64,000 nucleotides of DNA from Pseudanabaena sp. BC1403. GTDB lineage: Bacteria > Cyanobacteriota > Cyanobacteriia > Pseudanabaenales > Pseudanabaenaceae. Position numbers and translations under genes: made by a program. Below, piece by piece: positions 1-64,000 of the stretch (position 1 is the stretch's first letter; each line of letters starts with the position of its first letter). Location of the stretch: NCBI RefSeq assembly GCF_002914585.1, contig NZ_PDDM01000008.1, forward strand, positions 62,001 to 126,000, given 5' to 3'. The notes under the pieces were generated by a model. That model searched no databases and was not told where the DNA came from. It saw only the letters and a program-made list of their open reading frames with translations.

Positions 1-348
1 ATGCGCTTACGAGAAGCGATTGCCGCATCAGAATATTCTCGCCTTGGCATAGAGAGCAGGCGATCGCGATGGGCTTGATGAACTTTGTCTAGCCCTGACA
101 GGTGTGTTAAACCTAGAATACGGTAACAGTCTAGAGGAACTCTCACTTTGCTTCTCTACCCAAAACTTCAATTGGAAATGCCGATCTGAACTCCGATAAT
201 GCCAATCTGTTAGCCTCTCAACTCAAAGATGCTCCGTAATCTAATGCACCAAGAACAGATGTAATGTACTCAATCTTTTAAGTACATTAAACGCCCGAAT
301 TATACACCAAGTTAATCAACTTGGTGGAAATAGCAAAAAAAGTCACCA

Positions 349-403
349 AAACCAATTTTGTGGTTTGCAGCGCCTGCGGGGCTGCAAACCACAAAATTGG
401 TTT
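349..403. repeat. long intergenic hairpin
   Basis: A perfect 23-bp inverted repeat (arms 349-371 and 381-403) with a 9-base loop containing CTGCGGG. It lies in gene-free DNA and ends in TTT. It resembles the many palindromes between genes in this window and may be a terminator or a palindromic repeat element. Confidence 0.75.
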
Positions 404-460
404 CATCAAAAGCGGCACTTTAGCTGCACTTTTAAGTCGATGGGCATAATTAATTTCAAA

Positions 461-511
461 CCGAAACCCTTAAGGTTGCGCCCCACAGGGGCGCGACCTT
501 AAGGGTTTCGG
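461..511 (-). terminator. terminator-like hairpin after the TetR gene
   Basis: Inverted repeat with 24-base arms (461-484 and 488-511), one mismatch and a 3-base loop. It begins 11 bases beyond the stop codon of the minus-strand TetR-family gene, which makes it the likely terminator. Confidence 0.7.
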
Positions 512-521
512 TAATTTATTT

Positions 522-1760
522 TTAAGTGTCAAGCGCGATCGCTTTATCAATCGCTAACTTTTGATTAAGACGGGTTTGATAAGCTTGCAATTCCTTCGGC
601 TTGATGCCGCTAATGATGCAAAAACTATCAACATCAATGCCACGAGATAACATTTCTATACACCAAGTATGCCGAGCCTGATCAATTGTTAAAGGTGAGC
701 CATTCAAATTTCGATATGGCTGTGTCCAACGCTCCCAAAGTTGTTCGATCTCTTCTAAGGATAGTGGTTTACCGTCGCTACTAAGAAGCAAAGATGCAAC
801 ATCCTCAATATTTTTCAGATCTTTTAAATCCTTTAACTCATTCTTGCGAGTCTTGAGGTAAGCACTAAGGGGATTATTAGTTGCCGAGCCATAGCGATGA
901 CCAAGAATTTTTTGATTAAGTGGTACGGATCTCTCATTACCCGTAGCATCCCTAGTTATTAAAATTCCGTGGTTAGCTTGGTGTTGATAGTCTTTTAAGC
1001 GCAATCTCGTAATATCGAGTGCCGTCAGTCCTGCCCCAAATAGCAAATAGGCGATCGCATAGTCCTTTACCCCACATTTTTTGGCTTGCAATAGGATTTC
1101 GCGTACAGTCTCCGCAGAGATATCGTTAATTGGTTGCGCTTGGGCGAGCGGGTTAACTTCTTGAATAAACATATCGACAAGCGTACTGACAAACTCGTCG
1201 CGATCGCGCCAAATTGCCTGCACATCGCTGGTTAAAGTGATCACTGCGTAGCCCAAAATACAAGTATTTAATAAGTTAGCAAGCTTGATCGGGGGTAAAG
1301 AATATTGCAAGCGCGAATTGACCAATACATCATTGATGGCAGTTGCGATCGTTTGATTAACTTGATTAATTCCTTGCGCCAAGGCTTGTCGGCTTTCAAG
1401 GGGATATTGTCCCGCCTCGCCAACTAGCGATCGCACCAACTCAGGCACACTTTCGAGTGCCCGCAATGAGCTTTGAATGTAATATTTGAGAAATCTCCGC
1501 AAATCACTCTGACTAGAGATATCAGACACCATGAGCGACTCTCCCACTTGCGCCAACACCAAATATTTTTGCAGACATTCTTGCAATACGGCTAGCAATA
1601 ATCCATGTTTATTTCCAAAATGACGAAATAAAGTTACTTCGTTGACCTGAGCAAAGTCAGCGATTTGGCGAGTAGTTGTCTCGGTGATTCCTTTACTAGC
1701 AAACAATTCTAGTGCTGTGTTCACTATGCGTTGACGAGTAGGAATTCGAGATACAGACAT
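522..1760 (-). CDS. TetR-family regulator with tyrosine-recombinase-like C-terminal domain
   Basis: The N-terminal part (about residues 8-55) is a TetR DNA-binding domain with the core TTRQIADFAQVNEVTLFRHF. A helical ligand-binding region follows. Residues from about 215 to the end resemble the catalytic domain of tyrosine recombinases: GLTALDITRLRLKDY matches the box I region, DQARHTW (R near residue 363) matches the HxxR box, and a Tyr lies near residue 394. The box I Arg is replaced by Thr and the HxxR His by Asp, so recombinase activity is unlikely. At 412 aa it is about twice the usual TetR length. I chose the ATG at 1760; the longer reading from 1790 would run through a palindromic operator. 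The gene is divergent from desC, which it probably controls, much as TetR-family DesT controls a desaturase in Pseudomonas. That target is inferred from position and operators. Confidence 0.85.
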   Translation of the reverse strand: MSVSRIPTRQRIVNTALELFASKGITETTTRQIADFAQVNEVTLFRHFGNKHGLLLAVLQECLQKYLVLAQVGESLMVSDISSQSDLRRFLKYYIQSSLRALESVPELVRSLVGEAGQYPLESRQALAQGINQVNQTIATAINDVLVNSRLQYSLPPIKLANLLNTCILGYAVITLTSDVQAIWRDRDEFVSTLVDMFIQEVNPLAQAQPINDISAETVREILLQAKKCGVKDYAIAYLLFGAGLTALDITRLRLKDYQHQANHGILITRDATGNERSVPLNQKILGHRYGSATNNPLSAYLKTRKNELKDLKDLKNIEDVASLLLSSDGKPLSLEEIEQLWERWTQPYRNLNGSPLTIDQARHTWCIEMLSRGIDVDSFCIISGIKPKELQAYQTRLNQKLAIDKAIALDT

Positions 1761-1785
1761 GAGAGCATGTACCATTGAGATGATT

Positions 1786-1802
1786 TGCAAGTGATACTTG
1801 CA
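1786..1802. promoter_or_regulatory. palindromic operator 1 (TetR/desC intergenic)
   Basis: Perfect 17-bp dyad TGCAAGTGATACTTGCA (7-bp arms, centre GAT), 26 bp upstream of the regulator start. A near copy lies 51 bp away, about five helical turns. This is typical TetR operator geometry. Confidence 0.75.
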
Positions 1803-1836
1803 TTATTACTTAAAAAGCAGTTAAACTTAATATAAC

Positions 1837-1853
1837 TGTAAGTGATACTTGCA
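1837..1853. promoter_or_regulatory. palindromic operator 2 (TetR/desC intergenic)
   Basis: TGTAAGTGATACTTGCA, identical to operator 1 except for one base in the left arm. It lies 31 bp upstream of the chosen desC ATG, where a bound regulator could block transcription of desC. Confidence 0.75.
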
Positions 1854-1883
1854 TTTCCTCACCACCCACAAAGTTGTTATTTC

Positions 1884-2750
1884 ATGACCGCTACTACTGA
1901 AGCCATCTCAACTGAACAAAAACTGAACTGGACAAATGTCGCCTTCTTCAGTGCTTTTCATATTGCTGCCCTAGCTGCTCCTTTTTACTTCTCTTGGCAA
2001 GCTGTAATTCTTACAGTTTTCTTACATTGGTTATTTGGCAGCATCGGTATTACTTTAGGATATCATCGCTTACTTAGCCATCGGAGCTTTCAAGTGCCTC
2101 AGTGGTTGGAATACATCATCGCTACTATCGGCGCATTAGCACTGCAAGGTGGGCCAGTATTTTGGGTGGGCGGACATCGTCAACATCACGGTTTTACAGA
2201 AGATAATCAAAAAGATCCCTACTCGGCAAACAAAGGTTTTTGGTGGAGCCACATGATGTGGATCATGTACTCCAAGCCTGAGCATTTTCAGCGTTCCAAC
2301 TACAGTAAATTTGCGCCCGATCTTGCCAACGATCCTTACTACAAGTTTTTAGATGTTTATTTCCTATTGTTGCAAGTGCCCCTTGCCGCATTGCTATATG
2401 TAATTGGCGAAAAGGTTTTCTCTGGACTAGGTGCATCATTCTTGGTTTACGGTGTGGCGGTACGCTCAGTATTTCTCTGGCATAGCACTTGGTTGATTAA
2501 CTCTGCCTGTCACAAATGGGGTTATAAAAACTTTGCGGAAACCCCTGACCATTCCACAAACCTTTGGTGGGCAGCAATTTTGACCTACGGCGAAGGCTGG
2601 CACAACAATCATCACGCTTTTCCTAAGTCGGCACGTTCTGGTTTGAAATGGTGGGAAATTGATCCAACTTGGGGCGTAATCAATCTGCTAAAAGCAGTTG
2701 GCTTGGCAAAAAAAGTTTATTTGCCTGAGCCTTGGCAACCTAGCAAATAA
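1884..2750 (+). CDS. desC: acyl-lipid delta-9 desaturase
   Basis: This membrane di-iron desaturase puts the first (delta-9) double bond into fatty acyl chains of membrane lipids. All three histidine boxes are present: HRLLSH at residues 61-66, HRQHH at 98-102 and HNNHH at 240-244. Hydrophobic membrane segments lie around and between them. The length of 288 aa fits the cyanobacterial DesC family. An upstream in-frame GTG at 1842 would lie inside operator 2, so the ATG at 1884 (MTATTEAIS) is preferred; no strong ribosome site is visible. The gene is divergent from the TetR-family regulator, which suggests regulation of membrane fluidity by a lipid or stress signal. Confidence 0.95.
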   Translation: MTATTEAISTEQKLNWTNVAFFSAFHIAALAAPFYFSWQAVILTVFLHWLFGSIGITLGYHRLLSHRSFQVPQWLEYIIATIGALALQGGPVFWVGGHRQHHGFTEDNQKDPYSANKGFWWSHMMWIMYSKPEHFQRSNYSKFAPDLANDPYYKFLDVYFLLLQVPLAALLYVIGEKVFSGLGASFLVYGVAVRSVFLWHSTWLINSACHKWGYKNFAETPDHSTNLWWAAILTYGEGWHNNHHAFPKSARSGLKWWEIDPTWGVINLLKAVGLAKKVYLPEPWQPSK

Positions 2751-2760
2751 GGAATGATTG

Positions 2761-2807
2761 CTTTTACTAAAAAGAGGGGGCGTTGCGCCCCCTCTTTTTA
2801 GTAAAAG
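2761..2807 (+). terminator. terminator hairpin after desC
   Basis: Perfect 22-bp inverted repeat (2761-2782 and 2786-2807) with a 3-base loop, a GC-rich core and T/A-rich flanks, starting 10 bases after the desC stop. It is symmetrical and could work in both directions. Confidence 0.85.
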
Positions 2808-2885
2808 TGCAAAATATGTTCTAGCAAAAATAGATACATTGACGGGATCAGTAGTGTGTAAACCTAGTACAAAATGGGTTAATCA

Positions 2886-3377
2886 ATGCGGGAAAACAAG
2901 CAGATGGATCATCGCCACATTCGCTTTAGCGATCGCCATGAAGAAGTCGATTTAGAACAGTTACAAGGATTATTTCGACTAGGGGCATTTTGGGCAAAGG
3001 AACGTACCTTGGCGGGGATGGCGATCGCGATCGCTAACTCCAATCCAGTTGTAACAGTGTGGGATGGCGATCGCCTAATCGGACATGCTCGCGCTACTAG
3101 TGATGGCATTTATCGGGCGACAATTTGGGACGTGGTGATCGATCCCGACTATCGGGGTGCTGGCTTAGGTCGGAAGTTAGTCCAAACAGTGTTAGCGCAT
3201 CCCAATGTTTGCAATGTTGAGCGTGTTTATTTGATGACCACTCATCAGCAAAAATTTTACGAGCAGATTGGCTTTGAGCAAAATTCTTCAACCACGTTGG
3301 TTTTATTTAACGGGGATGGCGATCGCGATCGGCATCTTACAACTTCAGAATTAGTTCCAACGAATGTTTTTAAATAA
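2886..3377 (+). CDS. GNAT-family N-acetyltransferase
   Basis: Small (163 aa) acetyl-CoA-dependent acetyltransferase. The acetyl-CoA binding motif A is clear: VVIDPDYRGAGLGRKLVQTVL with the R-x-x-G-x-G/A core. The C-terminal part RVYLMTTHQQKFYEQIGF is the typical GNAT motif B region. It resembles cyanobacterial and plastid GNAT proteins; the substrate is unknown. Start choice is uncertain between ATG 2886 and ATG 2904 (MDHRHIRFSD), neither of which has a good ribosome site. Several HIP1 octamers lie within the gene. Confidence 0.85.
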   Translation: MRENKQMDHRHIRFSDRHEEVDLEQLQGLFRLGAFWAKERTLAGMAIAIANSNPVVTVWDGDRLIGHARATSDGIYRATIWDVVIDPDYRGAGLGRKLVQTVLAHPNVCNVERVYLMTTHQQKFYEQIGFEQNSSTTLVLFNGDGDRDRHLTTSELVPTNVFK

Positions 3378-3678
3378 AAGCATTAAGAGTTAGCACTTCA
3401 TACTAAGTACTTGTACAAAATAAATTACCCAAACCCTTAAAGCTTTTACCCTGCGGGAGAAACTTTGTGGGTTTTGGTTTGTAATTAGTTATGTATATCT
3501 ATAATTATCTCTTATTTTTTTTATAGTATTTACAAACACTGTCGATCTCTACAAGTTATGTAAAGATATCTAAAGATAAAGACCTCAAATGGTTTATGGG
3601 AGTGTAACCAAAAGGTGTCCACTCTCATAAACCATTTTTAGGATAGTTTTTCATCCCATTTAAATTTGGTGGGAGCCA
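3378..3678. other. gene-free spacer with two hairpins
   Basis: No gene is seen. It holds an imperfect palindrome at about 3429-3478 with a CTGCGGG loop like other repeats here, and a better hairpin at 3589-3635. The phoU promoter should lie here, but no clear pho-box direct repeats are visible. Confidence 0.5.
3589..3635 (+). repeat. hairpin upstream of phoU
   Basis: Inverted repeat of 16-base arms (3589-3604 and 3620-3635) with one mismatch and a 15-base loop, followed by TTTTT. It looks like a terminator but lies just upstream of phoU, so it could also act as a leader structure. Confidence 0.55.
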
Positions 3679-4353
3679 ATGAACGAGACCTCATATCTAA
3701 GTCAAAAACGAACAAGGAGCGAATTTGAACGCCAACTGCATCGCCTAGAACAAGATTCTTTACGAATGGGAGCACTTGTCGAAAATTCATTCCTCTTAGC
3801 TCATGCAGCTTTATTTGAGCGCGATCTTGAAGCTGCAACTCGTATTGATCCTCAAGACAAACAAATTGATCAAATCTATCGCCAAATTGAAATCGATTGC
3901 ATTGAATTGATCACCTTACAGTCGCCAGTTGCTCGCGATATTAGATTACTAAGTGCCTTGATGCAGCTGATCCGCGACATTGAACGGATCGGAGACTACG
4001 CTGAAAACCTTGGTGATATTGCCATTAAACTTTTTACTTATCCTCCATCTCCCTATCTCAGCGAATTGCAGGTAATGTCCAATCGCTGTCGAGCCATGCT
4101 TGCCATGAGTTTAGAAGCCCTAGCTAACCTTGATGAAAATATTGGTTTGCAAATTAAGACAAAGGATGATGCTGTTGACGACGACTACAAGCAAATCTAT
4201 AACTTATTAGCGGCTCAAAAGCTATTTGGTGGAGAGCCAATGGAACCTATAATGCTGATGGTATTAGCAATTCACCATTTAGAGCGCATGGCAGATCATG
4301 CCGCTAATGTGGGGCAGCGAGTTGCTTATATTGTCACTGGCAAGCTTGGCTAA
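3679..4353 (+). CDS. phoU: phosphate signalling protein PhoU
   Basis: PhoU links the Pst phosphate transporter to the sensor kinase and represses the phosphate-starvation response. The 224-aa protein has the two three-helix PhoU repeats. The metal-binding signatures RDIERIGDYAEN and HHLERMADHAANV, one per repeat, are intact. A GGGAG ribosome site lies close to the ATG. The gene stands alone: no pst or sphS/sphR genes are adjacent. A hairpin terminator follows the stop. Confidence 0.93.
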   Translation: MNETSYLSQKRTRSEFERQLHRLEQDSLRMGALVENSFLLAHAALFERDLEAATRIDPQDKQIDQIYRQIEIDCIELITLQSPVARDIRLLSALMQLIRDIERIGDYAENLGDIAIKLFTYPPSPYLSELQVMSNRCRAMLAMSLEALANLDENIGLQIKTKDDAVDDDYKQIYNLLAAQKLFGGEPMEPIMLMVLAIHHLERMADHAANVGQRVAYIVTGKLG

Positions 4354-4357
4354 AGGG

Positions 4358-4390
4358 AAAGAGAGTCGGGGCAAAGCACCGACTCTCTTT
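4358..4390 (+). terminator. terminator hairpin after phoU
   Basis: 12-bp stem AAAGAGAGTCGG / CCGACTCTCTTT ending in a T run, four bases after the phoU stop. Confidence 0.85.
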
Positions 4391-4490
4391 ATAAAATAAA
4401 AAATAGGAGCACAAGCGCTATAGCGCGGTAATCTAAGTTAAGTGCTTTACAGCACATCTGAATTTATGTGGGAAAGTTTTAAGGATTGAA

Positions 4491-5327
4491 ATGAAGTCAT
4501 ATTTGGCGGCTGCCGTACAAATGACCAGTGTCTCTGATGTAGATAAAAATCTTGCTCAAGCAGAAGATTTGATCCAACTGGCAGTGAATCGAGGTGCAGA
4601 ATTAGTTTGTCTACCTGAAAACTTTTCGTTTTTAGGAGATGAGAACGAAAAGACAAGACTTTCTACAGAAATTGCAGAAAAGAGCGAAAAGTTTTTAATT
4701 ACGATCGCACAACGCTATCAAATCTTGTTACTTGGTGGTGGTTTTCCTGTGCCTGTTGCTGAAAGCAATAATGGTAATCGTGGCAAAATGTACAACACCG
4801 CCTTGCTGATTGGGCGTGAAGGTGAAGAACTAGCGCGTTATCGAAAGATGCATCTATTTGATGTGAATCTGCCTGATGGCAATACTTATCAGGAGTCGGC
4901 TACGGTGCTAGCAGGCACTGAGTCTCCACCTGTATATATGTCCGAGAAATATGGCAACTTAGGGCTATCAGTTTGCTATGACGTAAGATTTCCAGAGCTT
5001 TATCGCCATTTATCTCAGAACGGTGCAAATGTATTGTTTGTTCCTGCTGCTTTTACGGCTTTTACTGGCAAAGATCATTGGCAAGTTTTATTGCAAGCTA
5101 GAGCAATTGAGAATACTAGCTATGTGATCGCACCTGCTCAAGTGGGAATGCATACGCCTCGCCGCCAGTCCCATGGTCATGCGATGATTGTCGATCCTTG
5201 GGGCATTGTCCTCGCTGATGCAGGCGATCGCATTGGTGTTGCGATCGCCGAAATTCAACCTTCGCGCATTGACCAAATCCGTCGCCAGATGCCATCTTTG
5301 CAACATCGCACTTTTTCCTGTTCTTAA
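4491..5327 (+). CDS. nitrilase-superfamily C-N hydrolase (NIT1-type amidase)
   Basis: Cytoplasmic amidase of the nitrilase superfamily. The Glu-Lys-Cys triad is visible: E43 in CLPENFSF, K119 in RYRKMHLFD and C162 in LSVCYDVRFPELYR. The motifs KMHLFD and CYDVRFPELYR are typical of the NIT1/NIT2 branch, whose members hydrolyse deaminated glutathione or 2-oxoglutaramate (metabolite repair). The length of 278 aa is normal. The exact substrate cannot be decided from sequence alone. No linked partner gene is visible. Confidence 0.87.
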   Translation: MKSYLAAAVQMTSVSDVDKNLAQAEDLIQLAVNRGAELVCLPENFSFLGDENEKTRLSTEIAEKSEKFLITIAQRYQILLLGGGFPVPVAESNNGNRGKMYNTALLIGREGEELARYRKMHLFDVNLPDGNTYQESATVLAGTESPPVYMSEKYGNLGLSVCYDVRFPELYRHLSQNGANVLFVPAAFTAFTGKDHWQVLLQARAIENTSYVIAPAQVGMHTPRRQSHGHAMIVDPWGIVLADAGDRIGVAIAEIQPSRIDQIRRQMPSLQHRTFSCS

Positions 5328-5422
5328 GAAAAGGGAGCACTTCGGGACGGCATTCCAAGAATATGTATTAAAATTATAGGCAAAGGGTTTTTCTTAGTTC
5401 TTACAGCCATTTTTCATCAAGT

Positions 5423-5455
5423 GAACCAATAAATTTTAAAAAAATTTATTGGTTC
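5423..5455. repeat. AT-rich palindrome
   Basis: Perfect 15-bp inverted repeat (5423-5437 and 5441-5455) with a 3-base loop. The flank AGAGCACAAAGCTTTGTAA resembles the flanks of palindromes near 13830, 20090, 20920 and 30895, which suggests one repeat family. Confidence 0.65.
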
Positions 5456-5557
5456 TAGTTAGAGCACAAAGCTTTGTAATTAAGACACCCCAAGCCAAAT
5501 TTTAATATTTCAGGTCAATCTCCTAGGCTTTATCAACTCCCTTTCTGGCGTGAGCAT

Positions 5558-6733
5558 ATGCAACCTTTTCCAGTGCTTGGTAACACAATCCGCCCACTAC
5601 AGCACCGCGACATAGAGATCATTCAGAGATTCGCATCTCCCAATGATCTCGAACAAATTGCAGTTAGCGATCTCAGTGGTTGTCGCAGCCGCCAAAAAAC
5701 CAGCTTGCACCAGCTTGCTAGTTGGTTGCCTGCGCCTGTGCAAACCCTACTCAAGCCCTATTTACGTGCCTATGTCTCTGAATGTAATGGTGTCATCCAA
5801 GGGTTTATTCGCGTTTCCCCCTTTAATAACAACAGTAGTACTTGGCAGATTGATCGCGTCGTGGTTTTGCCAGAAGCTCAGAATGGTCAACACAACGTTG
5901 GCACACAACTAATTCGCTATTGCCTAGAATCTTGTCTAGAAGCGCGGACATGGGTATTACAAGTTGACATTAATCAAAAAGATACGATCGCGCTCTATCG
6001 GCAAAATGGATTTCAGCCATTAGCTCAGTTCACCGATTGGGAAATTGATGCCGCAAGTCTGCACGAACTGGCGCAGCATTCTCCCGATCTACCAAATTTG
6101 ATGCCCGTTAGTAATGCTGATGCTAGCTTGCTTTATCAACTGGACACAGCTGCGATGCCCCCACATATTCGCCAAGTTTACGATCTCAACATCGATGATT
6201 TTAGGGCAAAGACTATCGACAAGCTGGTTAATCACAGTTCATTGTTAATCAATCACTTACAAGATGTATCGGGCTATGTCTATGAGCCACAACGAAAAGC
6301 TGCGATCGGCTACTTTTATCTGCTATTGCAGCGCCCGACCGTCAACCAGCCTGAAGAAAAATTGGTTCACCATTGCCAACTTACAGTTCATCCTGCCTAT
6401 ACATGGCTTTATCCTGAACTCACTTCGCAAATCGCCCAAATTGTCACCAAGCAATCTCCTGAGAAATTATCCGACAATGTAAGCTTGCAACTATCATCAG
6501 CAGATTATCAGCCTGAACGGGAAGATTATTTAGAAGGGATTCGTGCCGAACGGCAAGGGCATTCCTTGTTGATGGCGCGATCGGTTTGGCACAAAATTCG
6601 TGAGACTAAGACAGTCCTTGATGGCTTGCAACTTTCGCGCATGTTGTCGGGGTTACAACCTAATCAAAAGCCAATTCCTGGCAGAATTGAGACTTTACCT
6701 CAACAACATCAACATACCGATGAATCTCTGTAG
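5558..6733 (+). CDS. GNAT-family acetyltransferase, long form
   Basis: 391-aa protein with an N-terminal GNAT domain (about residues 10-170). IDRVVVLPEAQNGQHNVGTQLIRYCLE is a weak motif A and TIALYRQNGFQPL a good motif B. The C-terminal half (about 180-370) looks like a second, more degenerate acetyltransferase-like lobe, including a DYLEGIRAERQGHSLLMARSVWHKIRE segment. Such double-lobed GNAT proteins are common in cyanobacteria; I cannot name the substrate. It stands alone between palindromes. Confidence 0.7.
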   Translation: MQPFPVLGNTIRPLQHRDIEIIQRFASPNDLEQIAVSDLSGCRSRQKTSLHQLASWLPAPVQTLLKPYLRAYVSECNGVIQGFIRVSPFNNNSSTWQIDRVVVLPEAQNGQHNVGTQLIRYCLESCLEARTWVLQVDINQKDTIALYRQNGFQPLAQFTDWEIDAASLHELAQHSPDLPNLMPVSNADASLLYQLDTAAMPPHIRQVYDLNIDDFRAKTIDKLVNHSSLLINHLQDVSGYVYEPQRKAAIGYFYLLLQRPTVNQPEEKLVHHCQLTVHPAYTWLYPELTSQIAQIVTKQSPEKLSDNVSLQLSSADYQPEREDYLEGIRAERQGHSLLMARSVWHKIRETKTVLDGLQLSRMLSGLQPNQKPIPGRIETLPQQHQHTDESL

Positions 6734-6853
6734 AAATCTGGTATCTTATGGCAGTCAGACAATTGATAGGGGAAAAGCTGAAATTGGTTTAACAATGACT
6801 TTCATAATGACAATATCTGAATCACAACAGTTAGTTTAACTAGGTTTTTATTG

Positions 6854-7000
6854 TTGAAGGTATTTCTAAGTCATTGGTTAACCCAAAATTTGGATTCACC
6901 CGAGCGCAAAGCTCTGAGAGAAACAGAATTACTGAAGTTATTGTTAACTAATCTAATTTTGGTTCAATTTATACAAAATGAAGATCCACAAGATCGCTAG
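6854..7000 (+). CDS. possible 48-aa small protein upstream of cphA
   Basis: An open frame from TTG 6854 (or TTG 6851) to TAG 6998-7000 encodes a charged, leucine-rich helical peptide, including SHWLTQNLDSPERKALRETE and then LLKLLLTNLILVQF. Its composition is coherent, unlike shadow frames nearby, and it ends 52 bp before cphA. No clear ribosome site or ATG is present. It may be a small protein gene or a chance frame. The rest of 6734-7052 holds nothing else I can recognise. Confidence 0.35.
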   Translation: MKVFLSHWLTQNLDSPERKALRETELLKLLLTNLILVQFIQNEDPQDR

Positions 7001-7052
7001 GATTAGACACTGGACATTTAGGCATTGGATGCACCTTTAAAAACGCTTGACT

Positions 7053-9644
7053 ATGAAAATTCTCAAAATCCAGACATTACGTGGTCCAAACTATTGGAGT
7101 ATCCAAAGACATCAGCTTGTAGTTGTGCGATTAGATTTAGAGGATTTTCAAGTACAACGGACTAGCTTTTATCAAAATTTATGTAAAGTTTTGCCAAGTC
7201 TAGCGGGGAAAGACATTGCACAGCGTCCAGATATTAGTGACTCTGATTTCTTAGCAGAAATTGTCAAAGATATTGCGATCGCTCTTCAAGGCTATGTTGG
7301 CATGAAGGTTGACTTCGGGGCAATCAGACCCACTGTTGAGAATAACGTTTATCAAGTCGTATTTGAGTATCAAACCGAAGGTGCAGGCCGCTATGCAGCG
7401 CGTGCAGCAGTAAGAATCTGTACTAGTATTCTGGAAACAGGAACCTATGCAACTACTGAGTTGCAAGAGGATCTCAAGGATTTAAGAGATATTCGCCTTG
7501 ATGGACAATTAGGACCAAGTACCGAGTCGATTGTTGCCGAAGCTAAAGCCCAAAATATTCCTTGGTTAGAACTGGGCAGCCGCGCCATGATTCAGCTTGG
7601 ATATGGGGTTCATCAGAGTCGGATTCAGGCAACTTTGTCAAACAAAACGGGGATCTTAGCTGTTGAGTTAGCCTGTGACAAGGAAGGGACAAAGAGTATT
7701 TTGCGGGCTTCAGGTGTGCCAGTGCCGAGGGGAACAACGATCCGATCGCCCAAATATCTAGAAGATGCGATCGCGGAAGTCGGCGGATTTCCAATTGTAA
7801 TCAAGCCCTTAAATGGCAATCATGGTCGTGGGATCACCATTGATATACGTAGTATCAAAGAGTCGATAGATGCCTTTGACATGGCGCAAGAAGTATCCGA
7901 AGAAGTAATTATCGAAAGATTTCATACTGGAAGGGATCATCGTATATTGGTGATCAATGGCAAATTTGTGGCAGTTGCTGAGCGCGTTCCTGCCAATGTC
8001 ACAGGTGATGGGGTGTCATCAATTTCCCAACTAATTGAAATTACTAACCAAGATCCGCGTCGTGGCGATGGTCATGACAATGTATTGACTCGTATCGAGA
8101 TTGATCGCACGAGTATGGATATCCTTGCGAGACAGGGCTTTACATTGGAATCTGTACCGCCAAATGGTCAAGTTTGCTATCTCAAGGCAACTGCAAATTT
8201 AAGTACTGGTGGCGTATCAGTTGATCGCACAGACGAGATTCACCCCGAAAATATCTGGCTGGCAGAGCGCGTGGCAAGAATTATCGGTCTGGATATTGCA
8301 GGCATCGATATGGTCACTGAAGATATCTCTTTGCCTGTACGCCAAACTGATGGTGCGATCGTGGAAGTCAATGCAGCTCCCGGATTCAGAATGCATACTG
8401 CTCCCAGCATTGGCACACCCCGCAATGTAGCAGCGCCAGTCATCAATATGCTATTCCCCCCTGGAGCGCCTACAAGAATACCAATCGTGGCGATCACAGG
8501 GACAAATGGTAAAACTACTACTACACGCCTAATTGCTCATATCTTCAAGCAAACTGGCAAACGAGTTGGTTACACCACTACCGATGGGATTTACATTGGC
8601 GAATGTTTAGTTGAAAAGGGCGATACAACTGGCCCCTACAGTGCTCAAGTAATCCTGCGTGATCCTACGGTTGAAGTTGCAGTCCTCGAAACAGCTAGAG
8701 GCGGTCTTTTGCGATCGGGATTAGGATTTGATGGCAGCGATGTGGGAGTGGTGATGAATGTAGCCGCCGATCACCTTGGCATTGGCGACATTGACACAAT
8801 TGAAGACTTGGCAAGGCTTAAGAGTGTAGTTGTCAAAACAACATTGCCGAGTGGCTATGCTGTCCTGAATGCTGATGATCCATTGGTTGTTGCGATGGCT
8901 AAAGATGTGGATGCAAAGATTGCTTACTTCAGCATGGATCCTGATAGTCTTTTAATCAAATCTCATATCGAGCAAGGTGGACTTGCCGCAGTATATGAAG
9001 AAGGATATCTAACAATCTTAAAAGGGGATTGGAAACTACGAATTGAAGAAGCTGTCAACGTACCTTTGACCCTTGGTGGTCGTGCTGCCTTCAATATTCA
9101 AAATTCTCTGGCAGCAAGTTTAGCCGCCTTCTGTCAAGATGTACAGATTGAAGAGATTCGTCAAGGGCTTTCCACATTTGTGGCTTCGAGTGAGCAAACC
9201 CCTGGACGGATGAATTTATTTGATTTGGGTAAATATCATGCCTTGGTCGATTATGCTCACAATCCTGCGGGATTTAAAGCGATCGCTGACTTTATCCAGA
9301 AATGGAATGGTGAAGCGATTGGGGTGATCGGTGCACCTGGAGATCGACGCGATGAAGACATTATCGAATTAGGGCAACTTGCGGCGAATATGTTTGGGCA
9401 AATCTTTATTAAAGAAGATAAAGATCTGCGAGGTCGTGCCCCTCGCGTCGTTGCGGATTTATTGCGTCAGGGAGTTCAAGAGATTAATCCTAATATTCCC
9501 TGTATTACAATTCTTGACGAAGCGGAAGCCATCACAGCTGCCTTGGATAGCGCCCCTCAAAGTAGTTTAGTTGTGGTATTCCCCGATAAAGTGGATTCAG
9601 CTATTGCTATTATTGAATCGCGAAAGTCCAAAATGTCGTCGTAA
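7053..9644 (+). CDS. cphA: cyanophycin synthetase
   Basis: CphA polymerises aspartate and arginine into cyanophycin, the cytoplasmic nitrogen-storage polymer, using ATP. The 863-aa protein has the expected order: N-terminal domain (about 1-160), ATP-grasp domain (about 215-480, with FPIVIKPLNGNHGRGITID) and a Mur-ligase-like domain with the P-loop GTNGKTTTTRL near residue 483, followed by LVDYAHNPAGF and IGAPGDRRDED. It is full length and so a CphA1-type enzyme rather than the shortened CphA2. The ATG at 7053 is preferred over the TTG at 7047. The cyanophycinase gene cphB, often just upstream in cyanobacteria, is not here. A sugar kinase follows after 8 bp. Confidence 0.96.
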   Translation: MKILKIQTLRGPNYWSIQRHQLVVVRLDLEDFQVQRTSFYQNLCKVLPSLAGKDIAQRPDISDSDFLAEIVKDIAIALQGYVGMKVDFGAIRPTVENNVYQVVFEYQTEGAGRYAARAAVRICTSILETGTYATTELQEDLKDLRDIRLDGQLGPSTESIVAEAKAQNIPWLELGSRAMIQLGYGVHQSRIQATLSNKTGILAVELACDKEGTKSILRASGVPVPRGTTIRSPKYLEDAIAEVGGFPIVIKPLNGNHGRGITIDIRSIKESIDAFDMAQEVSEEVIIERFHTGRDHRILVINGKFVAVAERVPANVTGDGVSSISQLIEITNQDPRRGDGHDNVLTRIEIDRTSMDILARQGFTLESVPPNGQVCYLKATANLSTGGVSVDRTDEIHPENIWLAERVARIIGLDIAGIDMVTEDISLPVRQTDGAIVEVNAAPGFRMHTAPSIGTPRNVAAPVINMLFPPGAPTRIPIVAITGTNGKTTTTRLIAHIFKQTGKRVGYTTTDGIYIGECLVEKGDTTGPYSAQVILRDPTVEVAVLETARGGLLRSGLGFDGSDVGVVMNVAADHLGIGDIDTIEDLARLKSVVVKTTLPSGYAVLNADDPLVVAMAKDVDAKIAYFSMDPDSLLIKSHIEQGGLAAVYEEGYLTILKGDWKLRIEEAVNVPLTLGGRAAFNIQNSLAASLAAFCQDVQIEEIRQGLSTFVASSEQTPGRMNLFDLGKYHALVDYAHNPAGFKAIADFIQKWNGEAIGVIGAPGDRRDEDIIELGQLAANMFGQIFIKEDKDLRGRAPRVVADLLRQGVQEINPNIPCITILDEAEAITAALDSAPQSSLVVVFPDKVDSAIAIIESRKSKMSS

Positions 9645-9652
9645 AGTCCGCT

Positions 9653-10630
9653 ATGCCGCGTGTAATTTGTCTTGGCGAAGTTTTAATCGATCAAATAGCT
9701 GAAGATATTGGTGCTCCTTATGAGCAAGTTAGCTCTTGGAAGCCTTATTTTGGCGGAGCCCCTGCCAATGTTGCCTGTGGTTTGGCCAAGCTGGGAACAC
9801 CAGTAAGCTTAATTAGCTGCGTTGGTCAAGATGCTACAGGAACCGATTTGCTCAAACAGTTGGGAGCAGCAGGTGTGGAGACTTCAGGCGTGCAAGTGCA
9901 TCCTGAATCCACTACTCGCGAGGTATATGTCACCCGCGATGCTCAAGGCGATCGCAGTTTTGCTCGCTTTAATGGTGATGCTCAAACTGTATATGCAGAC
10001 ACTTTGATGTCTGCCGAGCATTTGCCTGAGCATTTATTCTCTGATGCCAAGTTTTTGATATTAGGCACATTGGGCTTATCTAGTCCGCAAACATCTAGAG
10101 CAATCGGTCGCGCTCTGAAGCTAGCGGAAGAGAACTTTGTAAAGGTGGTCGTTGATGTCAATTGGCGAGCGATGTTCTGGAAAAATCCTGAGCAGGTTGC
10201 CAAACTATTGCCTGTCTTGCTGAAGTACACCGATTTCCTGAAAATGACCGAGGATGAGGCAAAGTTACTATTTCGTCTTACCAGTCCCGCCGCAATATCT
10301 CAAGCCTATAGCCATCTCGAAGGAATTTTACTCACTAATGGTGACAAAGATTGTCGCTACTATTTGGGCGAACGACAGGACAAACATGCCGTTTTTCCTG
10401 TACATTCGATTGATACAACTGGTGCGGGGGATGCTTTTCTAGCTGCCTTTATTCATAAGATTTATCACCGTCCGCTTACCCATTTACTCGATCCAAAGTT
10501 TGCCAATGACGCGATCGCTTATGCCTGCGCCGCAGGTGCATTAACCACATTAAGTATGGGTGCGATCACTGCTCAACCAAGCGATCGGCAAATACGCGAA
10601 TTTTTAGCTATGCGCGAGACCAAACATTAA
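9653..10630 (+). CDS. PfkB-family sugar kinase (fructokinase-like)
   Basis: Ribokinase/PfkB-fold kinase of 325 aa. The N-terminal signature FGGAPANVACGLAKLG and the C-terminal ATP/anion-hole motif DTTGAGDAFLAAF with catalytic Asp are intact. The overall pattern, including the CLGEVLIDQIAED start, is closest to bacterial fructokinases, which phosphorylate fructose from sucrose breakdown. It starts 8 bp after cphA and probably shares its transcript. A hairpin follows. Confidence 0.88.
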   Translation: MPRVICLGEVLIDQIAEDIGAPYEQVSSWKPYFGGAPANVACGLAKLGTPVSLISCVGQDATGTDLLKQLGAAGVETSGVQVHPESTTREVYVTRDAQGDRSFARFNGDAQTVYADTLMSAEHLPEHLFSDAKFLILGTLGLSSPQTSRAIGRALKLAEENFVKVVVDVNWRAMFWKNPEQVAKLLPVLLKYTDFLKMTEDEAKLLFRLTSPAAISQAYSHLEGILLTNGDKDCRYYLGERQDKHAVFPVHSIDTTGAGDAFLAAFIHKIYHRPLTHLLDPKFANDAIAYACAAGALTTLSMGAITAQPSDRQIREFLAMRETKH

Positions 10631-10634
10631 AATC

Positions 10635-10667
10635 ATACTTTCGTGGCGTGAAGCACCACGAGAGTAT
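10635..10667 (+). terminator. hairpin after the sugar kinase gene
   Basis: 12-base arms (10635-10646 and 10656-10667) with one G-U pair, followed by an A-rich stretch rather than a T run. It lies between the kinase stop and the DUF2499 gene and may be a partial terminator. Confidence 0.55.
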
Positions 10668-10677
10668 CAAAAAAATT

Positions 10678-10986
10678 ATGCACTCTTTATCTCTGCCCAC
10701 ATGGGTAATTCATATTTCTAGCGTCATCGAGTGGACTTTAGCGATTTGGCTAATTTGGCAATACGACAAGCAAAATCCCGATCGCGGTTGGCGCAACTTA
10801 GCATGGGCTATGTTTCCTGCTTTAGTCAGTGCGATGTGCGCCGTGACTTGGCACTTTTTTGATAACGCTGATTCGTTGGAATGGCTAGTTACGGTGCAAG
10901 CCGCACTAACTTTAATTGGCAATACCACTCTCGCGATCGCAGCCTACTTTATCTGGAAAATCGCCAACGCAAAACCACAAATTTAG
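10678..10986 (+). CDS. DUF2499 membrane protein
   Basis: 102-aa integral membrane protein with about three hydrophobic segments. The family pattern is clear: SLPTWVIHISSVIEW at the N-terminus and AMFPALVSAMCAVTWHFFDN in the middle. DUF2499 proteins are conserved in cyanobacteria and plastids; their function is not established to my knowledge. A GTG-started extension from 10648 would be translated from the preceding hairpin, so the ATG at 10678 is chosen. The next gene encodes DUF3593, and the two are commonly neighbours, which suggests a shared role in the membrane. Confidence 0.85.
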   Translation: MHSLSLPTWVIHISSVIEWTLAIWLIWQYDKQNPDRGWRNLAWAMFPALVSAMCAVTWHFFDNADSLEWLVTVQAALTLIGNTTLAIAAYFIWKIANAKPQI

Positions 10987-11029
10987 CTTTTTGCTTCTGG
11001 AAAACCTAGCAGCAAAAAAAGATGAAACT

Positions 11030-11311
11030 ATGCCCAAAGAAGCCTTATTCGGTTTATCTCTATTTCCCTATCTAGCCTTTCTCTGGTTTGCTACCAAATC
11101 ACGCCAATTTCCCAAGCTGGGACTTTGGGGATTTTATGGGACATTAGTATTTGTGGCGATTACAATTCCCGCTGGAATTTATGCTCAAGTCCATTACGGC
11201 AAATCTTTAGCCAATGTTGATTGGTTGCATGGCAGTGCTGAGTCATTCTTGACCATCACAAATATTTTGTTGGTATTAGGCTTTAAAAACGTGATTAAAC
11301 CTAAAGATTAG
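11030..11311 (+). CDS. DUF3593 membrane protein
   Basis: 93-aa membrane protein with the DUF3593 pattern: LFGLSLFPYLAFLWF, then LWGFYGTLVFVAITIPAGIYA and VDWLHGSAESFLTITN. Three hydrophobic segments are visible. It lies 43 bp after the DUF2499 gene in the same direction, probably co-transcribed. Function unknown. A longer reading upstream lacks coding character, so the ATG at 11030 is used. Confidence 0.85.
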   Translation: MPKEALFGLSLFPYLAFLWFATKSRQFPKLGLWGFYGTLVFVAITIPAGIYAQVHYGKSLANVDWLHGSAESFLTITNILLVLGFKNVIKPKD

Positions 11312-11398
11312 AGTTGGCTATTTGAGGGTATCTATTTTTTGTGAATATAATGAGCGATTATTGTAGTTAATATCGCTGACTGCCAATGCGAGGAATTT

Positions 11399-11770
11399 AT
11401 GAACAGACATTATCAACGCATTTCTCAGGTTTTGACGATCGCAGTACTAGCGATCGCTAGCACTACGATTAGTCCAGTATTTGCACAATCAACGCAACCA
11501 CAACGAGGTGATGCTGACCGCCTACGTCCTGCTCAAGGTCAGCCGATCTCTCCTACAAATACTGATCAATTTTCAATAGAAAGAGATTCTCCGCGCTCAG
11601 ATCTCAAAATTCAAAATATCAATCTCGACGTTGAGGAGATTCAGCCAGTCATCCCTGGTAATTACAATGCCTCTCCCCAGAAAGTGAATCGGTCTGGTAC
11701 TTTTATTAGCGATCCACTCAACGCGATCCAGATCTTCCAAGAGTCTGGTACATCTCGTCGTGAGAAATAA
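11399..11770 (+). CDS. small secreted protein of unknown function
   Basis: 123-aa protein with a classic signal peptide (positive MNRHYQR, then a hydrophobic core, then SPVFAQ with cleavage expected after A29). The mature part is polar, rich in Pro, Gln, Asn and Arg, and shows no domain I recognise; it is probably disordered. The motif SPQKVNRSGTFISDPLNAIQIFQES near the end is reminiscent of similar short exported proteins in cyanobacteria. Function not known. Confidence 0.65.
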   Translation: MNRHYQRISQVLTIAVLAIASTTISPVFAQSTQPQRGDADRLRPAQGQPISPTNTDQFSIERDSPRSDLKIQNINLDVEEIQPVIPGNYNASPQKVNRSGTFISDPLNAIQIFQESGTSRREK

Positions 11771-11802
11771 TTAAAGACGGCGCATCGCGTCGTCTTTAAT
11801 TA
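11768..11802 (+). terminator. terminator hairpin
   Basis: 12-bp arms beginning at the stop codon of the preceding gene (11768-11779 and 11791-11802), extended by an imperfect GC core. Confidence 0.75.
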
Positions 11803-11811
11803 ATAATTTAA

Positions 11812-11854
11812 CAAGAATTGATTGGCGGCGCGAAGCGCCGCCAATCAATTCTTG
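11812..11854. repeat. perfect GC-core palindrome
   Basis: 19-bp perfect arms (11812-11830 and 11836-11854), loop CGAAG. The following sequence GGTTTTATGTCCTAGTA recurs after the palindrome at 26023-26075 as GGTTTATGTCCTAAGTA, so this is part of a repeat family and not just a terminator. Confidence 0.75.
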
Positions 11855-11887
11855 GGTTTTATGTCCTAGTACACTTGGCGACAGCTA

Positions 11888-11934
11888 TATAGAAAATTAA
11901 AGAGGGTGCAATGCACCCTCTTTAATTTTCTATA
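11888..11934 (-). terminator. terminator hairpin overlapping the menC-like stop
   Basis: Perfect 22-bp arms (11888-11909 and 11913-11934) with a 3-base loop. The right arm overlaps the last codons and stop of the minus-strand gene ending at 11922. Confidence 0.8.
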
Positions 11935-12968
11935 AGCAAATGTCCAGTGGCTAAGCCACATGCTCGCTTAATTGGTAAGGCGGCAGCTAGGTCAAAAGCT
12001 CCCTGACGCGCGATCGCACCGTCGATTGTCGTTGTTATTACAACATCTAAGCCAGCTTTGAAAGCGATCGCTGCTGCATGATGTGCGGTGATGAGACCGC
12101 CTAGCGCCATTGGTTTAAGAATAATAATATCGGCGGCTTGAGTATCGATCACTTGCTGCAATTGAGTGAGATTATTTACGGACTCATCAGCAGCAACTGG
12201 AATTGATTGAGATCGCCTGACTTCTGCCATACCTAACAAATTAGAAGCAGCAACAGGCTGCTCGACATATTCGATTTGCAAAAATTCAAGTTTTTTTAAA
12301 TTAGCGATCGCTTCGGTCACAGACCATCCTTGATTAGCATCAATCCGAATCTGGATATGAGCATCGCACTGCGATCGCACTGCTTCCACTCTTCGCAAAT
12401 CCATTCCAAAATCGTTGGTTCCTACTTTGATTTTGAGACAGTGATAACCTTGCTCTATATACTGTTTTGCTTTGGATACGGCTCTTTCAGGTGCGATTGC
12501 CCCAATCACAGCATTAACGGCTACTTGATCACGAACTATCCCAGAGAAGGAATTTGCTAGCAATTGAGAAATGGATATACCTTGCAATTGTGATAACAGA
12601 TTGAGCAGTCCTAATTCAATTCCATGTTTTGCGGCAGGAGTGCGATCGTATTTTGCAAGTAAGTTCTCAATATCATTCAGATCGTTAATTTCTGCATTAA
12701 TCAGCGATCGCTGAGCTTCTCTTAAAACCTTTTCAGTTTCAGTAAGAGATTCCATTCCAAACCCATCAAGCGGGGCAGCTTCACCTAAACCCATATGCTG
12801 AACGCCATGATCAGATTTGCGATCGCTGATCTCAACGATAAATCCTTCGCGATGGGAAAGTTTTCCTAATGCTGTTTGAAAAGGCTCTCGAAAAGCAAGC
12901 TGATAAGGTTGATATTGAATAGATTGAATAACAAAAGTCACAGCTAAACAAGAGCAAAAGTTATACAA
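11922..12968 (-). CDS. menC: o-succinylbenzoate synthase / enolase-superfamily enzyme
   Basis: Member of the muconate-lactonizing branch of the enolase superfamily, 348 aa. Catalytic and metal-binding elements are in order: CLKIKVG (KxK), IRIDANQGW (first metal Asp), EYVEQP (Glu), AADESV (Asp) and the C-terminal Lys in IILKPMALGG. The KP motif fits o-succinylbenzoate synthase, which makes a precursor of phylloquinone (vitamin K1, used by photosystem I). Dipeptide epimerases usually have a different signature here, but misassignment within the superfamily is possible. The start could be ATG 12968 or GTG 12941 (VTFVIQSIQY). No other men genes are nearby. Confidence 0.75.
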   Translation of the reverse strand: MYNFCSCLAVTFVIQSIQYQPYQLAFREPFQTALGKLSHREGFIVEISDRKSDHGVQHMGLGEAAPLDGFGMESLTETEKVLREAQRSLINAEINDLNDIENLLAKYDRTPAAKHGIELGLLNLLSQLQGISISQLLANSFSGIVRDQVAVNAVIGAIAPERAVSKAKQYIEQGYHCLKIKVGTNDFGMDLRRVEAVRSQCDAHIQIRIDANQGWSVTEAIANLKKLEFLQIEYVEQPVAASNLLGMAEVRRSQSIPVAADESVNNLTQLQQVIDTQAADIIILKPMALGGLITAHHAAAIAFKAGLDVVITTTIDGAIARQGAFDLAAALPIKRACGLATGHLLIEN

Positions 12969-13055
12969 AAGTTATATGAATAGCAATCAATGTTGCAAAT
13001 AAGATTTTATAGTTTATAGTCATACTTACGAACTGATTTTAAAAATATCAAGATA

Positions 13056-13397
13056 ATGATTAAGAAAAGTTTTTTGGTTTCTGCAAGCCTAATTGCTTTC
13101 AGTCTGGTGGCAAATGTTGCTTCCGCTTCTGCTGATCAGTGGTACTTTTACGTTAAAAATAACAGTAATTCTACTATCAAAAAGCTATTGGTTGGTGAGC
13201 CAAATAAAACTTGGGGACAATTTGATATCGGCTCAGGTATTGCTTCAGGCGAGAATACCAAGATGGTATGGGATAGTTCCACTGACAACCAATTGTGCAA
13301 GCAATGGATTAAAGCTCAATTTGCTGATGGTAGTGAAAGTGAGCCATCTTACATGGATTTCTGCAAAAATCTAGATGATCCTATTGTCTTCAATTAA
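13056..13397 (+). CDS. small secreted protein
   Basis: 113-aa protein with a signal peptide (MIKKSFLVSASLIAFSLVANVASASA). The mature part begins DQWYFYVKNNSNSTIKKLLV and looks like a small beta-sandwich; two Cys (in QLCKQW and DFCKNL) could form a disulfide. Similar short exported proteins occur in cyanobacteria, with no assigned function that I know. Single-gene unit. Confidence 0.65.
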   Translation: MIKKSFLVSASLIAFSLVANVASASADQWYFYVKNNSNSTIKKLLVGEPNKTWGQFDIGSGIASGENTKMVWDSSTDNQLCKQWIKAQFADGSESEPSYMDFCKNLDDPIVFN

Positions 13398-13406
13398 TTT
13401 ACAGAT

Positions 13407-13515
13407 ATTACGTAGAAGGAATTCTTGTGATGGTAAAAATCTAGGATAACCACGGGGAGATTGCTCTGCGTCGCTAGCAGTAAGTAATAGATTCATCATT
13501 TGAGTTCTACGTAAT
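13407..13515. repeat. 109-bp MITE-like element with 11-bp terminal inverted repeats
   Basis: ATTACGTAGAA at 13407-13417 is exactly inverted at 13505-13515. The interior has no coding potential. No clear target-site duplication is seen. It could be a miniature inverted-repeat element or an RNA hairpin. Confidence 0.45.
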
Positions 13516-13615
13516 ACCAACTCTCAAAATGGCAATGCCATTTTGAGAGTTAAAAACCTTCCTTGTGTTGGTTTTTAATTCTTGAGAAGATAACCACAAT
13601 TTCAAGAATTGGTAT
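13514..13615. repeat. ATACCAA/TTGGTAT-bounded palindromic element
   Basis: About 102 bp bounded by ATACCAA (13514-13520) and TTGGTAT (13609-13615), with an inner perfect 15-bp palindrome (13520-13534 and 13536-13550). The same termini bound elements at 15592, 19913 and 30513. Confidence 0.6.
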
Positions 13616-13643
13616 ATAGCTATCGCCACATAAGCTAAGACAC

Positions 13644-13686
13644 ACAAAAAAGAGTTGCTGCACAAAGTGCAGCAACTCTTTTTTGT
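13644..13686. terminator. perfect 20-bp terminator-like hairpin
   Basis: Arms 13644-13663 and 13667-13686 with loop AAA and A/T tracts at the ends. It is symmetrical and could terminate in either direction. Confidence 0.6.
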
Positions 13687-13775
13687 ATAAATTCTTAAAA
13701 TGGCAACGCTATTCTAAGAATCTGTAGCTATAGCAATGTAAGTTTTACATACAGCAATTTTTGATCAAAAGAACT

Positions 13776-13830
13776 ACAATAAATTTTTTAAAAGTGTTGC
13801 GTTGCAACATTTTAAAAAAATTTATTGGTT
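13776..13830. repeat. AT-rich palindrome
   Basis: Near-perfect arms of about 24 bases around a GTTGCGTTGCAAC centre. The AATAAATTTTTT arm and the following GGTTTGAACACAAAG resemble the palindromes at 5423-5455 and 17763-17811. Confidence 0.55.
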
Positions 13831-13859
13831 CGGGTTTGAACACAAAGTTCTATAGCTAT

Positions 13860-13910
13860 AAAAACCAAACAAAAAAGGCGACACAAAGTGTCGCCTTTTT
13901 TGTTTGGTTT
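13860..13910 (-). terminator. terminator hairpin after clpP3
   Basis: Perfect 24-bp arms (13860-13883 and 13887-13910), loop AAA, GC core and terminal T tract on the minus strand, five bases beyond the clpP3 stop. Confidence 0.85.
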
Positions 13911-13915
13911 TGAAA

Positions 13916-14509
13916 TTATTGTGGTGAATCAAGAACGCGATCGATTAATCCATAGGCGAGAGACTCTTGAGAAGACATATAGTAGTCACGATTCATATCG
14001 CGCTCGATCTTCTCTAGAGGCTGCCCTGTTCGCTTGGCATATTCTTCATTCAGCTTTTGGCGAATGCGAATAATTTCCCGCGCCTCAATTTCAATATCTG
14101 AGGCTTGACCTCTTGTTCCACCTGAAGGCTGGTGAATCATGATCCTGGCATTGGGCAAAGCATACCGCTTGCCTTTAGCGCCAGCCATCAATAGGAATGA
14201 ACCCATCGAAGCTGCCAGCCCCACGCAAATTGTGGTCACATCCGCCTTGATATGTTGCATCGTGTCAAAGATCGCCAAGCCTGCCGAAACCGATCCACCA
14301 GGAGAGTTGATATAGATATAAATATCTTTGGTTTGATCCTCAGAGTCAAAGTAGAGCAGTCTGGCAATAATTGCATTTGCCATACCGTCTGTTACTTCAC
14401 CACTCAAAAAGATGATGCGCTCCATCGACAGACGCTCATAGATGTTAATCCACTGCGTGTAGGAATCACCAGGATAGCGATAGGGAACTCTAGGAATACC
14501 GATAGGCAT
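13916..14509 (-). CDS. clpP3: ATP-dependent Clp protease proteolytic subunit
   Basis: Serine peptidase subunit of the Clp protease, which degrades unfolded and regulatory proteins fed by a Clp ATPase. The triad is intact: S101 in [10 protein letters not shown]126 in IMIHQPSGG and D175 in NRDYYMSS. Length is 197 aa, normal, with no long propeptide. It is the second gene of an operon with clpR, the arrangement known for the cyanobacterial ClpP3/R core, hence the symbol. No ATPase gene is adjacent. Confidence 0.93.
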
Positions 14510-14512
14510 AGG

Positions 14513-14601
14513 TTTAATTAAGAATTAGGAATTAGGAATTAGGAATTACAAATTACGAATTACGAATTACGAGTTACAATTTCGTAATTCGTAATTCCTA
14601 A
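14513..14601. repeat. short tandem heptamer repeats between clpR and clpP3
   Basis: The 92-bp spacer is built from tandem heptamers GAATTAG and GAATTAC in one direction, then inverted copies (TTCGTAATTCGTAATTC), so the whole can fold into a long AT-rich hairpin. This is the short tandemly repeated repetitive (STRR) type known from cyanobacteria. Lying inside an operon, it may affect the message between the two genes. Confidence 0.75.
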
Positions 14602-15303
14602 CTAAACGAGTGCGGGAACTGCTTTGGGCAAGTCTTTTGTGCTTTCAAGAACGCGATCGATCAGCCCATATTCTTTGGCTTGCACAGGAGTCATATACAA
14701 CATCCGATCCATGTCTTTGGTGATGGCTTCGGTTGACTTGCCTGTGGTGCGCGACAAGATTTCTAGCATTGCGGCACGGTTAGTCAATACTTCCTTTGCC
14801 TGAATCTGCAAATCAGAGGCTTGTCCTCTGGTTTGACGGCGGGCTTGGTGCAGGACAATCGTGGCATTTGGCAAGCTAGCTCGAAAGCCTTTGGTTCCGC
14901 TAGCGAGAATCATCGCGGCGGTTCCCATGGCTTGTCCGAGGCAGATTGTATGGACGGGGGGCTTGATATAGTTGAGTGTGTCGCAAATAGCAAAGGCTTC
15001 GGTTTCAAAACCGATTGCATCGCCTGTATACCAAGATGTCCCCGTGGAGTTGATATACAGAAAAATCGGTTTTTCAGGATCTTCGTATTGCAAATATAAA
15101 AGTTGGGCGATGAGCAATTCTGTAACATCGACACCAAGCTGCTGTTTGTATTCGTCGGGAGATACAAGAGGCAACCCAAAGTAAATAATTCGCTCTTTTA
15201 GTAGTAGCGAAGGTAAGTCAGGCGGCGGTGTGCGTCCGTATGACGAATCCCCTGAATAGGCGGCTTGTGCGGCTTGGGGAACAGAGCGAGAAGGTCGATC
15301 CAT
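14602..15303 (-). CDS. clpR: ClpR, inactive ClpP-like subunit
   Basis: ClpP paralogue of 233 aa. Aligned without gaps to the neighbouring ClpP3, the nucleophile position (Ser101) holds Gly in CLGQAMGTAAMIL, so this is the non-catalytic ClpR subunit that forms a mixed core with ClpP3. SLPNATIVLHQA and TRGQASDLQIQA follow the family. The N-terminal extension (MDRPSRSVPQAAQ, then YGRTPPPDLPSLLLKER) is typical of ClpR. I use ATG 15303; a GTG at 15324 would add 7 residues. First gene of the clpR-clpP3 operon. Confidence 0.9.
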   Translation of the reverse strand: MDRPSRSVPQAAQAAYSGDSSYGRTPPPDLPSLLLKERIIYFGLPLVSPDEYKQQLGVDVTELLIAQLLYLQYEDPEKPIFLYINSTGTSWYTGDAIGFETEAFAICDTLNYIKPPVHTICLGQAMGTAAMILASGTKGFRASLPNATIVLHQARRQTRGQASDLQIQAKEVLTNRAAMLEILSRTTGKSTEAITKDMDRMLYMTPVQAKEYGLIDRVLESTKDLPKAVPALV

Positions 15304-15434
15304 GTTTATTCGTGTTAATGACACTAACTCTGCTAGCTTATCACAGCGATCCCCCTGCTATGGGCGATGTTAGCCAAGATTGAGGTAGGGTTAGCCGTCT
15401 AAGGCTGTGTGACTAGACATCTGTTGTGATAAAA

Positions 15435-15469
15435 AAACAAAAAGAGTTGCGGCGCAACTCTTTTTGTTT
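15435..15469. terminator. terminator-like hairpin
   Basis: Perfect 16-bp arms (15435-15450 and 15454-15469), loop GGC, A and T tracts on either side. It lies between two minus-strand units. Confidence 0.6.
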
Positions 15470-15591
15470 GGCTTTAACTATGTCAAAACATTAAGCATCG
15501 ATTGGGCAAGAATGATGGGTTACGCGATCGCTAACCAATCTTACGTTTAGGTGATTTCCGCTAAAAAATTTCCCCAGCCTATAAATTAGTA

Positions 15592-15634
15592 ATACCAAAA
15601 CACAAAATGTCTACGCCACTTTGAGTTTTGGTAT
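15592..15634. repeat. 43-bp ATACCAA palindromic element
   Basis: Bounded by ATACCAA and TTGGTAT. By my count 36 of 43 bases match the element at 30513-30555, which has exactly the same length. Confidence 0.7.
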
Positions 15635-15678
15635 TATCGATAGGGGCGATGCCCCGTGCTCGACCGTTTTCGCAGATC

Positions 15679-16416
15679 TTAAGCCTTTATTGTGTTCAGC
15701 ACCCAGCGAAAGGCGTAGCGCCATTTGAGCGAGAAATTAATCAATCCTGCCGATTCAGCGATGCTTTTTAATTCAGAGGATTTGAACCCACGCAAAACTG
15801 AAAGTGGTGCATCATTGCGAACCATCTGCACAGCAGGCAATAGCCTTGTTAGCGCATAGATTCCATAATAGGCAAAAGGATGACGATGTAAATCATTAAT
15901 CAGAATGCCATGCTTCGAGATCCGCTGCATCGATCGCACAATTTGCGCGGCATTCTCATGGGCAAAGTGATGCAAAAACATTGCTGCGATCGCAATATCA
16001 AACTCATGGTCAGCATAGGGCAAAGCCAAAGCATCCGCAACTTCCACTTTGATTTTTGCTTGTAGATCTGCTGGCAATCGCTTTTTTAAAGCTGCACGGG
16101 CATAATCTACGGTGACAGGATTAGCATCGATCGCAACGATCTCGACATTAATTGCAGGAGATTGAGCTGCCGCCCAACGCACAATATATTCAGGGAAATC
16201 GCCGATGCCAGTGCCAATATCAAGAATGCGTGTCGTTTGATTTGATTGCGATCGGGCTTTGAGAAAAGGCGAGAGGATTTCCATCGTAGTTGCATATCCG
16301 CCCAGTAGTTGATTGATCGGGCGCAGTTGCTCTAATGCGTCAGTAAGTCGCTCATCCTGAATTGAAAAATCATCCATCAATTCATCTTGATTAGTACGGA
16401 TTTGAAATGAAGGCAT
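15679..16416 (-). CDS. class I SAM-dependent methyltransferase
   Basis: 245-aa methyltransferase. The SAM-binding motif I is clear (RILDIGTGIGDFPEYI), followed by an acidic motif II (VEIVAIDANPVTVDYAR) and ALALPYADHEFDIAIAAMFLHHF (motif III region). The sequence is of the UbiE/small-molecule type. It follows the type III polyketide synthase gene in the same direction, and the likely substrate is the polyketide product or an intermediate. That is inference from context. The 80-bp gap contains a strong hairpin, so co-transcription may be partial. Confidence 0.85.
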   Translation of the reverse strand: MPSFQIRTNQDELMDDFSIQDERLTDALEQLRPINQLLGGYATTMEILSPFLKARSQSNQTTRILDIGTGIGDFPEYIVRWAAAQSPAINVEIVAIDANPVTVDYARAALKKRLPADLQAKIKVEVADALALPYADHEFDIAIAAMFLHHFAHENAAQIVRSMQRISKHGILINDLHRHPFAYYGIYALTRLLPAVQMVRNDAPLSVLRGFKSSELKSIAESAGLINFSLKWRYAFRWVLNTIKA

Positions 16417-16442
16417 ATATGTTCCTAATTGTGTGAGTTATT

Positions 16443-16487
16443 GCCCTACAATGTAACGCCCGCGCAGCGGGCGTTACATTGTAGGGC
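16443..16487 (-). terminator. hairpin between polyketide synthase and methyltransferase genes
   Basis: Perfect 21-bp arms (16443-16463 and 16467-16487), loop GCA. It lies just past the polyketide synthase stop on the minus strand. It may terminate or attenuate before the methyltransferase gene. Confidence 0.75.
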
Positions 16488-16496
16488 TTTATACGC

Positions 16497-17612
16497 TTAG
16501 ACTTTTTGAAATAGACAACCTTCAATTGATAGCCCAGGACCAAAGGCTAAGGCAATCCCATTTTGAAAGGGAGCAGATGCTCCTGATTGATGTTTATCTA
16601 AAATCTGTTTGAGGATAAATAGAATTGTCGGCGAACTCATATTGCCATAACGGCACAAGACCTCAAAGGAATCAGCCACCATGCGATCGCTAAGTTCACA
16701 AGCTGATTGAATATTTTCAATAATCTTTCTTCCCCCTGGATGAATTGCCCAAAAATCCAGATCATTGGTCGTGAGATGATGTTGCTTTAAGAAAGCTTGT
16801 AAATAATCTGGTAGATGCGATACTACTACATCAGGAACTCTCGGTGATAAGCCCATCAAAAAACCAGTATCACCAATTGTCCAATTCATTAGTTCTTCAG
16901 TGTTTTCGATCAGCAAACTATATCCATCGGTATAAGCTAGCTTTCCTTCCGCTTGAGCAAATGGATTTGAAGTCAAAATCGCGGCAGCAGCTCCATCGGA
17001 AAAAATGGCGTTGATAATCGTATTTTCTAAGGTGTCAGCGACTTGAAAATGCAATGAACATAGCTCAACGCAAACTAAGAGAACTTTAGCTTGGCGATCG
17101 CTTTGACAGATGGCATGAGCAGTTCTGAGTCCATTAAAAGCTGCATGACAGCCCATAAAGCCAATCATCGTGCGAGAGACAGTATAGGAAAGCCCTAAAT
17201 GCTTGATGAGGTGAATATCGATACCAGGAGCAGAAAAGCCAGTACAACTGACTACAATTAAATGGGTGATGTCTTGAGCATTAAGATTTTCGGCTTCAGC
17301 GATCGCTTGTTGTGCAGCTTGCAAGGCAATTTTCGGAGCATAGGTTTCATATTTTTGATTGCGGCTAAAGGTAGTTGGGGCGGGCGTGAGTTCCCAATTA
17401 TGAGGATATAATTCAAAATTTTGGAGATCGCCACCATAGTCTGAAATACAGCTAAAGCGATAATCGATTCCTGAATTTGCATAAATTGATGGAATTCTTT
17501 TTCTAATGGAAGCTGATAAACTTTCTGTTTTTAACATAAAGTCCGCAGCTTCTGCCTGTGTTAGTTTATAAGGTGGGTTCGCAGTAGCGATCGCTTCTAA
17601 AACTGTATACAT
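16497..17612 (-). CDS. type III polyketide synthase (chalcone synthase-like)
   Basis: Homodimeric ketosynthase of the chalcone/stilbene synthase family, 371 aa. It condenses malonyl-CoA units onto a CoA-bound starter. The triad is intact: C155 in GFMGCHAAFNGL, H291 in WAIHPGGRK and N324 in CRYGNMSSP. The C-terminal GxGPG-type loop reads ALAFGPGLSIEG. The starter unit cannot be read from the sequence; products in related bacterial enzymes include pyrones, alkylresorcinols and tetrahydroxynaphthalene. With the following methyltransferase it makes a minimal type III PKS cluster. Confidence 0.93.
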   Translation of the reverse strand: MYTVLEAIATANPPYKLTQAEAADFMLKTESLSASIRKRIPSIYANSGIDYRFSCISDYGGDLQNFELYPHNWELTPAPTTFSRNQKYETYAPKIALQAAQQAIAEAENLNAQDITHLIVVSCTGFSAPGIDIHLIKHLGLSYTVSRTMIGFMGCHAAFNGLRTAHAICQSDRQAKVLLVCVELCSLHFQVADTLENTIINAIFSDGAAAAILTSNPFAQAEGKLAYTDGYSLLIENTEELMNWTIGDTGFLMGLSPRVPDVVVSHLPDYLQAFLKQHHLTTNDLDFWAIHPGGRKIIENIQSACELSDRMVADSFEVLCRYGNMSSPTILFILKQILDKHQSGASAPFQNGIALAFGPGLSIEGCLFQKV

Positions 17613-17762
17613 TTGGTTAAGCCCAATATACGAATATCAAATTAAACTTTTCACTTTTGCCATAGGCAAAGCGATGTAATTTGCTTTACAAATACTTTTA
17701 TAGAAACAATCTGAGAGATTAAGAACCCATTCCTTATAGCTGTTTACAATCAAACAAAGCTC

Positions 17763-17811
17763 AATAAATTTTTCAACAGTGTTACTTCGCAACACTGTTG
17801 AAAAATTTACT
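17763..17811. repeat. AT-rich palindrome
   Basis: 21-base arms (17763-17783 and 17791-17811) with one terminal mismatch. Centre and flanks resemble the palindrome at 13776-13830. Confidence 0.6.
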
Positions 17812-17930
17812 GATTCAATCTTAATCGCAAAGAGCTGGAAGGAATAAATATACAAATCAATCGTTAGGTGCAATAGCCTTAGCCTTACATTGTATATCTT
17901 TCTCAATATTCCTGTCTGAGACTCATTACT

Positions 17931-18084
17931 CCCACAGATAGAGATGTCAACCAGATTGACTGATAAATCTCTGTGGGGGCAGGTTTAGTAGATCCGTGAT
18001 TGGCTTACAGCAAATCTTTTAGCAAAACCTGCCCCTAGTGTAAAATGCGGATTCCCACAGTTTTATCAGTCAATCAGGATATCA
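17931..18084. repeat. nested foldback element or structured RNA
   Basis: Three nested inverted repeats pair across about 150 bp: GATTGACTGATAAA (17954-17967) with 18062-18075; CTGTGGG (17971-17977) with 18054-18060; GGGGCAGGTTT (17976-17986) with 18025-18035. A competing local stem CCCACAGA/TCTGTGGG (17931-17938 with 17970-17977) is also possible, so two folds exclude each other. It could be a small RNA, a leader switch or a decayed mobile element. Confidence 0.55.
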
Positions 18085-18176
18085 ACAAGTTCTTTGAAAT
18101 CGATAGCAAATATCAATCCAAAATAATTTGTGAGAAGTACGTTCGTAGGATGTGCTGCTCAAAAAATCTCAAAAGT

Positions 18177-19889
18177 CTACAATGAGGTGACTTTACTAGC
18201 GATCGGCATCCTCCAACCAGAACCAAAAGCGCGATCAGTGATTTTCAAACCAGGGGCAGCTTGGCGGCGCTTAAATTCCGCGATTTTGACCAGACGCACT
18301 ACGCGATCAACGATCGCTGGCTCATGCCCTGTGGCAATAATTTCCGCAGCAGCGAGATGTTGATTAATCAGCTTGTGCAAAATATCATCAAGGATGTCAT
18401 AGGGAGGAAGGGAATCTTGATCTAGTTGATCAGGCTTGAGCTCAGCACTGGGCGGCTTGGTAATAATATTCACAGGAATTACTTCAAAGATTCCTTGTTT
18501 AATCGATAAATTATAATTAGTACGGTTTAGCCATTCACAAATAGAGAATACTCTTGTTTTGGGGACATCTGCGATCGCAGCAAGCCCACCATTCATATCA
18601 CCATAAAGCGTGCAGTACCCCACTGAAACCTCTGATTTGTTACCTGTAGAAAGGAGTAAATGACCAAACTTGTTAGAGATTCCCATCAGCAGGCTCCCGC
18701 GAATTCTCGACTGCAAATTCTCTTCAGTCACATCATTAGTTTGCCCCGCAAATAGATTGCTAAGACTAGCGTCAAAGGCTTCCATCATTGGCTGAATTGG
18801 AATTGTTTGCGTAGAGATTCCTAAGTTATGAGCCAAGGCGATCGCATCGGTAATTGAATGTGCAGAACTGTAGGGAGAAGGCATCAGTACCCCTAACACA
18901 TTCGCTTTGCCAATTGCCTCTGCTGCGATCGCTGCAACTAGAGCCGAGTCGATGCCGCCACTCAAACCAATCACTACCTGACGAAATCGACATTTCTGGA
19001 CGTAGTCACGCACACCAAGCACTAGAGCCGCAAAAATTTCCGCATCATCAGTTTCGTATTTAGATGGAGTGGGGCATAGCACCACTCCATCTAAACGCAC
19101 AATTAATAAATCTTCCTCAAAACCCTCGCCAAGCGCAATTATTTCACCACGTCGATTGAATGCCATACTCCGCCCATCAAAGATCAAATCATCATTTGCC
19201 CCAACCTGATTGGCATACAGCAATGGCAAGTCGTGCATGAGCGCACTATGACTCAACATCGCTTCGCGTAACTTCTGCTTACCAACCGCATAGGGTGAAG
19301 CCGATAAATTGAGTAGCAAATCTAATTCGTGATTCGCAGCTAGTTCAGCAACAGGATCATCGGCATAGCTACGTTTTCCCCAAAATTTCTCGTCATTCCA
19401 AATATCTTCGCAAATGGTTACACCTATATTTAGAGATGATCCCCCCTTCAGATTTAGCGTAAAAACTTGGCTCCCATTCCCTACCGCAAAATAACGATCT
19501 TCATCAAATACGTCATAGGTTGGCAATAACCGCTTATGAAAAATTTGCTGAACCTTGCCACCTAGCAATAGAGCCGCACTATTAAATAGTGGTTTTCCTC
19601 CTGCTTGGTTAGCCTGTGGGTTTACTGATACTGTCCCCACTAGTACTGCAACATCAGGTGGGAGATTACTCGCAAGCTCAGCGATCGCCTTGTCCATATC
19701 GCGCACAAATTGATGATTCATCAACAAGTCACGAGGTGGGTAGCCACAAAGTGATAACTCAGGTGTCAGAACTAGCTGCGCCCCTTGCTCAGCTAATTTT
19801 TGGGCAGCAGCTAGTATGCGATCGCAGTTACCGACCAAATCACCAATGACTGGATTAAGTTGTGCGATCCCAAAAAGTATAGGAGACAT
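18177..19889 (-). CDS. nadE: glutamine-dependent NAD+ synthetase
   Basis: Last step of NAD biosynthesis: amidates nicotinate adenine dinucleotide. 570 aa in two domains. The N-terminal nitrilase-type glutaminase (about 1-270) has Glu in LVLTPELSLCGYPP, Lys in HKRLLPTYDVFDE and Cys in NIGVTICEDIWNDE. The C-terminal ATP-PPase synthetase domain has the P-loop VIGLSGGIDSALVAAI near residue 310 and CTLYGDMNGG further on. The enzyme can therefore use glutamine as well as ammonia. Single gene. Confidence 0.95.
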   Translation of the reverse strand: MSPILFGIAQLNPVIGDLVGNCDRILAAAQKLAEQGAQLVLTPELSLCGYPPRDLLMNHQFVRDMDKAIAELASNLPPDVAVLVGTVSVNPQANQAGGKPLFNSAALLLGGKVQQIFHKRLLPTYDVFDEDRYFAVGNGSQVFTLNLKGGSSLNIGVTICEDIWNDEKFWGKRSYADDPVAELAANHELDLLLNLSASPYAVGKQKLREAMLSHSALMHDLPLLYANQVGANDDLIFDGRSMAFNRRGEIIALGEGFEEDLLIVRLDGVVLCPTPSKYETDDAEIFAALVLGVRDYVQKCRFRQVVIGLSGGIDSALVAAIAAEAIGKANVLGVLMPSPYSSAHSITDAIALAHNLGISTQTIPIQPMMEAFDASLSNLFAGQTNDVTEENLQSRIRGSLLMGISNKFGHLLLSTGNKSEVSVGYCTLYGDMNGGLAAIADVPKTRVFSICEWLNRTNYNLSIKQGIFEVIPVNIITKPPSAELKPDQLDQDSLPPYDILDDILHKLINQHLAAAEIIATGHEPAIVDRVVRLVKIAEFKRRQAAPGLKITDRAFGSGWRMPIASKVTSL

Positions 19890-19912
19890 AATTATTTTAT
19901 CTTTTTGAAGTT

Positions 19913-20015
19913 ATACCAATTCACAAAAGTGTGACAACACTTCTGTGAATTAAAAACCAAACCCTGTAAGGGTTTTAAAAGCACAAAATGGCTGCGCCAC
20001 TTTGTGTTTTGGTAT
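19913..20015. repeat. composite palindromic repeat, copy 1
   Basis: Bounded by ATACCAA and TTGGTAT. It contains a CACAAAAGTGTGACAACACTT palindrome, the string CCTGTAAGGGTTTTAAAAG and a CACAAAATGG/CCACTTTGTG stem. A second copy, same order and orientation, lies at 44189-44292. Confidence 0.7.
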
Positions 20016-20035
20016 TATTAGTGATGAGCTTGTCC

Positions 20036-20082
20036 AAATATATTAGAAAAGCCTTGCAAAGCAAGGCTTTTCTAATATATTT
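20036..20082. terminator. perfect 22-bp hairpin after the CPP1-like gene
   Basis: Arms 20036-20057 and 20061-20082, loop AAA. It lies between the CPP1-like gene stop and the start of nadE, and could terminate the CPP1-like transcript. Confidence 0.7.
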
Positions 20083-20133
20083 GAGTTTGCAAAAGAGTGC
20101 AAAACCATCTAAACAGCTAATCGCTAATCGCTT

Positions 20134-20754
20134 TTATCTCAAGAAACAAGCATGAAGCCACATCACCAACAAAATAATTACTGTCTGGATGGGGCTAGGG
20201 AAAAATCCACTTCCTACTAAACGTGATACTACTAAAACTTGATTGGTTAAAGTTGCTAATAATACACCGACAGTAATTCCTGATAAGGAGATAAGCAAAG
20301 CACGTCCAAAGCGATTTTCTTTGCGGGTTAGCAAAATAACACTGGCAATCAAACCAAACGATAGCCATGTAGTAGTGACAGCAGGGACAAAAAAGCTAAC
20401 TGCTGCAAGTCCTGTAAAAATCCCCAGAGAGATATAAATGTCTTTTTTGCTTGGACTGTCTAAGAGTTTCGACAACCAAGATGGGGCGCGACGCTGTGTA
20501 TTGTTTTGGAGAGCAGCAGGGATCGCCGCAGATAAACGTTCAGGATAACGAATGCGATCGGGTACGGCAATCTTTCCTTCTTTTCGGGCGCGTAAACGAT
20601 CCATAAGGATGGCATCGTAAGCAACCTCAATCATTTCTTGTTGAGACTCATCCCCCTCATTTTCGCGCAATAGGCGATCGCGTGCATCGCGCACTTCTTC
20701 AAAGGAGGCTTCGTCGTTGACTCCTAATTTGTCGTAGGGAGTTGGTTCGCTCAT
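20134..20754 (-). CDS. CPP1-like (DUF3353) J-like membrane protein
   Basis: 206-aa protein with an N-terminal J-domain-like region (MSEPTPYDKLGVNDEASFEE, then YDAILMDRLRARKEGKI) that lacks the HPD tripeptide of true DnaJ proteins. Three or four C-terminal hydrophobic segments follow (about 110-205). This is the plastid/cyanobacterial CPP1 family (chaperone-like protein of POR1), which in plants stabilises protochlorophyllide oxidoreductase. Its role in cyanobacteria is less clear. Single-gene unit with a hairpin on each side. Confidence 0.85.
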   Translation of the reverse strand: MSEPTPYDKLGVNDEASFEEVRDARDRLLRENEGDESQQEMIEVAYDAILMDRLRARKEGKIAVPDRIRYPERLSAAIPAALQNNTQRRAPSWLSKLLDSPSKKDIYISLGIFTGLAAVSFFVPAVTTTWLSFGLIASVILLTRKENRFGRALLISLSGITVGVLLATLTNQVLVVSRLVGSGFFPSPIQTVIILLVMWLHACFLR

Positions 20755-20871
20755 TTTTCCAACTATGAATGTTTAAAGGAAGGTAAGCAACTAAATTAGA
20801 AAATAGTATGCAGTTTAATGTCTAAAGATAGTATAGCGCCTCATTTAAAATACTCATCGAATTTTATAAAC

Positions 20872-20916
20872 CCGAAAAGAGAGTTGAGGTGTTTCGCGCC
20901 GCGACTCTCTTTTCGG
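20872..20916 (-). terminator. terminator hairpin after the Uma2-like gene
   Basis: 13-bp arms CCGAAAAGAGAGT / ACTCTCTTTTCGG around an imperfect GC-rich middle, four bases beyond the stop of the minus-strand gene. Confidence 0.75.
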
Positions 20917-20919
20917 ATT

Positions 20920-21618
20920 TTAGAGTGCAAAGCGCTGTAATAGCCATGCCCCAACTTCAGATTGAGATTTTTCGCGACTGAGTTTTAGTGCAGCTTCGAG
21001 ATCAGCGATCGCTAGTCCACCTAATAATTTAGATGAGGTGATTTGACGACTGCCACCATTTTCCAACATTTCTAAGGCGATAATTTTCACCTCTTGGACA
21101 TCAATCACCCAATATTCACTAGTACCTAACTGCTCATACAGCAAGCGCTTCTTTCCTAAGTCATCATTGATCGTGGAACTAGATATTTCAATCACCAAAT
21201 TCGGTGCAGGCGATTCATCGAGACTGACGATGGAACTACTGCAAGGTGCGTGGGATGAGACTTCACCAACGTAGTACGAGATGTCTGGCTGACAGCCTTG
21301 AACTCCTGTTTTGACATAGCTAGCATTAAGTAAGCCTGTAATGGGAATATTTTTTAATGTGCAGTATAAGGCGATCGCAAAGTAGATAATGCCATTATCT
21401 CGTGCATGTTCTGAACCCACAGGCATAGTTTCAATCCTCATTTGCTTAATTTGATTAGTGTCGTAATAGCAACGAGATTCTGCATACAGAGGATTTTCGA
21501 GAATCTTTACAAACTCGTCCCATGTTGCACTAATCCACTGATCAGTGATGAGTTGCTGGGATCGTGAATCTGCTAAGTTTTCCTGTTGTTTGATAGGGGG
21601 AGGAGCGATCGCTGTCAT
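20920..21618 (-). CDS. Uma2-family (DUF820) PD-(D/E)XK nuclease-like protein
   Basis: 232-aa member of the very abundant cyanobacterial Uma2/DUF820 family, a restriction-endonuclease fold with unknown biological role. The core reads APNLVIEISSSTINDDLGKK followed by YEQLGTSEYWVIDV. In most relatives the first catalytic residue is Asp in PDLVVEI; here it is Asn, so activity may be reduced or lost. The ATG at 21618 is chosen because it is preceded by GGGAG at good spacing. Stand-alone gene. Confidence 0.85.
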   Translation of the reverse strand: MTAIAPPPIKQQENLADSRSQQLITDQWISATWDEFVKILENPLYAESRCYYDTNQIKQMRIETMPVGSEHARDNGIIYFAIALYCTLKNIPITGLLNASYVKTGVQGCQPDISYYVGEVSSHAPCSSSIVSLDESPAPNLVIEISSSTINDDLGKKRLLYEQLGTSEYWVIDVQEVKIIALEMLENGGSRQITSSKLLGGLAIADLEAALKLSREKSQSEVGAWLLQRFAL

Positions 21619-21882
21619 CTTGATATTCTCCCAAAACAAATACTTTTCTTTAATGATATCAAACCTGAAATACTAAAGGCGTTGCAAAGCCCTGCTTTCC
21701 AGCAACTCTAATTATGAAAACAATTTTGTTAATGAGAATTGCTGACTGTCTTCAGTCTTTCGGATTAAAGGTGTGTTTCTCATAACGCATTTCCGATAGC
21801 GATCACCATACAATTCTGTAGACTGTCATGATGTACGAATTGTTTTTAAAAAAATCCTTTTATTTTTAATGGATCTGTCCAA

Positions 21883-22875
21883 ATGGATTTAGACCTAATC
21901 GTTTCTAATGTGCTTAACCCGCCAATCCTGTTCTTTTTTCTGGGCATGTTAGCGGTGTTGATTAAATCAGATTTAGAAATCCCGCCGCCAATTCCGAAAT
22001 TATTTTCACTATATTTACTGTTGGCGATCGGGTTTAAGGGTGGGGTTGAGCTAGTTAAAAGTGGCATTAGCCAAGCTGTAGTGCTGACCATGCTTGCCGC
22101 GATCCTGATGGCTTGCGTTGTTCCTGTTTACTCATTTTTTATTCTTAAGATCAAGCTTGACTCATACAACGCCGCCGCGATCGCGGCAACTTACGGCTCG
22201 ATCAGTGCTGTTACTTTTATTACGGCAAGTTCATTTTTGAGCCAGTTGGGGATTTCTTTTGATGGCTATATGGTGGCAGCCTTAGCGCTGATGGAGTCTC
22301 CTGCAATTATTGTGGGACTGATCCTCGTGAGCCTATTTACTGCCGCAGACAAAGCGAACAAAGGAGAAACTAGCGAATTTGCATGGTCAGAAGTTTTACG
22401 CGAAGCTTTTTTAAATAGTTCCGTGTTTTTGCTAGTTGGCAGTTTGATTATTGGTTGCTTAACAGGTGAAAGGGGATGGCATGTATTGTCGCCTTTTACT
22501 CAAGACATGTTTTATGGAGTGTTGACGTTCTTCTTGATGGATATGGGGCTAGTCGCCGCCAAAAGAATTAAAGATCTCCAAAAAACAGGTGTTTTCTTAA
22601 TTGCTTTTGCAATTTTGATGCCAATCTTGAATTCGGGTGTTGGCATTGCGATCGCTAAATTGATTTCCATGTCACAAGGAGATGCACTCTTATTTGCGGT
22701 GCTATGTGCCAGTGCATCATATATTGCAGTACCTGCTGCCATGCGTCTTACTGTGCCAGAAGCCAATCCTAGCCTCTATGTTTCGACGGCTTTGGCTGTT
22801 ACATTTCCTTTCAACATTATTGTAGGGATTCCTTTGTATATGTACGTGATTAATTTGTTTTGGGTAACAACTTAA
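21883..22875 (+). CDS. sbtA: sodium-dependent bicarbonate transporter SbtA
   Basis: High-affinity Na+/HCO3- symporter of the inner membrane, part of the carbon-concentrating mechanism. The 330-aa protein has about ten hydrophobic segments and the family pattern, including the N-terminal NPPILFFFLGMLAVLIKSDL, AIGFKGGVEL and AAIAATYGSISAVTFITA. The C-terminal repeat half contains SASYIAVPAAMRLTVPEANP. It is somewhat shorter than the roughly 370-aa Synechocystis protein. sbtB follows after 83 bp with a hairpin between, so the two are probably co-regulated, usually induced by low CO2. Confidence 0.93.
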   Translation: MDLDLIVSNVLNPPILFFFLGMLAVLIKSDLEIPPPIPKLFSLYLLLAIGFKGGVELVKSGISQAVVLTMLAAILMACVVPVYSFFILKIKLDSYNAAAIAATYGSISAVTFITASSFLSQLGISFDGYMVAALALMESPAIIVGLILVSLFTAADKANKGETSEFAWSEVLREAFLNSSVFLLVGSLIIGCLTGERGWHVLSPFTQDMFYGVLTFFLMDMGLVAAKRIKDLQKTGVFLIAFAILMPILNSGVGIAIAKLISMSQGDALLFAVLCASASYIAVPAAMRLTVPEANPSLYVSTALAVTFPFNIIVGIPLYMYVINLFWVTT

Positions 22876-22879
22876 TCCA

Positions 22880-22906
22880 TAATGACGGCGCTTTGCGCCG
22901 TCATTA
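22880..22906 (+). terminator. hairpin between sbtA and sbtB
   Basis: Perfect 12-bp arms (22880-22891 and 22895-22906), loop TTT, followed by ATTTTT. It may partly terminate transcription so that sbtA and sbtB differ in expression. Confidence 0.75.
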
Positions 22907-22958
22907 ATTTTTGATTATCGGCAAAAAAATTTAGTAAGAATTTATTACATATAAAATC

Positions 22959-23264
22959 ATGCAAGCTGTTAAAAGAATTGAAATTGTTTCTGATTCTGTT
23001 GAGTCTCACAAGATTATCAATGTATTAGAAAAAGTTGGCGTTTTGAACTACACAGTAATTCGCAATGTCGTCGGTAAAGGGGTCAGAGGGACTAATTCAG
23101 GCGATCTCGACATGAGTATGCTGGAAAATGACTATGTGATTGCTTTCTTTTTGGAAGACAAAACTAAATTGCTGGTCGAGAAACTCAAGCCCGTTACCAA
23201 AAAATTTGGTGGAGTTTGTTATATCTCCGATGCGATGGCAATTAGTTCGGTAACTGTTAGTTAG
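22959..23264 (+). CDS. sbtB: PII-like carbon signalling protein SbtB
   Basis: 101-aa PII-fold protein that binds SbtA and senses adenine nucleotides (cAMP, AMP, ADP, ATP). The ferredoxin-like core (KRIEIVSDSVESHKIINVLEK) and a T-loop with NVVGKGVRGTNSGDLDM are visible. The protein ends at ISSVTVS and lacks the C-terminal redox-active CGPxGC loop found in some SbtB proteins, which suggests it does not hydrolyse nucleotides under redox control. It ends 2 bp from the convergent murJ gene. Confidence 0.9.
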   Translation: MQAVKRIEIVSDSVESHKIINVLEKVGVLNYTVIRNVVGKGVRGTNSGDLDMSMLENDYVIAFFLEDKTKLLVEKLKPVTKKFGGVCYISDAMAISSVTVS

Positions 23265-23266
23265 TG

Positions 23267-24988
23267 CTAACGCGAAAAGCGACGCTTGATTTGATTGGTT
23301 AAAGCTTTGATTTCAGGGATTTTCATTTGCATAGCGATCGCACCAAAAATAGTGAACCCAACAGCGCTTGCGATCGCTAAACCGCCAAGCTCTACGCCGA
23401 ATTTTGCCACAGAGCTTAAACTACCAAAACTCTGACTAAGCAAATGATAAACGCCCCAGCTCGCTCCACCTGCGATCGCACTAGCAATTATTAAGCCCAA
23501 TATGGTTATGCTCCAACTTTTGAGGGGCATCCCATTCAAGCGGCGATCGAGAAAATAAATCATCGCAAACATCGAAATCACATTCACGGAAACAGTTGCT
23601 AGGACGATCCCTGCCGCACCAAATTTTTGGACGAGAAAATAATCAAATAGTCCATTCAAGAAAATATTGACCACACTGATCTTAAAAGGTGTATCGCCAT
23701 CACCGAGCGCATAAAATACGCGCACCAACACATCGCGCCCCAAATATACAAACATGCCGACAGCGTAAGCCATCAAAACTACAGCAGTGAGCTGTGAAGC
23801 CTCAGCATCGAAAGCATAGCGCTCATAAACCACCTGAGAAATTGGCAAAGCCAGCACTACCATCACCGCACTAATTGGCAGCATAGTAAGAGCCGTGAGC
23901 ATCAAGCCTTGACGAATACGTTGTTTCAGCTCATCCCAATTTTCGGGATCAGTTAGCTTTGAGAGAACAGGAAACAGCGGTACAAGGATCACATTTGACA
24001 AAATCCCCAAAGGAGTTTGCACTAATAGTCCTGCATAACCCATCGCCGACACCGCCGCCGCCGCATTAGGGATAAAAGAAGCAAAAAATAAATCTGTCCA
24101 GACATTAATTTGCAGCATCCCCGATGAAAAAGTGGCGGGGATCATAATTTTTAAGACTTCTTTGACCTCAGGTCGTTGAAAGTCAAACCGCAGCTTAAAT
24201 CCACCCATACCAGCTTTAAGCTGTACAGGTAATTGCACCAGCCATTGCAAAACTGCCCCTGCTAGAGTTGACCAAGCAAGCACTTCACCGCCCAAAACCG
24301 CATTTTCTGGCAACAACATTTTGCTGCCCATAGTCCAAAACAAGCCGCCGATGCCAATGAGCACTGTCAAGCTCGAAAATATAGGACTGACCGATGGCAA
24401 CCAGTATGCGTCAGCAGCATTCAGCGCTCCAAACCCGATCCCCACTAGCCCAGCCAAAACTGCCATTGGAGCCATGATCCGAAACTGCTCGATCGCAATA
24501 TCTTTAGTGATCTTCAGGTTCTGAATAGTTTCAGGGGTAATTCCTTTTACGAGTAAATCTGCTTCTGGGACAAATAACCCAGGCGCAACCAGATGCATCA
24601 ATGGTTCGGCAAAAATCACTAGCGCGATACTCACCAGCAATAAAATCCCTGTAACGATGGTGGTGATGCTATCGATGATTGCTGCGACTTCTTTGCGATC
24701 TCGTTTAGCTAAAACACTAATGATCGCGCTATGAAAAGGCCCATTAATGCCGCCCAGTAAGATCAGCAAAAACCCTGGGATCACGTAGGCAAAGTTATAT
24801 GCGCCGTAAGCAGTACCGTTACCAAAAGCTGCTGCGATCGCCACTTGACGCAGTAATCCAAATATTTTGCTCAGTAATGTGGCGATCGCCACAATCGTAG
24901 CGATATTCAGTAGCGATCGCTTAGAAGACTGTCCAGTGGATTGTGGTTCCTGCGTTTCCGTGTTGATTTTTTCTTCGTTGCCAGACAA
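23267..24988 (-). CDS. murJ: lipid II flippase MurJ
   Basis: Polytopic membrane protein (573 aa, about 14 hydrophobic segments) of the MviN/MurJ family that moves the peptidoglycan precursor lipid II across the membrane. Family signatures include TLLSKIFGLLRQVAIAAAFG near the N-terminus, GGINGPFHSAIIS, and the LAGLVGIGFGALNA and MGYAGLLVQTPLGILSNVI stretches. The N-terminal 30 residues are polar. Tail-to-tail with sbtB, 2 bp apart, with no terminator between. No other mur genes nearby. Confidence 0.93.
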   Translation of the reverse strand: MSGNEEKINTETQEPQSTGQSSKRSLLNIATIVAIATLLSKIFGLLRQVAIAAAFGNGTAYGAYNFAYVIPGFLLILLGGINGPFHSAIISVLAKRDRKEVAAIIDSITTIVTGILLLVSIALVIFAEPLMHLVAPGLFVPEADLLVKGITPETIQNLKITKDIAIEQFRIMAPMAVLAGLVGIGFGALNAADAYWLPSVSPIFSSLTVLIGIGGLFWTMGSKMLLPENAVLGGEVLAWSTLAGAVLQWLVQLPVQLKAGMGGFKLRFDFQRPEVKEVLKIMIPATFSSGMLQINVWTDLFFASFIPNAAAAVSAMGYAGLLVQTPLGILSNVILVPLFPVLSKLTDPENWDELKQRIRQGLMLTALTMLPISAVMVVLALPISQVVYERYAFDAEASQLTAVVLMAYAVGMFVYLGRDVLVRVFYALGDGDTPFKISVVNIFLNGLFDYFLVQKFGAAGIVLATVSVNVISMFAMIYFLDRRLNGMPLKSWSITILGLIIASAIAGGASWGVYHLLSQSFGSLSSVAKFGVELGGLAIASAVGFTIFGAIAMQMKIPEIKALTNQIKRRFSR

Positions 24989-25213
24989 AATTTGTGATGC
25001 CTCTTTGCAGTTTAGACTTTTTAGGCTTTGAGAAATGTAGCATCAAAATACCACTCACACGAAAGCTTGCCAAATATGCTTTATACAAATCCCCAAAATG
25101 GCAGCCCTATTTTTGGGATTGAAAATGCCAACTGGATTGGATCTGTCATAGATGTTGCTATTCACTTCTATAAAGCAGATTTCTGGAAGGGAGTAGTAAT
25201 TGGTAAAGACTAA

Positions 25214-25257
25214 AAAGCTCCGAGCGTTGCACATAAAGTACTAGCGATCGGAGCTTT
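25214..25257 (-). terminator. terminator-like hairpin after petF
   Basis: AAAGCTCCGA / TCGGAGCTTT stem with a long interior, 25 bases beyond the petF stop on the minus strand. The 24989-25281 spacer holds nothing else I can support. Confidence 0.6.
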
Positions 25258-25281
25258 CAAAAAATTTATGAAAAGAAGCGA

Positions 25282-25581
25282 TTAGTAGAGAGCTTCTTCT
25301 TGGTGGGTCAAGATTTCACAATCAGACTGAGCATAGGTTACGCAAAGGAGAGCGTAGCCAGCTTCGATTTGCTCGTCATCCAAGAAGGACTGATCGCCTT
25401 GATCAATCTCACCCTTAACGATTTTGCCTGCACAAGAAGAGCAAGCACCAGCGCGGCAAGAATAAGGAAGATCGATGCCTTGAGCTTCAGCAACATCAAG
25501 AATGTACTCATCAGAAGGAACTTCGATAGTTTTATCAAGCCCTTCAGCTTCGTTAATCAGTCTTACTTTGAAGGTAGCCAT
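25282..25581 (-). CDS. petF: plant-type [2Fe-2S] ferredoxin
   Basis: Ferredoxin I type electron carrier (99 aa), accepting electrons from photosystem I and passing them to FNR, nitrate and sulfite reductases and others. The cluster-binding Cys pattern [12 protein letters not shown] plus the later Cys in ALLCVTY is intact, and the C-terminal [10 protein letters not shown] is typical. An upstream in-frame start (25614) would add 11 residues not seen in the family, so [10 protein letters not shown] at 25581 is chosen. Monocistronic with a long leader region. Confidence 0.95.
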
Positions 25582-26022
25582 GTATGTAATAAACCTCTTA
25601 AAGATTGCAGCCAAAAAAATAAACGATGTCTCGAAGTTATACCCAATTAAAGGTAGTCAGCCAAGTTACGTTTATCTCAATCACCCACAAGGGTATCAAC
25701 ACGCATCATATCGTTCTTGGCAACCAAGCGAACAACTAGCTTATTATTTCTACCATTGGTTATAGGTGATAGTTATCGATCGCTTTCAAGACCACTTAAA
25801 CGCTTTAAATCCTTGCTAGAAAATAGTTATAGCCATTTTAGTGAGCGAGGAAAATGATGAGTTTTCGTTTGTATTTTAATTTGTTTGATAAGTTTTTCTA
25901 ATCTCATCCACAGACGTAATCACATGCCAGTTTTTGATATGAAAATTCAATCAATGACTATCTGTTATGGCTGTTGCCAAGTGTGAAATATACAGCAAAA
26001 AAAGAGTTAACTAGTACCAACT

Positions 26023-26075
26023 AAACCCAGAAGATGAGTGGCGGCGCAAAGCGCCGCCACTCATCTTCTGGGTTT
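26023..26075. repeat. perfect 25-bp GC-core palindrome
   Basis: Arms 26023-26047 and 26051-26075, loop AAA. Followed by GGTTTATGTCCTAAGTA-type sequence also found after the palindrome at 11812-11854, so both belong to one repeat family. Confidence 0.75.
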
Positions 26076-26103
26076 ATGTCCTAAGTAAACCTTGGTTTGC
26101 TAT

Positions 26104-26146
26104 AAAAACAAAAAGAGAGTTTCGCCGCAACTCTCTTTTTGTTTTT
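26104..26146 (-). terminator. terminator hairpin after glyS
   Basis: 17-base arms AAAAACAAAAAGAGAGT and its complement (26104-26120 and 26130-26146), with a T tract on the minus strand, 59 bases beyond the glyS stop. Confidence 0.8.
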
Positions 26147-26204
26147 ACCTGACTGGCGCATCCTTATAAATAAAGGAGTAGGGACAAATTACGACCCTTC
26201 TTGT

Positions 26205-28331
26205 TTATTTAAGGATGGCTCTAAAGTCTGCAAGGTTGAGGCTGTAGTTGCGGATGATACCAAGCATATTGAGGCGGTTTTGACGTACCTGTGGATCTTC
26301 TGCCATGACTAACACATCATCAAAGAATTTAGCTAAAACTGGCGTGATCGCTATAATTCCTGCCATCAACTGCTCATCGCTAGGCTGACTTGGCAAAGCG
26401 GCGATCGCTTGATATAAATTTTGTTCCGCAGGTTCGGTTAAGGTCGCAGGATTAATAATTGCCTTCACATCAACGGTCACACTATCTAAGTCGCCCTGAA
26501 CCGCGAGGCGAGAAGCTCTGACAATTGGCTCATAGATGGCGCTGAGTGTGGCATCTTCGCGAGATTTTTGCAGAAAGTGAGCGCGTTCCTTGATGCGGGT
26601 GAGATTGCTCAAGCCTTGCAAGGTATAGGCGATATCTTCAGTGCCTGAGACAGCATTAACAAGATCATATTCAATACCTTGATCAGCCAAAATCGTCTCG
26701 TAACGCTGCTTAAACCATTTGTATAGATTCTCAAGAACATTTTCCGCAGGTTTGGCTAGCAAATTCTTGTCAGTGTAAATTGCGATCGCGGCTTGCAGGA
26801 GCTTGGGCAAATCGAGGGCAAAATTACTCTCCCATACAATCTGGACAACGCCAGCAGCGGCGCGACGTAATGCAAATGGGTCAGACGAACCTGTAGGAAT
26901 AATCCCTAAACCGAAAATACCAACGAGGGTATCAATGCGATCTGCGATCGCCACAATCTTACCAGCCAAAGAAGTTGGCAATGAGTCACTAGCTCCGCGT
27001 GGTTGATAATGCTCACGAATACCCTGCGCTACTGCCACAGGTTCTTCGCTAGAAAGGGCGTAATAATAACCCATTTGACCTTGCAGCTCTGGAAATTCCT
27101 TGACCATCTGGGTGACGAGATCGGCTTTAGCAAGTTGAGCCGTGCGATCTATGATCGCCTGATCAGCCTCAGTGGTTTCTAAGTTAGCAATAGACGCAAT
27201 CACAACTTTGGAGATCGCCCGAATTCTTTCTACTTTTTCTGCAACTGAGCCAAGTTGGGCTTGAAAAGTAACTTTTTCTAAAAGTGGCAAGAATGTTTCT
27301 AAATGCACTGCGCGATCGCTATCGTAGAAAAACTTGCCATCGGAGAGCCGCGCCCTAATTACACGACCATTTCCAGCCGAAATCAAACGCGATTTATTAG
27401 GATCACCATTGGAAATAGTGATAAAGCGCGGTAATAATTGATCGGGATTTTTGAGCGAATGTACGGGGAAATAGCGCTGATGGCTAACCATTTCGGTCTT
27501 AATTACGGGCTGAGGCAGTTCTAAATATTCCCGCTCAAATTCACCAATTAGTGCAGTGGGAAATTCCACTAAATAAGTAACTTCTTCGAGTAAATCATTA
27601 GGAATTTCGGCTTTACCGCCAAATAATTCCACAATGCTATTAATTTGGGTGACTATATGCTTTTGGCGCTCGTTGCCATCCACAACCACAAAAGCTTCAC
27701 GTAAAGTCGCCACATAATCGATCGCAGTGTCAATAATTACTGATCGTGGATGCAGGACTCGATGCCCTTGGCTAATGCGATCGCTTTGGACATTTTCTAA
27801 AGCGATCGGCAACAGCTTGGAATTAAATAACGATACCAACCAACGAATCGGACGGGGAAATTTCAGATCGCCATTACCCCAACGCATCAAGCGCTTACCT
27901 TCGAGTCCCGTAATCCAAGTTGGGGCAAGTTCTTGCAAAATATCCATTGTCTCGCGACCGATAATCTGCTGATGGGCAAAGACAAATGCGCCCTTATCAG
28001 TTTCTTTAATAAAAATATTTTGCAGATCTATGCCTTTAGACTTGGCAAAACCTAATAAAGCCTTAGTTGGTTCGCCTTGCGGATCGCCATTAACAAAAGC
28101 TGAACCGATTGCAGGCCCCTTAATTTCTAGATTGCGATCGCTTTGATGAGTTGGCAAACCCTCGATCAGCACAGCAAGACGGCGAGGTGTACCATAGACA
28201 TTGACCTTACTCGTGGTTAGTTGGTGTTCATCTAAATTTTTTGGGATGCGCTCTTGCCATTGTCGCAAAGCATCTACAACAAAACTAGCGGGTAGCTCTT
28301 CAGTACCAACTTCTAACAAAAAACTTGCCAT
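26205..28331 (-). CDS. glyS: glycine-tRNA ligase beta subunit
   Basis: Beta subunit of the bacterial alpha2-beta2 glycyl-tRNA synthetase (708 aa), which binds tRNA and supports the alpha subunit. N-terminal FLLEVGTEELPASFV and RWLVSLF motifs are typical, followed by an HD-like region and a C-terminal anticodon-binding domain (LPKLLQAAIAIY, and NPATLTEPAEQNLY near the end). I use the ATG at 28331 (MASFLLEVG). The alpha-subunit gene glyQ is not in the window, as is usual in cyanobacteria. Confidence 0.95.
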   Translation of the reverse strand: MASFLLEVGTEELPASFVVDALRQWQERIPKNLDEHQLTTSKVNVYGTPRRLAVLIEGLPTHQSDRNLEIKGPAIGSAFVNGDPQGEPTKALLGFAKSKGIDLQNIFIKETDKGAFVFAHQQIIGRETMDILQELAPTWITGLEGKRLMRWGNGDLKFPRPIRWLVSLFNSKLLPIALENVQSDRISQGHRVLHPRSVIIDTAIDYVATLREAFVVVDGNERQKHIVTQINSIVELFGGKAEIPNDLLEEVTYLVEFPTALIGEFEREYLELPQPVIKTEMVSHQRYFPVHSLKNPDQLLPRFITISNGDPNKSRLISAGNGRVIRARLSDGKFFYDSDRAVHLETFLPLLEKVTFQAQLGSVAEKVERIRAISKVVIASIANLETTEADQAIIDRTAQLAKADLVTQMVKEFPELQGQMGYYYALSSEEPVAVAQGIREHYQPRGASDSLPTSLAGKIVAIADRIDTLVGIFGLGIIPTGSSDPFALRRAAAGVVQIVWESNFALDLPKLLQAAIAIYTDKNLLAKPAENVLENLYKWFKQRYETILADQGIEYDLVNAVSGTEDIAYTLQGLSNLTRIKERAHFLQKSREDATLSAIYEPIVRASRLAVQGDLDSVTVDVKAIINPATLTEPAEQNLYQAIAALPSQPSDEQLMAGIIAITPVLAKFFDDVLVMAEDPQVRQNRLNMLGIIRNYSLNLADFRAILK

Positions 28332-28443
28332 AACCACGATTTGAGGGACGATCTTTAGTTTAGCGCTCTGACGTGCAATATAGAAAGATGTAGAGCTTTA
28401 GTCAGCAATTCACATTCCAAAAAACCAATTTTGGGTTTATAAC

Positions 28444-28494
28444 AAAACCAGAAAGGTATGGCGGTGCTTTACACCACCATACCTTTCTGGTTTT
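28444..28494. terminator. long hairpin upstream of ado
   Basis: 22-base arms (28444-28465 and 28473-28494) with one mismatch, ending in a T run. It lies between divergent glyS and ado, so it is not a terminator of either; it may be a repeat element. Confidence 0.55.
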
Positions 28495-28575
28495 AATTTT
28501 ATTGCACTGTGCTACTTAGCATAAAATAGCTAGAGATTAACTTTTATTGAGCAGGGATATTTAAAGAGGCAAAAC

Positions 28576-29271
28576 ATGGGGCAAACACTCGAAGCTGTAG
28601 CGATTGACTATCAAACAGAAAACTATCGCGATGCCTACAGTCGAATCAATGCGATCGTCATTGAGGGTGAAGCTGAGGCGTACAGCAACTATCTCCAATT
28701 AGGGGAACTACTGCCCGAATTTACTGAAGATTTTACCAGACTTGCGAAGATGGAGGATCGCCACAAAAAGGGTTTTATAGCCTGTGGTAAGAACCTTAAG
28801 GTCACACCTGACATGGATTTTGCTGAGAAATTCTTTTCTGAATTGCATGGCAACTTTCAAAAAGCATTTGCAACAGGGGATATTGTCACTTGTCTGCTGA
28901 TTCAATCACTCATCATTGAGTGCTTTGCGATCGCTGCTTACAACATCTATATTCCTGTAGCTGATGCTTTTGCACGCAAGATCACTGAAGGCGTGGTCAA
29001 AGATGAATACTTGCATCTTAACTTTGGCGAAGAATGGTTGCATAATCATTTTGATGACTCCAAGGCAACCCTAGAGCAAGCAAATCGTCAAAACTTGCCT
29101 ATTGTCTGGAAAATGCTCAACCAAGTCGAAGCCGATGCCAAAGTCCTTGGCATGGAAAAAGAAGCTTTGGTTGAAGACTTCATGATTCAATATGGCGAAA
29201 GTCTAGGCAAAATCGGCTTCAACACCCGCGACATCATGAGAATGTCAGCAATGGGCTTGGTAGCTGCTTAG
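28576..29271 (+). CDS. ado: aldehyde-deformylating oxygenase
   Basis: Ferritin-like di-iron enzyme (231 aa) that converts fatty aldehydes to alkanes/alkenes plus formate; second step of cyanobacterial hydrocarbon synthesis. Metal ligands are visible in [20 protein letters not shown] (ExxH), [12 protein letters not shown] and [13 protein letters not shown] (ExxH). The length matches the family exactly. It precedes acyl-ACP reductase by 162 bp in the same orientation, the usual cyanobacterial order. A ribosome-site-like AAAGAGGCAAAAC precedes the ATG. Confidence 0.97.
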
Positions 29272-29420
29272 TAGCAATTAGCTGTTAGCTGTTAGCATTT
29301 AGCTAATTGCCAACAGCTAATCATCTTTAAATTCTCAAAAAAGAAATAATTATTTCTAAAAATTCTAAATAAAAAAAGCTAACAGCTAATAGCTAATAGC
29401 TAATTGCTAATAAAAAACTG
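29272..29420. repeat. TAGCTAA-type tandem repeats between ado and aar
   Basis: Two clusters of the heptamer TAGCTAA/TAGCTGT (about 29273-29320 and 29378-29410), in opposing sense so they could pair. This is the cyanobacterial short tandem repeat (STRR) type. Located inside the alkane gene pair, it could affect coupling of the two genes. Confidence 0.7.
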
Positions 29421-29433
29421 GTAACTGCAATCG

Positions 29434-30453
29434 ATGTTTGGTCTTATAGGGCATTTGACAAGTCTTGAACACGCTCAGTCTGTAGCAAGGGAATTAGGCT
29501 ATCCCGAATACGCCGATCAAGGTTTGGAATTTTGGTGTAGCGCCCCGCCCCAAATCGTCGATCGCATTAAAGTTACGAGTGCCACAGGTCAGCAGATCGA
29601 AGGGCTATATGTAGAATCCTGCTTTTTACCTGAAATGTTAGCAGGTAGTAAAATTAAAACCGCCATTCGCAAGATCCTCAACGCGATGGCGCTTGCGCAA
29701 AAAAATGATGTGGATATTACGGCTTTAGGTGGATTTTCTTCGATCATTTTTGAGAACTTTAATCTCAGCCAGATGTCGAGCGTGCGAAATATCCAACTAG
29801 AATTTGATCGCTTCACCACGGGCAACACCCACACCGCTTACATTATCTGTCGTCAGATCGAAGAGGCAAGTCGTAAGTTTGGTATTGATCTGGCTAAAGC
29901 CACGGTGACTGTTTGTGGTGCAACGGGGGACATTGGTAGCGCTGTATGTCGTTGGCTAGATACACGTACCAACATTAAAGAGTTATTGCTAGTTGCGCGG
30001 AATCAGGAACGCTTACAAGAATTGCAAGCCCAACTTGGACGCGGTAAGGTCATGAATATGGAGGCTGCTCTGCCGCAATCAGATATTATCGTGTGGGTAG
30101 CGAGTATGGCGAAGGGCATGGCGATCGACCCAGCCACTCTCAAGCATCCTTGCATTCTCATCGATGGTGGCTATCCTAAAAATATGTCTACGCTTGTGCA
30201 GGAAGACGGAATTCATGTAATTGATGGCGGCATCGTTGAGCATAGTCTCGATATTGACTGGAAGATTATGAAGATCGTTAATATGACTGCTCCTGCGCGT
30301 CAACTTTTTGCCTGTTTTGCGGAAGCGATGCTTTTAGAGTTTGAAGGTTGGCATACTAGTTTCTCTTGGGGACGCAATCAAATCAGTATTGAGAATATGG
30401 ATAAGATTGGTGAAGTCTCCATCAAACACGGATTTAGACCGCTAATCAACTAA
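29434..30453 (+). CDS. aar: long-chain acyl-ACP reductase
   Basis: NADPH-dependent reductase (339 aa) that makes fatty aldehydes from acyl-ACP, the first step of alkane synthesis. The N-terminal [18 protein letters not shown] is diagnostic. A Rossmann motif [18 protein letters not shown] lies near the middle, and the conserved Cys in [14 protein letters not shown] is probably the catalytic thiol (from family knowledge). Full length, paired with ado. Confidence 0.97.
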
Positions 30454-30512
30454 AGGGTTTTAGATGATCAATTCTCAAAACTGGATTTAATATAGCCGTA
30501 GTCGGAGAAGTT

Positions 30513-30555
30513 ATACCAAAACACAAAGTGGCGCAGCCATTTTGTGTTTTGGTAT
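30513..30555. repeat. 43-bp ATACCAA palindromic element at a gene breakpoint
   Basis: Bounded by ATACCAA (30513-30519) and TTGGTAT (30549-30555). Same length as the 15592-15634 element and largely identical. The truncated receiver-domain frame begins inside it, which suggests the element sits at the breakpoint of that pseudogene. Confidence 0.75.
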
Positions 30556-30847
30556 AAAGGGTTTTCGGATTGCCGTCGCTAAGGATGGACAAGAAGCGAT
30601 CGCACTAGTGCGATCGCAAACTCCAGACTTGGTACTAATGGATATCCAAATGCCGAAGATGGAAGGACTAGAAGCAATAGAATGGATTCGCAACCATCAT
30701 TCTACCGATGTGCCGATAATTGCTCTCACCACTTTGGCAATGACAAGCGATCGCGAAAAATGTTTGGCAGCAGGAGCGAATAATTATTTGAGTAACTCGA
30801 TTAAGCTAAAGCAACTCGCAACTGCGATTCAACAGTTCTTAGAATAA
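30542..30847 (+). pseudogene. truncated response-regulator receiver domain
   Basis: The frame encodes the C-terminal three quarters of a CheY-like receiver domain. From FRIAVAKDGQEAIALV onward it has the phospho-acceptor Asp in DLVLMDIQMPKMEG and the Thr in IIALTTLAMTSD. The N-terminal beta1/alpha1 with its acidic pair is missing and replaced by translated repeat sequence. The conserved Lys of the SKP motif is lost (SNSIKL). It is therefore most likely a remnant of a larger hybrid kinase or regulator cut at a palindromic repeat. Expression as a functional protein is unlikely. Confidence 0.75.
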
Positions 30848-30893
30848 TTTTTGTAGAAGTATTGCAAAGCAATACTTCTACAAAAATTATTCT
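30841..30893 (+). terminator. perfect 25-bp hairpin
   Basis: Arms 30841-30865 and 30869-30893, loop AAA, overlapping the stop of the receiver remnant. Followed by TTTGAGTGCAAAGCGCTATGA, a flank shared with several other palindromes here. Confidence 0.75.
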
Positions 30894-30964
30894 GGTTTGC
30901 GTTTGAGTGCAAAGCGCTATGATATTGTCTTTTTGCCGCCAGATATTGATTAACGGTTAACAAG

Positions 30965-31870
30965 ATGATGTTTAAAATAACTCAACTAAGTTCCATTACT
31001 AAAGTTTTTGCTTCTATTGCGATCGCAATGAATGTTGCATATTCTTCAACTTCTAACCATCTCAGTTCTGCTGCGATCGCCGCCGAAAACCCTCCCGTTT
31101 CTGCGGAAGCAAAACAGTTGACTGAAAAACTAACGGGACAATGGCAACTAGTACCCTCTACCATCAATAATCCTGAAACATTGACCTTCATCTTCACTGC
31201 TGATGGCAAGCTATATCTGTTAGGCACAAATGAAAAGACAGCATATGCATTGGAATATCAAGTTAATACGACTAATGGACAGACGTACTTATATATTTTG
31301 CAAGGTGGTTTTGCGTCCAGAACAACCGTTGATTTTAGTCAAAAAGGTCAGCTAATTTTGCAACAGTTAGTCGTCCCTGGGGCTTTCCAGCAGTCTGGAA
31401 ATATTCTGGGAGGATTGCTTTTGACTAATGCGCTATTTCTCAATCGCATTTCCAACGACACTAATTTGCCAAAAGAAGTTGAGATTTCTAGCCTAAGTTC
31501 AGCAAGACAGTCCGAAGCGAAAACTTATGTTGGTTCTATGAATCGCGCACAGCAAGCTTTCTTTCTGGAAAAAACTTATTTCGCAGTTAACCTTGAAGTA
31601 TTAGCCATTGGTATCCCGTCCGAAACTGCGAACTACAAGTATCAAGTGATGGGTTTAGACAGTACTAAGGCAGTTCAGAATATGGCGATCGCCAAGGGTG
31701 ATGGCTTGAAGTCGTATACAGGATTGACGTATCTTGCCAAAACGCCTGACTCTCCCGAACCCTACACCACATCTCTACTCTGCGAGAGCATAGCACCTAC
31801 TCGTCAGATGCCTCCCAAGTTTATCCTCCAAACTGTCCCAGAATGTCCATCAGGATATAAGCAGATTTAA
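30965..31870 (+). CDS. exported protein with type IV pilin-like C-terminal domain
   Basis: 301-aa protein. The N-terminus is a signal-like hydrophobic stretch ending around SSAAIAAENP; the prepilin-type cleavage motif (G|FTLIE-like) is absent. Residues 50-150 form a lipocalin-like beta domain (LTGQWQLVPSTINNPETLTF). From about residue 180 (YVGSMNRAQQAFFLEKTYFA through YKYQVMG to the C-terminal CPSGYKQI) it matches the cyanobacterial type IV pilin-like G/H domain. The combination suggests an exported protein that has borrowed a minor-pilin head domain. Function unknown. ATG 30968 is an alternative start. Confidence 0.7.
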   Translation: MMFKITQLSSITKVFASIAIAMNVAYSSTSNHLSSAAIAAENPPVSAEAKQLTEKLTGQWQLVPSTINNPETLTFIFTADGKLYLLGTNEKTAYALEYQVNTTNGQTYLYILQGGFASRTTVDFSQKGQLILQQLVVPGAFQQSGNILGGLLLTNALFLNRISNDTNLPKEVEISSLSSARQSEAKTYVGSMNRAQQAFFLEKTYFAVNLEVLAIGIPSETANYKYQVMGLDSTKAVQNMAIAKGDGLKSYTGLTYLAKTPDSPEPYTTSLLCESIAPTRQMPPKFILQTVPECPSGYKQI

Positions 31871-31880
31871 TCGCCGTAAG

Positions 31881-31911
31881 ACAAAAGGTAGTGCGAGGCA
31901 CTACCTTTTGT
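31881..31911 (+). terminator. terminator hairpin
   Basis: Perfect 14-bp arms (31881-31894 and 31898-31911), loop GAG, followed by TTTTG; 11 bases after the preceding stop. Confidence 0.8.
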
Positions 31912-31983
31912 TTTGCGAGCCAGCATCAGGGCGATCGCTGTAGTAAATTTATTAGGCTGATAAAGTTTTGATAAATTGCAAAT

Positions 31984-32874
31984 ATGACTCAAAAGATTGC
32001 ATTTCTTGGTTTAGGCGTAATGGGTGGGGCAATGGCTGCCAACTTAGTCAAACGTGGGTATTCAGTACTAGGTTGGAATCGCACTAAAGATCGCCCCACG
32101 ATCGCTACATTTACAAGTGTAGGCGGCACATTAGCTGATTCCTTAGAAGATGCAGTCCGTGAAGCAGATGTGGTGTTCTCTTGCCTAGGCGATGTCCCTG
32201 ATGTCACCGAAGTACTCATTGGTGACATCGGAGCGATGCACTTTGCCAGAGCCAATACCTTATTTATTGATACCAGCACGATTGGCAGTGATGCTGCGAA
32301 GAAGATTGGGAATGCCTTAATGCATGACGGTTTACGTTTCTTGGATGCGCCAGTTTCGGGTGGTGATGTGGGTGCACGCAATGGCACATTAACTTTTATG
32401 GTTGGCGGTAATCCCGAAGATTTACAGGAGTGTTTATACCTATTTGAGGCGATGGGCAGCAATATTAAACATTGCGGGGCGATCGGTAGCGGTCAAGCCG
32501 TCAAGCTCTGCAATCAAACTCTAGTGTCAGTCTATATGCTGGCTCTTTGTGAAACCATGCAATTTGCCGAAAAAATGGGCATTGATCCGCGATTAATCGT
32601 CGATGTTTGCGGCAGTGGGGCAGCAGGGTCTTGGGCTTTAACAAATCTTGGCATGAAAGTTGCGACTGGGGATTATCAGCCAGGGTTTGCAATTAAACAC
32701 ATGATCAAGGACTTAAGGCTTGTACAAGAAATTAGCGATCGCCAAAATTTAGATTTTCCTGTAGATCTACCTGCGATCGTCCTAGCTATGCAAAATTTCC
32801 AAAAAGTGAGTCAACTCGATGACGGACAAGGCGCAGAGCAAGGCACACAAGCGATGATTCGGGCCTACCTGTAG
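31984..32874 (+). CDS. NAD(P)-dependent beta-hydroxyacid dehydrogenase (HIBADH family)
   Basis: 296-aa oxidoreductase of the 3-hydroxyisobutyrate/6-phosphogluconate dehydrogenase-like family. Rossmann motif IAFLGLGVMGGAMAANL at the N-terminus, substrate motif DAPVSGGDVGARNGTLTFMVGG, and catalytic Lys in GSGQAVKLCNQ. Family members reduce tartronate semialdehyde, glyoxylate or succinic semialdehyde; which one applies here cannot be read. The stop codon lies within a long palindrome. Confidence 0.9.
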   Translation: MTQKIAFLGLGVMGGAMAANLVKRGYSVLGWNRTKDRPTIATFTSVGGTLADSLEDAVREADVVFSCLGDVPDVTEVLIGDIGAMHFARANTLFIDTSTIGSDAAKKIGNALMHDGLRFLDAPVSGGDVGARNGTLTFMVGGNPEDLQECLYLFEAMGSNIKHCGAIGSGQAVKLCNQTLVSVYMLALCETMQFAEKMGIDPRLIVDVCGSGAAGSWALTNLGMKVATGDYQPGFAIKHMIKDLRLVQEISDRQNLDFPVDLPAIVLAMQNFQKVSQLDDGQGAEQGTQAMIRAYL

Positions 32875-32904
32875 GGGCAATTCATGAATTGCCCCTACAG
32901 GTAG
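32865..32904 (+). terminator. 40-bp perfect palindrome over the stop codon
   Basis: 32865-32884 is exactly inverted at 32885-32904 with no spacer, followed by GGTTTT. The TAG stop of the dehydrogenase lies in the left arm, so the last codons are part of the terminator stem. Confidence 0.8.
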
Positions 32905-33020
32905 GGTTTTAAAATTTGTGCTAAATCGTAAATTGTTAAAAATCTATCAAACTCTAGCAAGTATGCTTTGATACAATGCGATGCTAATCCCATAAAGATG
33001 CCTCCGCTCCTCCAGAAAAA

Positions 33021-34190
33021 ATGCAACTGGCAAAAAGACTTCGTAATATTCAGCCTTCCTTAACTCTAGCGATCGACGCAAAAGCTAAGGCGATGAAGGC
33101 TAGTGGAATTGATATTTGTAGCTTTAGTGCTGGCGAACCAGACTTTGATACACCCGACCATATCAAGGCTGCTGCCAAACTCGCACTCGATCAAGGCAAG
33201 ACTCGCTATACAGCCGCCGCAGGTATCCCTGAGCTAAAACAAGCGATCGCTGCTAAGCTTCTGCGCGACAATAACGTAACCTACAAGCCCGAACAAATCA
33301 TCGTCACCAATGGTGGTAAGCACTCGCTGTATAACCTGATGATGGCAATCCTTGACGAAGGAGATGAAGTAATTATTCCTGTGCCGTTTTGGGTGAGCTA
33401 TCCCGAAATGGCAAAGCTTGCTGAAGCGACACCAGTATTTGTGATTACAACTGAAGAAACTGGCTACAAAATCACTCCTGAGCAATTAGAAGCAGCCATC
33501 ACACCCAAAACCAAGCTATTTGTTCTCAATTCGCCTTCTAATCCCACAGGCATGGTGTACTCACCTGCGGAAATCAAAGCTCTAGCTGAAGTCCTAGACC
33601 GACATCCCCATGTTTATATCGTCTCCGATGAGATTTACGAAAAGATTCTCTATGATGGGGCAACCCATCTCAGTATCGCGGCAGTGAGTCAGTCGATGTA
33701 CGATCGCACTTTGATCAGTAGCGGTTTTGCCAAGGCGTACTCGATGACAGGTTGGCGAGTTGGCTATTTGGCTGGCGCTCCCGAAATCATCAAGGCGACT
33801 ACGATGATCCAAGGACATAGCACCTCGAATATTTGCACCTTTGCTCAGTATGGCGCAGTTACAGCACTCAATGACTCTCAAGACTGTGTCGAAGTGATGC
33901 GCAAAGCTTTTGCCGAACGTCGCGATGTTATGTATGACCTATTAACTGCGATTCGAGGGCTTACCTGTCCCAAACCTGATGGAGCATTCTATCTCTTCCC
34001 TAGCATCAAAGCCTACGGTATCCCTTCTCTAGAATTTTGTGACAAATTACTAGAGGATCAGAAAGTTGCTGTAATTCCAGGGATTGCTTTTGGTCTAGAT
34101 GATTGTATTCGTCTCTCCTATGCCACTGATTTAGGAACGATTCGCGAAGGATGCGATCGCATTCGCCAATTTGTCGAGAAACATTTCTAA
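33021..34190 (+). CDS. aspC: pyridoxal phosphate-dependent aspartate aminotransferase
   Basis: Class I aminotransferase of 389 aa. PLP Lys in [20 protein letters not shown]; other fold signatures are [26 protein letters not shown] and [12 protein letters not shown]. The C-terminal Arg in [12 protein letters not shown] binds the substrate carboxylate. The pattern is that of the Ib subgroup aspartate (and possibly prephenate) aminotransferases of cyanobacteria. Single gene with a terminator behind it. Confidence 0.9.
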
Positions 34191-34203
34191 TCTCTAGATA
34201 AAC

Positions 34204-34234
34204 AGAAAAAGCGGCGCAATGCGCCGCTTTTTCT
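34204..34234 (+). terminator. terminator hairpin after aspC
   Basis: Perfect 14-bp arms AGAAAAAGCGGCGC and its complement, loop AAT, T run, 13 bases after the stop. Confidence 0.85.
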
Positions 34235-34246
34235 ATTGATAGCCTT

Positions 34247-34999
34247 ATGAACAAAATCTACTTCGCGATCGCAGCCCTTGTTATTTTAATCGGTGGATAT
34301 TTAGGTCTAAATTTTTGGTTTCTAGACAATCGCTCCCCCAGAAATAGCATGACTGAATCTCTAGGCTTAGATCCCTACGAATTGAGAACATATCCTGTCA
34401 ATCCTGATCTGTCAAAACGCGATCTAAACAAACCTTTAGTCGTGTTTTTTGGGGACTCCCGTACGGTGGAATGGCCAGCGATCGCCAATATCCCCTTTGA
34501 ATTTATCAATCGCGGCATCAATGGACAAACTACCGATCAAGTCTTAGGAAGACTATCTGCTCATGTTGCGTCGTTATCGCCCCAAATCGTGGTTGTCCAA
34601 GTCGGTGTGAACGACCTGAGAGATTTTGCCACATTTCCCAATGAATCGCGAAATATCGTAAATAACTGCAAACAAAATATTCAAAAAATTGTTAATAGAT
34701 TAACTCAAGAACTACAAGCAACCGTCATTCTCACTACGATTTTCCCTACTAGTGAGTTATCTCAATCAGTACGAGCTTATTGGCCAGAAGAAGCCGATCG
34801 CGCGATTATTGAGATTAATCAATTTATCAAATCACTCAATGGCGATCGCGTTATTATTCTAGATGCAGCGACACTCTTAGCGGATGAGCGCGGCAAGGTT
34901 CGCCAAATCTATAGCCGAGACATTCTGCATCTCAATAGCCAAGGCTATACAATGCTTAACCATGAGTTATTAAAAATACTCACGAATAAAAACCCATAA
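34247..34999 (+). CDS. SGNH/GDSL-family hydrolase, membrane-anchored
   Basis: 250-aa esterase-like protein. Residues 4-24 form a hydrophobic anchor, placing the domain outside the cytoplasmic membrane. The blocks are visible: VVFFGDSRTVEW (GDS, nucleophile Ser), GINGQTTDQVL (Gly), VVQVGVNDL (GxND) and DILHLNSQGY (DxxH). Substrate unknown; relatives include lysophospholipases and carbohydrate esterases. Confidence 0.87.
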   Translation: MNKIYFAIAALVILIGGYLGLNFWFLDNRSPRNSMTESLGLDPYELRTYPVNPDLSKRDLNKPLVVFFGDSRTVEWPAIANIPFEFINRGINGQTTDQVLGRLSAHVASLSPQIVVVQVGVNDLRDFATFPNESRNIVNNCKQNIQKIVNRLTQELQATVILTTIFPTSELSQSVRAYWPEEADRAIIEINQFIKSLNGDRVIILDAATLLADERGKVRQIYSRDILHLNSQGYTMLNHELLKILTNKNP

Positions 35000-35034
35000 G
35001 GTTTCGCCCCTGCGGGGCGAAACCTTATGGGTTT
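34990..35034 (+). terminator. terminator hairpin after the SGNH hydrolase gene
   Basis: Perfect 21-bp arms (34990-35010 and 35014-35034), loop TGC. The left arm overlaps the last codons and stop of the hydrolase gene. Confidence 0.8.
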
Positions 35035-35078
35035 ATCTAGTTAGAAATATACTTCACGAGGATTGGACAGATAAACGG

Positions 35079-35627
35079 ATGGCTAAATTTTACGATCGCC
35101 TGACGACCGAACTACAGACCTTCATCGAAGCACAGCATATTTTCTTTGTGGCGAGTGCTCCCAATGATGGGCGCGTGAATCTGTCGCCAAAAGGAATGGA
35201 TGCTTTGCGCGTAATTAACGAGTCTGAAATTGCCTATCTCGATCTCACAGGAAGTGGCAACGAAACTGCTGCGCATTTGCTAGAGAATGGCAGAGTTACT
35301 ATCATGCTCTGTAGCTTCACAGAGAAGCCCTTAATCCTGCGTCTCTATGGTCAAGGCGAACCAATCCGCCCCAGAGATGCGGCATGGCAAGAATATTTAT
35401 CGCTATTTCCTGCGATCGCTGGTACTCGCCAAATTGTGCGCGTCAAAGTGGAATCTGTACAAACATCCTGTGGTTTTGCGGTTCCCTTTTATGAATTTTC
35501 AGGCGATCGTCAAGTGTTAAAAGAATGGGCTGAGAAAAAAGGTGAAGAGGGTGTCTACGAATATTGGCAAAAAAACAATCAGCAAAGTATCGATGGCTTA
35601 CCAACTGGACTATTAGAACCCAAATAA
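35079..35627 (+). CDS. pyridoxamine 5'-phosphate oxidase-family flavoprotein
   Basis: 182-aa protein of the split-barrel PNPOx-like family. The N-terminal half carries FVASAPNDGRVNLSPKGMDALRVI and YLDLTGSGNETAAHLLENGRVTIMLC, typical of flavin- or heme-binding relatives that handle reactive compounds. It lacks the features of true PdxH. Stand-alone gene, terminator behind it. Confidence 0.8.
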   Translation: MAKFYDRLTTELQTFIEAQHIFFVASAPNDGRVNLSPKGMDALRVINESEIAYLDLTGSGNETAAHLLENGRVTIMLCSFTEKPLILRLYGQGEPIRPRDAAWQEYLSLFPAIAGTRQIVRVKVESVQTSCGFAVPFYEFSGDRQVLKEWAEKKGEEGVYEYWQKNNQQSIDGLPTGLLEPK

Positions 35628-35659
35628 TGAAGACAGAGCTAAGCGCTGTCTTCATTATT
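35623..35659 (+). terminator. terminator hairpin
   Basis: 14-bp arms AATAATGAAGACAG and its complement (35623-35636 and 35646-35659), overlapping the preceding stop. Confidence 0.8.
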
Positions 35660-35785
35660 CTGCAAATATATATATGCACATATAAAAGCCTACTAATAGT
35701 GTGATCAATAATTTTTATTTAGCTTTTGACGCTAAATGTGAGTTAAGGTATTATCTGACTCATCGTTAAAACAACAGCATTTTTT

Positions 35786-38700
35786 ATGGTGCAAGAACTC
35801 ACCCTCCTCTCCAAAGAGGTCAGATTCCCCGACAGCGCTCCTGCCGCTTATCCTGTATTTTTCAGGACATATAGCCGTAAATATAATAACAAACGCGAAA
35901 GCTGGGCTGAAGTATGCGATCGCACACTTTCAGGTTTAAAGACGCTCGGTAAGCTGACCCAAGAGCAAGCTGACCTGATCGACAAAATGCAGAAACAGCT
36001 CAAGTCACTCACTTCTGGACGTTGGCTGTGGGTTGGCGGTACGGAATGGGTCGATCGTCCCGAAAATTTCTCAGGCTCTTATAACTGCACTAGCACCAAT
36101 GTGATCGACTGGCGCTCCTTTGGCTTGATGATGGATCTCGCCATGCAAGGTTCTGGTACTGGCGGCGTATTAGAGCCTCAGTACATTAGCCAATTGCCCG
36201 TAATTCGTAACCAATTGCAAGTGAATGTAGTCGGTGAGATCGGCGCAACACCTGTTAGCGATCGCCGCCACAATACCGAGGTCGAATTTGACTATGCCAA
36301 CAATGCCGTTAAGTTCTTCGTTGGTGATAGTCGTCAAGGTTGGGTCAAGTCCTACCAATCGCTATTAGAGCTATGCAGCGATGAAAAGTTTGACGCAGCT
36401 AAGCCTGTCCAAGTCACTGTTGATATCAGCGATGTGCGCCCCAGTGGTGAAGCCCTCAAAGGTTTCGGCGGTATGGCAAATCCTGTTAAGTTGCCTACGC
36501 TTTACGATCGCTGCGCCAATATTTTAAATAAAGCGATCGGTCGTCAACTCACCTCAGTCGAGTGCTGCATCCTCATCGATGAAGCCGCAGTTTGTATCGT
36601 GGCAGGGAACATCCGAAGATCGGCCGGCATGAGGCAATTCTCTTCAGAAGATGCGCTCGGCTCTGTCGCAAAGGATAATCTCTGGCAGCAGGATGAAGCG
36701 GGTAACTGGCGTATCGATCCTGAGCGTGATGCTTTGAGAATGGCAAACCATACTCGCGTATTCCATCGCAAGCCGACTGAACAAGAATGTGTTGATGCTG
36801 TTCGTAAGCAATACTATTCGGGTGAAGGGGCAATTCAATGGGCGGGTGAGGCGATCGCACGTTCTAATGCGGACTTGATCACAACTCCCGAACTCAAGCG
36901 TGATTTCCTTGCTGCCTATGTGAAAGGAGAAGGGAAAGAATGGTTGCGATCGCAACAGACTGAAGTTTCTGAGCATGAGCTAGAGCATAGATTACAGCGT
37001 TATGCTCTGAATCCCTGTCTAACGGCTGATACATGGGTTCATACTGAGCATGGTGCAAGACAGATTAGTGATTTGATTGGTAAGCAAGTCGGTGTCTATG
37101 TGAATGGAGAACTCTTTAGCACGACAGCTGATGGTTTCTTTTTGACAGGTAACAAGTCTGTTGTGAGTCTCCAAACCAAGGAAGGTTTTGGACTACGATT
37201 GACAGAAAACCACCAATTGCTCAAGGTAACTGCTCAAACTCAGCACGCCCAATATACTGAGTGGGTAGAAACTAAGGATCTCAAAATTGGCGATCGCATT
37301 TTGCTCCATGACCACCGCGAAATCCAGTCTTGGGATGGTGAAGGAAGTTTTGAAGAAGGTTGGCTAGTTGGTAATTTACTTGGAGATGGTAGCCTTTATC
37401 AAACTCAGTGGAATGATGCAGCTTGTCTGCGCTACTGGGGTGAGACTAAGGAGGAAATGGCGAGTTATGCAATCAAGACCTTAGAATATGCCACCAATTA
37501 TGAGTCGCAAAACTCTACAGGGCATTATCACAAGCAGCTACAGCATCAAGTAATTAACTCGTCTGGTCTAGCCACCCTTGCCGCAAGATTTGGGCTTTCT
37601 CCTCAAAACAAAGTGCTGTCATCTGCGATCGAGAAAGCTAGTTATGCTTTCTATTGTGGATTTTTGCGCGGGTTCTTTGATGCTGATGGAAGTGTTCAAG
37701 GGAAGCAAGAAAAGGGTGTTAGTGTCAGACTTGCTCAAAGCAATCTGGAAACCCTGCAAGCTGTGCAGAGAATGTTAGCTCGTGTTGGAATTATTTCTTC
37801 TGTATACCAACAACGCCGCCCTGCGGGTGTACGCATGTTGCCAAATAGCGATCGCGAACTTGCTCCTTACATGTGTAAAGAACAACATGAGCTAGCGATT
37901 GCTAATGATAACTTGCAGCACTTTGCGACTACTATTGGCTTCCAAGATCCGCTGAAGGCAGCCCGTTTACAAGAATCATTGGGCAACTACTCGCGCAAAA
38001 TGAATCGTGAGAGGTTCACGGCAACGATTACAGGTATTACTGCTGATGGAGTTGAACCTGTATATGATTGCACAGTTCCTCAAGTTTCACGCTTTGATGC
38101 TAATGGTATTGTTGCTCACAACTGCGGCGAGATTCTTGGAGCAGATTTCCATTGCAATCTCTCTGAAGTACATCTTAATCTGATTAATCCTAAGGATGAA
38201 AAAGAACAGGAAGCAGCATTTAAAGCAGGGGCTTTATCAGTTGCATCACTTCTTAATCATCAATTCATCGAGAAGCGTTATCAATTTAGTCGTGATGTCG
38301 ATCCGATTGTCGGTGTATCCTTCACAGGACTATTTGACTTCTTCGTTCATGCCTTTGGTGTGGAATGGTTGCGTTGGTGGGAAGCAGGTCGTCCTGACAC
38401 CGTGCAAGGGCTAGACTTCAAAGAGAAGGAAGCTAATTATCTAAATCGCTGGCGCGAAATCGTACATCAGACGGTTTGGGAATATTGTGACTCGCATGGT
38501 TTACGCCGCCCGAATCGTTGCACGACAACTCAGCCTGCGGGCACGAAATCCTTACTGACTGGTGCTTCTCCAGGGTGGCATCCACCGAAGGCACAGCGCT
38601 TTATCCGTCGGATTACTTTCCGTAAGGAAGATCCTGTGGCGCGGGCTTGTATGGACTATGGCTATAGTATCATTCCTTCGCAATCGGATAAGGATGAGAA

Positions 38701-39196
38701 TGGACAATTGTTGAATGATCCTTTCGATCCGAGATGCACGGAATGGCTGGTGGAGATTCCTGTGAGCGTGTCTTGGGCTGACCTTGACGGTGCTGACAAG
38801 GTGGACATCAGTAAGTTCGATGTGATGGCACAGTTTGACTTCTATATGCAGGTGCAGAAGCATTACACTCGTCATAATACTTCCGCAACGTTGGAGTTAC
38901 GGGAGCATGAAATCGAGCCTTTAGGGAAGAAGATTTACGAAGCAATTCGTGATGATGAGGGTTATATCTCGGCAGCGCTATTGGCGCGTTTTGATGACCT
39001 CCAAACTTTCCCTCGTTTGCCCTTTGAGCCAATCGACAAGGAGACTTATGACAAGCTCAGTGCTGAGGTGCTAGTACGTCGCAAGTCCGATGACTTTTAC
39101 GCAAGTTTGTTGCGTTATGATTCGGGTGAGTTGATGGATGCTGGCCCTGCGGGTTGCGATTCTGATAAGTGTATGTTCCCTGAACAGAAGCCATAG
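35786..39196 (+). CDS. nrdJ: adenosylcobalamin-dependent ribonucleotide reductase with intein
   Basis: Class II ribonucleoside-triphosphate reductase, making dNTPs for DNA synthesis with a cobalamin-generated thiyl radical. The precursor is 1136 aa; removal of a 369-aa intein (residues 411-779) leaves a 767-aa enzyme of the Lactobacillus leichmannii RTPR type. Redox Cys in GSYNCTST, radical-site Cys in NP-CGEILGADFHC, and the C-terminal Cys pair in GCDSDKCMF are visible. The intein must splice for activity because it separates NP from the radical Cys. Single gene, no riboswitch seen in the 158-bp leader. Confidence 0.95.
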   Translation: MVQELTLLSKEVRFPDSAPAAYPVFFRTYSRKYNNKRESWAEVCDRTLSGLKTLGKLTQEQADLIDKMQKQLKSLTSGRWLWVGGTEWVDRPENFSGSYNCTSTNVIDWRSFGLMMDLAMQGSGTGGVLEPQYISQLPVIRNQLQVNVVGEIGATPVSDRRHNTEVEFDYANNAVKFFVGDSRQGWVKSYQSLLELCSDEKFDAAKPVQVTVDISDVRPSGEALKGFGGMANPVKLPTLYDRCANILNKAIGRQLTSVECCILIDEAAVCIVAGNIRRSAGMRQFSSEDALGSVAKDNLWQQDEAGNWRIDPERDALRMANHTRVFHRKPTEQECVDAVRKQYYSGEGAIQWAGEAIARSNADLITTPELKRDFLAAYVKGEGKEWLRSQQTEVSEHELEHRLQRYALNPCLTADTWVHTEHGARQISDLIGKQVGVYVNGELFSTTADGFFLTGNKSVVSLQTKEGFGLRLTENHQLLKVTAQTQHAQYTEWVETKDLKIGDRILLHDHREIQSWDGEGSFEEGWLVGNLLGDGSLYQTQWNDAACLRYWGETKEEMASYAIKTLEYATNYESQNSTGHYHKQLQHQVINSSGLATLAARFGLSPQNKVLSSAIEKASYAFYCGFLRGFFDADGSVQGKQEKGVSVRLAQSNLETLQAVQRMLARVGIISSVYQQRRPAGVRMLPNSDRELAPYMCKEQHELAIANDNLQHFATTIGFQDPLKAARLQESLGNYSRKMNRERFTATITGITADGVEPVYDCTVPQVSRFDANGIVAHNCGEILGADFHCNLSEVHLNLINPKDEKEQEAAFKAGALSVASLLNHQFIEKRYQFSRDVDPIVGVSFTGLFDFFVHAFGVEWLRWWEAGRPDTVQGLDFKEKEANYLNRWREIVHQTVWEYCDSHGLRRPNRCTTTQPAGTKSLLTGASPGWHPPKAQRFIRRITFRKEDPVARACMDYGYSIIPSQSDKDENGQLLNDPFDPRCTEWLVEIPVSVSWADLDGADKVDISKFDVMAQFDFYMQVQKHYTRHNTSATLELREHEIEPLGKKIYEAIRDDEGYISAALLARFDDLQTFPRLPFEPIDKETYDKLSAEVLVRRKSDDFYASLLRYDSGELMDAGPAGCDSDKCMFPEQKP
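37016..38122 (+). mobile_element. LAGLIDADG homing-endonuclease intein in nrdJ
   Basis: In-frame intein of 369 aa. It begins with Cys (CLTADTWVHTEHGARQISDL, block A), has the block B TxxH (TENHQLLKV), two dodecapeptide endonuclease motifs (WLVGNLLGDGSLY and FLRGFFDADGSVQ) and ends GIVAHN before the +1 Cys, so all splicing residues are present. Both endonuclease Asp residues are intact, so it may still be able to home. The insertion is immediately before the radical-site cysteine. Confidence 0.95.
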
Positions 39197-39258
39197 ATTG
39201 CAAAAATAGCATATAGGTGTTGCTACAATAGCGATCAAAACTTGTAGTAAACACTTAT

Positions 39259-39480
39259 ATGCTCTCTCAACAAATATCAGGATTTCAAGAAGCATTAAAT
39301 GCGATCGAGTCTTTGTCTTTAGATGATCAGTTAGCGTTGCTAGATGTATTGCATAATCGATTGAAACTGCGTCAACGTCATCAAATTGTGCAAGAAGTAC
39401 AAGAAGTGAGGCAAGAATTTATGGAAGGTAAGTTTAAGAGTGGTTCTGTTGATGACTTTTTAGCGGAGCTAGATCGTTGA
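39259..39480 (+). CDS. putative antitoxin of a RelE-type module
   Basis: 73-aa acidic/helical protein. AIESLSLDDQLALLDVLHNRLKLRQ is the pattern common to short antitoxin-like proteins of cyanobacteria, and a long Glu/Gln-rich helix follows (QEVQEVRQEFMEGKFK). Its stop overlaps the TTG start of the toxin gene, so the two are translationally coupled. I infer the antitoxin role from position and size. Confidence 0.8.
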   Translation: MLSQQISGFQEALNAIESLSLDDQLALLDVLHNRLKLRQRHQIVQEVQEVRQEFMEGKFKSGSVDDFLAELDR

Positions 39481-39755
39481 GAAATATTAATTGGACAGCT
39501 AAATCTTTGAGGGCTTTTAAAAAGCTAATTCGCAAGAATCCACAACTAAGACCACAACTTGAGCAGACTTTGCGTCAATTGGCAGGAGATCCTTTTCATC
39601 CTAGTCTCAGAACTCACAAGCTGATTGGAGATTTATCGGATGTTTGGTCTTGTTCTGTGGATTATAAATATCGAATACTATTTGAATTTGTTCAAGATAC
39701 TGCCCCTGAAAATATCCTTTTACTAAACGTAGGATCGCATGATGAGGTTTACTAG
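39477..39755 (+). CDS. RelE/YafQ-like toxin
   Basis: 92-aa protein of the RelE/ParE fold: INWTAKSLRAFKKLIRKNPQLRPQLEQ, then LIGDLSDVWSCSVDYKYRILFEF and the C-terminal NILLLNVGSHDEVY. Such toxins cleave mRNA at the ribosome or poison gyrase; RelE-type is more likely here. It starts with TTG, overlapping the antitoxin stop by four bases, which would keep toxin yield low. Its end overlaps the next small gene. Confidence 0.85.
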   Translation: MRNINWTAKSLRAFKKLIRKNPQLRPQLEQTLRQLAGDPFHPSLRTHKLIGDLSDVWSCSVDYKYRILFEFVQDTAPENILLLNVGSHDEVY

Positions 39756-39987
39756 AGACCTAGTTAAGCAAGCAATTCGGTTACAACAAATTGTAGAAGA
39801 AGATGGTGAAATCTATCTATCTGGGTTGCCTGTAGTAAAAGGGCAAGAGGTTGAAGTAATAATTTTATTTTCTCCTTTGACTGAGTCTAAAAAAACTTTT
39901 ACTGCGCGTCAATTACTGGATTCTGGGTTGATTGGTATGTGGGAGAATCGGATGGAGCTAGGTGAGGATAAAAAACATGTTAATTAA
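39742..39987 (+). CDS. small antitoxin-like protein overlapping the toxin gene
   Basis: 81 aa from ATG 39742 (ATG 39739 also possible). Sequence MRFTRDLVKQAIRLQQIVEE, then EIYLSGLPVVKGQEVEVIILFSP. This beta-strand-rich pattern is like swapped-hairpin (AbrB/DUF-type) antitoxins of cyanobacteria. It overlaps the RelE-like gene at its 5' end and the next gene at its 3' end, so four small genes form a chain. Assignment by context. Confidence 0.55.
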   Translation: MRFTRDLVKQAIRLQQIVEEDGEIYLSGLPVVKGQEVEVIILFSPLTESKKTFTARQLLDSGLIGMWENRMELGEDKKHVN

Positions 39988-40162
39988 GGAAAGATCAAGT
40001 GAACTGAAGATTATTGTTAAATCTATAGATGCTCTCAATATAACTGAGCAGTTATGGCTTTTGGAGCATATAGCGCATCAAATTCGGATTAAGAATGAAT
40101 TAGCGTCAATGGCACAAGATCCGCAAATTCAAGCTGAGCTTTCTCAAATTAATATGAGTTGA
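39977..40162 (+). CDS. small antitoxin-like protein
   Basis: 61 aa starting MLIKERSSELKIIVKSIDAL and continuing ITEQLWLLEHIAHQIRIKNE. It has the same S-I/L-x-L-x-x-Q-L-x-L-L-E pattern as the antitoxin at 39259, so it may be a diverged second copy whose toxin is gone or encoded elsewhere. It overlaps the preceding gene by 11 bp. Confidence 0.55.
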   Translation: MLIKERSSELKIIVKSIDALNITEQLWLLEHIAHQIRIKNELASMAQDPQIQAELSQINMS

Positions 40163-40202
40163 TGAAATTAATTATCTTAATCGTAACTAAACCTGAAAAA
40201 CT

Positions 40203-41069
40203 ATGCCTAGTCCTTCTACGACAAATCTTCCGCGCCCTAAATCTTGGGATGAATTTGAGGATATATGTACTGATGTTTTGAAGAAAGTGTGGGGAGTCCC
40301 CTATTTATCCCGTCATGGTCGTTCAGGGCAAAGACAAGATGGAGTAGATATTTATGGATGCCCTAAACATCTAGGAGGATATGATTATGCTGGTGCACAA
40401 TGCAAGGAGACAGATAGCCTATGCATTACAACTATTGAGAAGGAGATAATAAAAGCCGAAAACTTTGATCCTCTTCTCAAAGAGTATTTGATAATGACTA
40501 CAGCACTAAGAGATGCAAAGTTACAAGCAGAAATCCGTAAACTGAATAGAAAATTCAGAGTTCACATATTATTTTGGGAAGATATAAGTCAAGAGTTATC
40601 AGGACATACTGATTTACTGCAAAAACACTTTTCTGGATGGGTGAAATTAACGACTACTAAAGATCAAGTTCTTGATCAGATAATGCGTTCTCAGCCAGAA
40701 GATTTCGACTACAATGACGAAACAGGAGCATTTTTTCATTCTAGGGATATTAAACTTCAAATAGTTCTAGACTACGATATTGAAGAAAGATTTATCGAGC
40801 CTTGGATGAATTGCTTTGCTAAAGAGGATGGAATGAGATTACCAGTTTATATTTACTATGAAGGAACAAGAGTTTTCGATGTCTTATGTATTTGTGTAGA
40901 TAATAGACATAGAATCCCAATTCCAAAAAGTATTAACAATTTAACTATTAGCGATTTTGCTTATCATCTAGGTCTTATTATTAATCATCCACTTAAAAAA
41001 ACTAACCCATCATGGGATACTTTTGATAATGCATTGATGAGAGCAGGAATTTCTATTCGAGATGAATGA
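40203..41069 (+). CDS. Mrr-like PD-(D/E)XK nuclease candidate
   Basis: 288-aa protein. The N-terminal 165 residues look like a restriction-endonuclease (Mrr_cat) fold: SWDEFEDICTDVL helix, GRSGQRQDGVDIYG with D49, and YAGAQCKET with Q66-x-K68, the D...QxK catalytic signature. The C-terminal 120 residues (HSRDIKLQIVLDYDIEERFI through PSWDTFDNALMRAGISI) match nothing I know and could be a sensor or partner-binding domain. It lies among toxin-antitoxin genes, 40 bp after the last small gene, so a defence role is a fair inference but unproven. Confidence 0.65.
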   Translation: MPSPSTTNLPRPKSWDEFEDICTDVLKKVWGVPYLSRHGRSGQRQDGVDIYGCPKHLGGYDYAGAQCKETDSLCITTIEKEIIKAENFDPLLKEYLIMTTALRDAKLQAEIRKLNRKFRVHILFWEDISQELSGHTDLLQKHFSGWVKLTTTKDQVLDQIMRSQPEDFDYNDETGAFFHSRDIKLQIVLDYDIEERFIEPWMNCFAKEDGMRLPVYIYYEGTRVFDVLCICVDNRHRIPIPKSINNLTISDFAYHLGLIINHPLKKTNPSWDTFDNALMRAGISIRDE

Positions 41070-41317
41070 TTCTCAGATGTTTTCTCTAAGAAATTATTGA
41101 TTAGGATATTGATGATTTCTTAGGCAATCGCATTGCAAATCGTAGGCTAGACTTATATATAATTTTGTCTAACTACTTAACTACTATATTTTCTAAGATG
41201 ATTGCTCAAGAGTTTTTGACCTTCAACTAAAATTGAAAAGATACATAATAAAAGTCAAGCCAAGTTAACTAAATAGAGTCGAAAAATTTATTTTTATCTA
41301 AAAATCGCTATAACTTT

Positions 41318-41827
41318 ATGATGTTAATTAACGAAGAAGAACTCGTATCATCAAAACGTGGTAAATGGTCTACTGCTGGTATTCCACATAAAGGTTGGGT
41401 ATGTATAGATATTGAAGACTTAGGTGAACCTGTAATAGAATGTGAAATGTGTGAATCTCAAAAGATTCGATTTGTTCATTATATGAAACATCCTGAATAT
41501 CAAAATGGAGATGGACTTCTTCAAGTTGGATGTATTTGTGCGGGACATATGGAAGGAGATCTAAGTGCATCCCACGCACGTGAAGCATCCATGAAAAGCC
41601 GCGCAAGCAAACGTAAGCGTTGGACATCTAGGGCTTGGAAAATATCTAGCAATGGGAATCCTTTTATTAATGCCGATGGTTATAGAACTACCATTTATCG
41701 ACGTGCTGATGGTTGGGCATGGACAGTTGCTGATCATTTGACTGTTTCCCATGCTCGGCGTAATTTCAAGACAAGGGATGAGGCAAAGCTTGCAGCCTTC
41801 GACCACATGACTAAACTTTTGTCATAA
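41318..41827 (+). CDS. cysteine-rich protein of unknown function
   Basis: 169-aa basic protein. The middle has a probable zinc-binding site: IECEMCESQKIRFVHYMKHP with CxxC, then LQVGCICAGHME with CxC and His. A basic linker (SRASKRKRW) and a C-terminal beta domain with GYRTTIYRRADGWAWTVAD follow. I do not recognise the family. Isolated in the accessory block, with 248 bp of gene-free DNA upstream. Confidence 0.65.
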   Translation: MMLINEEELVSSKRGKWSTAGIPHKGWVCIDIEDLGEPVIECEMCESQKIRFVHYMKHPEYQNGDGLLQVGCICAGHMEGDLSASHAREASMKSRASKRKRWTSRAWKISSNGNPFINADGYRTTIYRRADGWAWTVADHLTVSHARRNFKTRDEAKLAAFDHMTKLLS

Positions 41828-41862
41828 GTTGTAAATACAAGCCCTAGTAAAAGATTCCTACT

Positions 41863-41952
41863 ATGCAGACAAACCAAGTAACTGTAAATTTATCTCTACC
41901 TTTTGAATCGCTCATTGAAATGATACGATCTTTGCATACTCCAGCAAGTTGA
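41863..41952 (+). pseudogene. possible antitoxin fragment
   Basis: A 29-codon frame, MQTNQVTVNLSLPFESLIEM and then IRSLHTPAS. Its beginning looks like the start of common cyanobacterial antitoxins (V-N-L-x-L-P-F-E-x-L), then it stops abruptly. Probably a truncated remnant; low certainty. Confidence 0.35.
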
Positions 41953-42017
41953 GTTAAATCTTCCTGACATGAAATATTCTTATCAAATACACTTTAGAAT
42001 TAATAGAGAATACAAAA

Positions 42018-42257
42018 ATGCCAAGCCTAACACTAAGTAACGAGCAAGTTGTAGAACTTGTTAAACAACTACCACAAGAACAAAAAACAGAGATTTTTAG
42101 ATTCCTATTACTTTCTCAATGGCAGCGCTGGCAAGACTTATCTAGCTATGGCGCGGATAAAGTTAAACTTGCTGCTAAAGAGCGTGGCTATGACTGGGAA
42201 AAGATGTCAGAAGAAGAAAGAGAACAATTGATTGATTCAGTTGTCCACGAAAAATAG
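42018..42257 (+). CDS. small antitoxin-like protein
   Basis: 79-aa protein, MPSLTLSNEQVVELVKQLPQ followed by EQKTEIFRFLLLSQWQRWQD, ending with an acidic tail. The pattern of a short strand followed by a Q-L-P-x-E-x-K helix is typical of stand-alone antitoxin-like proteins in cyanobacteria. No toxin gene follows directly. Role inferred from pattern and context. Confidence 0.6.
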   Translation: MPSLTLSNEQVVELVKQLPQEQKTEIFRFLLLSQWQRWQDLSSYGADKVKLAAKERGYDWEKMSEEEREQLIDSVVHEK

Positions 42258-42446
42258 TGAAATACATAATGGTTATCGAATGCGCTGTAGTCTGTAACAC
42301 AAGCCATATAGTCATAGGAGACAAACATCTTTTATCACTTGTTAAATATCAGGACATTGCGATCGCTAAAGCTACTGATTTTGTTAATTTATTCTCTTAG
42401 ATAGCGATCGACTATGGTGCAGCCAAAGCCAAACTTTAAACGGGGT

Positions 42447-42499
42447 GATATTTTGATTTATTAGGCGATCGCATGGCAAAGCAGAGACTATGCGATCGC
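42447..42499. repeat. 53-bp direct repeat, left copy flanking brnTA
   Basis: Matches 43048-43100 at 49 of 53 positions by my count, same orientation. It begins GATATTTTGATTTATT and contains GGCGATCGCATGGCAAA, ending in a HIP1 octamer. Confidence 0.85.
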
Positions 42500-42524
42500 T
42501 TTCAATACTTGTTAAAATAAACTG

Positions 42525-42797
42525 ATGAAATATGAGTGGGACGAAAACAAAGCAGTCAAAAACTTGGCAAAGCATGGAGTTTCTTTCTCCGAAGCCAAAA
42601 CCATCTTTGACGATCCGCTATATGTTGATTTCTATGATCTAGACCACTCAGAAGACGAAGAACGTTACCTAATTGTCGGCGAATCAAATCGAGGACGATT
42701 GTTAATCGTTTCCTATACAGAGAGAAGAGAATCAATTCGGATCATCAGTGCCAGAGAAGTTACAAAATCGGAGCGTGAAGCATATGAAGAAGGCTGA
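42525..42797 (+). CDS. brnT: BrnT-family toxin
   Basis: 90-aa RelE-fold ribonuclease toxin of the BrnT family. Signature MKYEWDENKAVKNLAKHGVS, then FSEAKTIFDDPLYVDFYD, EERYLIVGES, RLLIVSYTERRESIRIISAR and the terminal KSEREAYEEG. BrnT arrests translation under stress until neutralised by BrnA. Its 3' end overlaps brnA by 14 bp. The module sits between 53-bp direct repeats. Confidence 0.93.
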   Translation: MKYEWDENKAVKNLAKHGVSFSEAKTIFDDPLYVDFYDLDHSEDEERYLIVGESNRGRLLIVSYTERRESIRIISAREVTKSEREAYEEG

Positions 42798-43038
42798 ATT
42801 AGAACTAGAAGATGACCTTAGACCCGAATATGACCTTAAAAGTCTGCATGTCAGAAAACTAGGCTCAGGACGTAAGAGCTTTGGTGGCTCAATAGTGCGC
42901 TTAGAACCTGATGTCGCCGCAATATTTCCTAGCGCCGATGCAGTAAATGAAGCTCTAAGATTCTTGATTAGAGTTACACAACAAAACCAACCCACTAAGG
43001 TTCCAACATTATCTAACACTCAGGAAAATAATCTGTAG
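42784..43038 (+). CDS. brnA: BrnA-family antitoxin
   Basis: 84-aa antitoxin that binds BrnT and represses its own operon. MKKAELELEDDLRPEYDLKS is the linker that wraps the toxin; the C-terminal part (VRLEPDVAAIFPSADAVNEA then LRFLIRVT) is the ribbon-helix-helix DNA-binding domain. Start ATG 42784 lies inside the end of brnT. Confidence 0.9.
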   Translation: MKKAELELEDDLRPEYDLKSLHVRKLGSGRKSFGGSIVRLEPDVAAIFPSADAVNEALRFLIRVTQQNQPTKVPTLSNTQENNL

Positions 43039-43047
43039 TGTGGTAGC

Positions 43048-43100
43048 GATATTTTGATTTATTGGGCGATCGCATGGCAAATCAGAGAATAAGCGATCGC
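43048..43100. repeat. 53-bp direct repeat, right copy flanking brnTA
   Basis: Partner of 42447-42499; begins 10 bp after the brnA stop. The two copies bracket exactly the toxin-antitoxin pair and its promoter. Confidence 0.85.
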
Positions 43101-43143
43101 CCAAACATCTCTCCACCAAATGTTAATAAAGCTGCTTTGATGT

Positions 43144-43959
43144 TTAGAAGGAAAGCCCAAGAGCCAAGCAAGAATTATCTGAGGTAGCACTAAGACTGTA
43201 GGATTGTGTTTCAATTGTTTTCGCAACTACCAGCATATCCTTGCCAAAAATCTTACCGTTAATATTGCAACTTCCTTTGAGGACAAGCAGGTAATTTCCT
43301 AAGTACTTATATCTTATCAAGGAAGTACTTTTAATAATCTTAGAACTCATTCCACCCTTAGGATCTACAGGAACATCATATACTTTAACACCTGCTTGGG
43401 AATAGTTAAATGTATGATTTCGCTCTAAATCTGGGTCAGCCGTATTGATTTGAACGGGAGTGTATGGCTTGATCTTGTCAGTATTAGAAAAGTCAGGTGG
43501 TGAAGCATAGGCAAGGATAAAGAACCCTGTACTATTTGTGATTTTATGACCACTTTCAGGTGGATTAAAATAAAGAGAACCTGTAGGATAAACACCTTTA
43601 GCATCGGTTTGTGTACCATCAATTGTATAGACAGATTCAGTCATCGAATGATAATGGAGTCCGACACTCCCATTTGGAATTGTGTACCATAGGATGCTGA
43701 TATGCTTAGAGTCTGCTGTACCAGATAGAATAAGCTTCTCTAGATTGGGTCTGAAGGTAAAAAAATCGTATTTTTTAGGATTAGCGATGAGTTCCTTGAG
43801 ATCGATAATGTTTGATTTGCTCAAAGCGGAATCTTTGTCACGGAGAGCGATCGCAGAACTGCGTAAATTGTTTGCGAGGACGGTGTTTGCATGAAGACTA
43901 AAGCCAACTGAAAAAAATAGCCCCATCGCCAAAAGGGGAATTCTAAATAGTTTCATCAC
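43144..43959 (-). CDS. secreted cupin-domain protein
   Basis: 271-aa protein with a signal peptide (MKLFRIPLLAMGLFFSVGF through NTVLANN). The mature part contains a cupin: GSVGLHYHSMTESVYTIDG and GVYPTGSLYFNPPESGH give the HxH...E...H metal-site pattern. A second cupin-like half follows (about 190-265), so it may be a bicupin. Substrate unknown. ATG 43956 is an alternative start. Confidence 0.75.
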   Translation of the reverse strand: MMKLFRIPLLAMGLFFSVGFSLHANTVLANNLRSSAIALRDKDSALSKSNIIDLKELIANPKKYDFFTFRPNLEKLILSGTADSKHISILWYTIPNGSVGLHYHSMTESVYTIDGTQTDAKGVYPTGSLYFNPPESGHKITNSTGFFILAYASPPDFSNTDKIKPYTPVQINTADPDLERNHTFNYSQAGVKVYDVPVDPKGGMSSKIIKSTSLIRYKYLGNYLLVLKGSCNINGKIFGKDMLVVAKTIETQSYSLSATSDNSCLALGLSF

Positions 43960-44138
43960 TGCTCACTCTTTCACATATTGAGATAGATATAGTTAGCTCA
44001 GAAAGTATCATGGAACCTACTGATTTATCTGACCGAATTGCTACAGAATAATTTATATTTTTTATGTTCAAAAAGTAAAAACAGAGCTACTGAGTCATGC
44101 TGTTTCAAGTTGGCATGGGCATAAAAAAAGGTAGCGCT

Positions 44139-44187
44139 AAATAGGTAAGGATGGGCAGCACGAAGCGCCGCCCATCCTTACCTATTT
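44139..44187. terminator. long GC-core hairpin
   Basis: 18-base arms (44139-44156 and 44170-44187) with a GCAGCACGAAGCG-type loop. It directly abuts the composite repeat beginning at 44189. Confidence 0.65.
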
Positions 44188-44188
44188 A

Positions 44189-44292
44189 ATACCAATTCAC
44201 AGAAGTATTGTCACACTTTTGTGAATTAAAAAGCAAACCTCGTAAGGGTTTTAAAAGCGCAAAGTGGCGTAGCCACTTTGCGCTTTTAAAAC
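44189..44292. repeat. composite palindromic repeat, copy 2
   Basis: Same order as copy 1 (19913-20015): ATACCAATTCACA, a small palindrome, GTAAGGGTTTTAAAAG, then an AAAGTGGC/GCCACTTT stem. The right TTGGTAT end is replaced by TTTTAAAACC. Confidence 0.7.
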
Positions 44293-44363
44293 CATTTCCT
44301 TTTTAGGGCTACCAAAGAAAAGACATTCATAGAAGAAAGACCCGCAATGCGAGCCTTTCTTGA

Positions 44364-46337
44364 TTAAATCACGCGATCGTTACCGCCATCAATGGGAACT
44401 TGAGCCGCAGTCGTACAGGCAAACAGCGCACCACACATCTCCGCCGCAAGTTCGGCGACATGGCGACTAGTGACTTCTACTTTGAGTAGATTATTGGTTT
44501 TATATTCCTCAACCGTTAATCCATAATGCTGAGCGCGAGATGTCAATACATCCTCTGTCCAGATGCCAGTATCAAAGACTGCATTGGGATGTAAGGTATT
44601 GATACGAATGCGATCGCTACTCCATTCCAGAGCCGCCACCCGCATCAGTTGCGTTAACGCCGCCTTCGAGGCAGAATATGCGGCGGCAGCAGGGCCAGGG
44701 GCAGGAACATTCTTAGACCCGATCGCAACGACGCGACCGCCATTGGGTGCAAGTTTCAGCAATGGATAACATTCACGCATCAAAATTAAATTTGCATCGA
44801 GATTGATATGCATTACCTTTTGCCATGTGGCAGTATCAAGATTTTCAATGCGACAGCCAGATGGAAAGATTCCTGCATTGAGAATGAGGATGTCTAGACC
44901 ACCAAAGGATTTGACGGCTTGATCCAGCGCATTAGCGATCGCAGATTCATCACTGACATCGCAAGTAATACCGACAAAATCTGGGCGATCATAAAGCTTC
45001 TCAATCTCAGGATTGATATCTAAGCCCACGACGGCTGCGCCGCGTTTTAGTAACGAATCTACGCAAGCTTTGCCAATACCTGAAGCCGCACCCGTAACTA
45101 GTGCAATTTCACCAGTAAACACAGGAGCAGAACCACCTTTTTTGAGTTTGGCTTGTTCTAATTCCCAATATTCTACTGCAAAGATATCACTGGCAGGTAA
45201 TGCTTGATAGCCACCTAAAAGTTGCGATCGCTGGATGATTTCCATCGTGTGTTCGTAGATATCCGCGACGATTGCCGCATCTTTGGCGGATTTGCCAACT
45301 GTGACTAGCCCTAATTGGCGATCGATAATTACACGGGGGGCAGTATCAAGGATTGTTACAGATTGGGTTGACTTAGCAGATTCTTCCGCAAAATAGGTGC
45401 GATAGGATTCAGCATAAGCTTTTACATCTCTCCCAACTAGGGGCAAGCGCTTAGTACGAATGACGTGATCGGGAGTCGCACAGCCCTGTTGCGAAATGAT
45501 GTTTACATCTTTCCTTTGCGCAAAGGCTAAACTTTTTTCGTCCGCATGAGAACTTAAAACCACGGGAAACTCTGCAACTTGAGAAACTTCAGAGCGGAGT
45601 TTGGCGATCTCTAATCTTGCAGCACTTTCCCTAATTAGAGATGCAGGTGGTGAGATCTCCCAAGCATGATGTTCTTGAAGATAAACTTCAGCACGATCAA
45701 CCAAAGCAATCATTCGCTCATAGGATTCATGAGCCGTTTCACCAAAGGAGAAAATACCATGATTCATTAACACCATGCCGATGGTGCGATCGCTCTTCTC
45801 AGCGGCAAACTTCTCAGCGCAGACTCTTGCTAGGTCAAATCCTGGCATCACGTAGGGAATAATCACCACATCATCGCCGTATATTTCTTGAATTCGCTCC
45901 CATCCATTCGCCGTATTCGTTACCGAAATTACCGCATCCGCATGGGTGTGATCAACAAATTTATAGGGCAAACTGGCATGGAGAATTGTTTCCACCGATG
46001 GCGCAGGTGCACTTGCCTTGGTCATCTGAGTTTTCAGTTCATTCACCATTTGTGAATCGGAGAGAACTTGCAACTTGGCTAATTTCAATAAATGCGCCAT
46101 GCGGACAGGGGCAAAACCTGCCTCTGCGATCGTTTCTAAATCCCAGCCACTTCCTTTTACATAGAGAATCTCTTCTTCTTCACCAACAAGATTCTGCTCA
46201 CGGATTTTGACGGAAGTATTCCCACCACCATGCAGCACCAACGATGGATCTCGTCCCAGTAGCTGTGAGGTATATACTCTTAATCCCAAATCACCTTTAT
46301 ATTCCGCAGCCTCGCGATCGCTCCACAAACTTTTCAT
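44364..46337 (-). CDS. bifunctional class II aldolase / short-chain dehydrogenase (RhaD-type)
   Basis: 657-aa fusion. The N-terminal class II aldolase/adducin domain (about 1-400) has zinc-ligand motifs LPYKFVDHTHADAVISV and LMNHGIFSFGETAHESY. The C-terminal SDR domain (from about 410) has ALVTGAASGIGKACV, LILNAGIFPSG and the YSASKAAL active site. This architecture is that of rhamnulose-phosphate aldolase/lactaldehyde dehydrogenase proteins, but no rhamnose genes are nearby. ATG 46337 is chosen because a GAGG ribosome site precedes it, whereas the longer frame starts near a hairpin. ridA lies upstream in the same direction. Confidence 0.9.
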   Translation of the reverse strand: MKSLWSDREAAEYKGDLGLRVYTSQLLGRDPSLVLHGGGNTSVKIREQNLVGEEEEILYVKGSGWDLETIAEAGFAPVRMAHLLKLAKLQVLSDSQMVNELKTQMTKASAPAPSVETILHASLPYKFVDHTHADAVISVTNTANGWERIQEIYGDDVVIIPYVMPGFDLARVCAEKFAAEKSDRTIGMVLMNHGIFSFGETAHESYERMIALVDRAEVYLQEHHAWEISPPASLIRESAARLEIAKLRSEVSQVAEFPVVLSSHADEKSLAFAQRKDVNIISQQGCATPDHVIRTKRLPLVGRDVKAYAESYRTYFAEESAKSTQSVTILDTAPRVIIDRQLGLVTVGKSAKDAAIVADIYEHTMEIIQRSQLLGGYQALPASDIFAVEYWELEQAKLKKGGSAPVFTGEIALVTGAASGIGKACVDSLLKRGAAVVGLDINPEIEKLYDRPDFVGITCDVSDESAIANALDQAVKSFGGLDILILNAGIFPSGCRIENLDTATWQKVMHINLDANLILMRECYPLLKLAPNGGRVVAIGSKNVPAPGPAAAAYSASKAALTQLMRVAALEWSSDRIRINTLHPNAVFDTGIWTEDVLTSRAQHYGLTVEEYKTNNLLKVEVTSRHVAELAAEMCGALFACTTAAQVPIDGGNDRVI

Positions 46338-46370
46338 TATGACCTCTTTATATAACTCTCTAAAATTCAA

Positions 46371-46395
46371 AAAAGCCTTGCTAGGCAAGGCTTTT
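46371..46395 (-). terminator. terminator hairpin after ridA
   Basis: 11-bp arms AAAAGCCTTGC / GCAAGGCTTTT, 27 bases beyond the ridA stop and upstream of the aldolase gene. Confidence 0.75.
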
Positions 46396-46421
46396 GCTGA
46401 AGGGAAATAGTGTTGTTTTCT

Positions 46422-46814
46422 CTAGATTGCGACGATACACTCGATTTCTACGCGCACATCAAGGGGCAATTTGGCGACTTGAATTGAAGAACGCGCAGGA
46501 TAGGGAGCAGTAAAATATTTGCCATAGATGGCGTTCATGGCGGCGAAGTCTGCCATGTCTACTAGGAAGACGGTGGTTTTAACGACATTGGCAAAATCTG
46601 CACCTGCTTCAGCGAGAACAGCTTGAATGTTTTTGAGAACCTGCTCAGTTTGATCTTCAATTGTGGTAGCAACGACTTTGCCAACAGCAGGGTCGATCGC
46701 AATTTGTCCCGCCATGAACACTAACTTGCTGGTGGCAGGAACTGCGATCGCTTGATTATAGGGGCCAACAGGAGCAGGAGCTTTGTCGGTTAGGATTACT
46801 TCTTTTTGACTCAT
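46422..46814 (-). CDS. ridA: reactive imine/enamine deaminase RidA
   Basis: 130-aa member of the YjgF/RidA family, which hydrolyses reactive enamines released by PLP enzymes. APAPVGPYNQAIAV, FMAGQIAIDPAVGKV and the catalytic-site Arg in YPARSSIQVAKLPLDVRVEIE are intact. Full length trimeric-type protein. Confidence 0.95.
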   Translation of the reverse strand: MSQKEVILTDKAPAPVGPYNQAIAVPATSKLVFMAGQIAIDPAVGKVVATTIEDQTEQVLKNIQAVLAEAGADFANVVKTTVFLVDMADFAAMNAIYGKYFTAPYPARSSIQVAKLPLDVRVEIECIVAI

Positions 46815-46845
46815 TGTTTATCTTTAAAAAAATCGCGAATTAATA

Positions 46846-46873
46846 TTTTTGGGCAGCTAAAGCTGCCCAAAAA
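46846..46873 (-). terminator. terminator hairpin
   Basis: 13-bp arms TTTTTGGGCAGCT and complement with a 2-base spacer, directly abutting the stop codon of the gene ending at 46874. Confidence 0.8.
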
Positions 46874-48166
46874 CTATGGTTTTTGCTCTTTGAGCATTTT
46901 GGCATATTCTTGATCCGCCAAATCTTGCTCAGTGGTGTAGGCAAGATTATTTTGATCGATCGCCTCTTGCTGCATCGCAAAAGTCTTCGCAAAATCTAGC
47001 TTTTCACGTAGAGCAGACGATGGCTTTTGCAATTGCTCGACTCGGGCAGCCCGTTTTTGATTGCGATCGCCGATACCCTTATTCAGATATTGCAAGACAA
47101 AATATCGCACCACAGGCGTGGATAGGAATAGCACGGCATAGCCTAGCAGGAAGCCATAAGCTGCTTTGATAAAACCTAAAAATCCAACAAGGGACTTAGC
47201 GAGACGCGGATCGCCCAGCAAACTACCTAGATACAACGAGGCAACTAGATAAAAAATGCCTAAGCCGATCGCTAAAGCAATTTTGCCTTGAGAGGCTTGG
47301 CTAAATTTCCAGAGTTTTTCTTGCAAATAGGAACTGGTAGTTTTGGCTTTGCGCTCGGAGGCAACTTTTTGTAATTCAGGAAACTTATAGGCAAGGGTTC
47401 CCGCATCACTGACTTCGGGGAAACCATTAAATTTTGACAGCACAGGGATCACAAAATATTCGTCACCCTCTAGACGGCTAGTTTCATCGAGGTAGGGTGC
47501 TATTTGCTCAGCAATGACCACACCATTGTTACTGCGGATCATTGAAGCAATATCGCGCCAACGACGTTCATCAAGATCGGCGTTAGGGTTGCCATCGCCA
47601 AACAAAAATGAAAATACGCTTTCCAAAAAGCCCATTTCATCAGGATCGCGTTTACGAACTTGCTCTGGTTCGTAGTAGTAAGGATCAAACATGATGAATG
47701 GGTTGCCGAAGGGGCTGCCCCAACCACCGAGCCAGATAAATCCACCGCCACCGCCACGATTATCGCTACGGCGATCATCGCGATCGTTGTCGCTACGTCC
47801 CTGACTTTGGATTGCGATCGTCGCGGCAATAATGCCCAGTACTACGATCAAAATCGAAACAATCAGCAAAATACCAAAGGAAATACGGATCGCGTAAAAT
47901 ACCCATTTCCATGCGCCCTTGAGCCATTCCTTGACCTGTAGCCAAAATGAACGACTGACAAGGACTTGACGAAAATTGGGCGCAAATTTATAAGCAATTT
48001 CGCCCGACTCGGCAACTTGGATATTGCCCCCAGTCTCCGAGGCAAGCGCCAGTACTTCACGCTGTGCTACATTCAAACTAAGTCCAGATTGTGCCGCCAC
48101 ATCACCTATCGTGACCCGATAGTTGAGCTTTTCGACGGCCTCCATCACTGCTGTACGCGGAGCCAT
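46874..48166 (-). CDS. conserved cyanobacterial/plastid membrane protein
   Basis: 430-aa protein. Residues 1-65 look like a winged-helix fold (LNYRVTIGDVAAQSGLSLNV then AQREVLALASETGG). Hydrophobic segments lie near residues 88-115, 295-320 and 325-350, separated by a Gly/Arg/Asp-rich loop (RSDNDRDDRRSDNRGGGGG) and a soluble middle region. The pattern matches a family shared by cyanobacteria and plant plastids, annotated in Arabidopsis as an iron-sulfur-cluster-biosynthesis-like protein (At5g03900 type). That match is from memory and function is unknown. Divergent from the DUF1997 gene. Confidence 0.65.
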   Translation of the reverse strand: MAPRTAVMEAVEKLNYRVTIGDVAAQSGLSLNVAQREVLALASETGGNIQVAESGEIAYKFAPNFRQVLVSRSFWLQVKEWLKGAWKWVFYAIRISFGILLIVSILIVVLGIIAATIAIQSQGRSDNDRDDRRSDNRGGGGGFIWLGGWGSPFGNPFIMFDPYYYEPEQVRKRDPDEMGFLESVFSFLFGDGNPNADLDERRWRDIASMIRSNNGVVIAEQIAPYLDETSRLEGDEYFVIPVLSKFNGFPEVSDAGTLAYKFPELQKVASERKAKTTSSYLQEKLWKFSQASQGKIALAIGLGIFYLVASLYLGSLLGDPRLAKSLVGFLGFIKAAYGFLLGYAVLFLSTPVVRYFVLQYLNKGIGDRNQKRAARVEQLQKPSSALREKLDFAKTFAMQQEAIDQNNLAYTTEQDLADQEYAKMLKEQKP

Positions 48167-48249
48167 ATGCTTTCCCTAATCGAACTTCTAAGACTATTAT
48201 GATGGAAATAGTTAACAACTAGCGCATAAGCAGTTTTAGGATATCCGTC

Positions 48250-49050
48250 ATGCAGCAAGAACCAATGCGATCGCCTGCAAATCAAGATTTCACTTCAGAG
48301 CCAACAGGGGATAGTGACTCTGAATTTGTGTTGACACCTGCACAGGAAGCCGCCATGCTGGCTGAATACGGCAATACTGATGACTCACAGTACGATCTCC
48401 AAGATCCTGACGCTGAGACTGTGCAGGAAAAAAGCTTGACGCAAGAGGCTGACAAAAACTCTGACCTCAAACATTTTCACAATCATTACATTGGCAATAT
48501 GGAATTGCTTGCTGATAAGCAAACCGTGATGAAATATTTTGATGCTCATCAGGGCTGGTTTCGGCGCTGCGCTCATCCTTTTAAAGCTGATCCGATTGGG
48601 GAAACTGGCTATGCGATGGGTATCGGCAAAGTGGGAGCATTAGGTTTTCAAGTTGATGCCAGAGTGGGGCTAAATTTGTTGCCACCAGATGAAAATTGTG
48701 TTTATCGCATCGTTACTATTCCTATTCCTGAGCAAAAGCCCCAAGGCTATGAAGTAGATTTCCAAGCCGAAATGCGCTTACAGGAGAAAAAATTGGATTT
48801 AAAAGCGGGAGAGAAGCTCAGTTACGATCCGTTAATCACTTGTGTCGAGTGGGATTTAAATCTCACGGTTTCCTTACATTTTCCCGCCTTCATTCAGAAA
48901 CTAGCTAAAGATATGATTCAAAAAACAGGTGATAGTGTATTGGGATTCATTGTGGAGCGAGTTTCTAAGAGCTTGACAGCGAAAGTGCAAGACGATTTCC
49001 ATAAGACCCACGAAATTAAAGTTCCGAAACAAATTAAGCTCAGAAGATAG
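48250..49050 (+). CDS. DUF1997 family protein
   Basis: 266 aa. The first 70 residues are acidic and low in complexity; from YIGNMELLADKQTVMKYFDA to the end it follows the DUF1997 family of cyanobacteria and plastids (START-like lipid-binding fold suspected). Conserved stretches include WFRRCAHPF, GFQVDARVGLNLLPP and LNLTVSLHFPAFIQKL. Function unknown. The next gene, gvpF/L-like, starts 31 bp later. Confidence 0.8.
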   Translation: MQQEPMRSPANQDFTSEPTGDSDSEFVLTPAQEAAMLAEYGNTDDSQYDLQDPDAETVQEKSLTQEADKNSDLKHFHNHYIGNMELLADKQTVMKYFDAHQGWFRRCAHPFKADPIGETGYAMGIGKVGALGFQVDARVGLNLLPPDENCVYRIVTIPIPEQKPQGYEVDFQAEMRLQEKKLDLKAGEKLSYDPLITCVEWDLNLTVSLHFPAFIQKLAKDMIQKTGDSVLGFIVERVSKSLTAKVQDDFHKTHEIKVPKQIKLRR

Positions 49051-49080
49051 CCTTTGTACAAGGAAAAAGGAAAAAGGAAA

Positions 49081-49776
49081 ATGCTTTATACCTTTGCGAT
49101 TTTGCTTGCGCCAGCGCCAGATAAAGTACCTTTGGGAATTACGGGCAAGCCTATTCAATATTTGCAGTGCGATCGCTTGATTGCGGCGATTGAAGCAGAT
49201 GTGGATATTGAGGCGTTGAAGCTTTTACCTGAGCAGTCTTTAATGCAGGCGATCGTTCAGCACGATCGCTTGATTTGTGAGTTGTTTAATGATCGCACGC
49301 TTTTACCTTTGCGCTTTGGGACAGCATTTGTGTCGATTGGGGCTTTAGAAACTTATTTAAAAGAAGAGGGCGACAGATTATTAGCAAGTTTGGAGAGACT
49401 AGATGGATATGCGGAATTTTTGATTACTGGTTCGGCGATCGCACCGAAAGCAGAAGCTGCTGCGAATCTCAAAGGCAAAGACTATCTCTTGGCTAAGCGA
49501 TCACAATATCTGCAACAGGAACAATGGCGATCGCAGTTACAAGAGGAAGTTCTCGACTATCGTCAGATGATTACTGCCAGCTTAAATCCTGATCTCTATA
49601 AACCTGAATTTCAGCATGTGGAAACTCAAGGCTCGGAGGATGTGCGGGTTTATGCCTTGTTGCCGCGATCGCAGGTTGAGGATTTGCAAAAGATATTGCG
49701 ATCGTGGGAAAAGCAACATTCCCATTGGCAGATCTCATGGAGTGCTGCTTTGCCACCTTATCATTTTTTGAATTAA
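49081..49776 (+). CDS. GvpF/GvpL-family gas vesicle protein
   Basis: 231-aa protein of the GvpF/GvpL family, minor proteins needed for gas vesicle assembly. MLYTFAILLAPAP at the start, then VQHDRLICELFNDRTLLPLRFGTAF and a C-terminal lobe ending EKQHSHWQISWSAALPPYHF are typical. The ATG at 49081 is preceded by AAGGAAAAAGGAAA. No gvpA or other gas vesicle genes are within the window, so it is an orphan copy or part of a dispersed set. Likely co-transcribed with the DUF1997 gene. Confidence 0.85.
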   Translation: MLYTFAILLAPAPDKVPLGITGKPIQYLQCDRLIAAIEADVDIEALKLLPEQSLMQAIVQHDRLICELFNDRTLLPLRFGTAFVSIGALETYLKEEGDRLLASLERLDGYAEFLITGSAIAPKAEAAANLKGKDYLLAKRSQYLQQEQWRSQLQEEVLDYRQMITASLNPDLYKPEFQHVETQGSEDVRVYALLPRSQVEDLQKILRSWEKQHSHWQISWSAALPPYHFLN

Positions 49777-49907
49777 TGCTGGTAGCAATATAATGAGATT
49801 TAGTCCTCAAAGCATCTGAAAAAATGTGAAACACTACCCCATTTTCAAACCTTGATATGAATGGTAAAGCTGAGATTGTTATATTAGCGATCGCTTACAG
49901 TAAAACC

Positions 49908-50744
49908 CTAAATTGGATTTTCCTTTTTCCAATCGTTTTCAGTCTTCGCATCTGCTGGAAAGAAACATTCAATTCTAATTTCCTGAAGAGTGATGTCGTA
50001 GGGAGTGCCAAGAGTTGCGATCGTTGAGAAAAACTGCCAATTTAGATTACTTTTCTTTAAGTGCATAGTAAGCAGCAAAGTATGTTGTGCAGAATGACTT
50101 GAGTTATTCCACAATTCAGAAGCATCAGGATAGCTCATGAGTTCATTAAACAACAAAGCAGACTGTTCACTCTCAATTGATGAATTAGCCTCGCGGTGTG
50201 TTCTCTGAAGCAAATGCCCAGCCACTTCTTCCCAATTAGCAATAAAGGGACGTAAACCCAGTGGATCGAAAACAACTCGCATCAAATTGATTTTTCCATC
50301 AACACAAAAAAGAGCTTGCAACTTGTTAGGATCGATGAAGGTATTAATCAGTCGGGCAGCGCCTTGATTGGTCAAGAGTAAATTCCAATAGCGATCTATG
50401 ACGATCGCAGGATAGGGTTCTTGCTGGTTCAGCATAAAATCGATCGCTTTGCAAACTGGTGTCATCTCAGGAGCCAACAAATCGGTTTCTGCATGAATAG
50501 GCGCAAAGCCAGCCGAACTAAGCATTAGATTTTGTTGCCTGAGAGGGATTTCTAAAACTGTCGCTAACTGCAATACCATCTCCTGACTAGGCTTTGCTCG
50601 TCCTGATTCCAAAAAGCTAATATGTCGCTGGGAGACTTGACTAGAAAGGGCAAGATCAAGCTGACTGAGGCTTCGGCGATCTCGCCATTGCTTCAGCATA
50701 GTTCCAAAGGTTGACTGTTGATGGTTGCTCGCCTGTTGTTGCAT
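49908..50744 (-). CDS. XRE-family regulator with MmyB-like ligand-binding domain
   Basis: 278-aa regulator. N-terminal helix-turn-helix (about 12-68: LKQWRDRRSLSQLDLALSSQ, ISFLESGRAKPS) and a C-terminal MmyB-like PAS-type domain (VIDRYWNLLLTNQGAARL) reported to bind fatty-acid-like ligands in relatives. ATG 50744 has GGGAG at 7 bp spacing. It is divergent from two membrane-protein genes with a 17-bp palindrome between, so it probably controls them and itself. Confidence 0.88.
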   Translation of the reverse strand: MQQQASNHQQSTFGTMLKQWRDRRSLSQLDLALSSQVSQRHISFLESGRAKPSQEMVLQLATVLEIPLRQQNLMLSSAGFAPIHAETDLLAPEMTPVCKAIDFMLNQQEPYPAIVIDRYWNLLLTNQGAARLINTFIDPNKLQALFCVDGKINLMRVVFDPLGLRPFIANWEEVAGHLLQRTHREANSSIESEQSALLFNELMSYPDASELWNNSSHSAQHTLLLTMHLKKSNLNWQFFSTIATLGTPYDITLQEIRIECFFPADAKTENDWKKENPI

Positions 50745-50770
50745 TATCAAACTCCCAAGACAACTTTTTG

Positions 50771-50787
50771 ATTACCTCTGAGGTAAT
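50771..50787. promoter_or_regulatory. palindromic operator between XRE regulator and membrane genes
   Basis: Perfect dyad ATTACCTCTGAGGTAAT (7-bp arms, centre CTG), 27 bp upstream of the regulator ATG. A looser GATTATCT/AGATAATG pair lies just beyond it, next to a TTGACA-like -35 at 50806-50811. Confidence 0.65.
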
Positions 50788-50881
50788 TGCTTTGATTATC
50801 TCTCTTTGACAAGATAATGACAAGCACATACACAGTCAACTGTCTATTTGGCTGATTCGCATAATTAAGAGTAATAACAAC

Positions 50882-51316
50882 ATGTCATTACCTCATTCTG
50901 TTCTATTTCCCTCTGAGTCGCTATTGCCCGCGATCGCTGCTGTATTATTTTTGCTATTCACCATATACATTCCTGCCAAAGATGAGCGGCGAATGAATAA
51001 CAGTTGGATATTTCCTGCTACGTTATCGCTTTTGTTCTTACTTTTTTCTTTGAAAGCGATCGCGTCAGAAGGACTGTCGGGAGTTTGGTTTGAACATACT
51101 CGCGATTTGTGGGGTAATCAGATTTGGTTCGACCTTCTCTTGGGAATTGGTATTGGATGGTACTTGATTGTACCGCAAGCAAAATCATTAGGAATGCGCC
51201 TATACCTTTGGTTAGCACTCATTGTTTGCACTGGCTGTATCGGTTTCTTAGCGATGATCGCACGCCTACTATACTTACGGGATTGTTCTGCGGAAGCTTT
51301 AGCAGTTGTCGAATAA
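50882..51316 (+). CDS. four-helix membrane protein of unknown function
   Basis: 144 aa with four hydrophobic segments (about 12-32, 43-62, 80-97 and 104-130). DUF2834-like in general outline but not assigned with confidence. Divergent from the XRE regulator. The leader and first codons resemble those of the next gene, which suggests shared control. Confidence 0.65.
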   Translation: MSLPHSVLFPSESLLPAIAAVLFLLFTIYIPAKDERRMNNSWIFPATLSLLFLLFSLKAIASEGLSGVWFEHTRDLWGNQIWFDLLLGIGIGWYLIVPQAKSLGMRLYLWLALIVCTGCIGFLAMIARLLYLRDCSAEALAVVE

Positions 51317-51384
51317 CTCAGTGACGTTATTTAGCAATCTCCCCATTATTTGTTTAATTTGGCTAATAAGAGTAACAAAACAAC

Positions 51385-51726
51385 ATGACATTACTACGCG
51401 CTTTTTTAATTACTGCTGCACTACTCATTTACTCCGTATCAATTTATGTCATTGTCACAATGGGCATTAACTATCCAGCCGTCTATCTTAGTGACATGTT
51501 AAAGCTTGACTGGCGATCGCAGTTCAACACAGATCTTTTGATTGCTCTATGCCTATCCTTTATTTGGGTTGCATGGCGAGAAGGATTTACCGCCAAGGGA
51601 TTTCTATTCGGCTTTCTGTTCATGAACTTGGGTTTTATGTTCGGATGTCCTTATTTGTTGTTCGCGACATATAAGGCAAACGGCAATGCCAAGGTTCTGC
51701 TACTAGGTGTCCATGCTGACAAGTGA
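51385..51726 (+). CDS. membrane protein of unknown function
   Basis: 113 aa with three hydrophobic segments (about 5-28, 50-62 and 71-95) and a GCPYLLFATYKANGN tail. It resembles small integral membrane proteins next to similar regulators. It follows the previous membrane gene by 68 bp; both start with the sequence CAACATG(T/A)CATTAC. Confidence 0.6.
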   Translation: MTLLRAFLITAALLIYSVSIYVIVTMGINYPAVYLSDMLKLDWRSQFNTDLLIALCLSFIWVAWREGFTAKGFLFGFLFMNLGFMFGCPYLLFATYKANGNAKVLLLGVHADK

Positions 51727-51758
51727 TCAAGATGGATTATTAGGAGCAATCGTTAAAG

Positions 51759-51840
51759 GTGATCGCCTAAAAATCATGACTCACAGTAATAGCGATCGCC
51801 TTGAGAAGATAGATTGTTAATGCGATCGCCTAGAGATCAA
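51759..51840. repeat. HIP1-alternating repeat array R1
   Basis: Unit A (CTAAAAATCATGACTCACAG type) and unit B (TTGAGAAGATAGATTGTTAA type) alternate, separated by GCGATCGC octamers. Three HIP1 or near-HIP1 sites about 30 bp apart. Confidence 0.75.
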
Positions 51841-52655
51841 TAAAACCAAAAAGCAGAAGTTGACAGACTATGCTGAAACCCTGAGTGAAGTTGCTTCACC
51901 TTGCTTTCATCTGAATCTTTATAAGCTGCTCCAAGTGCTACAATCATCGGTAAGAAATGCTCAATGCTTGGATGAGCGAGAGAATAAGACTCATGGGACT
52001 GAAAGTCCAGAATAGCAGATGTTCTCTCCTGAATGTTTTTTGTAGTTAACATATCAGTAACCCAACTATCAAATTTTCGACTCCACTCCTTGACAATATT
52101 TGGATTTTCTCCACTTAAAAAACTTTTTCGGAACTCTGCCTGATTATGAGTCACACCTCCACTACAAATAATCAGTACGCCTTCATCCTGCAAGGATTGT
52201 AGAGTTAGTCCCAATTTAAAGTGAAGTTGCAGATCGTAGTCTTGTTGCAGAGAAACTTGTAAAATTGGAATATGAGGCTCTGGAAACATCAGTGAGAGTG
52301 GAACCCACGCTCCATGATCTAACCCGCGATCGCGATCGATCTCACTTTCAAACCCATCATGAATTAGGCAGTCAATAATTTTGTCAGCAAGTTCAGGAGA
52401 ACCTTTCGCAGGATATCGATTCGAGTAGAGCGACTTAACTGGATGATCGTGAATTGTGATGGGAGATTGAGTTGCTGTCACTGAGAATGTCGGCGCGATG
52501 AAATGGGCTGATATACAAACAATCGCACGTGGCTGGATGTTTTGCAGCATTACACCTATTTCTTGCAAACGTTGATGGGTAGGATCTTGCGGACTCGTAG
52601 TGTAGACCGAAGCTCCATGCCCAACAAAAATAACGGGTAGTGTTTTCGATTCCAT
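51837..52655 (-). CDS. LigB-type extradiol dioxygenase (DODA family)
   Basis: 272-aa class III ring-cleavage dioxygenase like YgiD/4,5-DOPA dioxygenase. Metal ligands in FVGHGASVYT, ICISAHFIAP and the conserved GLDHGAWVPLSLMFPEP; ICSGGVTHN near the middle. Last gene of a three-gene minus-strand operon with a glutathione transferase and a dehydrogenase. Its 3' end abuts repeat array R1. Start ATG 52655 (MESKTLPVIF) is preferred. Confidence 0.88.
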   Translation of the reverse strand: MESKTLPVIFVGHGASVYTTSPQDPTHQRLQEIGVMLQNIQPRAIVCISAHFIAPTFSVTATQSPITIHDHPVKSLYSNRYPAKGSPELADKIIDCLIHDGFESEIDRDRGLDHGAWVPLSLMFPEPHIPILQVSLQQDYDLQLHFKLGLTLQSLQDEGVLIICSGGVTHNQAEFRKSFLSGENPNIVKEWSRKFDSWVTDMLTTKNIQERTSAILDFQSHESYSLAHPSIEHFLPMIVALGAAYKDSDESKVKQLHSGFQHSLSTSAFWFY

Positions 52656-52692
52656 AAGACTGACCAAATTAATTTCTATTGAGCACGATTGT

Positions 52693-53319
52693 TTATAGCG
52701 ACTTCAATACTTCTAGTCCTTTTGCAACAGCAGTCCGTTCGCCAACTATTTTTACCCAACGCTCCAGTGCAGTCAAGTTCTCGACTCGATCCGCGTGGGC
52801 ATTACGGATAAAGCTAAGTCCTCCCGATACCCAAGGATAATTCGCGATATCAGCGATCGAATAATCTCCAGCAATAAAAGTTTTATCTTGTAGATGGCAA
52901 TCGAGGACATTCAACAGACGGATACTTTCATCTAGATACCGATTAATTGCATAGGGCAACTTTTCTGGTGCCGATTGGGAGAAGTGTCCCCATTGTCCAA
53001 TCATCGGTCCGAGTCCACCGACTTGCCAAAATGTCCAAGAGAACACCTCAGCCCGATCTTTAACCTGAACGGGCAAGAGTTTACCGACTTTTTCCGCCAG
53101 ATAGACCAAGATTGCCCCAGACTCAAAGACTCGTTGATTGCTGTCGCGATCAACAATGGCGGGGATTTTGCCATTGGGATTGATGGCAAGGAAAGCCTCT
53201 GCGTGCTGCTCTCCTTTGGCAATGTTGATGGTAAAAAGCTGATAGGGCAGACCGATCTCTTCTAGCATAATCGATGCCTTCTGACCATTTGGTGTGTTCG
53301 CTGTATATAGTTCGATCAT
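52693..53319 (-). CDS. glutathione S-transferase family protein
   Basis: 208 aa. N-terminal thioredoxin-fold domain (IELYTANTPNGQKASIMLEE, NPNGKIPAI and the ESGAILVYLAEK glutathione-binding motif) and a C-terminal helical domain with ADIANYPWV. The pattern is of the YghU/YfcG (Nu) class with disulfide reductase or detoxifying activity. Middle gene of the operon, 41 bp after the SDR gene and 37 bp before the dioxygenase gene's chosen start. Confidence 0.9.
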   Translation of the reverse strand: MIELYTANTPNGQKASIMLEEIGLPYQLFTINIAKGEQHAEAFLAINPNGKIPAIVDRDSNQRVFESGAILVYLAEKVGKLLPVQVKDRAEVFSWTFWQVGGLGPMIGQWGHFSQSAPEKLPYAINRYLDESIRLLNVLDCHLQDKTFIAGDYSIADIANYPWVSGGLSFIRNAHADRVENLTALERWVKIVGERTAVAKGLEVLKSL

Positions 53320-53360
53320 TTGTTTTTACCTCTAATACTTTAGTTTCTAAGAAGGGAAAG

Positions 53361-54095
53361 TTACAAAATCCCACCGTTAGCTTGGATATTCTGTCCTGTT
53401 ACCCAATGAGCATCATCACTGACCAAGAAAGCCACGACATTTGCCACATCATCGGGTTCTCCCAATCGTCCAAGGGGGGTTTGCTGAATCAGTTGATTTA
53501 TTGCTTCTTGGGGCATAATCAATCCGTCTGTGTTTGTGACACCTGGGGAAACCACATTCACCGTTACCTGACGATGTCCAATTTCCTTAGATAAGGCAAA
53601 GGCGAAACGTTCGCCTGCTGCTTTACTCGCCGCATAAATGCCACCAGCAGGGATGGACATCATTGTACCGCCAGTAGAAAATTGCACGATACGCCCGCCA
53701 TCTTTGACGCGATTGGCAGCAGCTTGCAACACGTACATTGCACCTTTGGCATTGACTGAAAACACTTTGTCAAAGTCTTCTTCGGTTAATTCGCTATGAG
53801 GCTTAAATAACGATGCTCCTGCCACATTTACAACAATATTGATCGCCCCGAATTTCTGCTCGGTTTCTTCAAATAAACGCAAAACATCTGCTTTGTTCGC
53901 CACACTGCCTTGAATTGCGATCGCCCGTCCGCCGTTCGATAAAATCTCTTGCACAACAGCCTCAGCTTTGTCTGGGGAGGAAACATAGTTCACTACTACT
54001 GCCGCGCCATCTTGACTTAGCCGTTTAGCAACAGCCCGTCCAATACCGCGAGATGCAGCGGTTACGATTGCCACTTTTCCAGTTAATGTTGCCAT
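53361..54095 (-). CDS. short-chain dehydrogenase/reductase
   Basis: 244-aa classical SDR: TGxxxGIG as VTAASRGIGRAVA, NVAGASLF (NNAG-type), and active-site YAASKAAG. The C-terminal VTGQNIQANGGIL is typical. First gene of a three-gene operon divergent from a LysR regulator; the 15-bp dyad at 54170 lies between. Substrate unknown. Confidence 0.92.
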   Translation of the reverse strand: MATLTGKVAIVTAASRGIGRAVAKRLSQDGAAVVVNYVSSPDKAEAVVQEILSNGGRAIAIQGSVANKADVLRLFEETEQKFGAINIVVNVAGASLFKPHSELTEEDFDKVFSVNAKGAMYVLQAAANRVKDGGRIVQFSTGGTMMSIPAGGIYAASKAAGERFAFALSKEIGHRQVTVNVVSPGVTNTDGLIMPQEAINQLIQQTPLGRLGEPDDVANVVAFLVSDDAHWVTGQNIQANGGIL

Positions 54096-54169
54096 AGTCT
54101 TAATCCTCAGTAATTTTTATTATTCATTTACTTTAGATTGTTGTTCCCAAAAGATTAAGATGGTTTTGA

Positions 54170-54184
54170 GGAACAGACTGTTCC
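54170..54184. promoter_or_regulatory. candidate LysR operator
   Basis: Perfect dyad GGAACAGACTGTTCC (7-bp arms, one central base) in the divergent SDR/LysR spacer, about 46 bp from the LysR ATG and 75 bp from the SDR ATG. Confidence 0.6.
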
Positions 54185-54230
54185 ATAAAAGCAACAATCC
54201 TAGTGATTGTCCTCGTCAGCTAAAAGTGTT

Positions 54231-55127
54231 ATGGAAAATCTTAATGACATCATGATTTTCACAAAGATTGTGGAGCAGGGCAGTCTCACGGCTGCTGCGG
54301 AGAGACTTGCACTCCCGAAATCTTCAGTTAGCAGGGCTCTATCGCGTTTAGAAGAACGGCTTAGTACTCGACTTTTACAACGTTCCACTCGTCGTATCCA
54401 TCTCACAGAAATTGGTCGCCGCTATTATGACCATTGTTGTCGGATTGTTCAGGAATTAGAAGTTGCGAATAGTATGGTGGGAAATTATCAGTCTCAACCA
54501 TCAGGTCTATTAAGGATTACGGCTCCCTATATTTTGGGACAAGCTTTCTTAGGGGCAATCGTGATCGAGTTCTTAAACTCCTATCCCAATGTACAATGCA
54601 AAGTTGAGCTATCAAATCGTCATATAGACCTAATAGAAGAGGGATTTGACTTAGGAATTAGGGTAGGGAAGTTACCCGACAGCTCATTGATGATGCAACA
54701 TTTGGGACAAGCTACTGCTGCATTATTTGCAAGTCCAATTTATCTTGAAAAGTATGGTAATCCTCAAATCCCTGCGGATCTTCAAAATCACATTCTGCTA
54801 GATAATACTAAAACTCTCAAAAAAAGCTGGAAACTCTGTCAAGGTTCATTACAGACTGAAATTCCTGTTTTGCCTCGATTAGTTTGTAATGATATGGCAA
54901 TTTTATTAGAAGCTGCGATCGCTCACCAAGGAATAGCTGTTTTACCTATGTTTGCCACGATCGATGCAGTAAAGAATCTTCAACTAAAGCGAGTCTTGCA
55001 AGATTGGTATATTAAGAAAGTTGAGATTAACGCGCTTTATCCATCTTATAAAGACCTATCACCAGTCGTTAGCGCTTTTATCGATTTAGCAAGACAATCC
55101 TTAAAGAAGGTCTTGATCGATGCGTAA
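54231..55127 (+). CDS. LysR-family transcriptional regulator
   Basis: 298 aa. N-terminal helix-turn-helix (IFTKIVEQGSLTAAAERLAL, then VSRALSRLEERLSTRLLQRST) and a substrate-binding domain. Divergent from the SDR-GST-dioxygenase operon, which it likely controls. ATG 54231 starts at the family's normal position. Confidence 0.93.
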   Translation: MENLNDIMIFTKIVEQGSLTAAAERLALPKSSVSRALSRLEERLSTRLLQRSTRRIHLTEIGRRYYDHCCRIVQELEVANSMVGNYQSQPSGLLRITAPYILGQAFLGAIVIEFLNSYPNVQCKVELSNRHIDLIEEGFDLGIRVGKLPDSSLMMQHLGQATAALFASPIYLEKYGNPQIPADLQNHILLDNTKTLKKSWKLCQGSLQTEIPVLPRLVCNDMAILLEAAIAHQGIAVLPMFATIDAVKNLQLKRVLQDWYIKKVEINALYPSYKDLSPVVSAFIDLARQSLKKVLIDA

Positions 55128-55168
55128 ATAATGTTGTTAGGTGATTGCTAAATTTTTGCGGGGAGAGG

Positions 55169-55318
55169 GGATCACCTTTAGAAGATAGATTGTTTGTGCG
55201 ATCGCCTAAAAACCACGATTCACAGTTATAGCGATCGGCTTTAGAAGATAGATGTTGATGCGATCGCCTAGAAATCACGACTCACAGTATTAGCGATCAC
55301 CTTTAGAAGATAGATGTC
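55169..55318. repeat. HIP1-alternating repeat array R2
   Basis: Order B-A-B-A-B. The A unit reads CTAGAAATCACGACTCACAG, the B unit CTTTAGAAGATAGATTG, each separated by GCGATCGC or one-base variants. The last B unit is part of the 3' coding end of the HxlR gene. Confidence 0.8.
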
Positions 55319-55616
55319 GTTTTTTTTCGAGTTCTCTTACTTTATCCAAGATTTCAAGGAACAGTAATCCAAACTGCGTAAACTTGTACTCTACTCTTGG
55401 CGGTACTTCTGGGAATGCTATGCGCTCTAGAATGTCAAAATCCACCATTTTGTGCAAACAAGCATTCAATACCTTAGTGGTGAGTCCATCCAATGATCGT
55501 GTAATTGCTCCTGGGCGATCAATACCTTCTTGAATTAAGCCTAAAATTCGCATTGACCACTTACAGCCAACAATATATTCGAGCATTTCCGAAACTGTAG
55601 TTTGAGTGGTTGGCAT
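55290..55616 (-). CDS. HxlR-family winged-helix regulator
   Basis: 108-aa HxlR/MarR-type regulator: CKWSMRILGLIQEGIDRPGA, LTTKVLNACLHKMVDF and EVPPRVEYKFTQFG are typical. The C-terminal residues HLSSKGDR and the stop codon come from repeat array R2, so the natural 3' end has been overwritten. The core domain is intact. Divergent from an SDR gene, which it probably regulates; a GTAC-N10-GTAC motif at 55670-55687 may be its operator. Confidence 0.88.
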   Translation of the reverse strand: MPTTQTTVSEMLEYIVGCKWSMRILGLIQEGIDRPGAITRSLDGLTTKVLNACLHKMVDFDILERIAFPEVPPRVEYKFTQFGLLFLEILDKVRELEKKRHLSSKGDR

Positions 55617-55669
55617 ATCAATCGTAGTTGTGGTTAAGAATAATATTTAGTGACGTTGCTACTCAACTT

Positions 55670-55687
55670 GTACCAAAAAGTGCGTAC
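55670..55687. promoter_or_regulatory. candidate HxlR operator
   Basis: GTACCAAAAAGTGCGTAC, half-sites GTAC spaced by ten bases; a partial copy CCCAAAAGTGCTTGC follows at once. It lies midway between the two divergent starts. Confidence 0.45.
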
Positions 55688-55779
55688 CTTTCCCAAAAGT
55701 GCTTGCTTTTCAAACTCCTTGAATTATCTCTATTATGCTCTCATCAACTCAATCAAATTCAGAAATAGGAGAATATATT

Positions 55780-56553
55780 ATGTATTCGGAATTTAAGAAT
55801 CAGCAAGCATTAGTAATCGGTGGAAATAGCGGCATCGGTCTAGAAGTTGCCAAAACTCTTCTCAAGCAAGGGGCGATCGTAACCATTGTGGGTCGCAATG
55901 TTTCTAAGCTTGAAGAAGCATCATCTTTTCTCAGTCAATTCGGGGATATTAAAACTTGGCAATCCGATCTTAGCGATCGCCAACAAGTTACTCAACTTAC
56001 AGAACGCATTGCCACCGAGTTATCTGAAGTTCGCTATCTCATCAATTCGGCTGGGGTGTTTTTACCAAAATCATTCTTAGAACATGATGGTGAAGATTAC
56101 GATCGCTATCTAGATCTAAATCGCGGTACTTTTTTTGCAACGCAACAAGTGGCTCGAAACATGACTAGATCGGGGAGTGGCGCTATTGTCAACATTGGAT
56201 CAATGTGGGCGCATCAAGCGATCGCCGCTACTCCATCTTCGGCTTATTCGATGGCGAAGGCAGGATTACATTCTCTTACGCAACATTTAGCTATGGAATT
56301 AGCGCAGTATAACATCCGCGTAAATGCTGTTGCCCCTGCCGTGGTGGAAACGTCTATCTATGGCGCATTTATTAAGCCTGATGAGATTCATACAACCTTA
56401 CAAGGCTTCAATAGTTTTCATCCCATTGGTCGAGTGGGTCTACCAATTGATGTTGCCGAAACTGTGGTATTTCTTCTCTCTAATCAAACGTCTTGGGTCA
56501 CAGGAGCGGTATGGGATGTTGATGGTGGCGTGATGGCAGGACGCAATTCTTAA
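55780..56553 (+). CDS. short-chain dehydrogenase/reductase
   Basis: 257-aa [22 protein letters not shown] cofactor motif, [10 protein letters not shown], and [11 protein letters not shown] active site; C-terminal [16 protein letters not shown] 55780 has GGAG at 8 bp spacing; the longer frame from 55735 would have none. Divergent from the HxlR regulator. Confidence 0.92.
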
Positions 56554-56565
56554 TATAAAGTTAGA

Positions 56566-56606
56566 GCGATCGCCTAGAAATCACGACTCACAGTATTAGC
56601 GATCGC
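56566..56606. repeat. HIP1-alternating repeat R3 (single A unit)
   Basis: One A unit (CTAGAAATCACGACTCACAG) between two GCGATCGC octamers. Same as in R2. Confidence 0.75.
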
Positions 56607-56658
56607 GAGGAAGTTGAGCAATTAGTAATGGTAAGAACCGACTGAATCTTTTCCTAAA

Positions 56659-57201
56659 CTAGAGTCCTAAAATCTTTGGCAAGTTAGAGATCGCCCTTTT
56701 GAATGGTTCGTTATTACCCAAACATCTAGATAAAATCAACGTCCCCTCAATCTGGGCAATCGCATCTTCAGCGTTACTACGAGCGACTTTCATATCCTGT
56801 CCAGCCTCAACCAAAACATCTGCCAAAGCCGAGATCCATGCAGATAGAGTCTGCTGAATGGGAGCCTGAAATAAGGTTTGCGCCTCCCCAAATGATAGAA
56901 GATCTAAGAAGCAAGACGAACAGCCGTTATTGTAAAACAGATTGAGGGTTTTACCCATAGCGCGAATCCGATCTAAGGGTTTGCCCTTTCCTTGTAGTGG
57001 TTTCAATAAATTTGCATCTAAATCTGTATAAAGGCGATCGATTACAGTTGCCGCCATCTCCTCTTTTCCTTTAGGGAAGTAATGGTACAAACTAGCCCTA
57101 CCCAACCCAGTCGCTTCCGAAATTTTAGAAAGGGATGCGCCTTCATAACCGTGCTGGCGGAACACGTCACTTAATTTAGCAACTACAGTATCTTTAGACA
57201 T
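56659..57201 (-). CDS. TetR-family regulator
   Basis: 180 aa. Helix-turn-helix at the N-terminus (VFRQHGYEGASLSKISEATG, LGRASLYHYFPKGKEEM) and a ligand-binding domain with the NGCSSCFLDLLSF Cys pair. Looks like a LmrA/YxaF-type regulator. Divergent from the hydrolase gene, with three operator-like sites between. Those Cys could give thiol sensing (inference). Confidence 0.92.
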   Translation of the reverse strand: MSKDTVVAKLSDVFRQHGYEGASLSKISEATGLGRASLYHYFPKGKEEMAATVIDRLYTDLDANLLKPLQGKGKPLDRIRAMGKTLNLFYNNGCSSCFLDLLSFGEAQTLFQAPIQQTLSAWISALADVLVEAGQDMKVARSNAEDAIAQIEGTLILSRCLGNNEPFKRAISNLPKILGL

Positions 57202-57325
57202 TTAATTACCTCTGTGTAAGTGTTGCAAGGCAAGTTCTTTCGTTATTCAAATTAAGAAACAGCCCCGCAGGATAGGTTTTTACCTGATTTTAGTTACAAA
57301 CTCAGAAACACTTTTTAAATATTAT

Positions 57326-57339
57326 ACCAAATGTTCGGT
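57326..57339. promoter_or_regulatory. TetR operator-like site 1
   Basis: ACCAAATGTTCGGT, related to the two sites near the hydrolase promoter. It lies 125 bp upstream of the TetR gene, so autoregulation is possible. Confidence 0.5.
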
Positions 57340-57384
57340 GTAAATATATCGATTCAAGCCCAAACAAAAAACTTAAAAAATGTG

Positions 57385-57413
57385 TTGACAATAAACCGAT
57401 CGTTCGATACGAT
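57385..57413 (+). promoter_or_regulatory. sigma-70 promoter of the hydrolase gene
   Basis: TTGACA at 57385-57390, a 17-bp spacer and TACGAT at 57408-57413, a near-consensus promoter. The -10 is overlapped by operator site 2. Confidence 0.7.
57395..57408. promoter_or_regulatory. TetR operator-like site 2
   Basis: ACCGATCGTTCGAT, between -35 and -10 of the hydrolase promoter. A similar site follows in inverted orientation. Confidence 0.65.
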
Positions 57414-57419
57414 AAATGC

Positions 57420-57433
57420 ATCGAACGTTCAGT
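57420..57433. promoter_or_regulatory. TetR operator-like site 3
   Basis: On the minus strand it reads ACTGAACGTTCGAT, matching site 2 at 12 of 14 positions. It covers the expected transcription start, a classic repressor position. Confidence 0.65.
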
Positions 57434-57462
57434 ACACAAAAGCAAATCAAAGGATGATAGCC

Positions 57463-58335
57463 ATGACTACTTACAACAACATTTCCATTGACGGTTTGAA
57501 TATCTTTTATCGTGAAGCAGGGGCAAAAGACAAGCCTACAATCGTTTTACTACATGGATATCCTGCCTCTTCACATATGTATCGGGATTTGATGAACGAA
57601 TTGTCTGACCAATTTCATTTGGTTGCTCCCGACTACCCTGGATTTGGCAATAGCGAAACGCCAGCGATCGACAAGTTTGAATACAGCTTCGATCGCCTCG
57701 CCGAAATTACTGAGCATTTTCTTCAAGCATTGGGATTGAATCGCTTTAGCCTGTACGTACAAGATTACGGTGCGCCCGTCGGCTTTAGAATTGCATCTCA
57801 GCATCCCGACTGGATTCAAGCCTTGATCGTCCAGAATGGCAATGCCTATGAAGAAGGCTTGACTCCCGCTTGGCAAGCATTTCGAGATTTGTGGAGCGAT
57901 CGCAGCGAAGCAACTGAAGCGCCAGTGCGGGGATTCCTGACAAGAGATACAACCATTTTCTTCTATACTGCGGGTACTAAATCTGCTCAGAATATTAATC
58001 CTGACAACTGGAATCTCGTTCAGTCCTTTTTAGATCGTCCAGAAAATGCGGCTGCTCAAATGGAATTGTTTTACAACTATCGCGCCAACTTGGATCGCTA
58101 TCCTCAATGGCATGAATATTTCCGCAGCCATCAACCACCAACGCTGATTGTTTGGGGTAAGAACGATCCATTTTTTGGTCCAGAGGGAGCCAATGCTTTT
58201 AAACGGGATCTAAAAAATGCAGAAGTACATCTTCTCGATACAGGACATTTTGCCCTGGATGAAGAAGGAGAAGCGATCGCATCCCATATCCGCCGATTCC
58301 TTCCAGCCAATATCCCATTTCAAGTAAATAATTAG
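57463..58335 (+). CDS. alpha/beta hydrolase with Asp nucleophile (dehalogenase/epoxide hydrolase-like)
   Basis: 290-aa hydrolase. Oxyanion motif LLHGYPASSHMYR, nucleophile elbow LYVQDYGAPVGFRIA with Asp rather than Ser, and the C-terminal LLDTGHFALDEEGE with catalytic His. An Asp nucleophile points to haloalkane dehalogenase or epoxide hydrolase chemistry. ATG 57463 has AAAGGA at proper distance. Controlled by the divergent TetR gene (inference from operators). Confidence 0.9.
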   Translation: MTTYNNISIDGLNIFYREAGAKDKPTIVLLHGYPASSHMYRDLMNELSDQFHLVAPDYPGFGNSETPAIDKFEYSFDRLAEITEHFLQALGLNRFSLYVQDYGAPVGFRIASQHPDWIQALIVQNGNAYEEGLTPAWQAFRDLWSDRSEATEAPVRGFLTRDTTIFFYTAGTKSAQNINPDNWNLVQSFLDRPENAAAQMELFYNYRANLDRYPQWHEYFRSHQPPTLIVWGKNDPFFGPEGANAFKRDLKNAEVHLLDTGHFALDEEGEAIASHIRRFLPANIPFQVNN

Positions 58336-59234
58336 TCCGACACCCAAGGATTAAGCTTGAATTCATTTGTGAAATATTCGATAAAACAACGCACCTTTGC
58401 AGGGATGAAACGTCCTCGGCGATAGACAGCATAAATTGGGAAGGATATCGGCTGATAATCCTTGAGGATTACTTGCAATTCTTCAGAATGGATGAGATCG
58501 CCCAGCACCCAAACAGGGCAAACTGCAATTCCCAAACCTGATAAGATCGCCTCCCGAACGCCATTAGAACTATCCACTTGTAGATTACCCTTCACAGCGA
58601 CTTGGATCGTGCCACCCGATGAAAGCTGAAAGTGCCAATTGCTGCCCGTTGTCAGATTGGAATAGACGATGCAGTTGTGATTGACCAAATCCGCAGGTGT
58701 TTTCGGTACTTCGCGATCACGAAAATAATCAACAGAAGCAACGGTCACTCGCCGCGTGACACCTAGTCGATGCACGATTAAGTTCGGATCGCGTACCTCT
58801 CCGATGCGAATGGCAAGATCAATCCCTTCTTCGAGAAAATCGACAAAGCGATCGCTCATTGACAGATCTAGTTGCAGATCGGGATAGCGACTGAGAAATC
58901 CCTTTAGATAGGGAATGATTTGATACTGTCCAAAGGCTAAAGAACAATTTACCCGCAACTTTCCAGTGAGGTTTTGGCGCTTACCGACACTAGCGATCGC
59001 TTCCGAAGCAGCATCCAACAGCAATTGGCAATGTTCCAAAAAACGTTCTCCCTCTTGCGTTAGCTGAAGCTTGCGCGTCGAACGGGTTAGGAGTTGCACG
59101 TCCAAATATTCTTCTAGGGCAGCAATTTGTTTACTAATCACGGGTTGAGTGGTGTCGAGTTCCTTTGCCACCGCCGAAAAGCTCCCCGTTTCCACCACGC
59201 GCACAAAGCTTTTAATGCAGTCGAGGCGATCCAT
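58332..59234 (-). CDS. LysR-family transcriptional regulator
   Basis: 300 aa from the usual start MDRLDCIKSFVRVVETGSFS. Helix-turn-helix VAKELDTTQPVISKQIAALE followed by the effector domain. The gene's stop overlaps the hydrolase stop (convergent, 4 bp). Divergent from an SDR gene at 59434 that it probably controls; an imperfect dyad CTTATCAAA...TTTGAATAAG at 59282-59304 lies between. Confidence 0.92.
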   Translation of the reverse strand: MDRLDCIKSFVRVVETGSFSAVAKELDTTQPVISKQIAALEEYLDVQLLTRSTRKLQLTQEGERFLEHCQLLLDAASEAIASVGKRQNLTGKLRVNCSLAFGQYQIIPYLKGFLSRYPDLQLDLSMSDRFVDFLEEGIDLAIRIGEVRDPNLIVHRLGVTRRVTVASVDYFRDREVPKTPADLVNHNCIVYSNLTTGSNWHFQLSSGGTIQVAVKGNLQVDSSNGVREAILSGLGIAVCPVWVLGDLIHSEELQVILKDYQPISFPIYAVYRRGRFIPAKVRCFIEYFTNEFKLNPWVSD

Positions 59235-59433
59235 AGGTCGATTTATTCCAAATAAGGATAAATCATATTCCATTTTGCCGTCTTATCAAACGTATTTGAA
59301 TAAGTCAATATTAGACACATAGAAAGCAGGTGAGTCAAACGCCAGCTAAGAATCCCCAAGAATCAAGTTTCTTAATCCAAACAAAGCAAGCCCAAATCAA
59401 ACAAGTCTACATTACCCAAAGCTGGAGATTATT

Positions 59434-60171
59434 ATGAACATTCAAGGATCGATCGCATTTGTAACAGGCGCAAATCGTGGCATTGGTAAAGCTGATGTGG
59501 AAGCACTAGTCACAGCAGGCGCAAGCCGTATTTATGCGACAGCGCGTTCGATTGAATCGCTCAAGGATATCGTGGCGATCGCCCCAGATCGAATTATTCC
59601 CATTGCCTTAGACATTACCAATCCCGAACAAGTGATTGAAGCGGCGCAAAAGGCTCAAGATGTCACCCTCTTAATTAACAATGCTGGTGTATTGGGTGCT
59701 GGTGGGTTGTTTGTCGAGAGTAGCATTGCAACAGCGCAGTGGGAGATGAATACTAATTACTTCGGTACTCTCTCGATGGTTCGTGCCTTCGCTCCAATTT
59801 TGAAGAATAATGGTGGTGGCGCGATCGTTAACATTCTATCGGTAGTATCTGTTGCAAATGCACCCGTATTTAGTTCCTACAGCGCATCTAAAGCTGCCCT
59901 CAATTCTTTGACCCAAGGTATTCGCGCTGAACTTGCTTCACAAGGAACGCAGGTGATTGGCGTATTCCCTGGCCCAGTGGATACAGATATGGCAGAAGCA
60001 GTGCCAATGGATAAAGTTGCGCCGATCGAAGTTGCGAATTTGATTTTGCTAGCTATTGAGAAAGGTATTGAAGATGTTTATCCCGATCCTGTATCTCAAG
60101 GGGTGTTTTCTGAGATTCAGGCTCCTCTTAAAGCGATTGAGAAGCAGTTTTCAGGTTGGCTGCCTCAATAA
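59434..60171 (+). CDS. short-chain dehydrogenase/reductase
   Basis: 245-aa SDR: FVTGANRGIGKADVEALV motif, LLINNAGVLGAGG, ILSVVSVANAPVFSSYSASKAAL active site. ATG has GGAG at 6 bp spacing. It is divergent from a LysR regulator and followed by a hairpin. Substrate unknown. Confidence 0.92.
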   Translation: MNIQGSIAFVTGANRGIGKADVEALVTAGASRIYATARSIESLKDIVAIAPDRIIPIALDITNPEQVIEAAQKAQDVTLLINNAGVLGAGGLFVESSIATAQWEMNTNYFGTLSMVRAFAPILKNNGGGAIVNILSVVSVANAPVFSSYSASKAALNSLTQGIRAELASQGTQVIGVFPGPVDTDMAEAVPMDKVAPIEVANLILLAIEKGIEDVYPDPVSQGVFSEIQAPLKAIEKQFSGWLPQ

Positions 60172-60205
60172 AGTTTGCGATCGCGTTCTAGATTTTGAAT
60201 TTACC

Positions 60206-60238
60206 AAAAGACAAAATGGCATAGCCATTTTGTCTTTT
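60206..60238 (+). terminator. terminator-like hairpin after the SDR gene
   Basis: Perfect 15-bp arms AAAAGACAAAATGGC and complement (60206-60220 and 60224-60238), related to the ATACCAA element stems. Confidence 0.7.
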
Positions 60239-60261
60239 TAATAGCCTTGTTGGGCAGGTTC

Positions 60262-60406
60262 GCGATCGCCTTGAGGAGATAGATTGTTAATGCGATCGCC
60301 TAAAACTCAAAACTCACAGTAATTGCGATCGCCTTCAGCAAACCTCTAGAAAATATATCGTTAAAGCGATCACCTAAAACTCAAAACTCACAGTAATTGC
60401 GATAGC
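60262..60406. repeat. HIP1-alternating repeat array R4
   Basis: Order B-A-B'-A. The A units read CTAAAACTCAAAACTCACAG, the B' unit TAGAAAATATATCGTTAAAG. It ends next to the 3' end of the MazF-like gene. Confidence 0.75.
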
Positions 60407-60412
60407 ATTATT

Positions 60413-60742
60413 TCAGAAATGGGGTTTGATATGAGTGTTCCATACTTCACGCAAGTTATCAGCATCTTCTTGAGATAGCTGCCCTAATTTGGTAATTAGT
60501 GAAGATTTTTCTAAGCAATCAAGTCGTGATAAACGCACAGTTGAGGCAACTCGTAAACCACTGGTTGACCAGTCTTTCAGTAACACATCGGTTTGCGTTC
60601 TCGGTTGCGCGGATGTCACTGCTGCTAATACAACATCGGCTCCATCTAGCCAAAGAATTAATACGGGTCTCTTTTTTGAAGATATTCCATTTGTAAAAGG
60701 AATTGTTGCAACCCAGATTTCTCCTGCCTTAATAGTCGTCAT
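60413..60742 (-). CDS. MazF/PemK-like toxin
   Basis: 109-aa endoribonuclease toxin fold: GEIWVATIPFTNGISSKKRPVLIL is the diagnostic N-terminus; VTSAQPRTQTDVLL and TVRLSRLDCLEKSSL follow. It cleaves mRNA when released. Overlaps the antitoxin gene by 14 bp. Confidence 0.9.
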   Translation of the reverse strand: MTTIKAGEIWVATIPFTNGISSKKRPVLILWLDGADVVLAAVTSAQPRTQTDVLLKDWSTSGLRVASTVRLSRLDCLEKSSLITKLGQLSQEDADNLREVWNTHIKPHF

Positions 60743-60935
60743 ATAATCCTTCGTCTTCTGGCGAATAACTTTTTAGAAAGGCATCATGGGCGCGATCGCC
60801 TGTTTCTGATTTTGGTTGAATAGTAATAAGCCATTTACCTTTGCCGATTTCTTCTATTATGGAACTAGGCATTGTAAATTTTTCTCCGTCTTGAAGCTCT
60901 ATTTCAAAAGCTAATTGTAATAACTGGCTTTTCAT
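60729..60935 (-). CDS. putative antitoxin of the MazF-like module
   Basis: 68-aa protein starting MKSQLLQLAFEIELQDGEKF, then TMPSSIIEEIGKGKWLITIQ and an acidic tail (SPEDEGLYDDY) suited to mask the toxin. Role from position and size. Confidence 0.8.
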   Translation of the reverse strand: MKSQLLQLAFEIELQDGEKFTMPSSIIEEIGKGKWLITIQPKSETGDRAHDAFLKSYSPEDEGLYDDY

Positions 60936-60992
60936 ATTGTGTAGATAATTAAATATTTAAAATCCTAACACAGAGTTCGGTTTCGGGTTTAG

Positions 60993-61198
60993 AGCGATCG
61001 CACCCTCAAAATGCAAAACATCACGATCACCTAAAAATCACGACTCACAGTATTAGCGATCGCCTTCATCAAACCTTTAGAAAATATATCGTTAAAGCGA
61101 TCGCCTTTAGGAGATAGATTGTTGAGACGATCGCCTAGAAATCACGACTTACAGTAATAGCGATCGCCTTTAGAAAATTGATTGTTGAGGCGATCGCA
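60993..61198. repeat. HIP1-alternating repeat array R5
   Basis: The longest array: A and B units alternate (including TAGAAAATATATCG and TTTAGGAGATAGATTG forms), with at least seven HIP1 or near-HIP1 octamers. It lies just upstream of the GmrSD-like gene. Confidence 0.8.
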
Positions 61199-61353
61199 CT
61201 TGACTTAAAGTGGAAATCTGCGGTATTTTGTCCTCAGTAGAGTAATTAAGCCACAATTGCGTTAGAACTTTATATTAGGCAGAGTTAAAGGCTGACACAA
61301 AATCAGTGTTATCCTCATCATGCAAGTACCTGAATAGGTTAAGGAGTAATAGT

Positions 61354-62943
61354 TTGGCAGAGCCGTTATTCATAAACGAGTTGATTCATAAAGTTACAGA
61401 TGGCAGTATCAGAATTCCAAGTTTTCAACGTGGATTTATTTGGGATGCAGACCGTGTTGCACATTTAATGGACTCGATGTACAAAGGTTTTCCATTTGGC
61501 TCTGTTTTATTTTGGCGAACTAAACAACCTTTAAAGACAGAAAGAACTTTGGGGCCCTTTGTTTTGCCAGAGAAGGATCCAGATTACCCCGTAGATTATG
61601 TATTAGATGGACAACAGAGGGTAACTTCTATCTTTGGGGTTTTTCAAACGGCATTGGAGCCGAAAGTGGACGAAGATCCATCAATGTTCAAAATATACTT
61701 CGACCTCTCACAAAGTAACTCTCTTCAAGACTCTTTATTCATTTTTGTTCCTGATAACGAAGTTGACCCAGAAAAACATTTTCCACTAAATCTACTATTT
61801 GATCCGCCAAGCTATCGTCGTTATTTGCGCACTATGAGTGAAGAGATAGCTGAGAAGATAGACGTACTTTTTCAAAAGTTTAATACTGCAAGGATACCAG
61901 TTCAAACTTTTTCTACTGATGATCGAACAGCCGTTGCAATCGTTTTTGAGCGAATTAATCGTCTTGGGGTAGAGTTGGATACATTGCAATTACTGTCAGC
62001 TTGGACTTGGAGCGAGGATTTTGATCTACAGGAAGAGTTCCAAGACCTTGCTGAAGATTTAGCACCTTACGGCTTCAAGAACGTTGGAGAAGACTCTGAC
62101 TTACTTCTAAGGTGTTGTGCTGCCATTCTTAAGGGAAACGCTTCACCAAATACAATTATCAGCCTTAACGGTGAAGAAGTACGGCAGCGTTTTCAAGAGA
62201 TTCGCAAAGGCATTAATGGAGCCGTTGATTTTCTCCGAACTTCGTTAAAAGTATATTCTGCAAAAGTTCTACCTTTTCCAACACTCCTGATTCCTCTCTC
62301 GGTGTTTTTTGCTACGTCTAATGATCAAGATACACACCCTACTCACGAACAACATGAGAAGCTAGTTCATTGGGCATGGAGAGTTTTTTTTACTCGGCGC
62401 TACTCAAAACGATTGGAGCAGTTAAATGCAGATATTGTTCAGATAACGACGCTAAAGAATGGTTTGCAGTCTCATTTGGGCGAATTCAGTGTGGATATTA
62501 GTCCAAATTTTTTCACTGAAAACATATTCAGCTTAAGTACTGTCAACACTAAAACGTTCATCTTGATGTTAGCTAATGAAGGTCCAATAAACTTTATATC
62601 TGGAAGCCCAATTCAACTAGAATCCGTCCTCAGAGACTCAAACAAAAAGGAGTTTCACCATATCTATCCAAAGGCTTTTCTAAGTCAGCAAGGAATTCAT
62701 AATACTAAAATTAACTCATTGGTAAATTTTACAATTTTATCGAGAGCTGACAACAATAAGCTGGGAGGAAGTTCTCCATCAGATTACAGAAGAAGAATTA
62801 CGCAAAATGAAGAGGCTCTACGTATTATCATGAAAAGATCTTTGTGTCCTGAGAATATTTTTCATGATGACTTCAACCGCTTTGTAAAAGAGAGAACTGC
62901 CATGCTGGTCGACCGTGCCAAGCGTTTGATGGGTGTACACTAG
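61354..62943 (+). CDS. GmrSD-like DUF262/DUF1524 protein
   Basis: 529-aa protein with the two-domain layout of GmrSD-type IV restriction enzymes and relatives. The N-terminal DUF262 (ParB/Srx fold NTPase) has IPSFQRGFIWDADRVAHLMD and DGQQRVTSIF (residues about 85-94). The C-terminal DUF1524 HNH-type nuclease has EFHHIYPKAFLSQQG (about 433-447) and NFTILSRADNNKLGGSSPSDY. Shorter than GmrSD fusions with extra domains but complete. Start TTG 61354 is supported by AAGGAG at 7 bp. Probably acts against modified phage DNA; next to an unknown nuclease-like gene. Confidence 0.85.
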   Translation: MAEPLFINELIHKVTDGSIRIPSFQRGFIWDADRVAHLMDSMYKGFPFGSVLFWRTKQPLKTERTLGPFVLPEKDPDYPVDYVLDGQQRVTSIFGVFQTALEPKVDEDPSMFKIYFDLSQSNSLQDSLFIFVPDNEVDPEKHFPLNLLFDPPSYRRYLRTMSEEIAEKIDVLFQKFNTARIPVQTFSTDDRTAVAIVFERINRLGVELDTLQLLSAWTWSEDFDLQEEFQDLAEDLAPYGFKNVGEDSDLLLRCCAAILKGNASPNTIISLNGEEVRQRFQEIRKGINGAVDFLRTSLKVYSAKVLPFPTLLIPLSVFFATSNDQDTHPTHEQHEKLVHWAWRVFFTRRYSKRLEQLNADIVQITTLKNGLQSHLGEFSVDISPNFFTENIFSLSTVNTKTFILMLANEGPINFISGSPIQLESVLRDSNKKEFHHIYPKAFLSQQGIHNTKINSLVNFTILSRADNNKLGGSSPSDYRRRITQNEEALRIIMKRSLCPENIFHDDFNRFVKERTAMLVDRAKRLMGVH

Positions 62944-63144
62944 CAACTGATTACTTTTGGTGTTAAGTCATGGAAGCAGACGGGCAAGAGTGCGATCACC
63001 GATCTTGTAGGGTGTTAATGAATGTAACGCGCAATGTTTCTATTTTAACGAAAGCAATCTATTCAGAGCGTTTTCTGGTCAGCTATAATGCCAAATTAGG
63101 CACCCCTCTTGCAACCCTAAAGCTTGAAGAGTTGAAATGTTTAT

Positions 63145-64000
63145 ATGAACCCAGCTTTGCGATCGCCTAAAATTCCAGTTCTTGGTCCTTATGAAGCACA
63201 ATGCTTCTCAAAATATTTCAAAGGTATTGATTCGCTTATAGCAAAGAGATTTTTATTTGGATTTTTACCAAACGAAGAACATATCACTTCAATTTTATGT
63301 GAGTTGCTTGATGAACGTGGATCACAATTACATCCGTTGCCATACAGCTTGCTAGATCTAAATAACGATCTCAAGAAAAACGGTGGTCTTCTTCAAGCTG
63401 ATGTTTCCATATCAACAACTGATTATGACAAGTATCAAGAGCGCCATTTAACCCAATCAGATCTTGGAATTGTTATTGAATACCAAGATAATATAGAGCC
63501 TAATAATAGCTTCAGTAATGGTGTTCTACTTCAAGCTAAAAAGCTATTTCCAGTCAAACATACTAAATACGATTTAAATTCAGCTTATGAATCCTTTGAT
63601 GTAGAACAACATGAACGTCTTAAAAAATTGAATGAGTTATATGTAGAAAAAGAGTGTGGGAACGAGTGCATAAAGTATTTAATGTACAACCCTTCTTTGG
63701 AAGGTATTCCAAAGTATGAACAACAGAAAATATTGCATCAGCAAATGAAACTAGAGGCAAATTCAATATTTGATTTTACTGTTGGATTACAAAGATATAG
63801 AGAACTTCTTGAAGGAGAGCAATCTTCAATCTTGCAATTAGGATGTCTCTTTGCCTCAATCGAAACAATTCATGATTTAGCTACGAAGGCAGCAAGATCC
63901 AGTAGAACAAAGCAAACGTTATATCAGTTTACGTTAGGTTCGCTTGTCGAATCTATAAATGTGTACGAGAGTTCTTTGTCTTCATTTTTTGTTTTTGATC
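63145..64000 (+). CDS. unknown protein with nuclease-like motifs, cut off by the window end
   Basis: Open frame from ATG 63145 with no stop before 64000 (at least 285 aa). The N-terminal region reads RFLFGFLPNEEHITSILCEL, then SDLGIVIEY with D106 and VLLQAKKLF with Q130-x-K132. An early Glu, then Asp, then QxK is the order of PD-(D/E)XK nucleases. The rest is helical and unknown to me. It lies 201 bp after the DUF262/DUF1524 gene in the same direction, so it may be a partner. The 62944-63144 gap holds nothing recognisable. Confidence 0.65.
   Translation, partial: MNPALRSPKIPVLGPYEAQCFSKYFKGIDSLIAKRFLFGFLPNEEHITSILCELLDERGSQLHPLPYSLLDLNNDLKKNGGLLQADVSISTTDYDKYQERHLTQSDLGIVIEYQDNIEPNNSFSNGVLLQAKKLFPVKHTKYDLNSAYESFDVEQHERLKKLNELYVEKECGNECIKYLMYNPSLEGIPKYEQQKILHQQMKLEANSIFDFTVGLQRYRELLEGEQSSILQLGCLFASIETIHDLATKAARSSRTKQTLYQFTLGSLVESINVYESSLSSFFVFD

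Follow-up and report, generated by a model that had tools for sequence, protein, structure and literature searches.

A BrnT gene pair as a probable exchangeable cassette of a repeat-bordered array behind nrdJ in Pseudanabaena

The BrnT toxin gene and its partner in the 64,000-nucleotide stretch of Pseudanabaena sp. BC1403 analyzed here (the window) are probably one of the exchangeable cassettes in a hypervariable array of toxin-antitoxin and defense genes behind nrdJ, with homologous recombination at a short repeat and in nrdJ moving cassettes between species. The array, an empty site in a relative, many-to-many cassette neighbors, interspecies similarity of the cassette and a decoupled nrdJ 3' end were all observed. 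RecA-type recombination, a circle step and natural DNA uptake are what we infer from these sequence comparisons; ComEC is present.

The BrnT cassette and its repeats

The original prediction, that 53-bp direct repeats bracket a toxin-antitoxin pair, was borne out to the exact coordinate. The two copies are identical at 49 of 53 positions (92%), have a spacing of 601, and are both intergenic, one on each side of brnT and the overlapping partner ORF (Table 1). By an independent-base estimate, about 2e-15 such repeat pairs are expected by chance in a 64-kb window. When the host genome (5.5 Mb, 88 contigs) was searched with the 26-nt left half and up to three mismatches, only the two window sites were found, and the reversed control gave no matches. 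A 53-position model found the same two copies in the host genome at E 3.7e-16 and 1.5e-17; after the divergent third copy listed in Table 1, everything else had E values of at least 9.5e-4.

The repeat contains two HIP1 octamers (GCGATCGC). HIP1 occurs 124 times in the 64-kb window against about 1 expected occurrence, an abundance that speaks for a cyanobacterial origin; this cyanobacterial octamer is not known to have a function. A conserved hairpin was rejected for the repeat since RNAalifold gave 6 pairs with none covarying; the alignment holds no conserved dyad. Rfam gave two weak matches on 39000-45000, both under their gathering scores. There are no inverted repeats of 16 nt or longer in 41500-44100, which bears on a MITE or IS-derived origin.

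The cassette toxin has the BrnT ribonuclease domain. Compared with the BrnT/BrnA type II toxin-antitoxin system, the window BrnT is a clear family member, whereas its partner matched none of the BrnA models of Pfam and NCBIfam (one irrelevant Pfam match, E 0.19). The partner is thus a putative antitoxin, for which the name BrnA is taken from position and size; brnTA is used below for the pair.

Table 1. Features of the nrdJ array in the window
Feature	Coordinates	Strand	Basis or remark
nrdJ, class II (B12-dependent) ribonucleotide reductase	35786..39196	+	Pfam RNR-II insertion domain; 3' end is the proposed left recombination anchor
Two-gene module, second gene a ParE/RelE-like toxin	39259..39755	+	PF05016 E 1.8e-6; pair recurs in other nrdJ islands
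288-aa protein without family match	40203..41069	+	common to G008, in the same kind of position
Divergent third repeat copy	41113..41150	+	53-position model E 3.1e-5; also detected by nhmmer
Decayed module: antitoxin-like ORF (79 aa) and last third of PIN partner	42018..42400	+	homology to relatives
MazF-like gene-start remnant, directly 5' of the repeat	42410..42446	+	compared by eye with the beginning of a complete mazF-like gene of G021
53-nt repeat, copy 1	42447..42499	+	HIP1 at 42465 and 42492
brnT toxin gene	42525..42797	+	PF04365 E 2.2e-29, 102 bits, cut-off 34.5
84-aa partner gene in brnA position	42784..43038	+	ATG at 42784; overlaps brnT by 14 nt; position
53-nt repeat, copy 2	43048..43100	+	HIP1 at 43066 and 43093
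Cupin-domain gene, last cassette of the array	43144..43959	-	PF12973 E 1.6e-7

An intein at about 37018-38121 of nrdJ was placed by a LAGLIDADG_3 match and by extein mapping, with Intein_splicing slightly below its cut-off. In relatives, nrdJ carries no insertion, one or apparently two, at differing places. The proteins at 40203-41069 and 41318-41827, which had no Pfam, NCBIfam or PADLOC match, also occur together in G008 and are possibly new defense genes. The PIN remnant corresponds to residues 93-135 of the 135-residue protein of relatives, whose intact form matches PIN_3, and the MazF-like start remnant is found elsewhere in the genus too. Plasmid or phage carriage of 42018-43960 was rejected since no match was found, and viral contigs searched with a strict 27-nt repeat pattern also gave none.

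The nrdJ array across the genus

With the 53-position model, strong copies of the repeat (E < 1e-10) were found in 16 of the 26 Pseudanabaena genomes. Beyond the genus only G027, from another genus of the same family, has them, and there were none in the remaining 31 of the 58 genomes searched; because of strict filters and the scoring of 100 candidates per genome, these counts are lower bounds. A strict 30-nt pattern matched at least four named GTDB contigs, all of them Pseudanabaena. In 14 of the 16 genus genomes and in G027, the copies share a contig with nrdJ and follow it at a distance of about 1 to 6 kb; the repeat contig of G017 is without nrdJ, and the copy in G024 is not near a recognized nrdJ. 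In G018, G020, G023, G025 and G027 there are solitary copies at other places, and those of G018, G023 and G025 represent one shared site followed by sequence that resembles a hicA end by eye. Random occurrence across the genome, which would have spoken against a relation between the repeat and module borders, was not seen in the host genome; other genomes hold a few solitary copies.

Twenty-four regions were mapped, most of them behind nrdJ, and 17 of these regions contain 47 repeat matches. Typically nrdJ is followed by small modules, often by one large defense-like gene, and then by cassettes, with the repeat standing between many of them. The families recognized among chosen proteins are PIN toxins, ParE, Fic/Doc, HicB, PemK/MazF and glyoxalase, with further matches to a macro domain with DarT, AIPR/AbiU, a DpdF-like helicase and DUF4209. 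Some modules are given the putative names HicA, ParD or VapB from their position, as Pfam matched just their partners. It had been suggested that other cargo might lie between the same repeats, and at least 10 further kinds of module (labels assigned by hand) do border the repeat in relatives. Genes outside toxin-antitoxin systems, a cupin gene and a glyoxalase gene, are among its neighbors, and no partner gene is common to all. Copies of 30 bits or more have a single orientation per locus: the strong ones are oriented as nrdJ, and a few weak opposite ones adjoin opposite-strand genes. Many of the genomes are drafts, and the few-contig genomes G020 to G023 give the same pattern.

The islands of G001, G002, G006 and G015 hold such modules without any repeat, and that of G006 includes a HEC-06-like protein. 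Since these four islands have modules but no repeat, cassettes turn over without the repeat as well.

Several other observations were made around the arrays. Four draft contigs (L055, L056, L067 and L068) terminate within about 1.3 kb behind nrdJ, where islands are perhaps breaking the assemblies. To the right, the arrays of G013, G018 and G019 adjoin chromosomal genes (L091-L120) that a search with three right-hand flanks located at different places in the other genomes; the arrays coincide with rearrangement breakpoints. Small ORFs near nrdJ-type islands (L036, L040 and L043) look like chimeras of two ORF families, which suggests recombination inside genes too. Among the literature matches listed, no title concerned the shuffling of such cassettes or toxin-antitoxin/HIP1 islands in Pseudanabaena or cyanobacteria.

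Probable cassette exchange and the position of crossovers

An empty site with a single 53-bp copy, as the original prediction had led us to look for in relatives, is present in G011. There the window flanks 41993-42267 and 42361-42499 are joined to 43048-44125 by one repeat, and brnTA is absent. The order is decayed antitoxin/PIN module, repeat and cupin gene, with about 90% identity to the window on either side; G011 additionally lacks a 93-nt piece of the decayed left gene, and its homology to the window stops at 44125, beyond the cupin gene. The same brnTA is carried 1.85 kb further on in G011, in a different slot. Together with the other cargo, this site supports the proposal that the module moved, or was gained or lost, through the repeats; at this slot, gain and loss both fit the empty site.

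Neighbor relationships were compared with module labels assigned by hand, partly from flanking sequence, in 38 tabulated copies from 17 genomes; 9 partial or divergent copies of the 47 matches were omitted and some other partial ones retained, and the label c10 pools modules with an identical 3' end. There are 31 distinct left-right neighbor pairs in this table. The brnA gene has 5 kinds of right neighbor, and brnT has 8 left labels, one of which is a gene remnant while another precedes only a brnT remnant. In all eight genomes that hold brnTA the nearest recognized left neighbor differs, a count in which the brnT of G022 is broken and the neighbors in G013 and G023 are different pieces of mazF-like genes. 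Alignment ends also gather in the repeat. Among 592 interior ends from 313 alignments of at least 150 nt, 64 fall inside the repeat in both sequences (500 shifted controls: mean 0.25, maximum 3) and 117 fall in the repeat of either sequence (controls: mean 23.8, maximum 57), with the qualification that ends are not independent of one another.

The brnTA pair is more alike between species than glyS is. In seven other genomes it is 91-98% identical to that of the host (in G022 over part only), whereas glyS of the same seven is 76-84% identical. G000 and G011, for example, have 96% identity in brnTA and 76% in glyS, and G000 and G014 have 98.1% in brnTA and 90.8% in the 1029 nt of the nrdJ 3' end. 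Identities of brnTA and the nrdJ 3' end are uncorrelated (rho -0.25, p 0.20; 28 pairs, 8 genomes). This similarity argues that transfer between species does happen.

The left anchor was examined by comparing nrdJ with glyS in 12 genomes against the host, omitting nt 1230-1650 and G023, whose nrdJ 5' part is outside its region. Nucleotides 1-690 of nrdJ track glyS (rho 0.81, p 0.001; third positions 0.85), whereas nt 690-1230, 1650-1980 and 1980-2301 are decoupled from it (rho 0.14, -0.50 and -0.36). Along the gene, the identity of G008 with the host drops from 0.97 to 0.93 and that of G011 rises from 0.83 to 0.93. We read this as probable replacement of the nrdJ 3' end through recombination with a genus-wide pool. 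Under constraint, identities might level out, but the identity of a close relative should not decrease. Constraint could still account for part of the pattern. Since inteins or similar insertions are frequent in nrdJ, intein homing, which also replaces adjoining sequence, may contribute as well.

Within the repeat, the 38 copies show a switch near position 26: sequence before it is associated with the left module and sequence after it with the right module, which points to the internal HIP1. Two cassette types whose right arms differ account for most of this signal. Among the 29 copies that have the common right arm, positions 34-42 are linked to neither neighbor (same versus different module: left 0.69 vs 0.75, right 0.70 vs 0.75). 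Positions 43-53 of these copies have a weak right-module link (0.91 vs 0.86; reached by 29 of 500 permutations), and positions 10-18 have a left-module link (reached by 2 of 500). Because positions 34-42 are linked to neither module, crossovers seem to use whatever homology is shared, and homologous recombination is favored over one fixed point.

Two clean HIP1-to-HIP1 joints were found, one in G011 (vapC|brnT) and one in G019 (repeat|hicA remnant); at the position of the former, G010 has vapC, HIP1, a gene remnant and the repeat. That HIP1 acts generally where islands break was unsupported, as its enrichment at alignment ends outside the repeat was not clear (22 of 1037 vs 1.4% in controls). 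Elhai (2015, PMC4390886) describes the small dispersed repeat SDR5, which is reported to insert precisely in HIP1, and notes some evidence that HIP1 is linked to site-specific recombination and none for homologous recombination. Links between HIP1 and recombination had been suggested earlier (PMC4390886).

Explanations and known systems

In the mechanism we favor, each cassette is a gene or gene pair, and in many cases a single 53-nt repeat sets it apart from the next. The arrays of different species therefore have brief stretches of homology to one another at numerous borders, and a long one in the nrdJ 3' end. Incoming DNA, either from another species or in the form of a circle excised by recombination between two repeats, would enter at a repeat already in the array, by ordinary homologous recombination. 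A single crossover with such a circle would turn "repeat" into "repeat-cassette-repeat", and the reverse crossover would delete the cassette and leave a single repeat. Occasional joints on the 8-bp HIP1 alone would create half repeats. Counting against this mechanism, a stretch of 53 bp in which about 8% of positions mismatch is short for RecA to recombine efficiently, and the switch near position 26 in the 38 copies would also suit crossing over at one fixed point. Neither an excised circle nor a rearrangement in progress was observed.

A fixed crossover point is part of an explanation that we consider unlikely, in which the repeat is a site-specific recombination site crossed over at its internal HIP1, in the manner of an integron and with a recombinase of its own acting on it. 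Left linkage does end, and right linkage start, at about positions 25-27 in the 38 copies, the copies are oriented with nrdJ or, where weak and opposite, lie beside opposite-strand genes, and a tyrosine recombinase over the Pfam cut-off (PF00589) is encoded in 25 of the 26 genus genomes and could act from elsewhere. However, the middle of the right arm is linked to neither neighbor in the 29 copies, so crossovers also occur beyond the core; the internal HIP1 is intact in just 30 of 38 copies, HIP1 is far too frequent to form the whole site, and no dyad covaries. Among the PF00589 matches listed for the 26 genus genomes, none lies in a mapped island, the nearest being about 22 kb before nrdJ in G020. 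Resolvases were rejected as the array enzyme, with 0 of 20 matches in an island. The array is apparently without a recombinase of its own at the site. A more specific proposal, that a dedicated cassette system uses HIP1 as its core for crossovers, has no integrase or one of a new kind, and trades toxin-antitoxin and defense genes between species at one chromosomal address, is quite unlikely.

It is decidedly improbable that cassettes are exchanged through long homology elsewhere and that the repeat, as a passenger or a regulatory element (a cassette border, operator or terminator), is copied along with them. Such homology is available in nrdJ, the repeat lies directly upstream of -10-like boxes in several cassettes by eye, and four islands turn over without it, but the pile-up of alignment ends in the repeat goes far beyond the controls, and the repeat also borders the cupin and glyoxalase genes with no common partner. 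Most improbable is one large ancestral array whose present differences reflect vertical descent and differential deletion between repeats. Decayed modules and half repeats are common, and the empty site alone suits deletion as well as gain. However, order differs and not presence alone, as seen with the left neighbor of brnTA in 8 of 8 genomes (hand labels), and brnTA of G000 and G011 is nearly the same despite their divergent glyS; cassette order and interspecies identity largely refute this explanation.

Exchange of cassettes by homologous recombination at the repeat and nrdJ, as we favor, invites comparison with several known systems. The repeat is short and intergenic like the cyanobacterial small dispersed repeats and HIP1. 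Unlike dispersed repeats it occupies a single locus in the genome of the host, and in contrast to SDR5 it contains HIP1 instead of being inserted in it. The locus is a concrete natural place for probing the part of HIP1 in recombination. A pdif (dif) module would be expected to have XerC/XerD half sites and a dyad. The Pseudanabaena repeats, in contrast, are direct, lack a conserved dyad and lie at a chromosomal locus, and a 28-bp XerC/XerD site with a dyad at each end is missing, as judged by the lack of a dyad in the alignment. On Acinetobacter plasmids, toxin-antitoxin modules and others that are delimited by short pdif sites are reported to be shuffled (PMC13141974, PMC6449649), a likeness to the array.

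The closest likeness is to integron cassette arrays (attC/IntI), above all sedentary chromosomal ones. In both, small cassettes rich in toxin-antitoxin and defense genes stand in tandem and in one orientation, separated by a repeat and reordered between relatives; here one site per cassette, a shared orientation and variable order were found, with some island borders lacking the repeat. Membership was rejected, since the repeat has neither R boxes (RYYYAAC...GTTRRRY) nor a covarying fold and has HIP1 inside instead, the attC sites of the genus differ, and no array integrase was found, either among the PF00589 matches listed or with TIGR02249, which had no match in the mapped nrdJ islands of 27 genomes. 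Among these 27, of which 17 are from the genus, TIGR02249 integron integrases passed the cut-off in 12; the host has them below the cut-off only, the best being a fragment at C48:20546-20827. Integrases over the curated cut-off occur in several Pseudanabaena and other genomes of the class (L077-L083: G013, G005, G002, G011 and G010), and in G013 the integrase is followed by classical-looking 86-nt attC-like sites unrelated to the repeat. These integrons away from the arrays are a useful internal control. If the favored reading is true, the nrdJ locus would be an integron-like array without an integrase of its own, in which a shared border repeat and a conserved anchor gene suffice for a genus-wide trade in defense cassettes.
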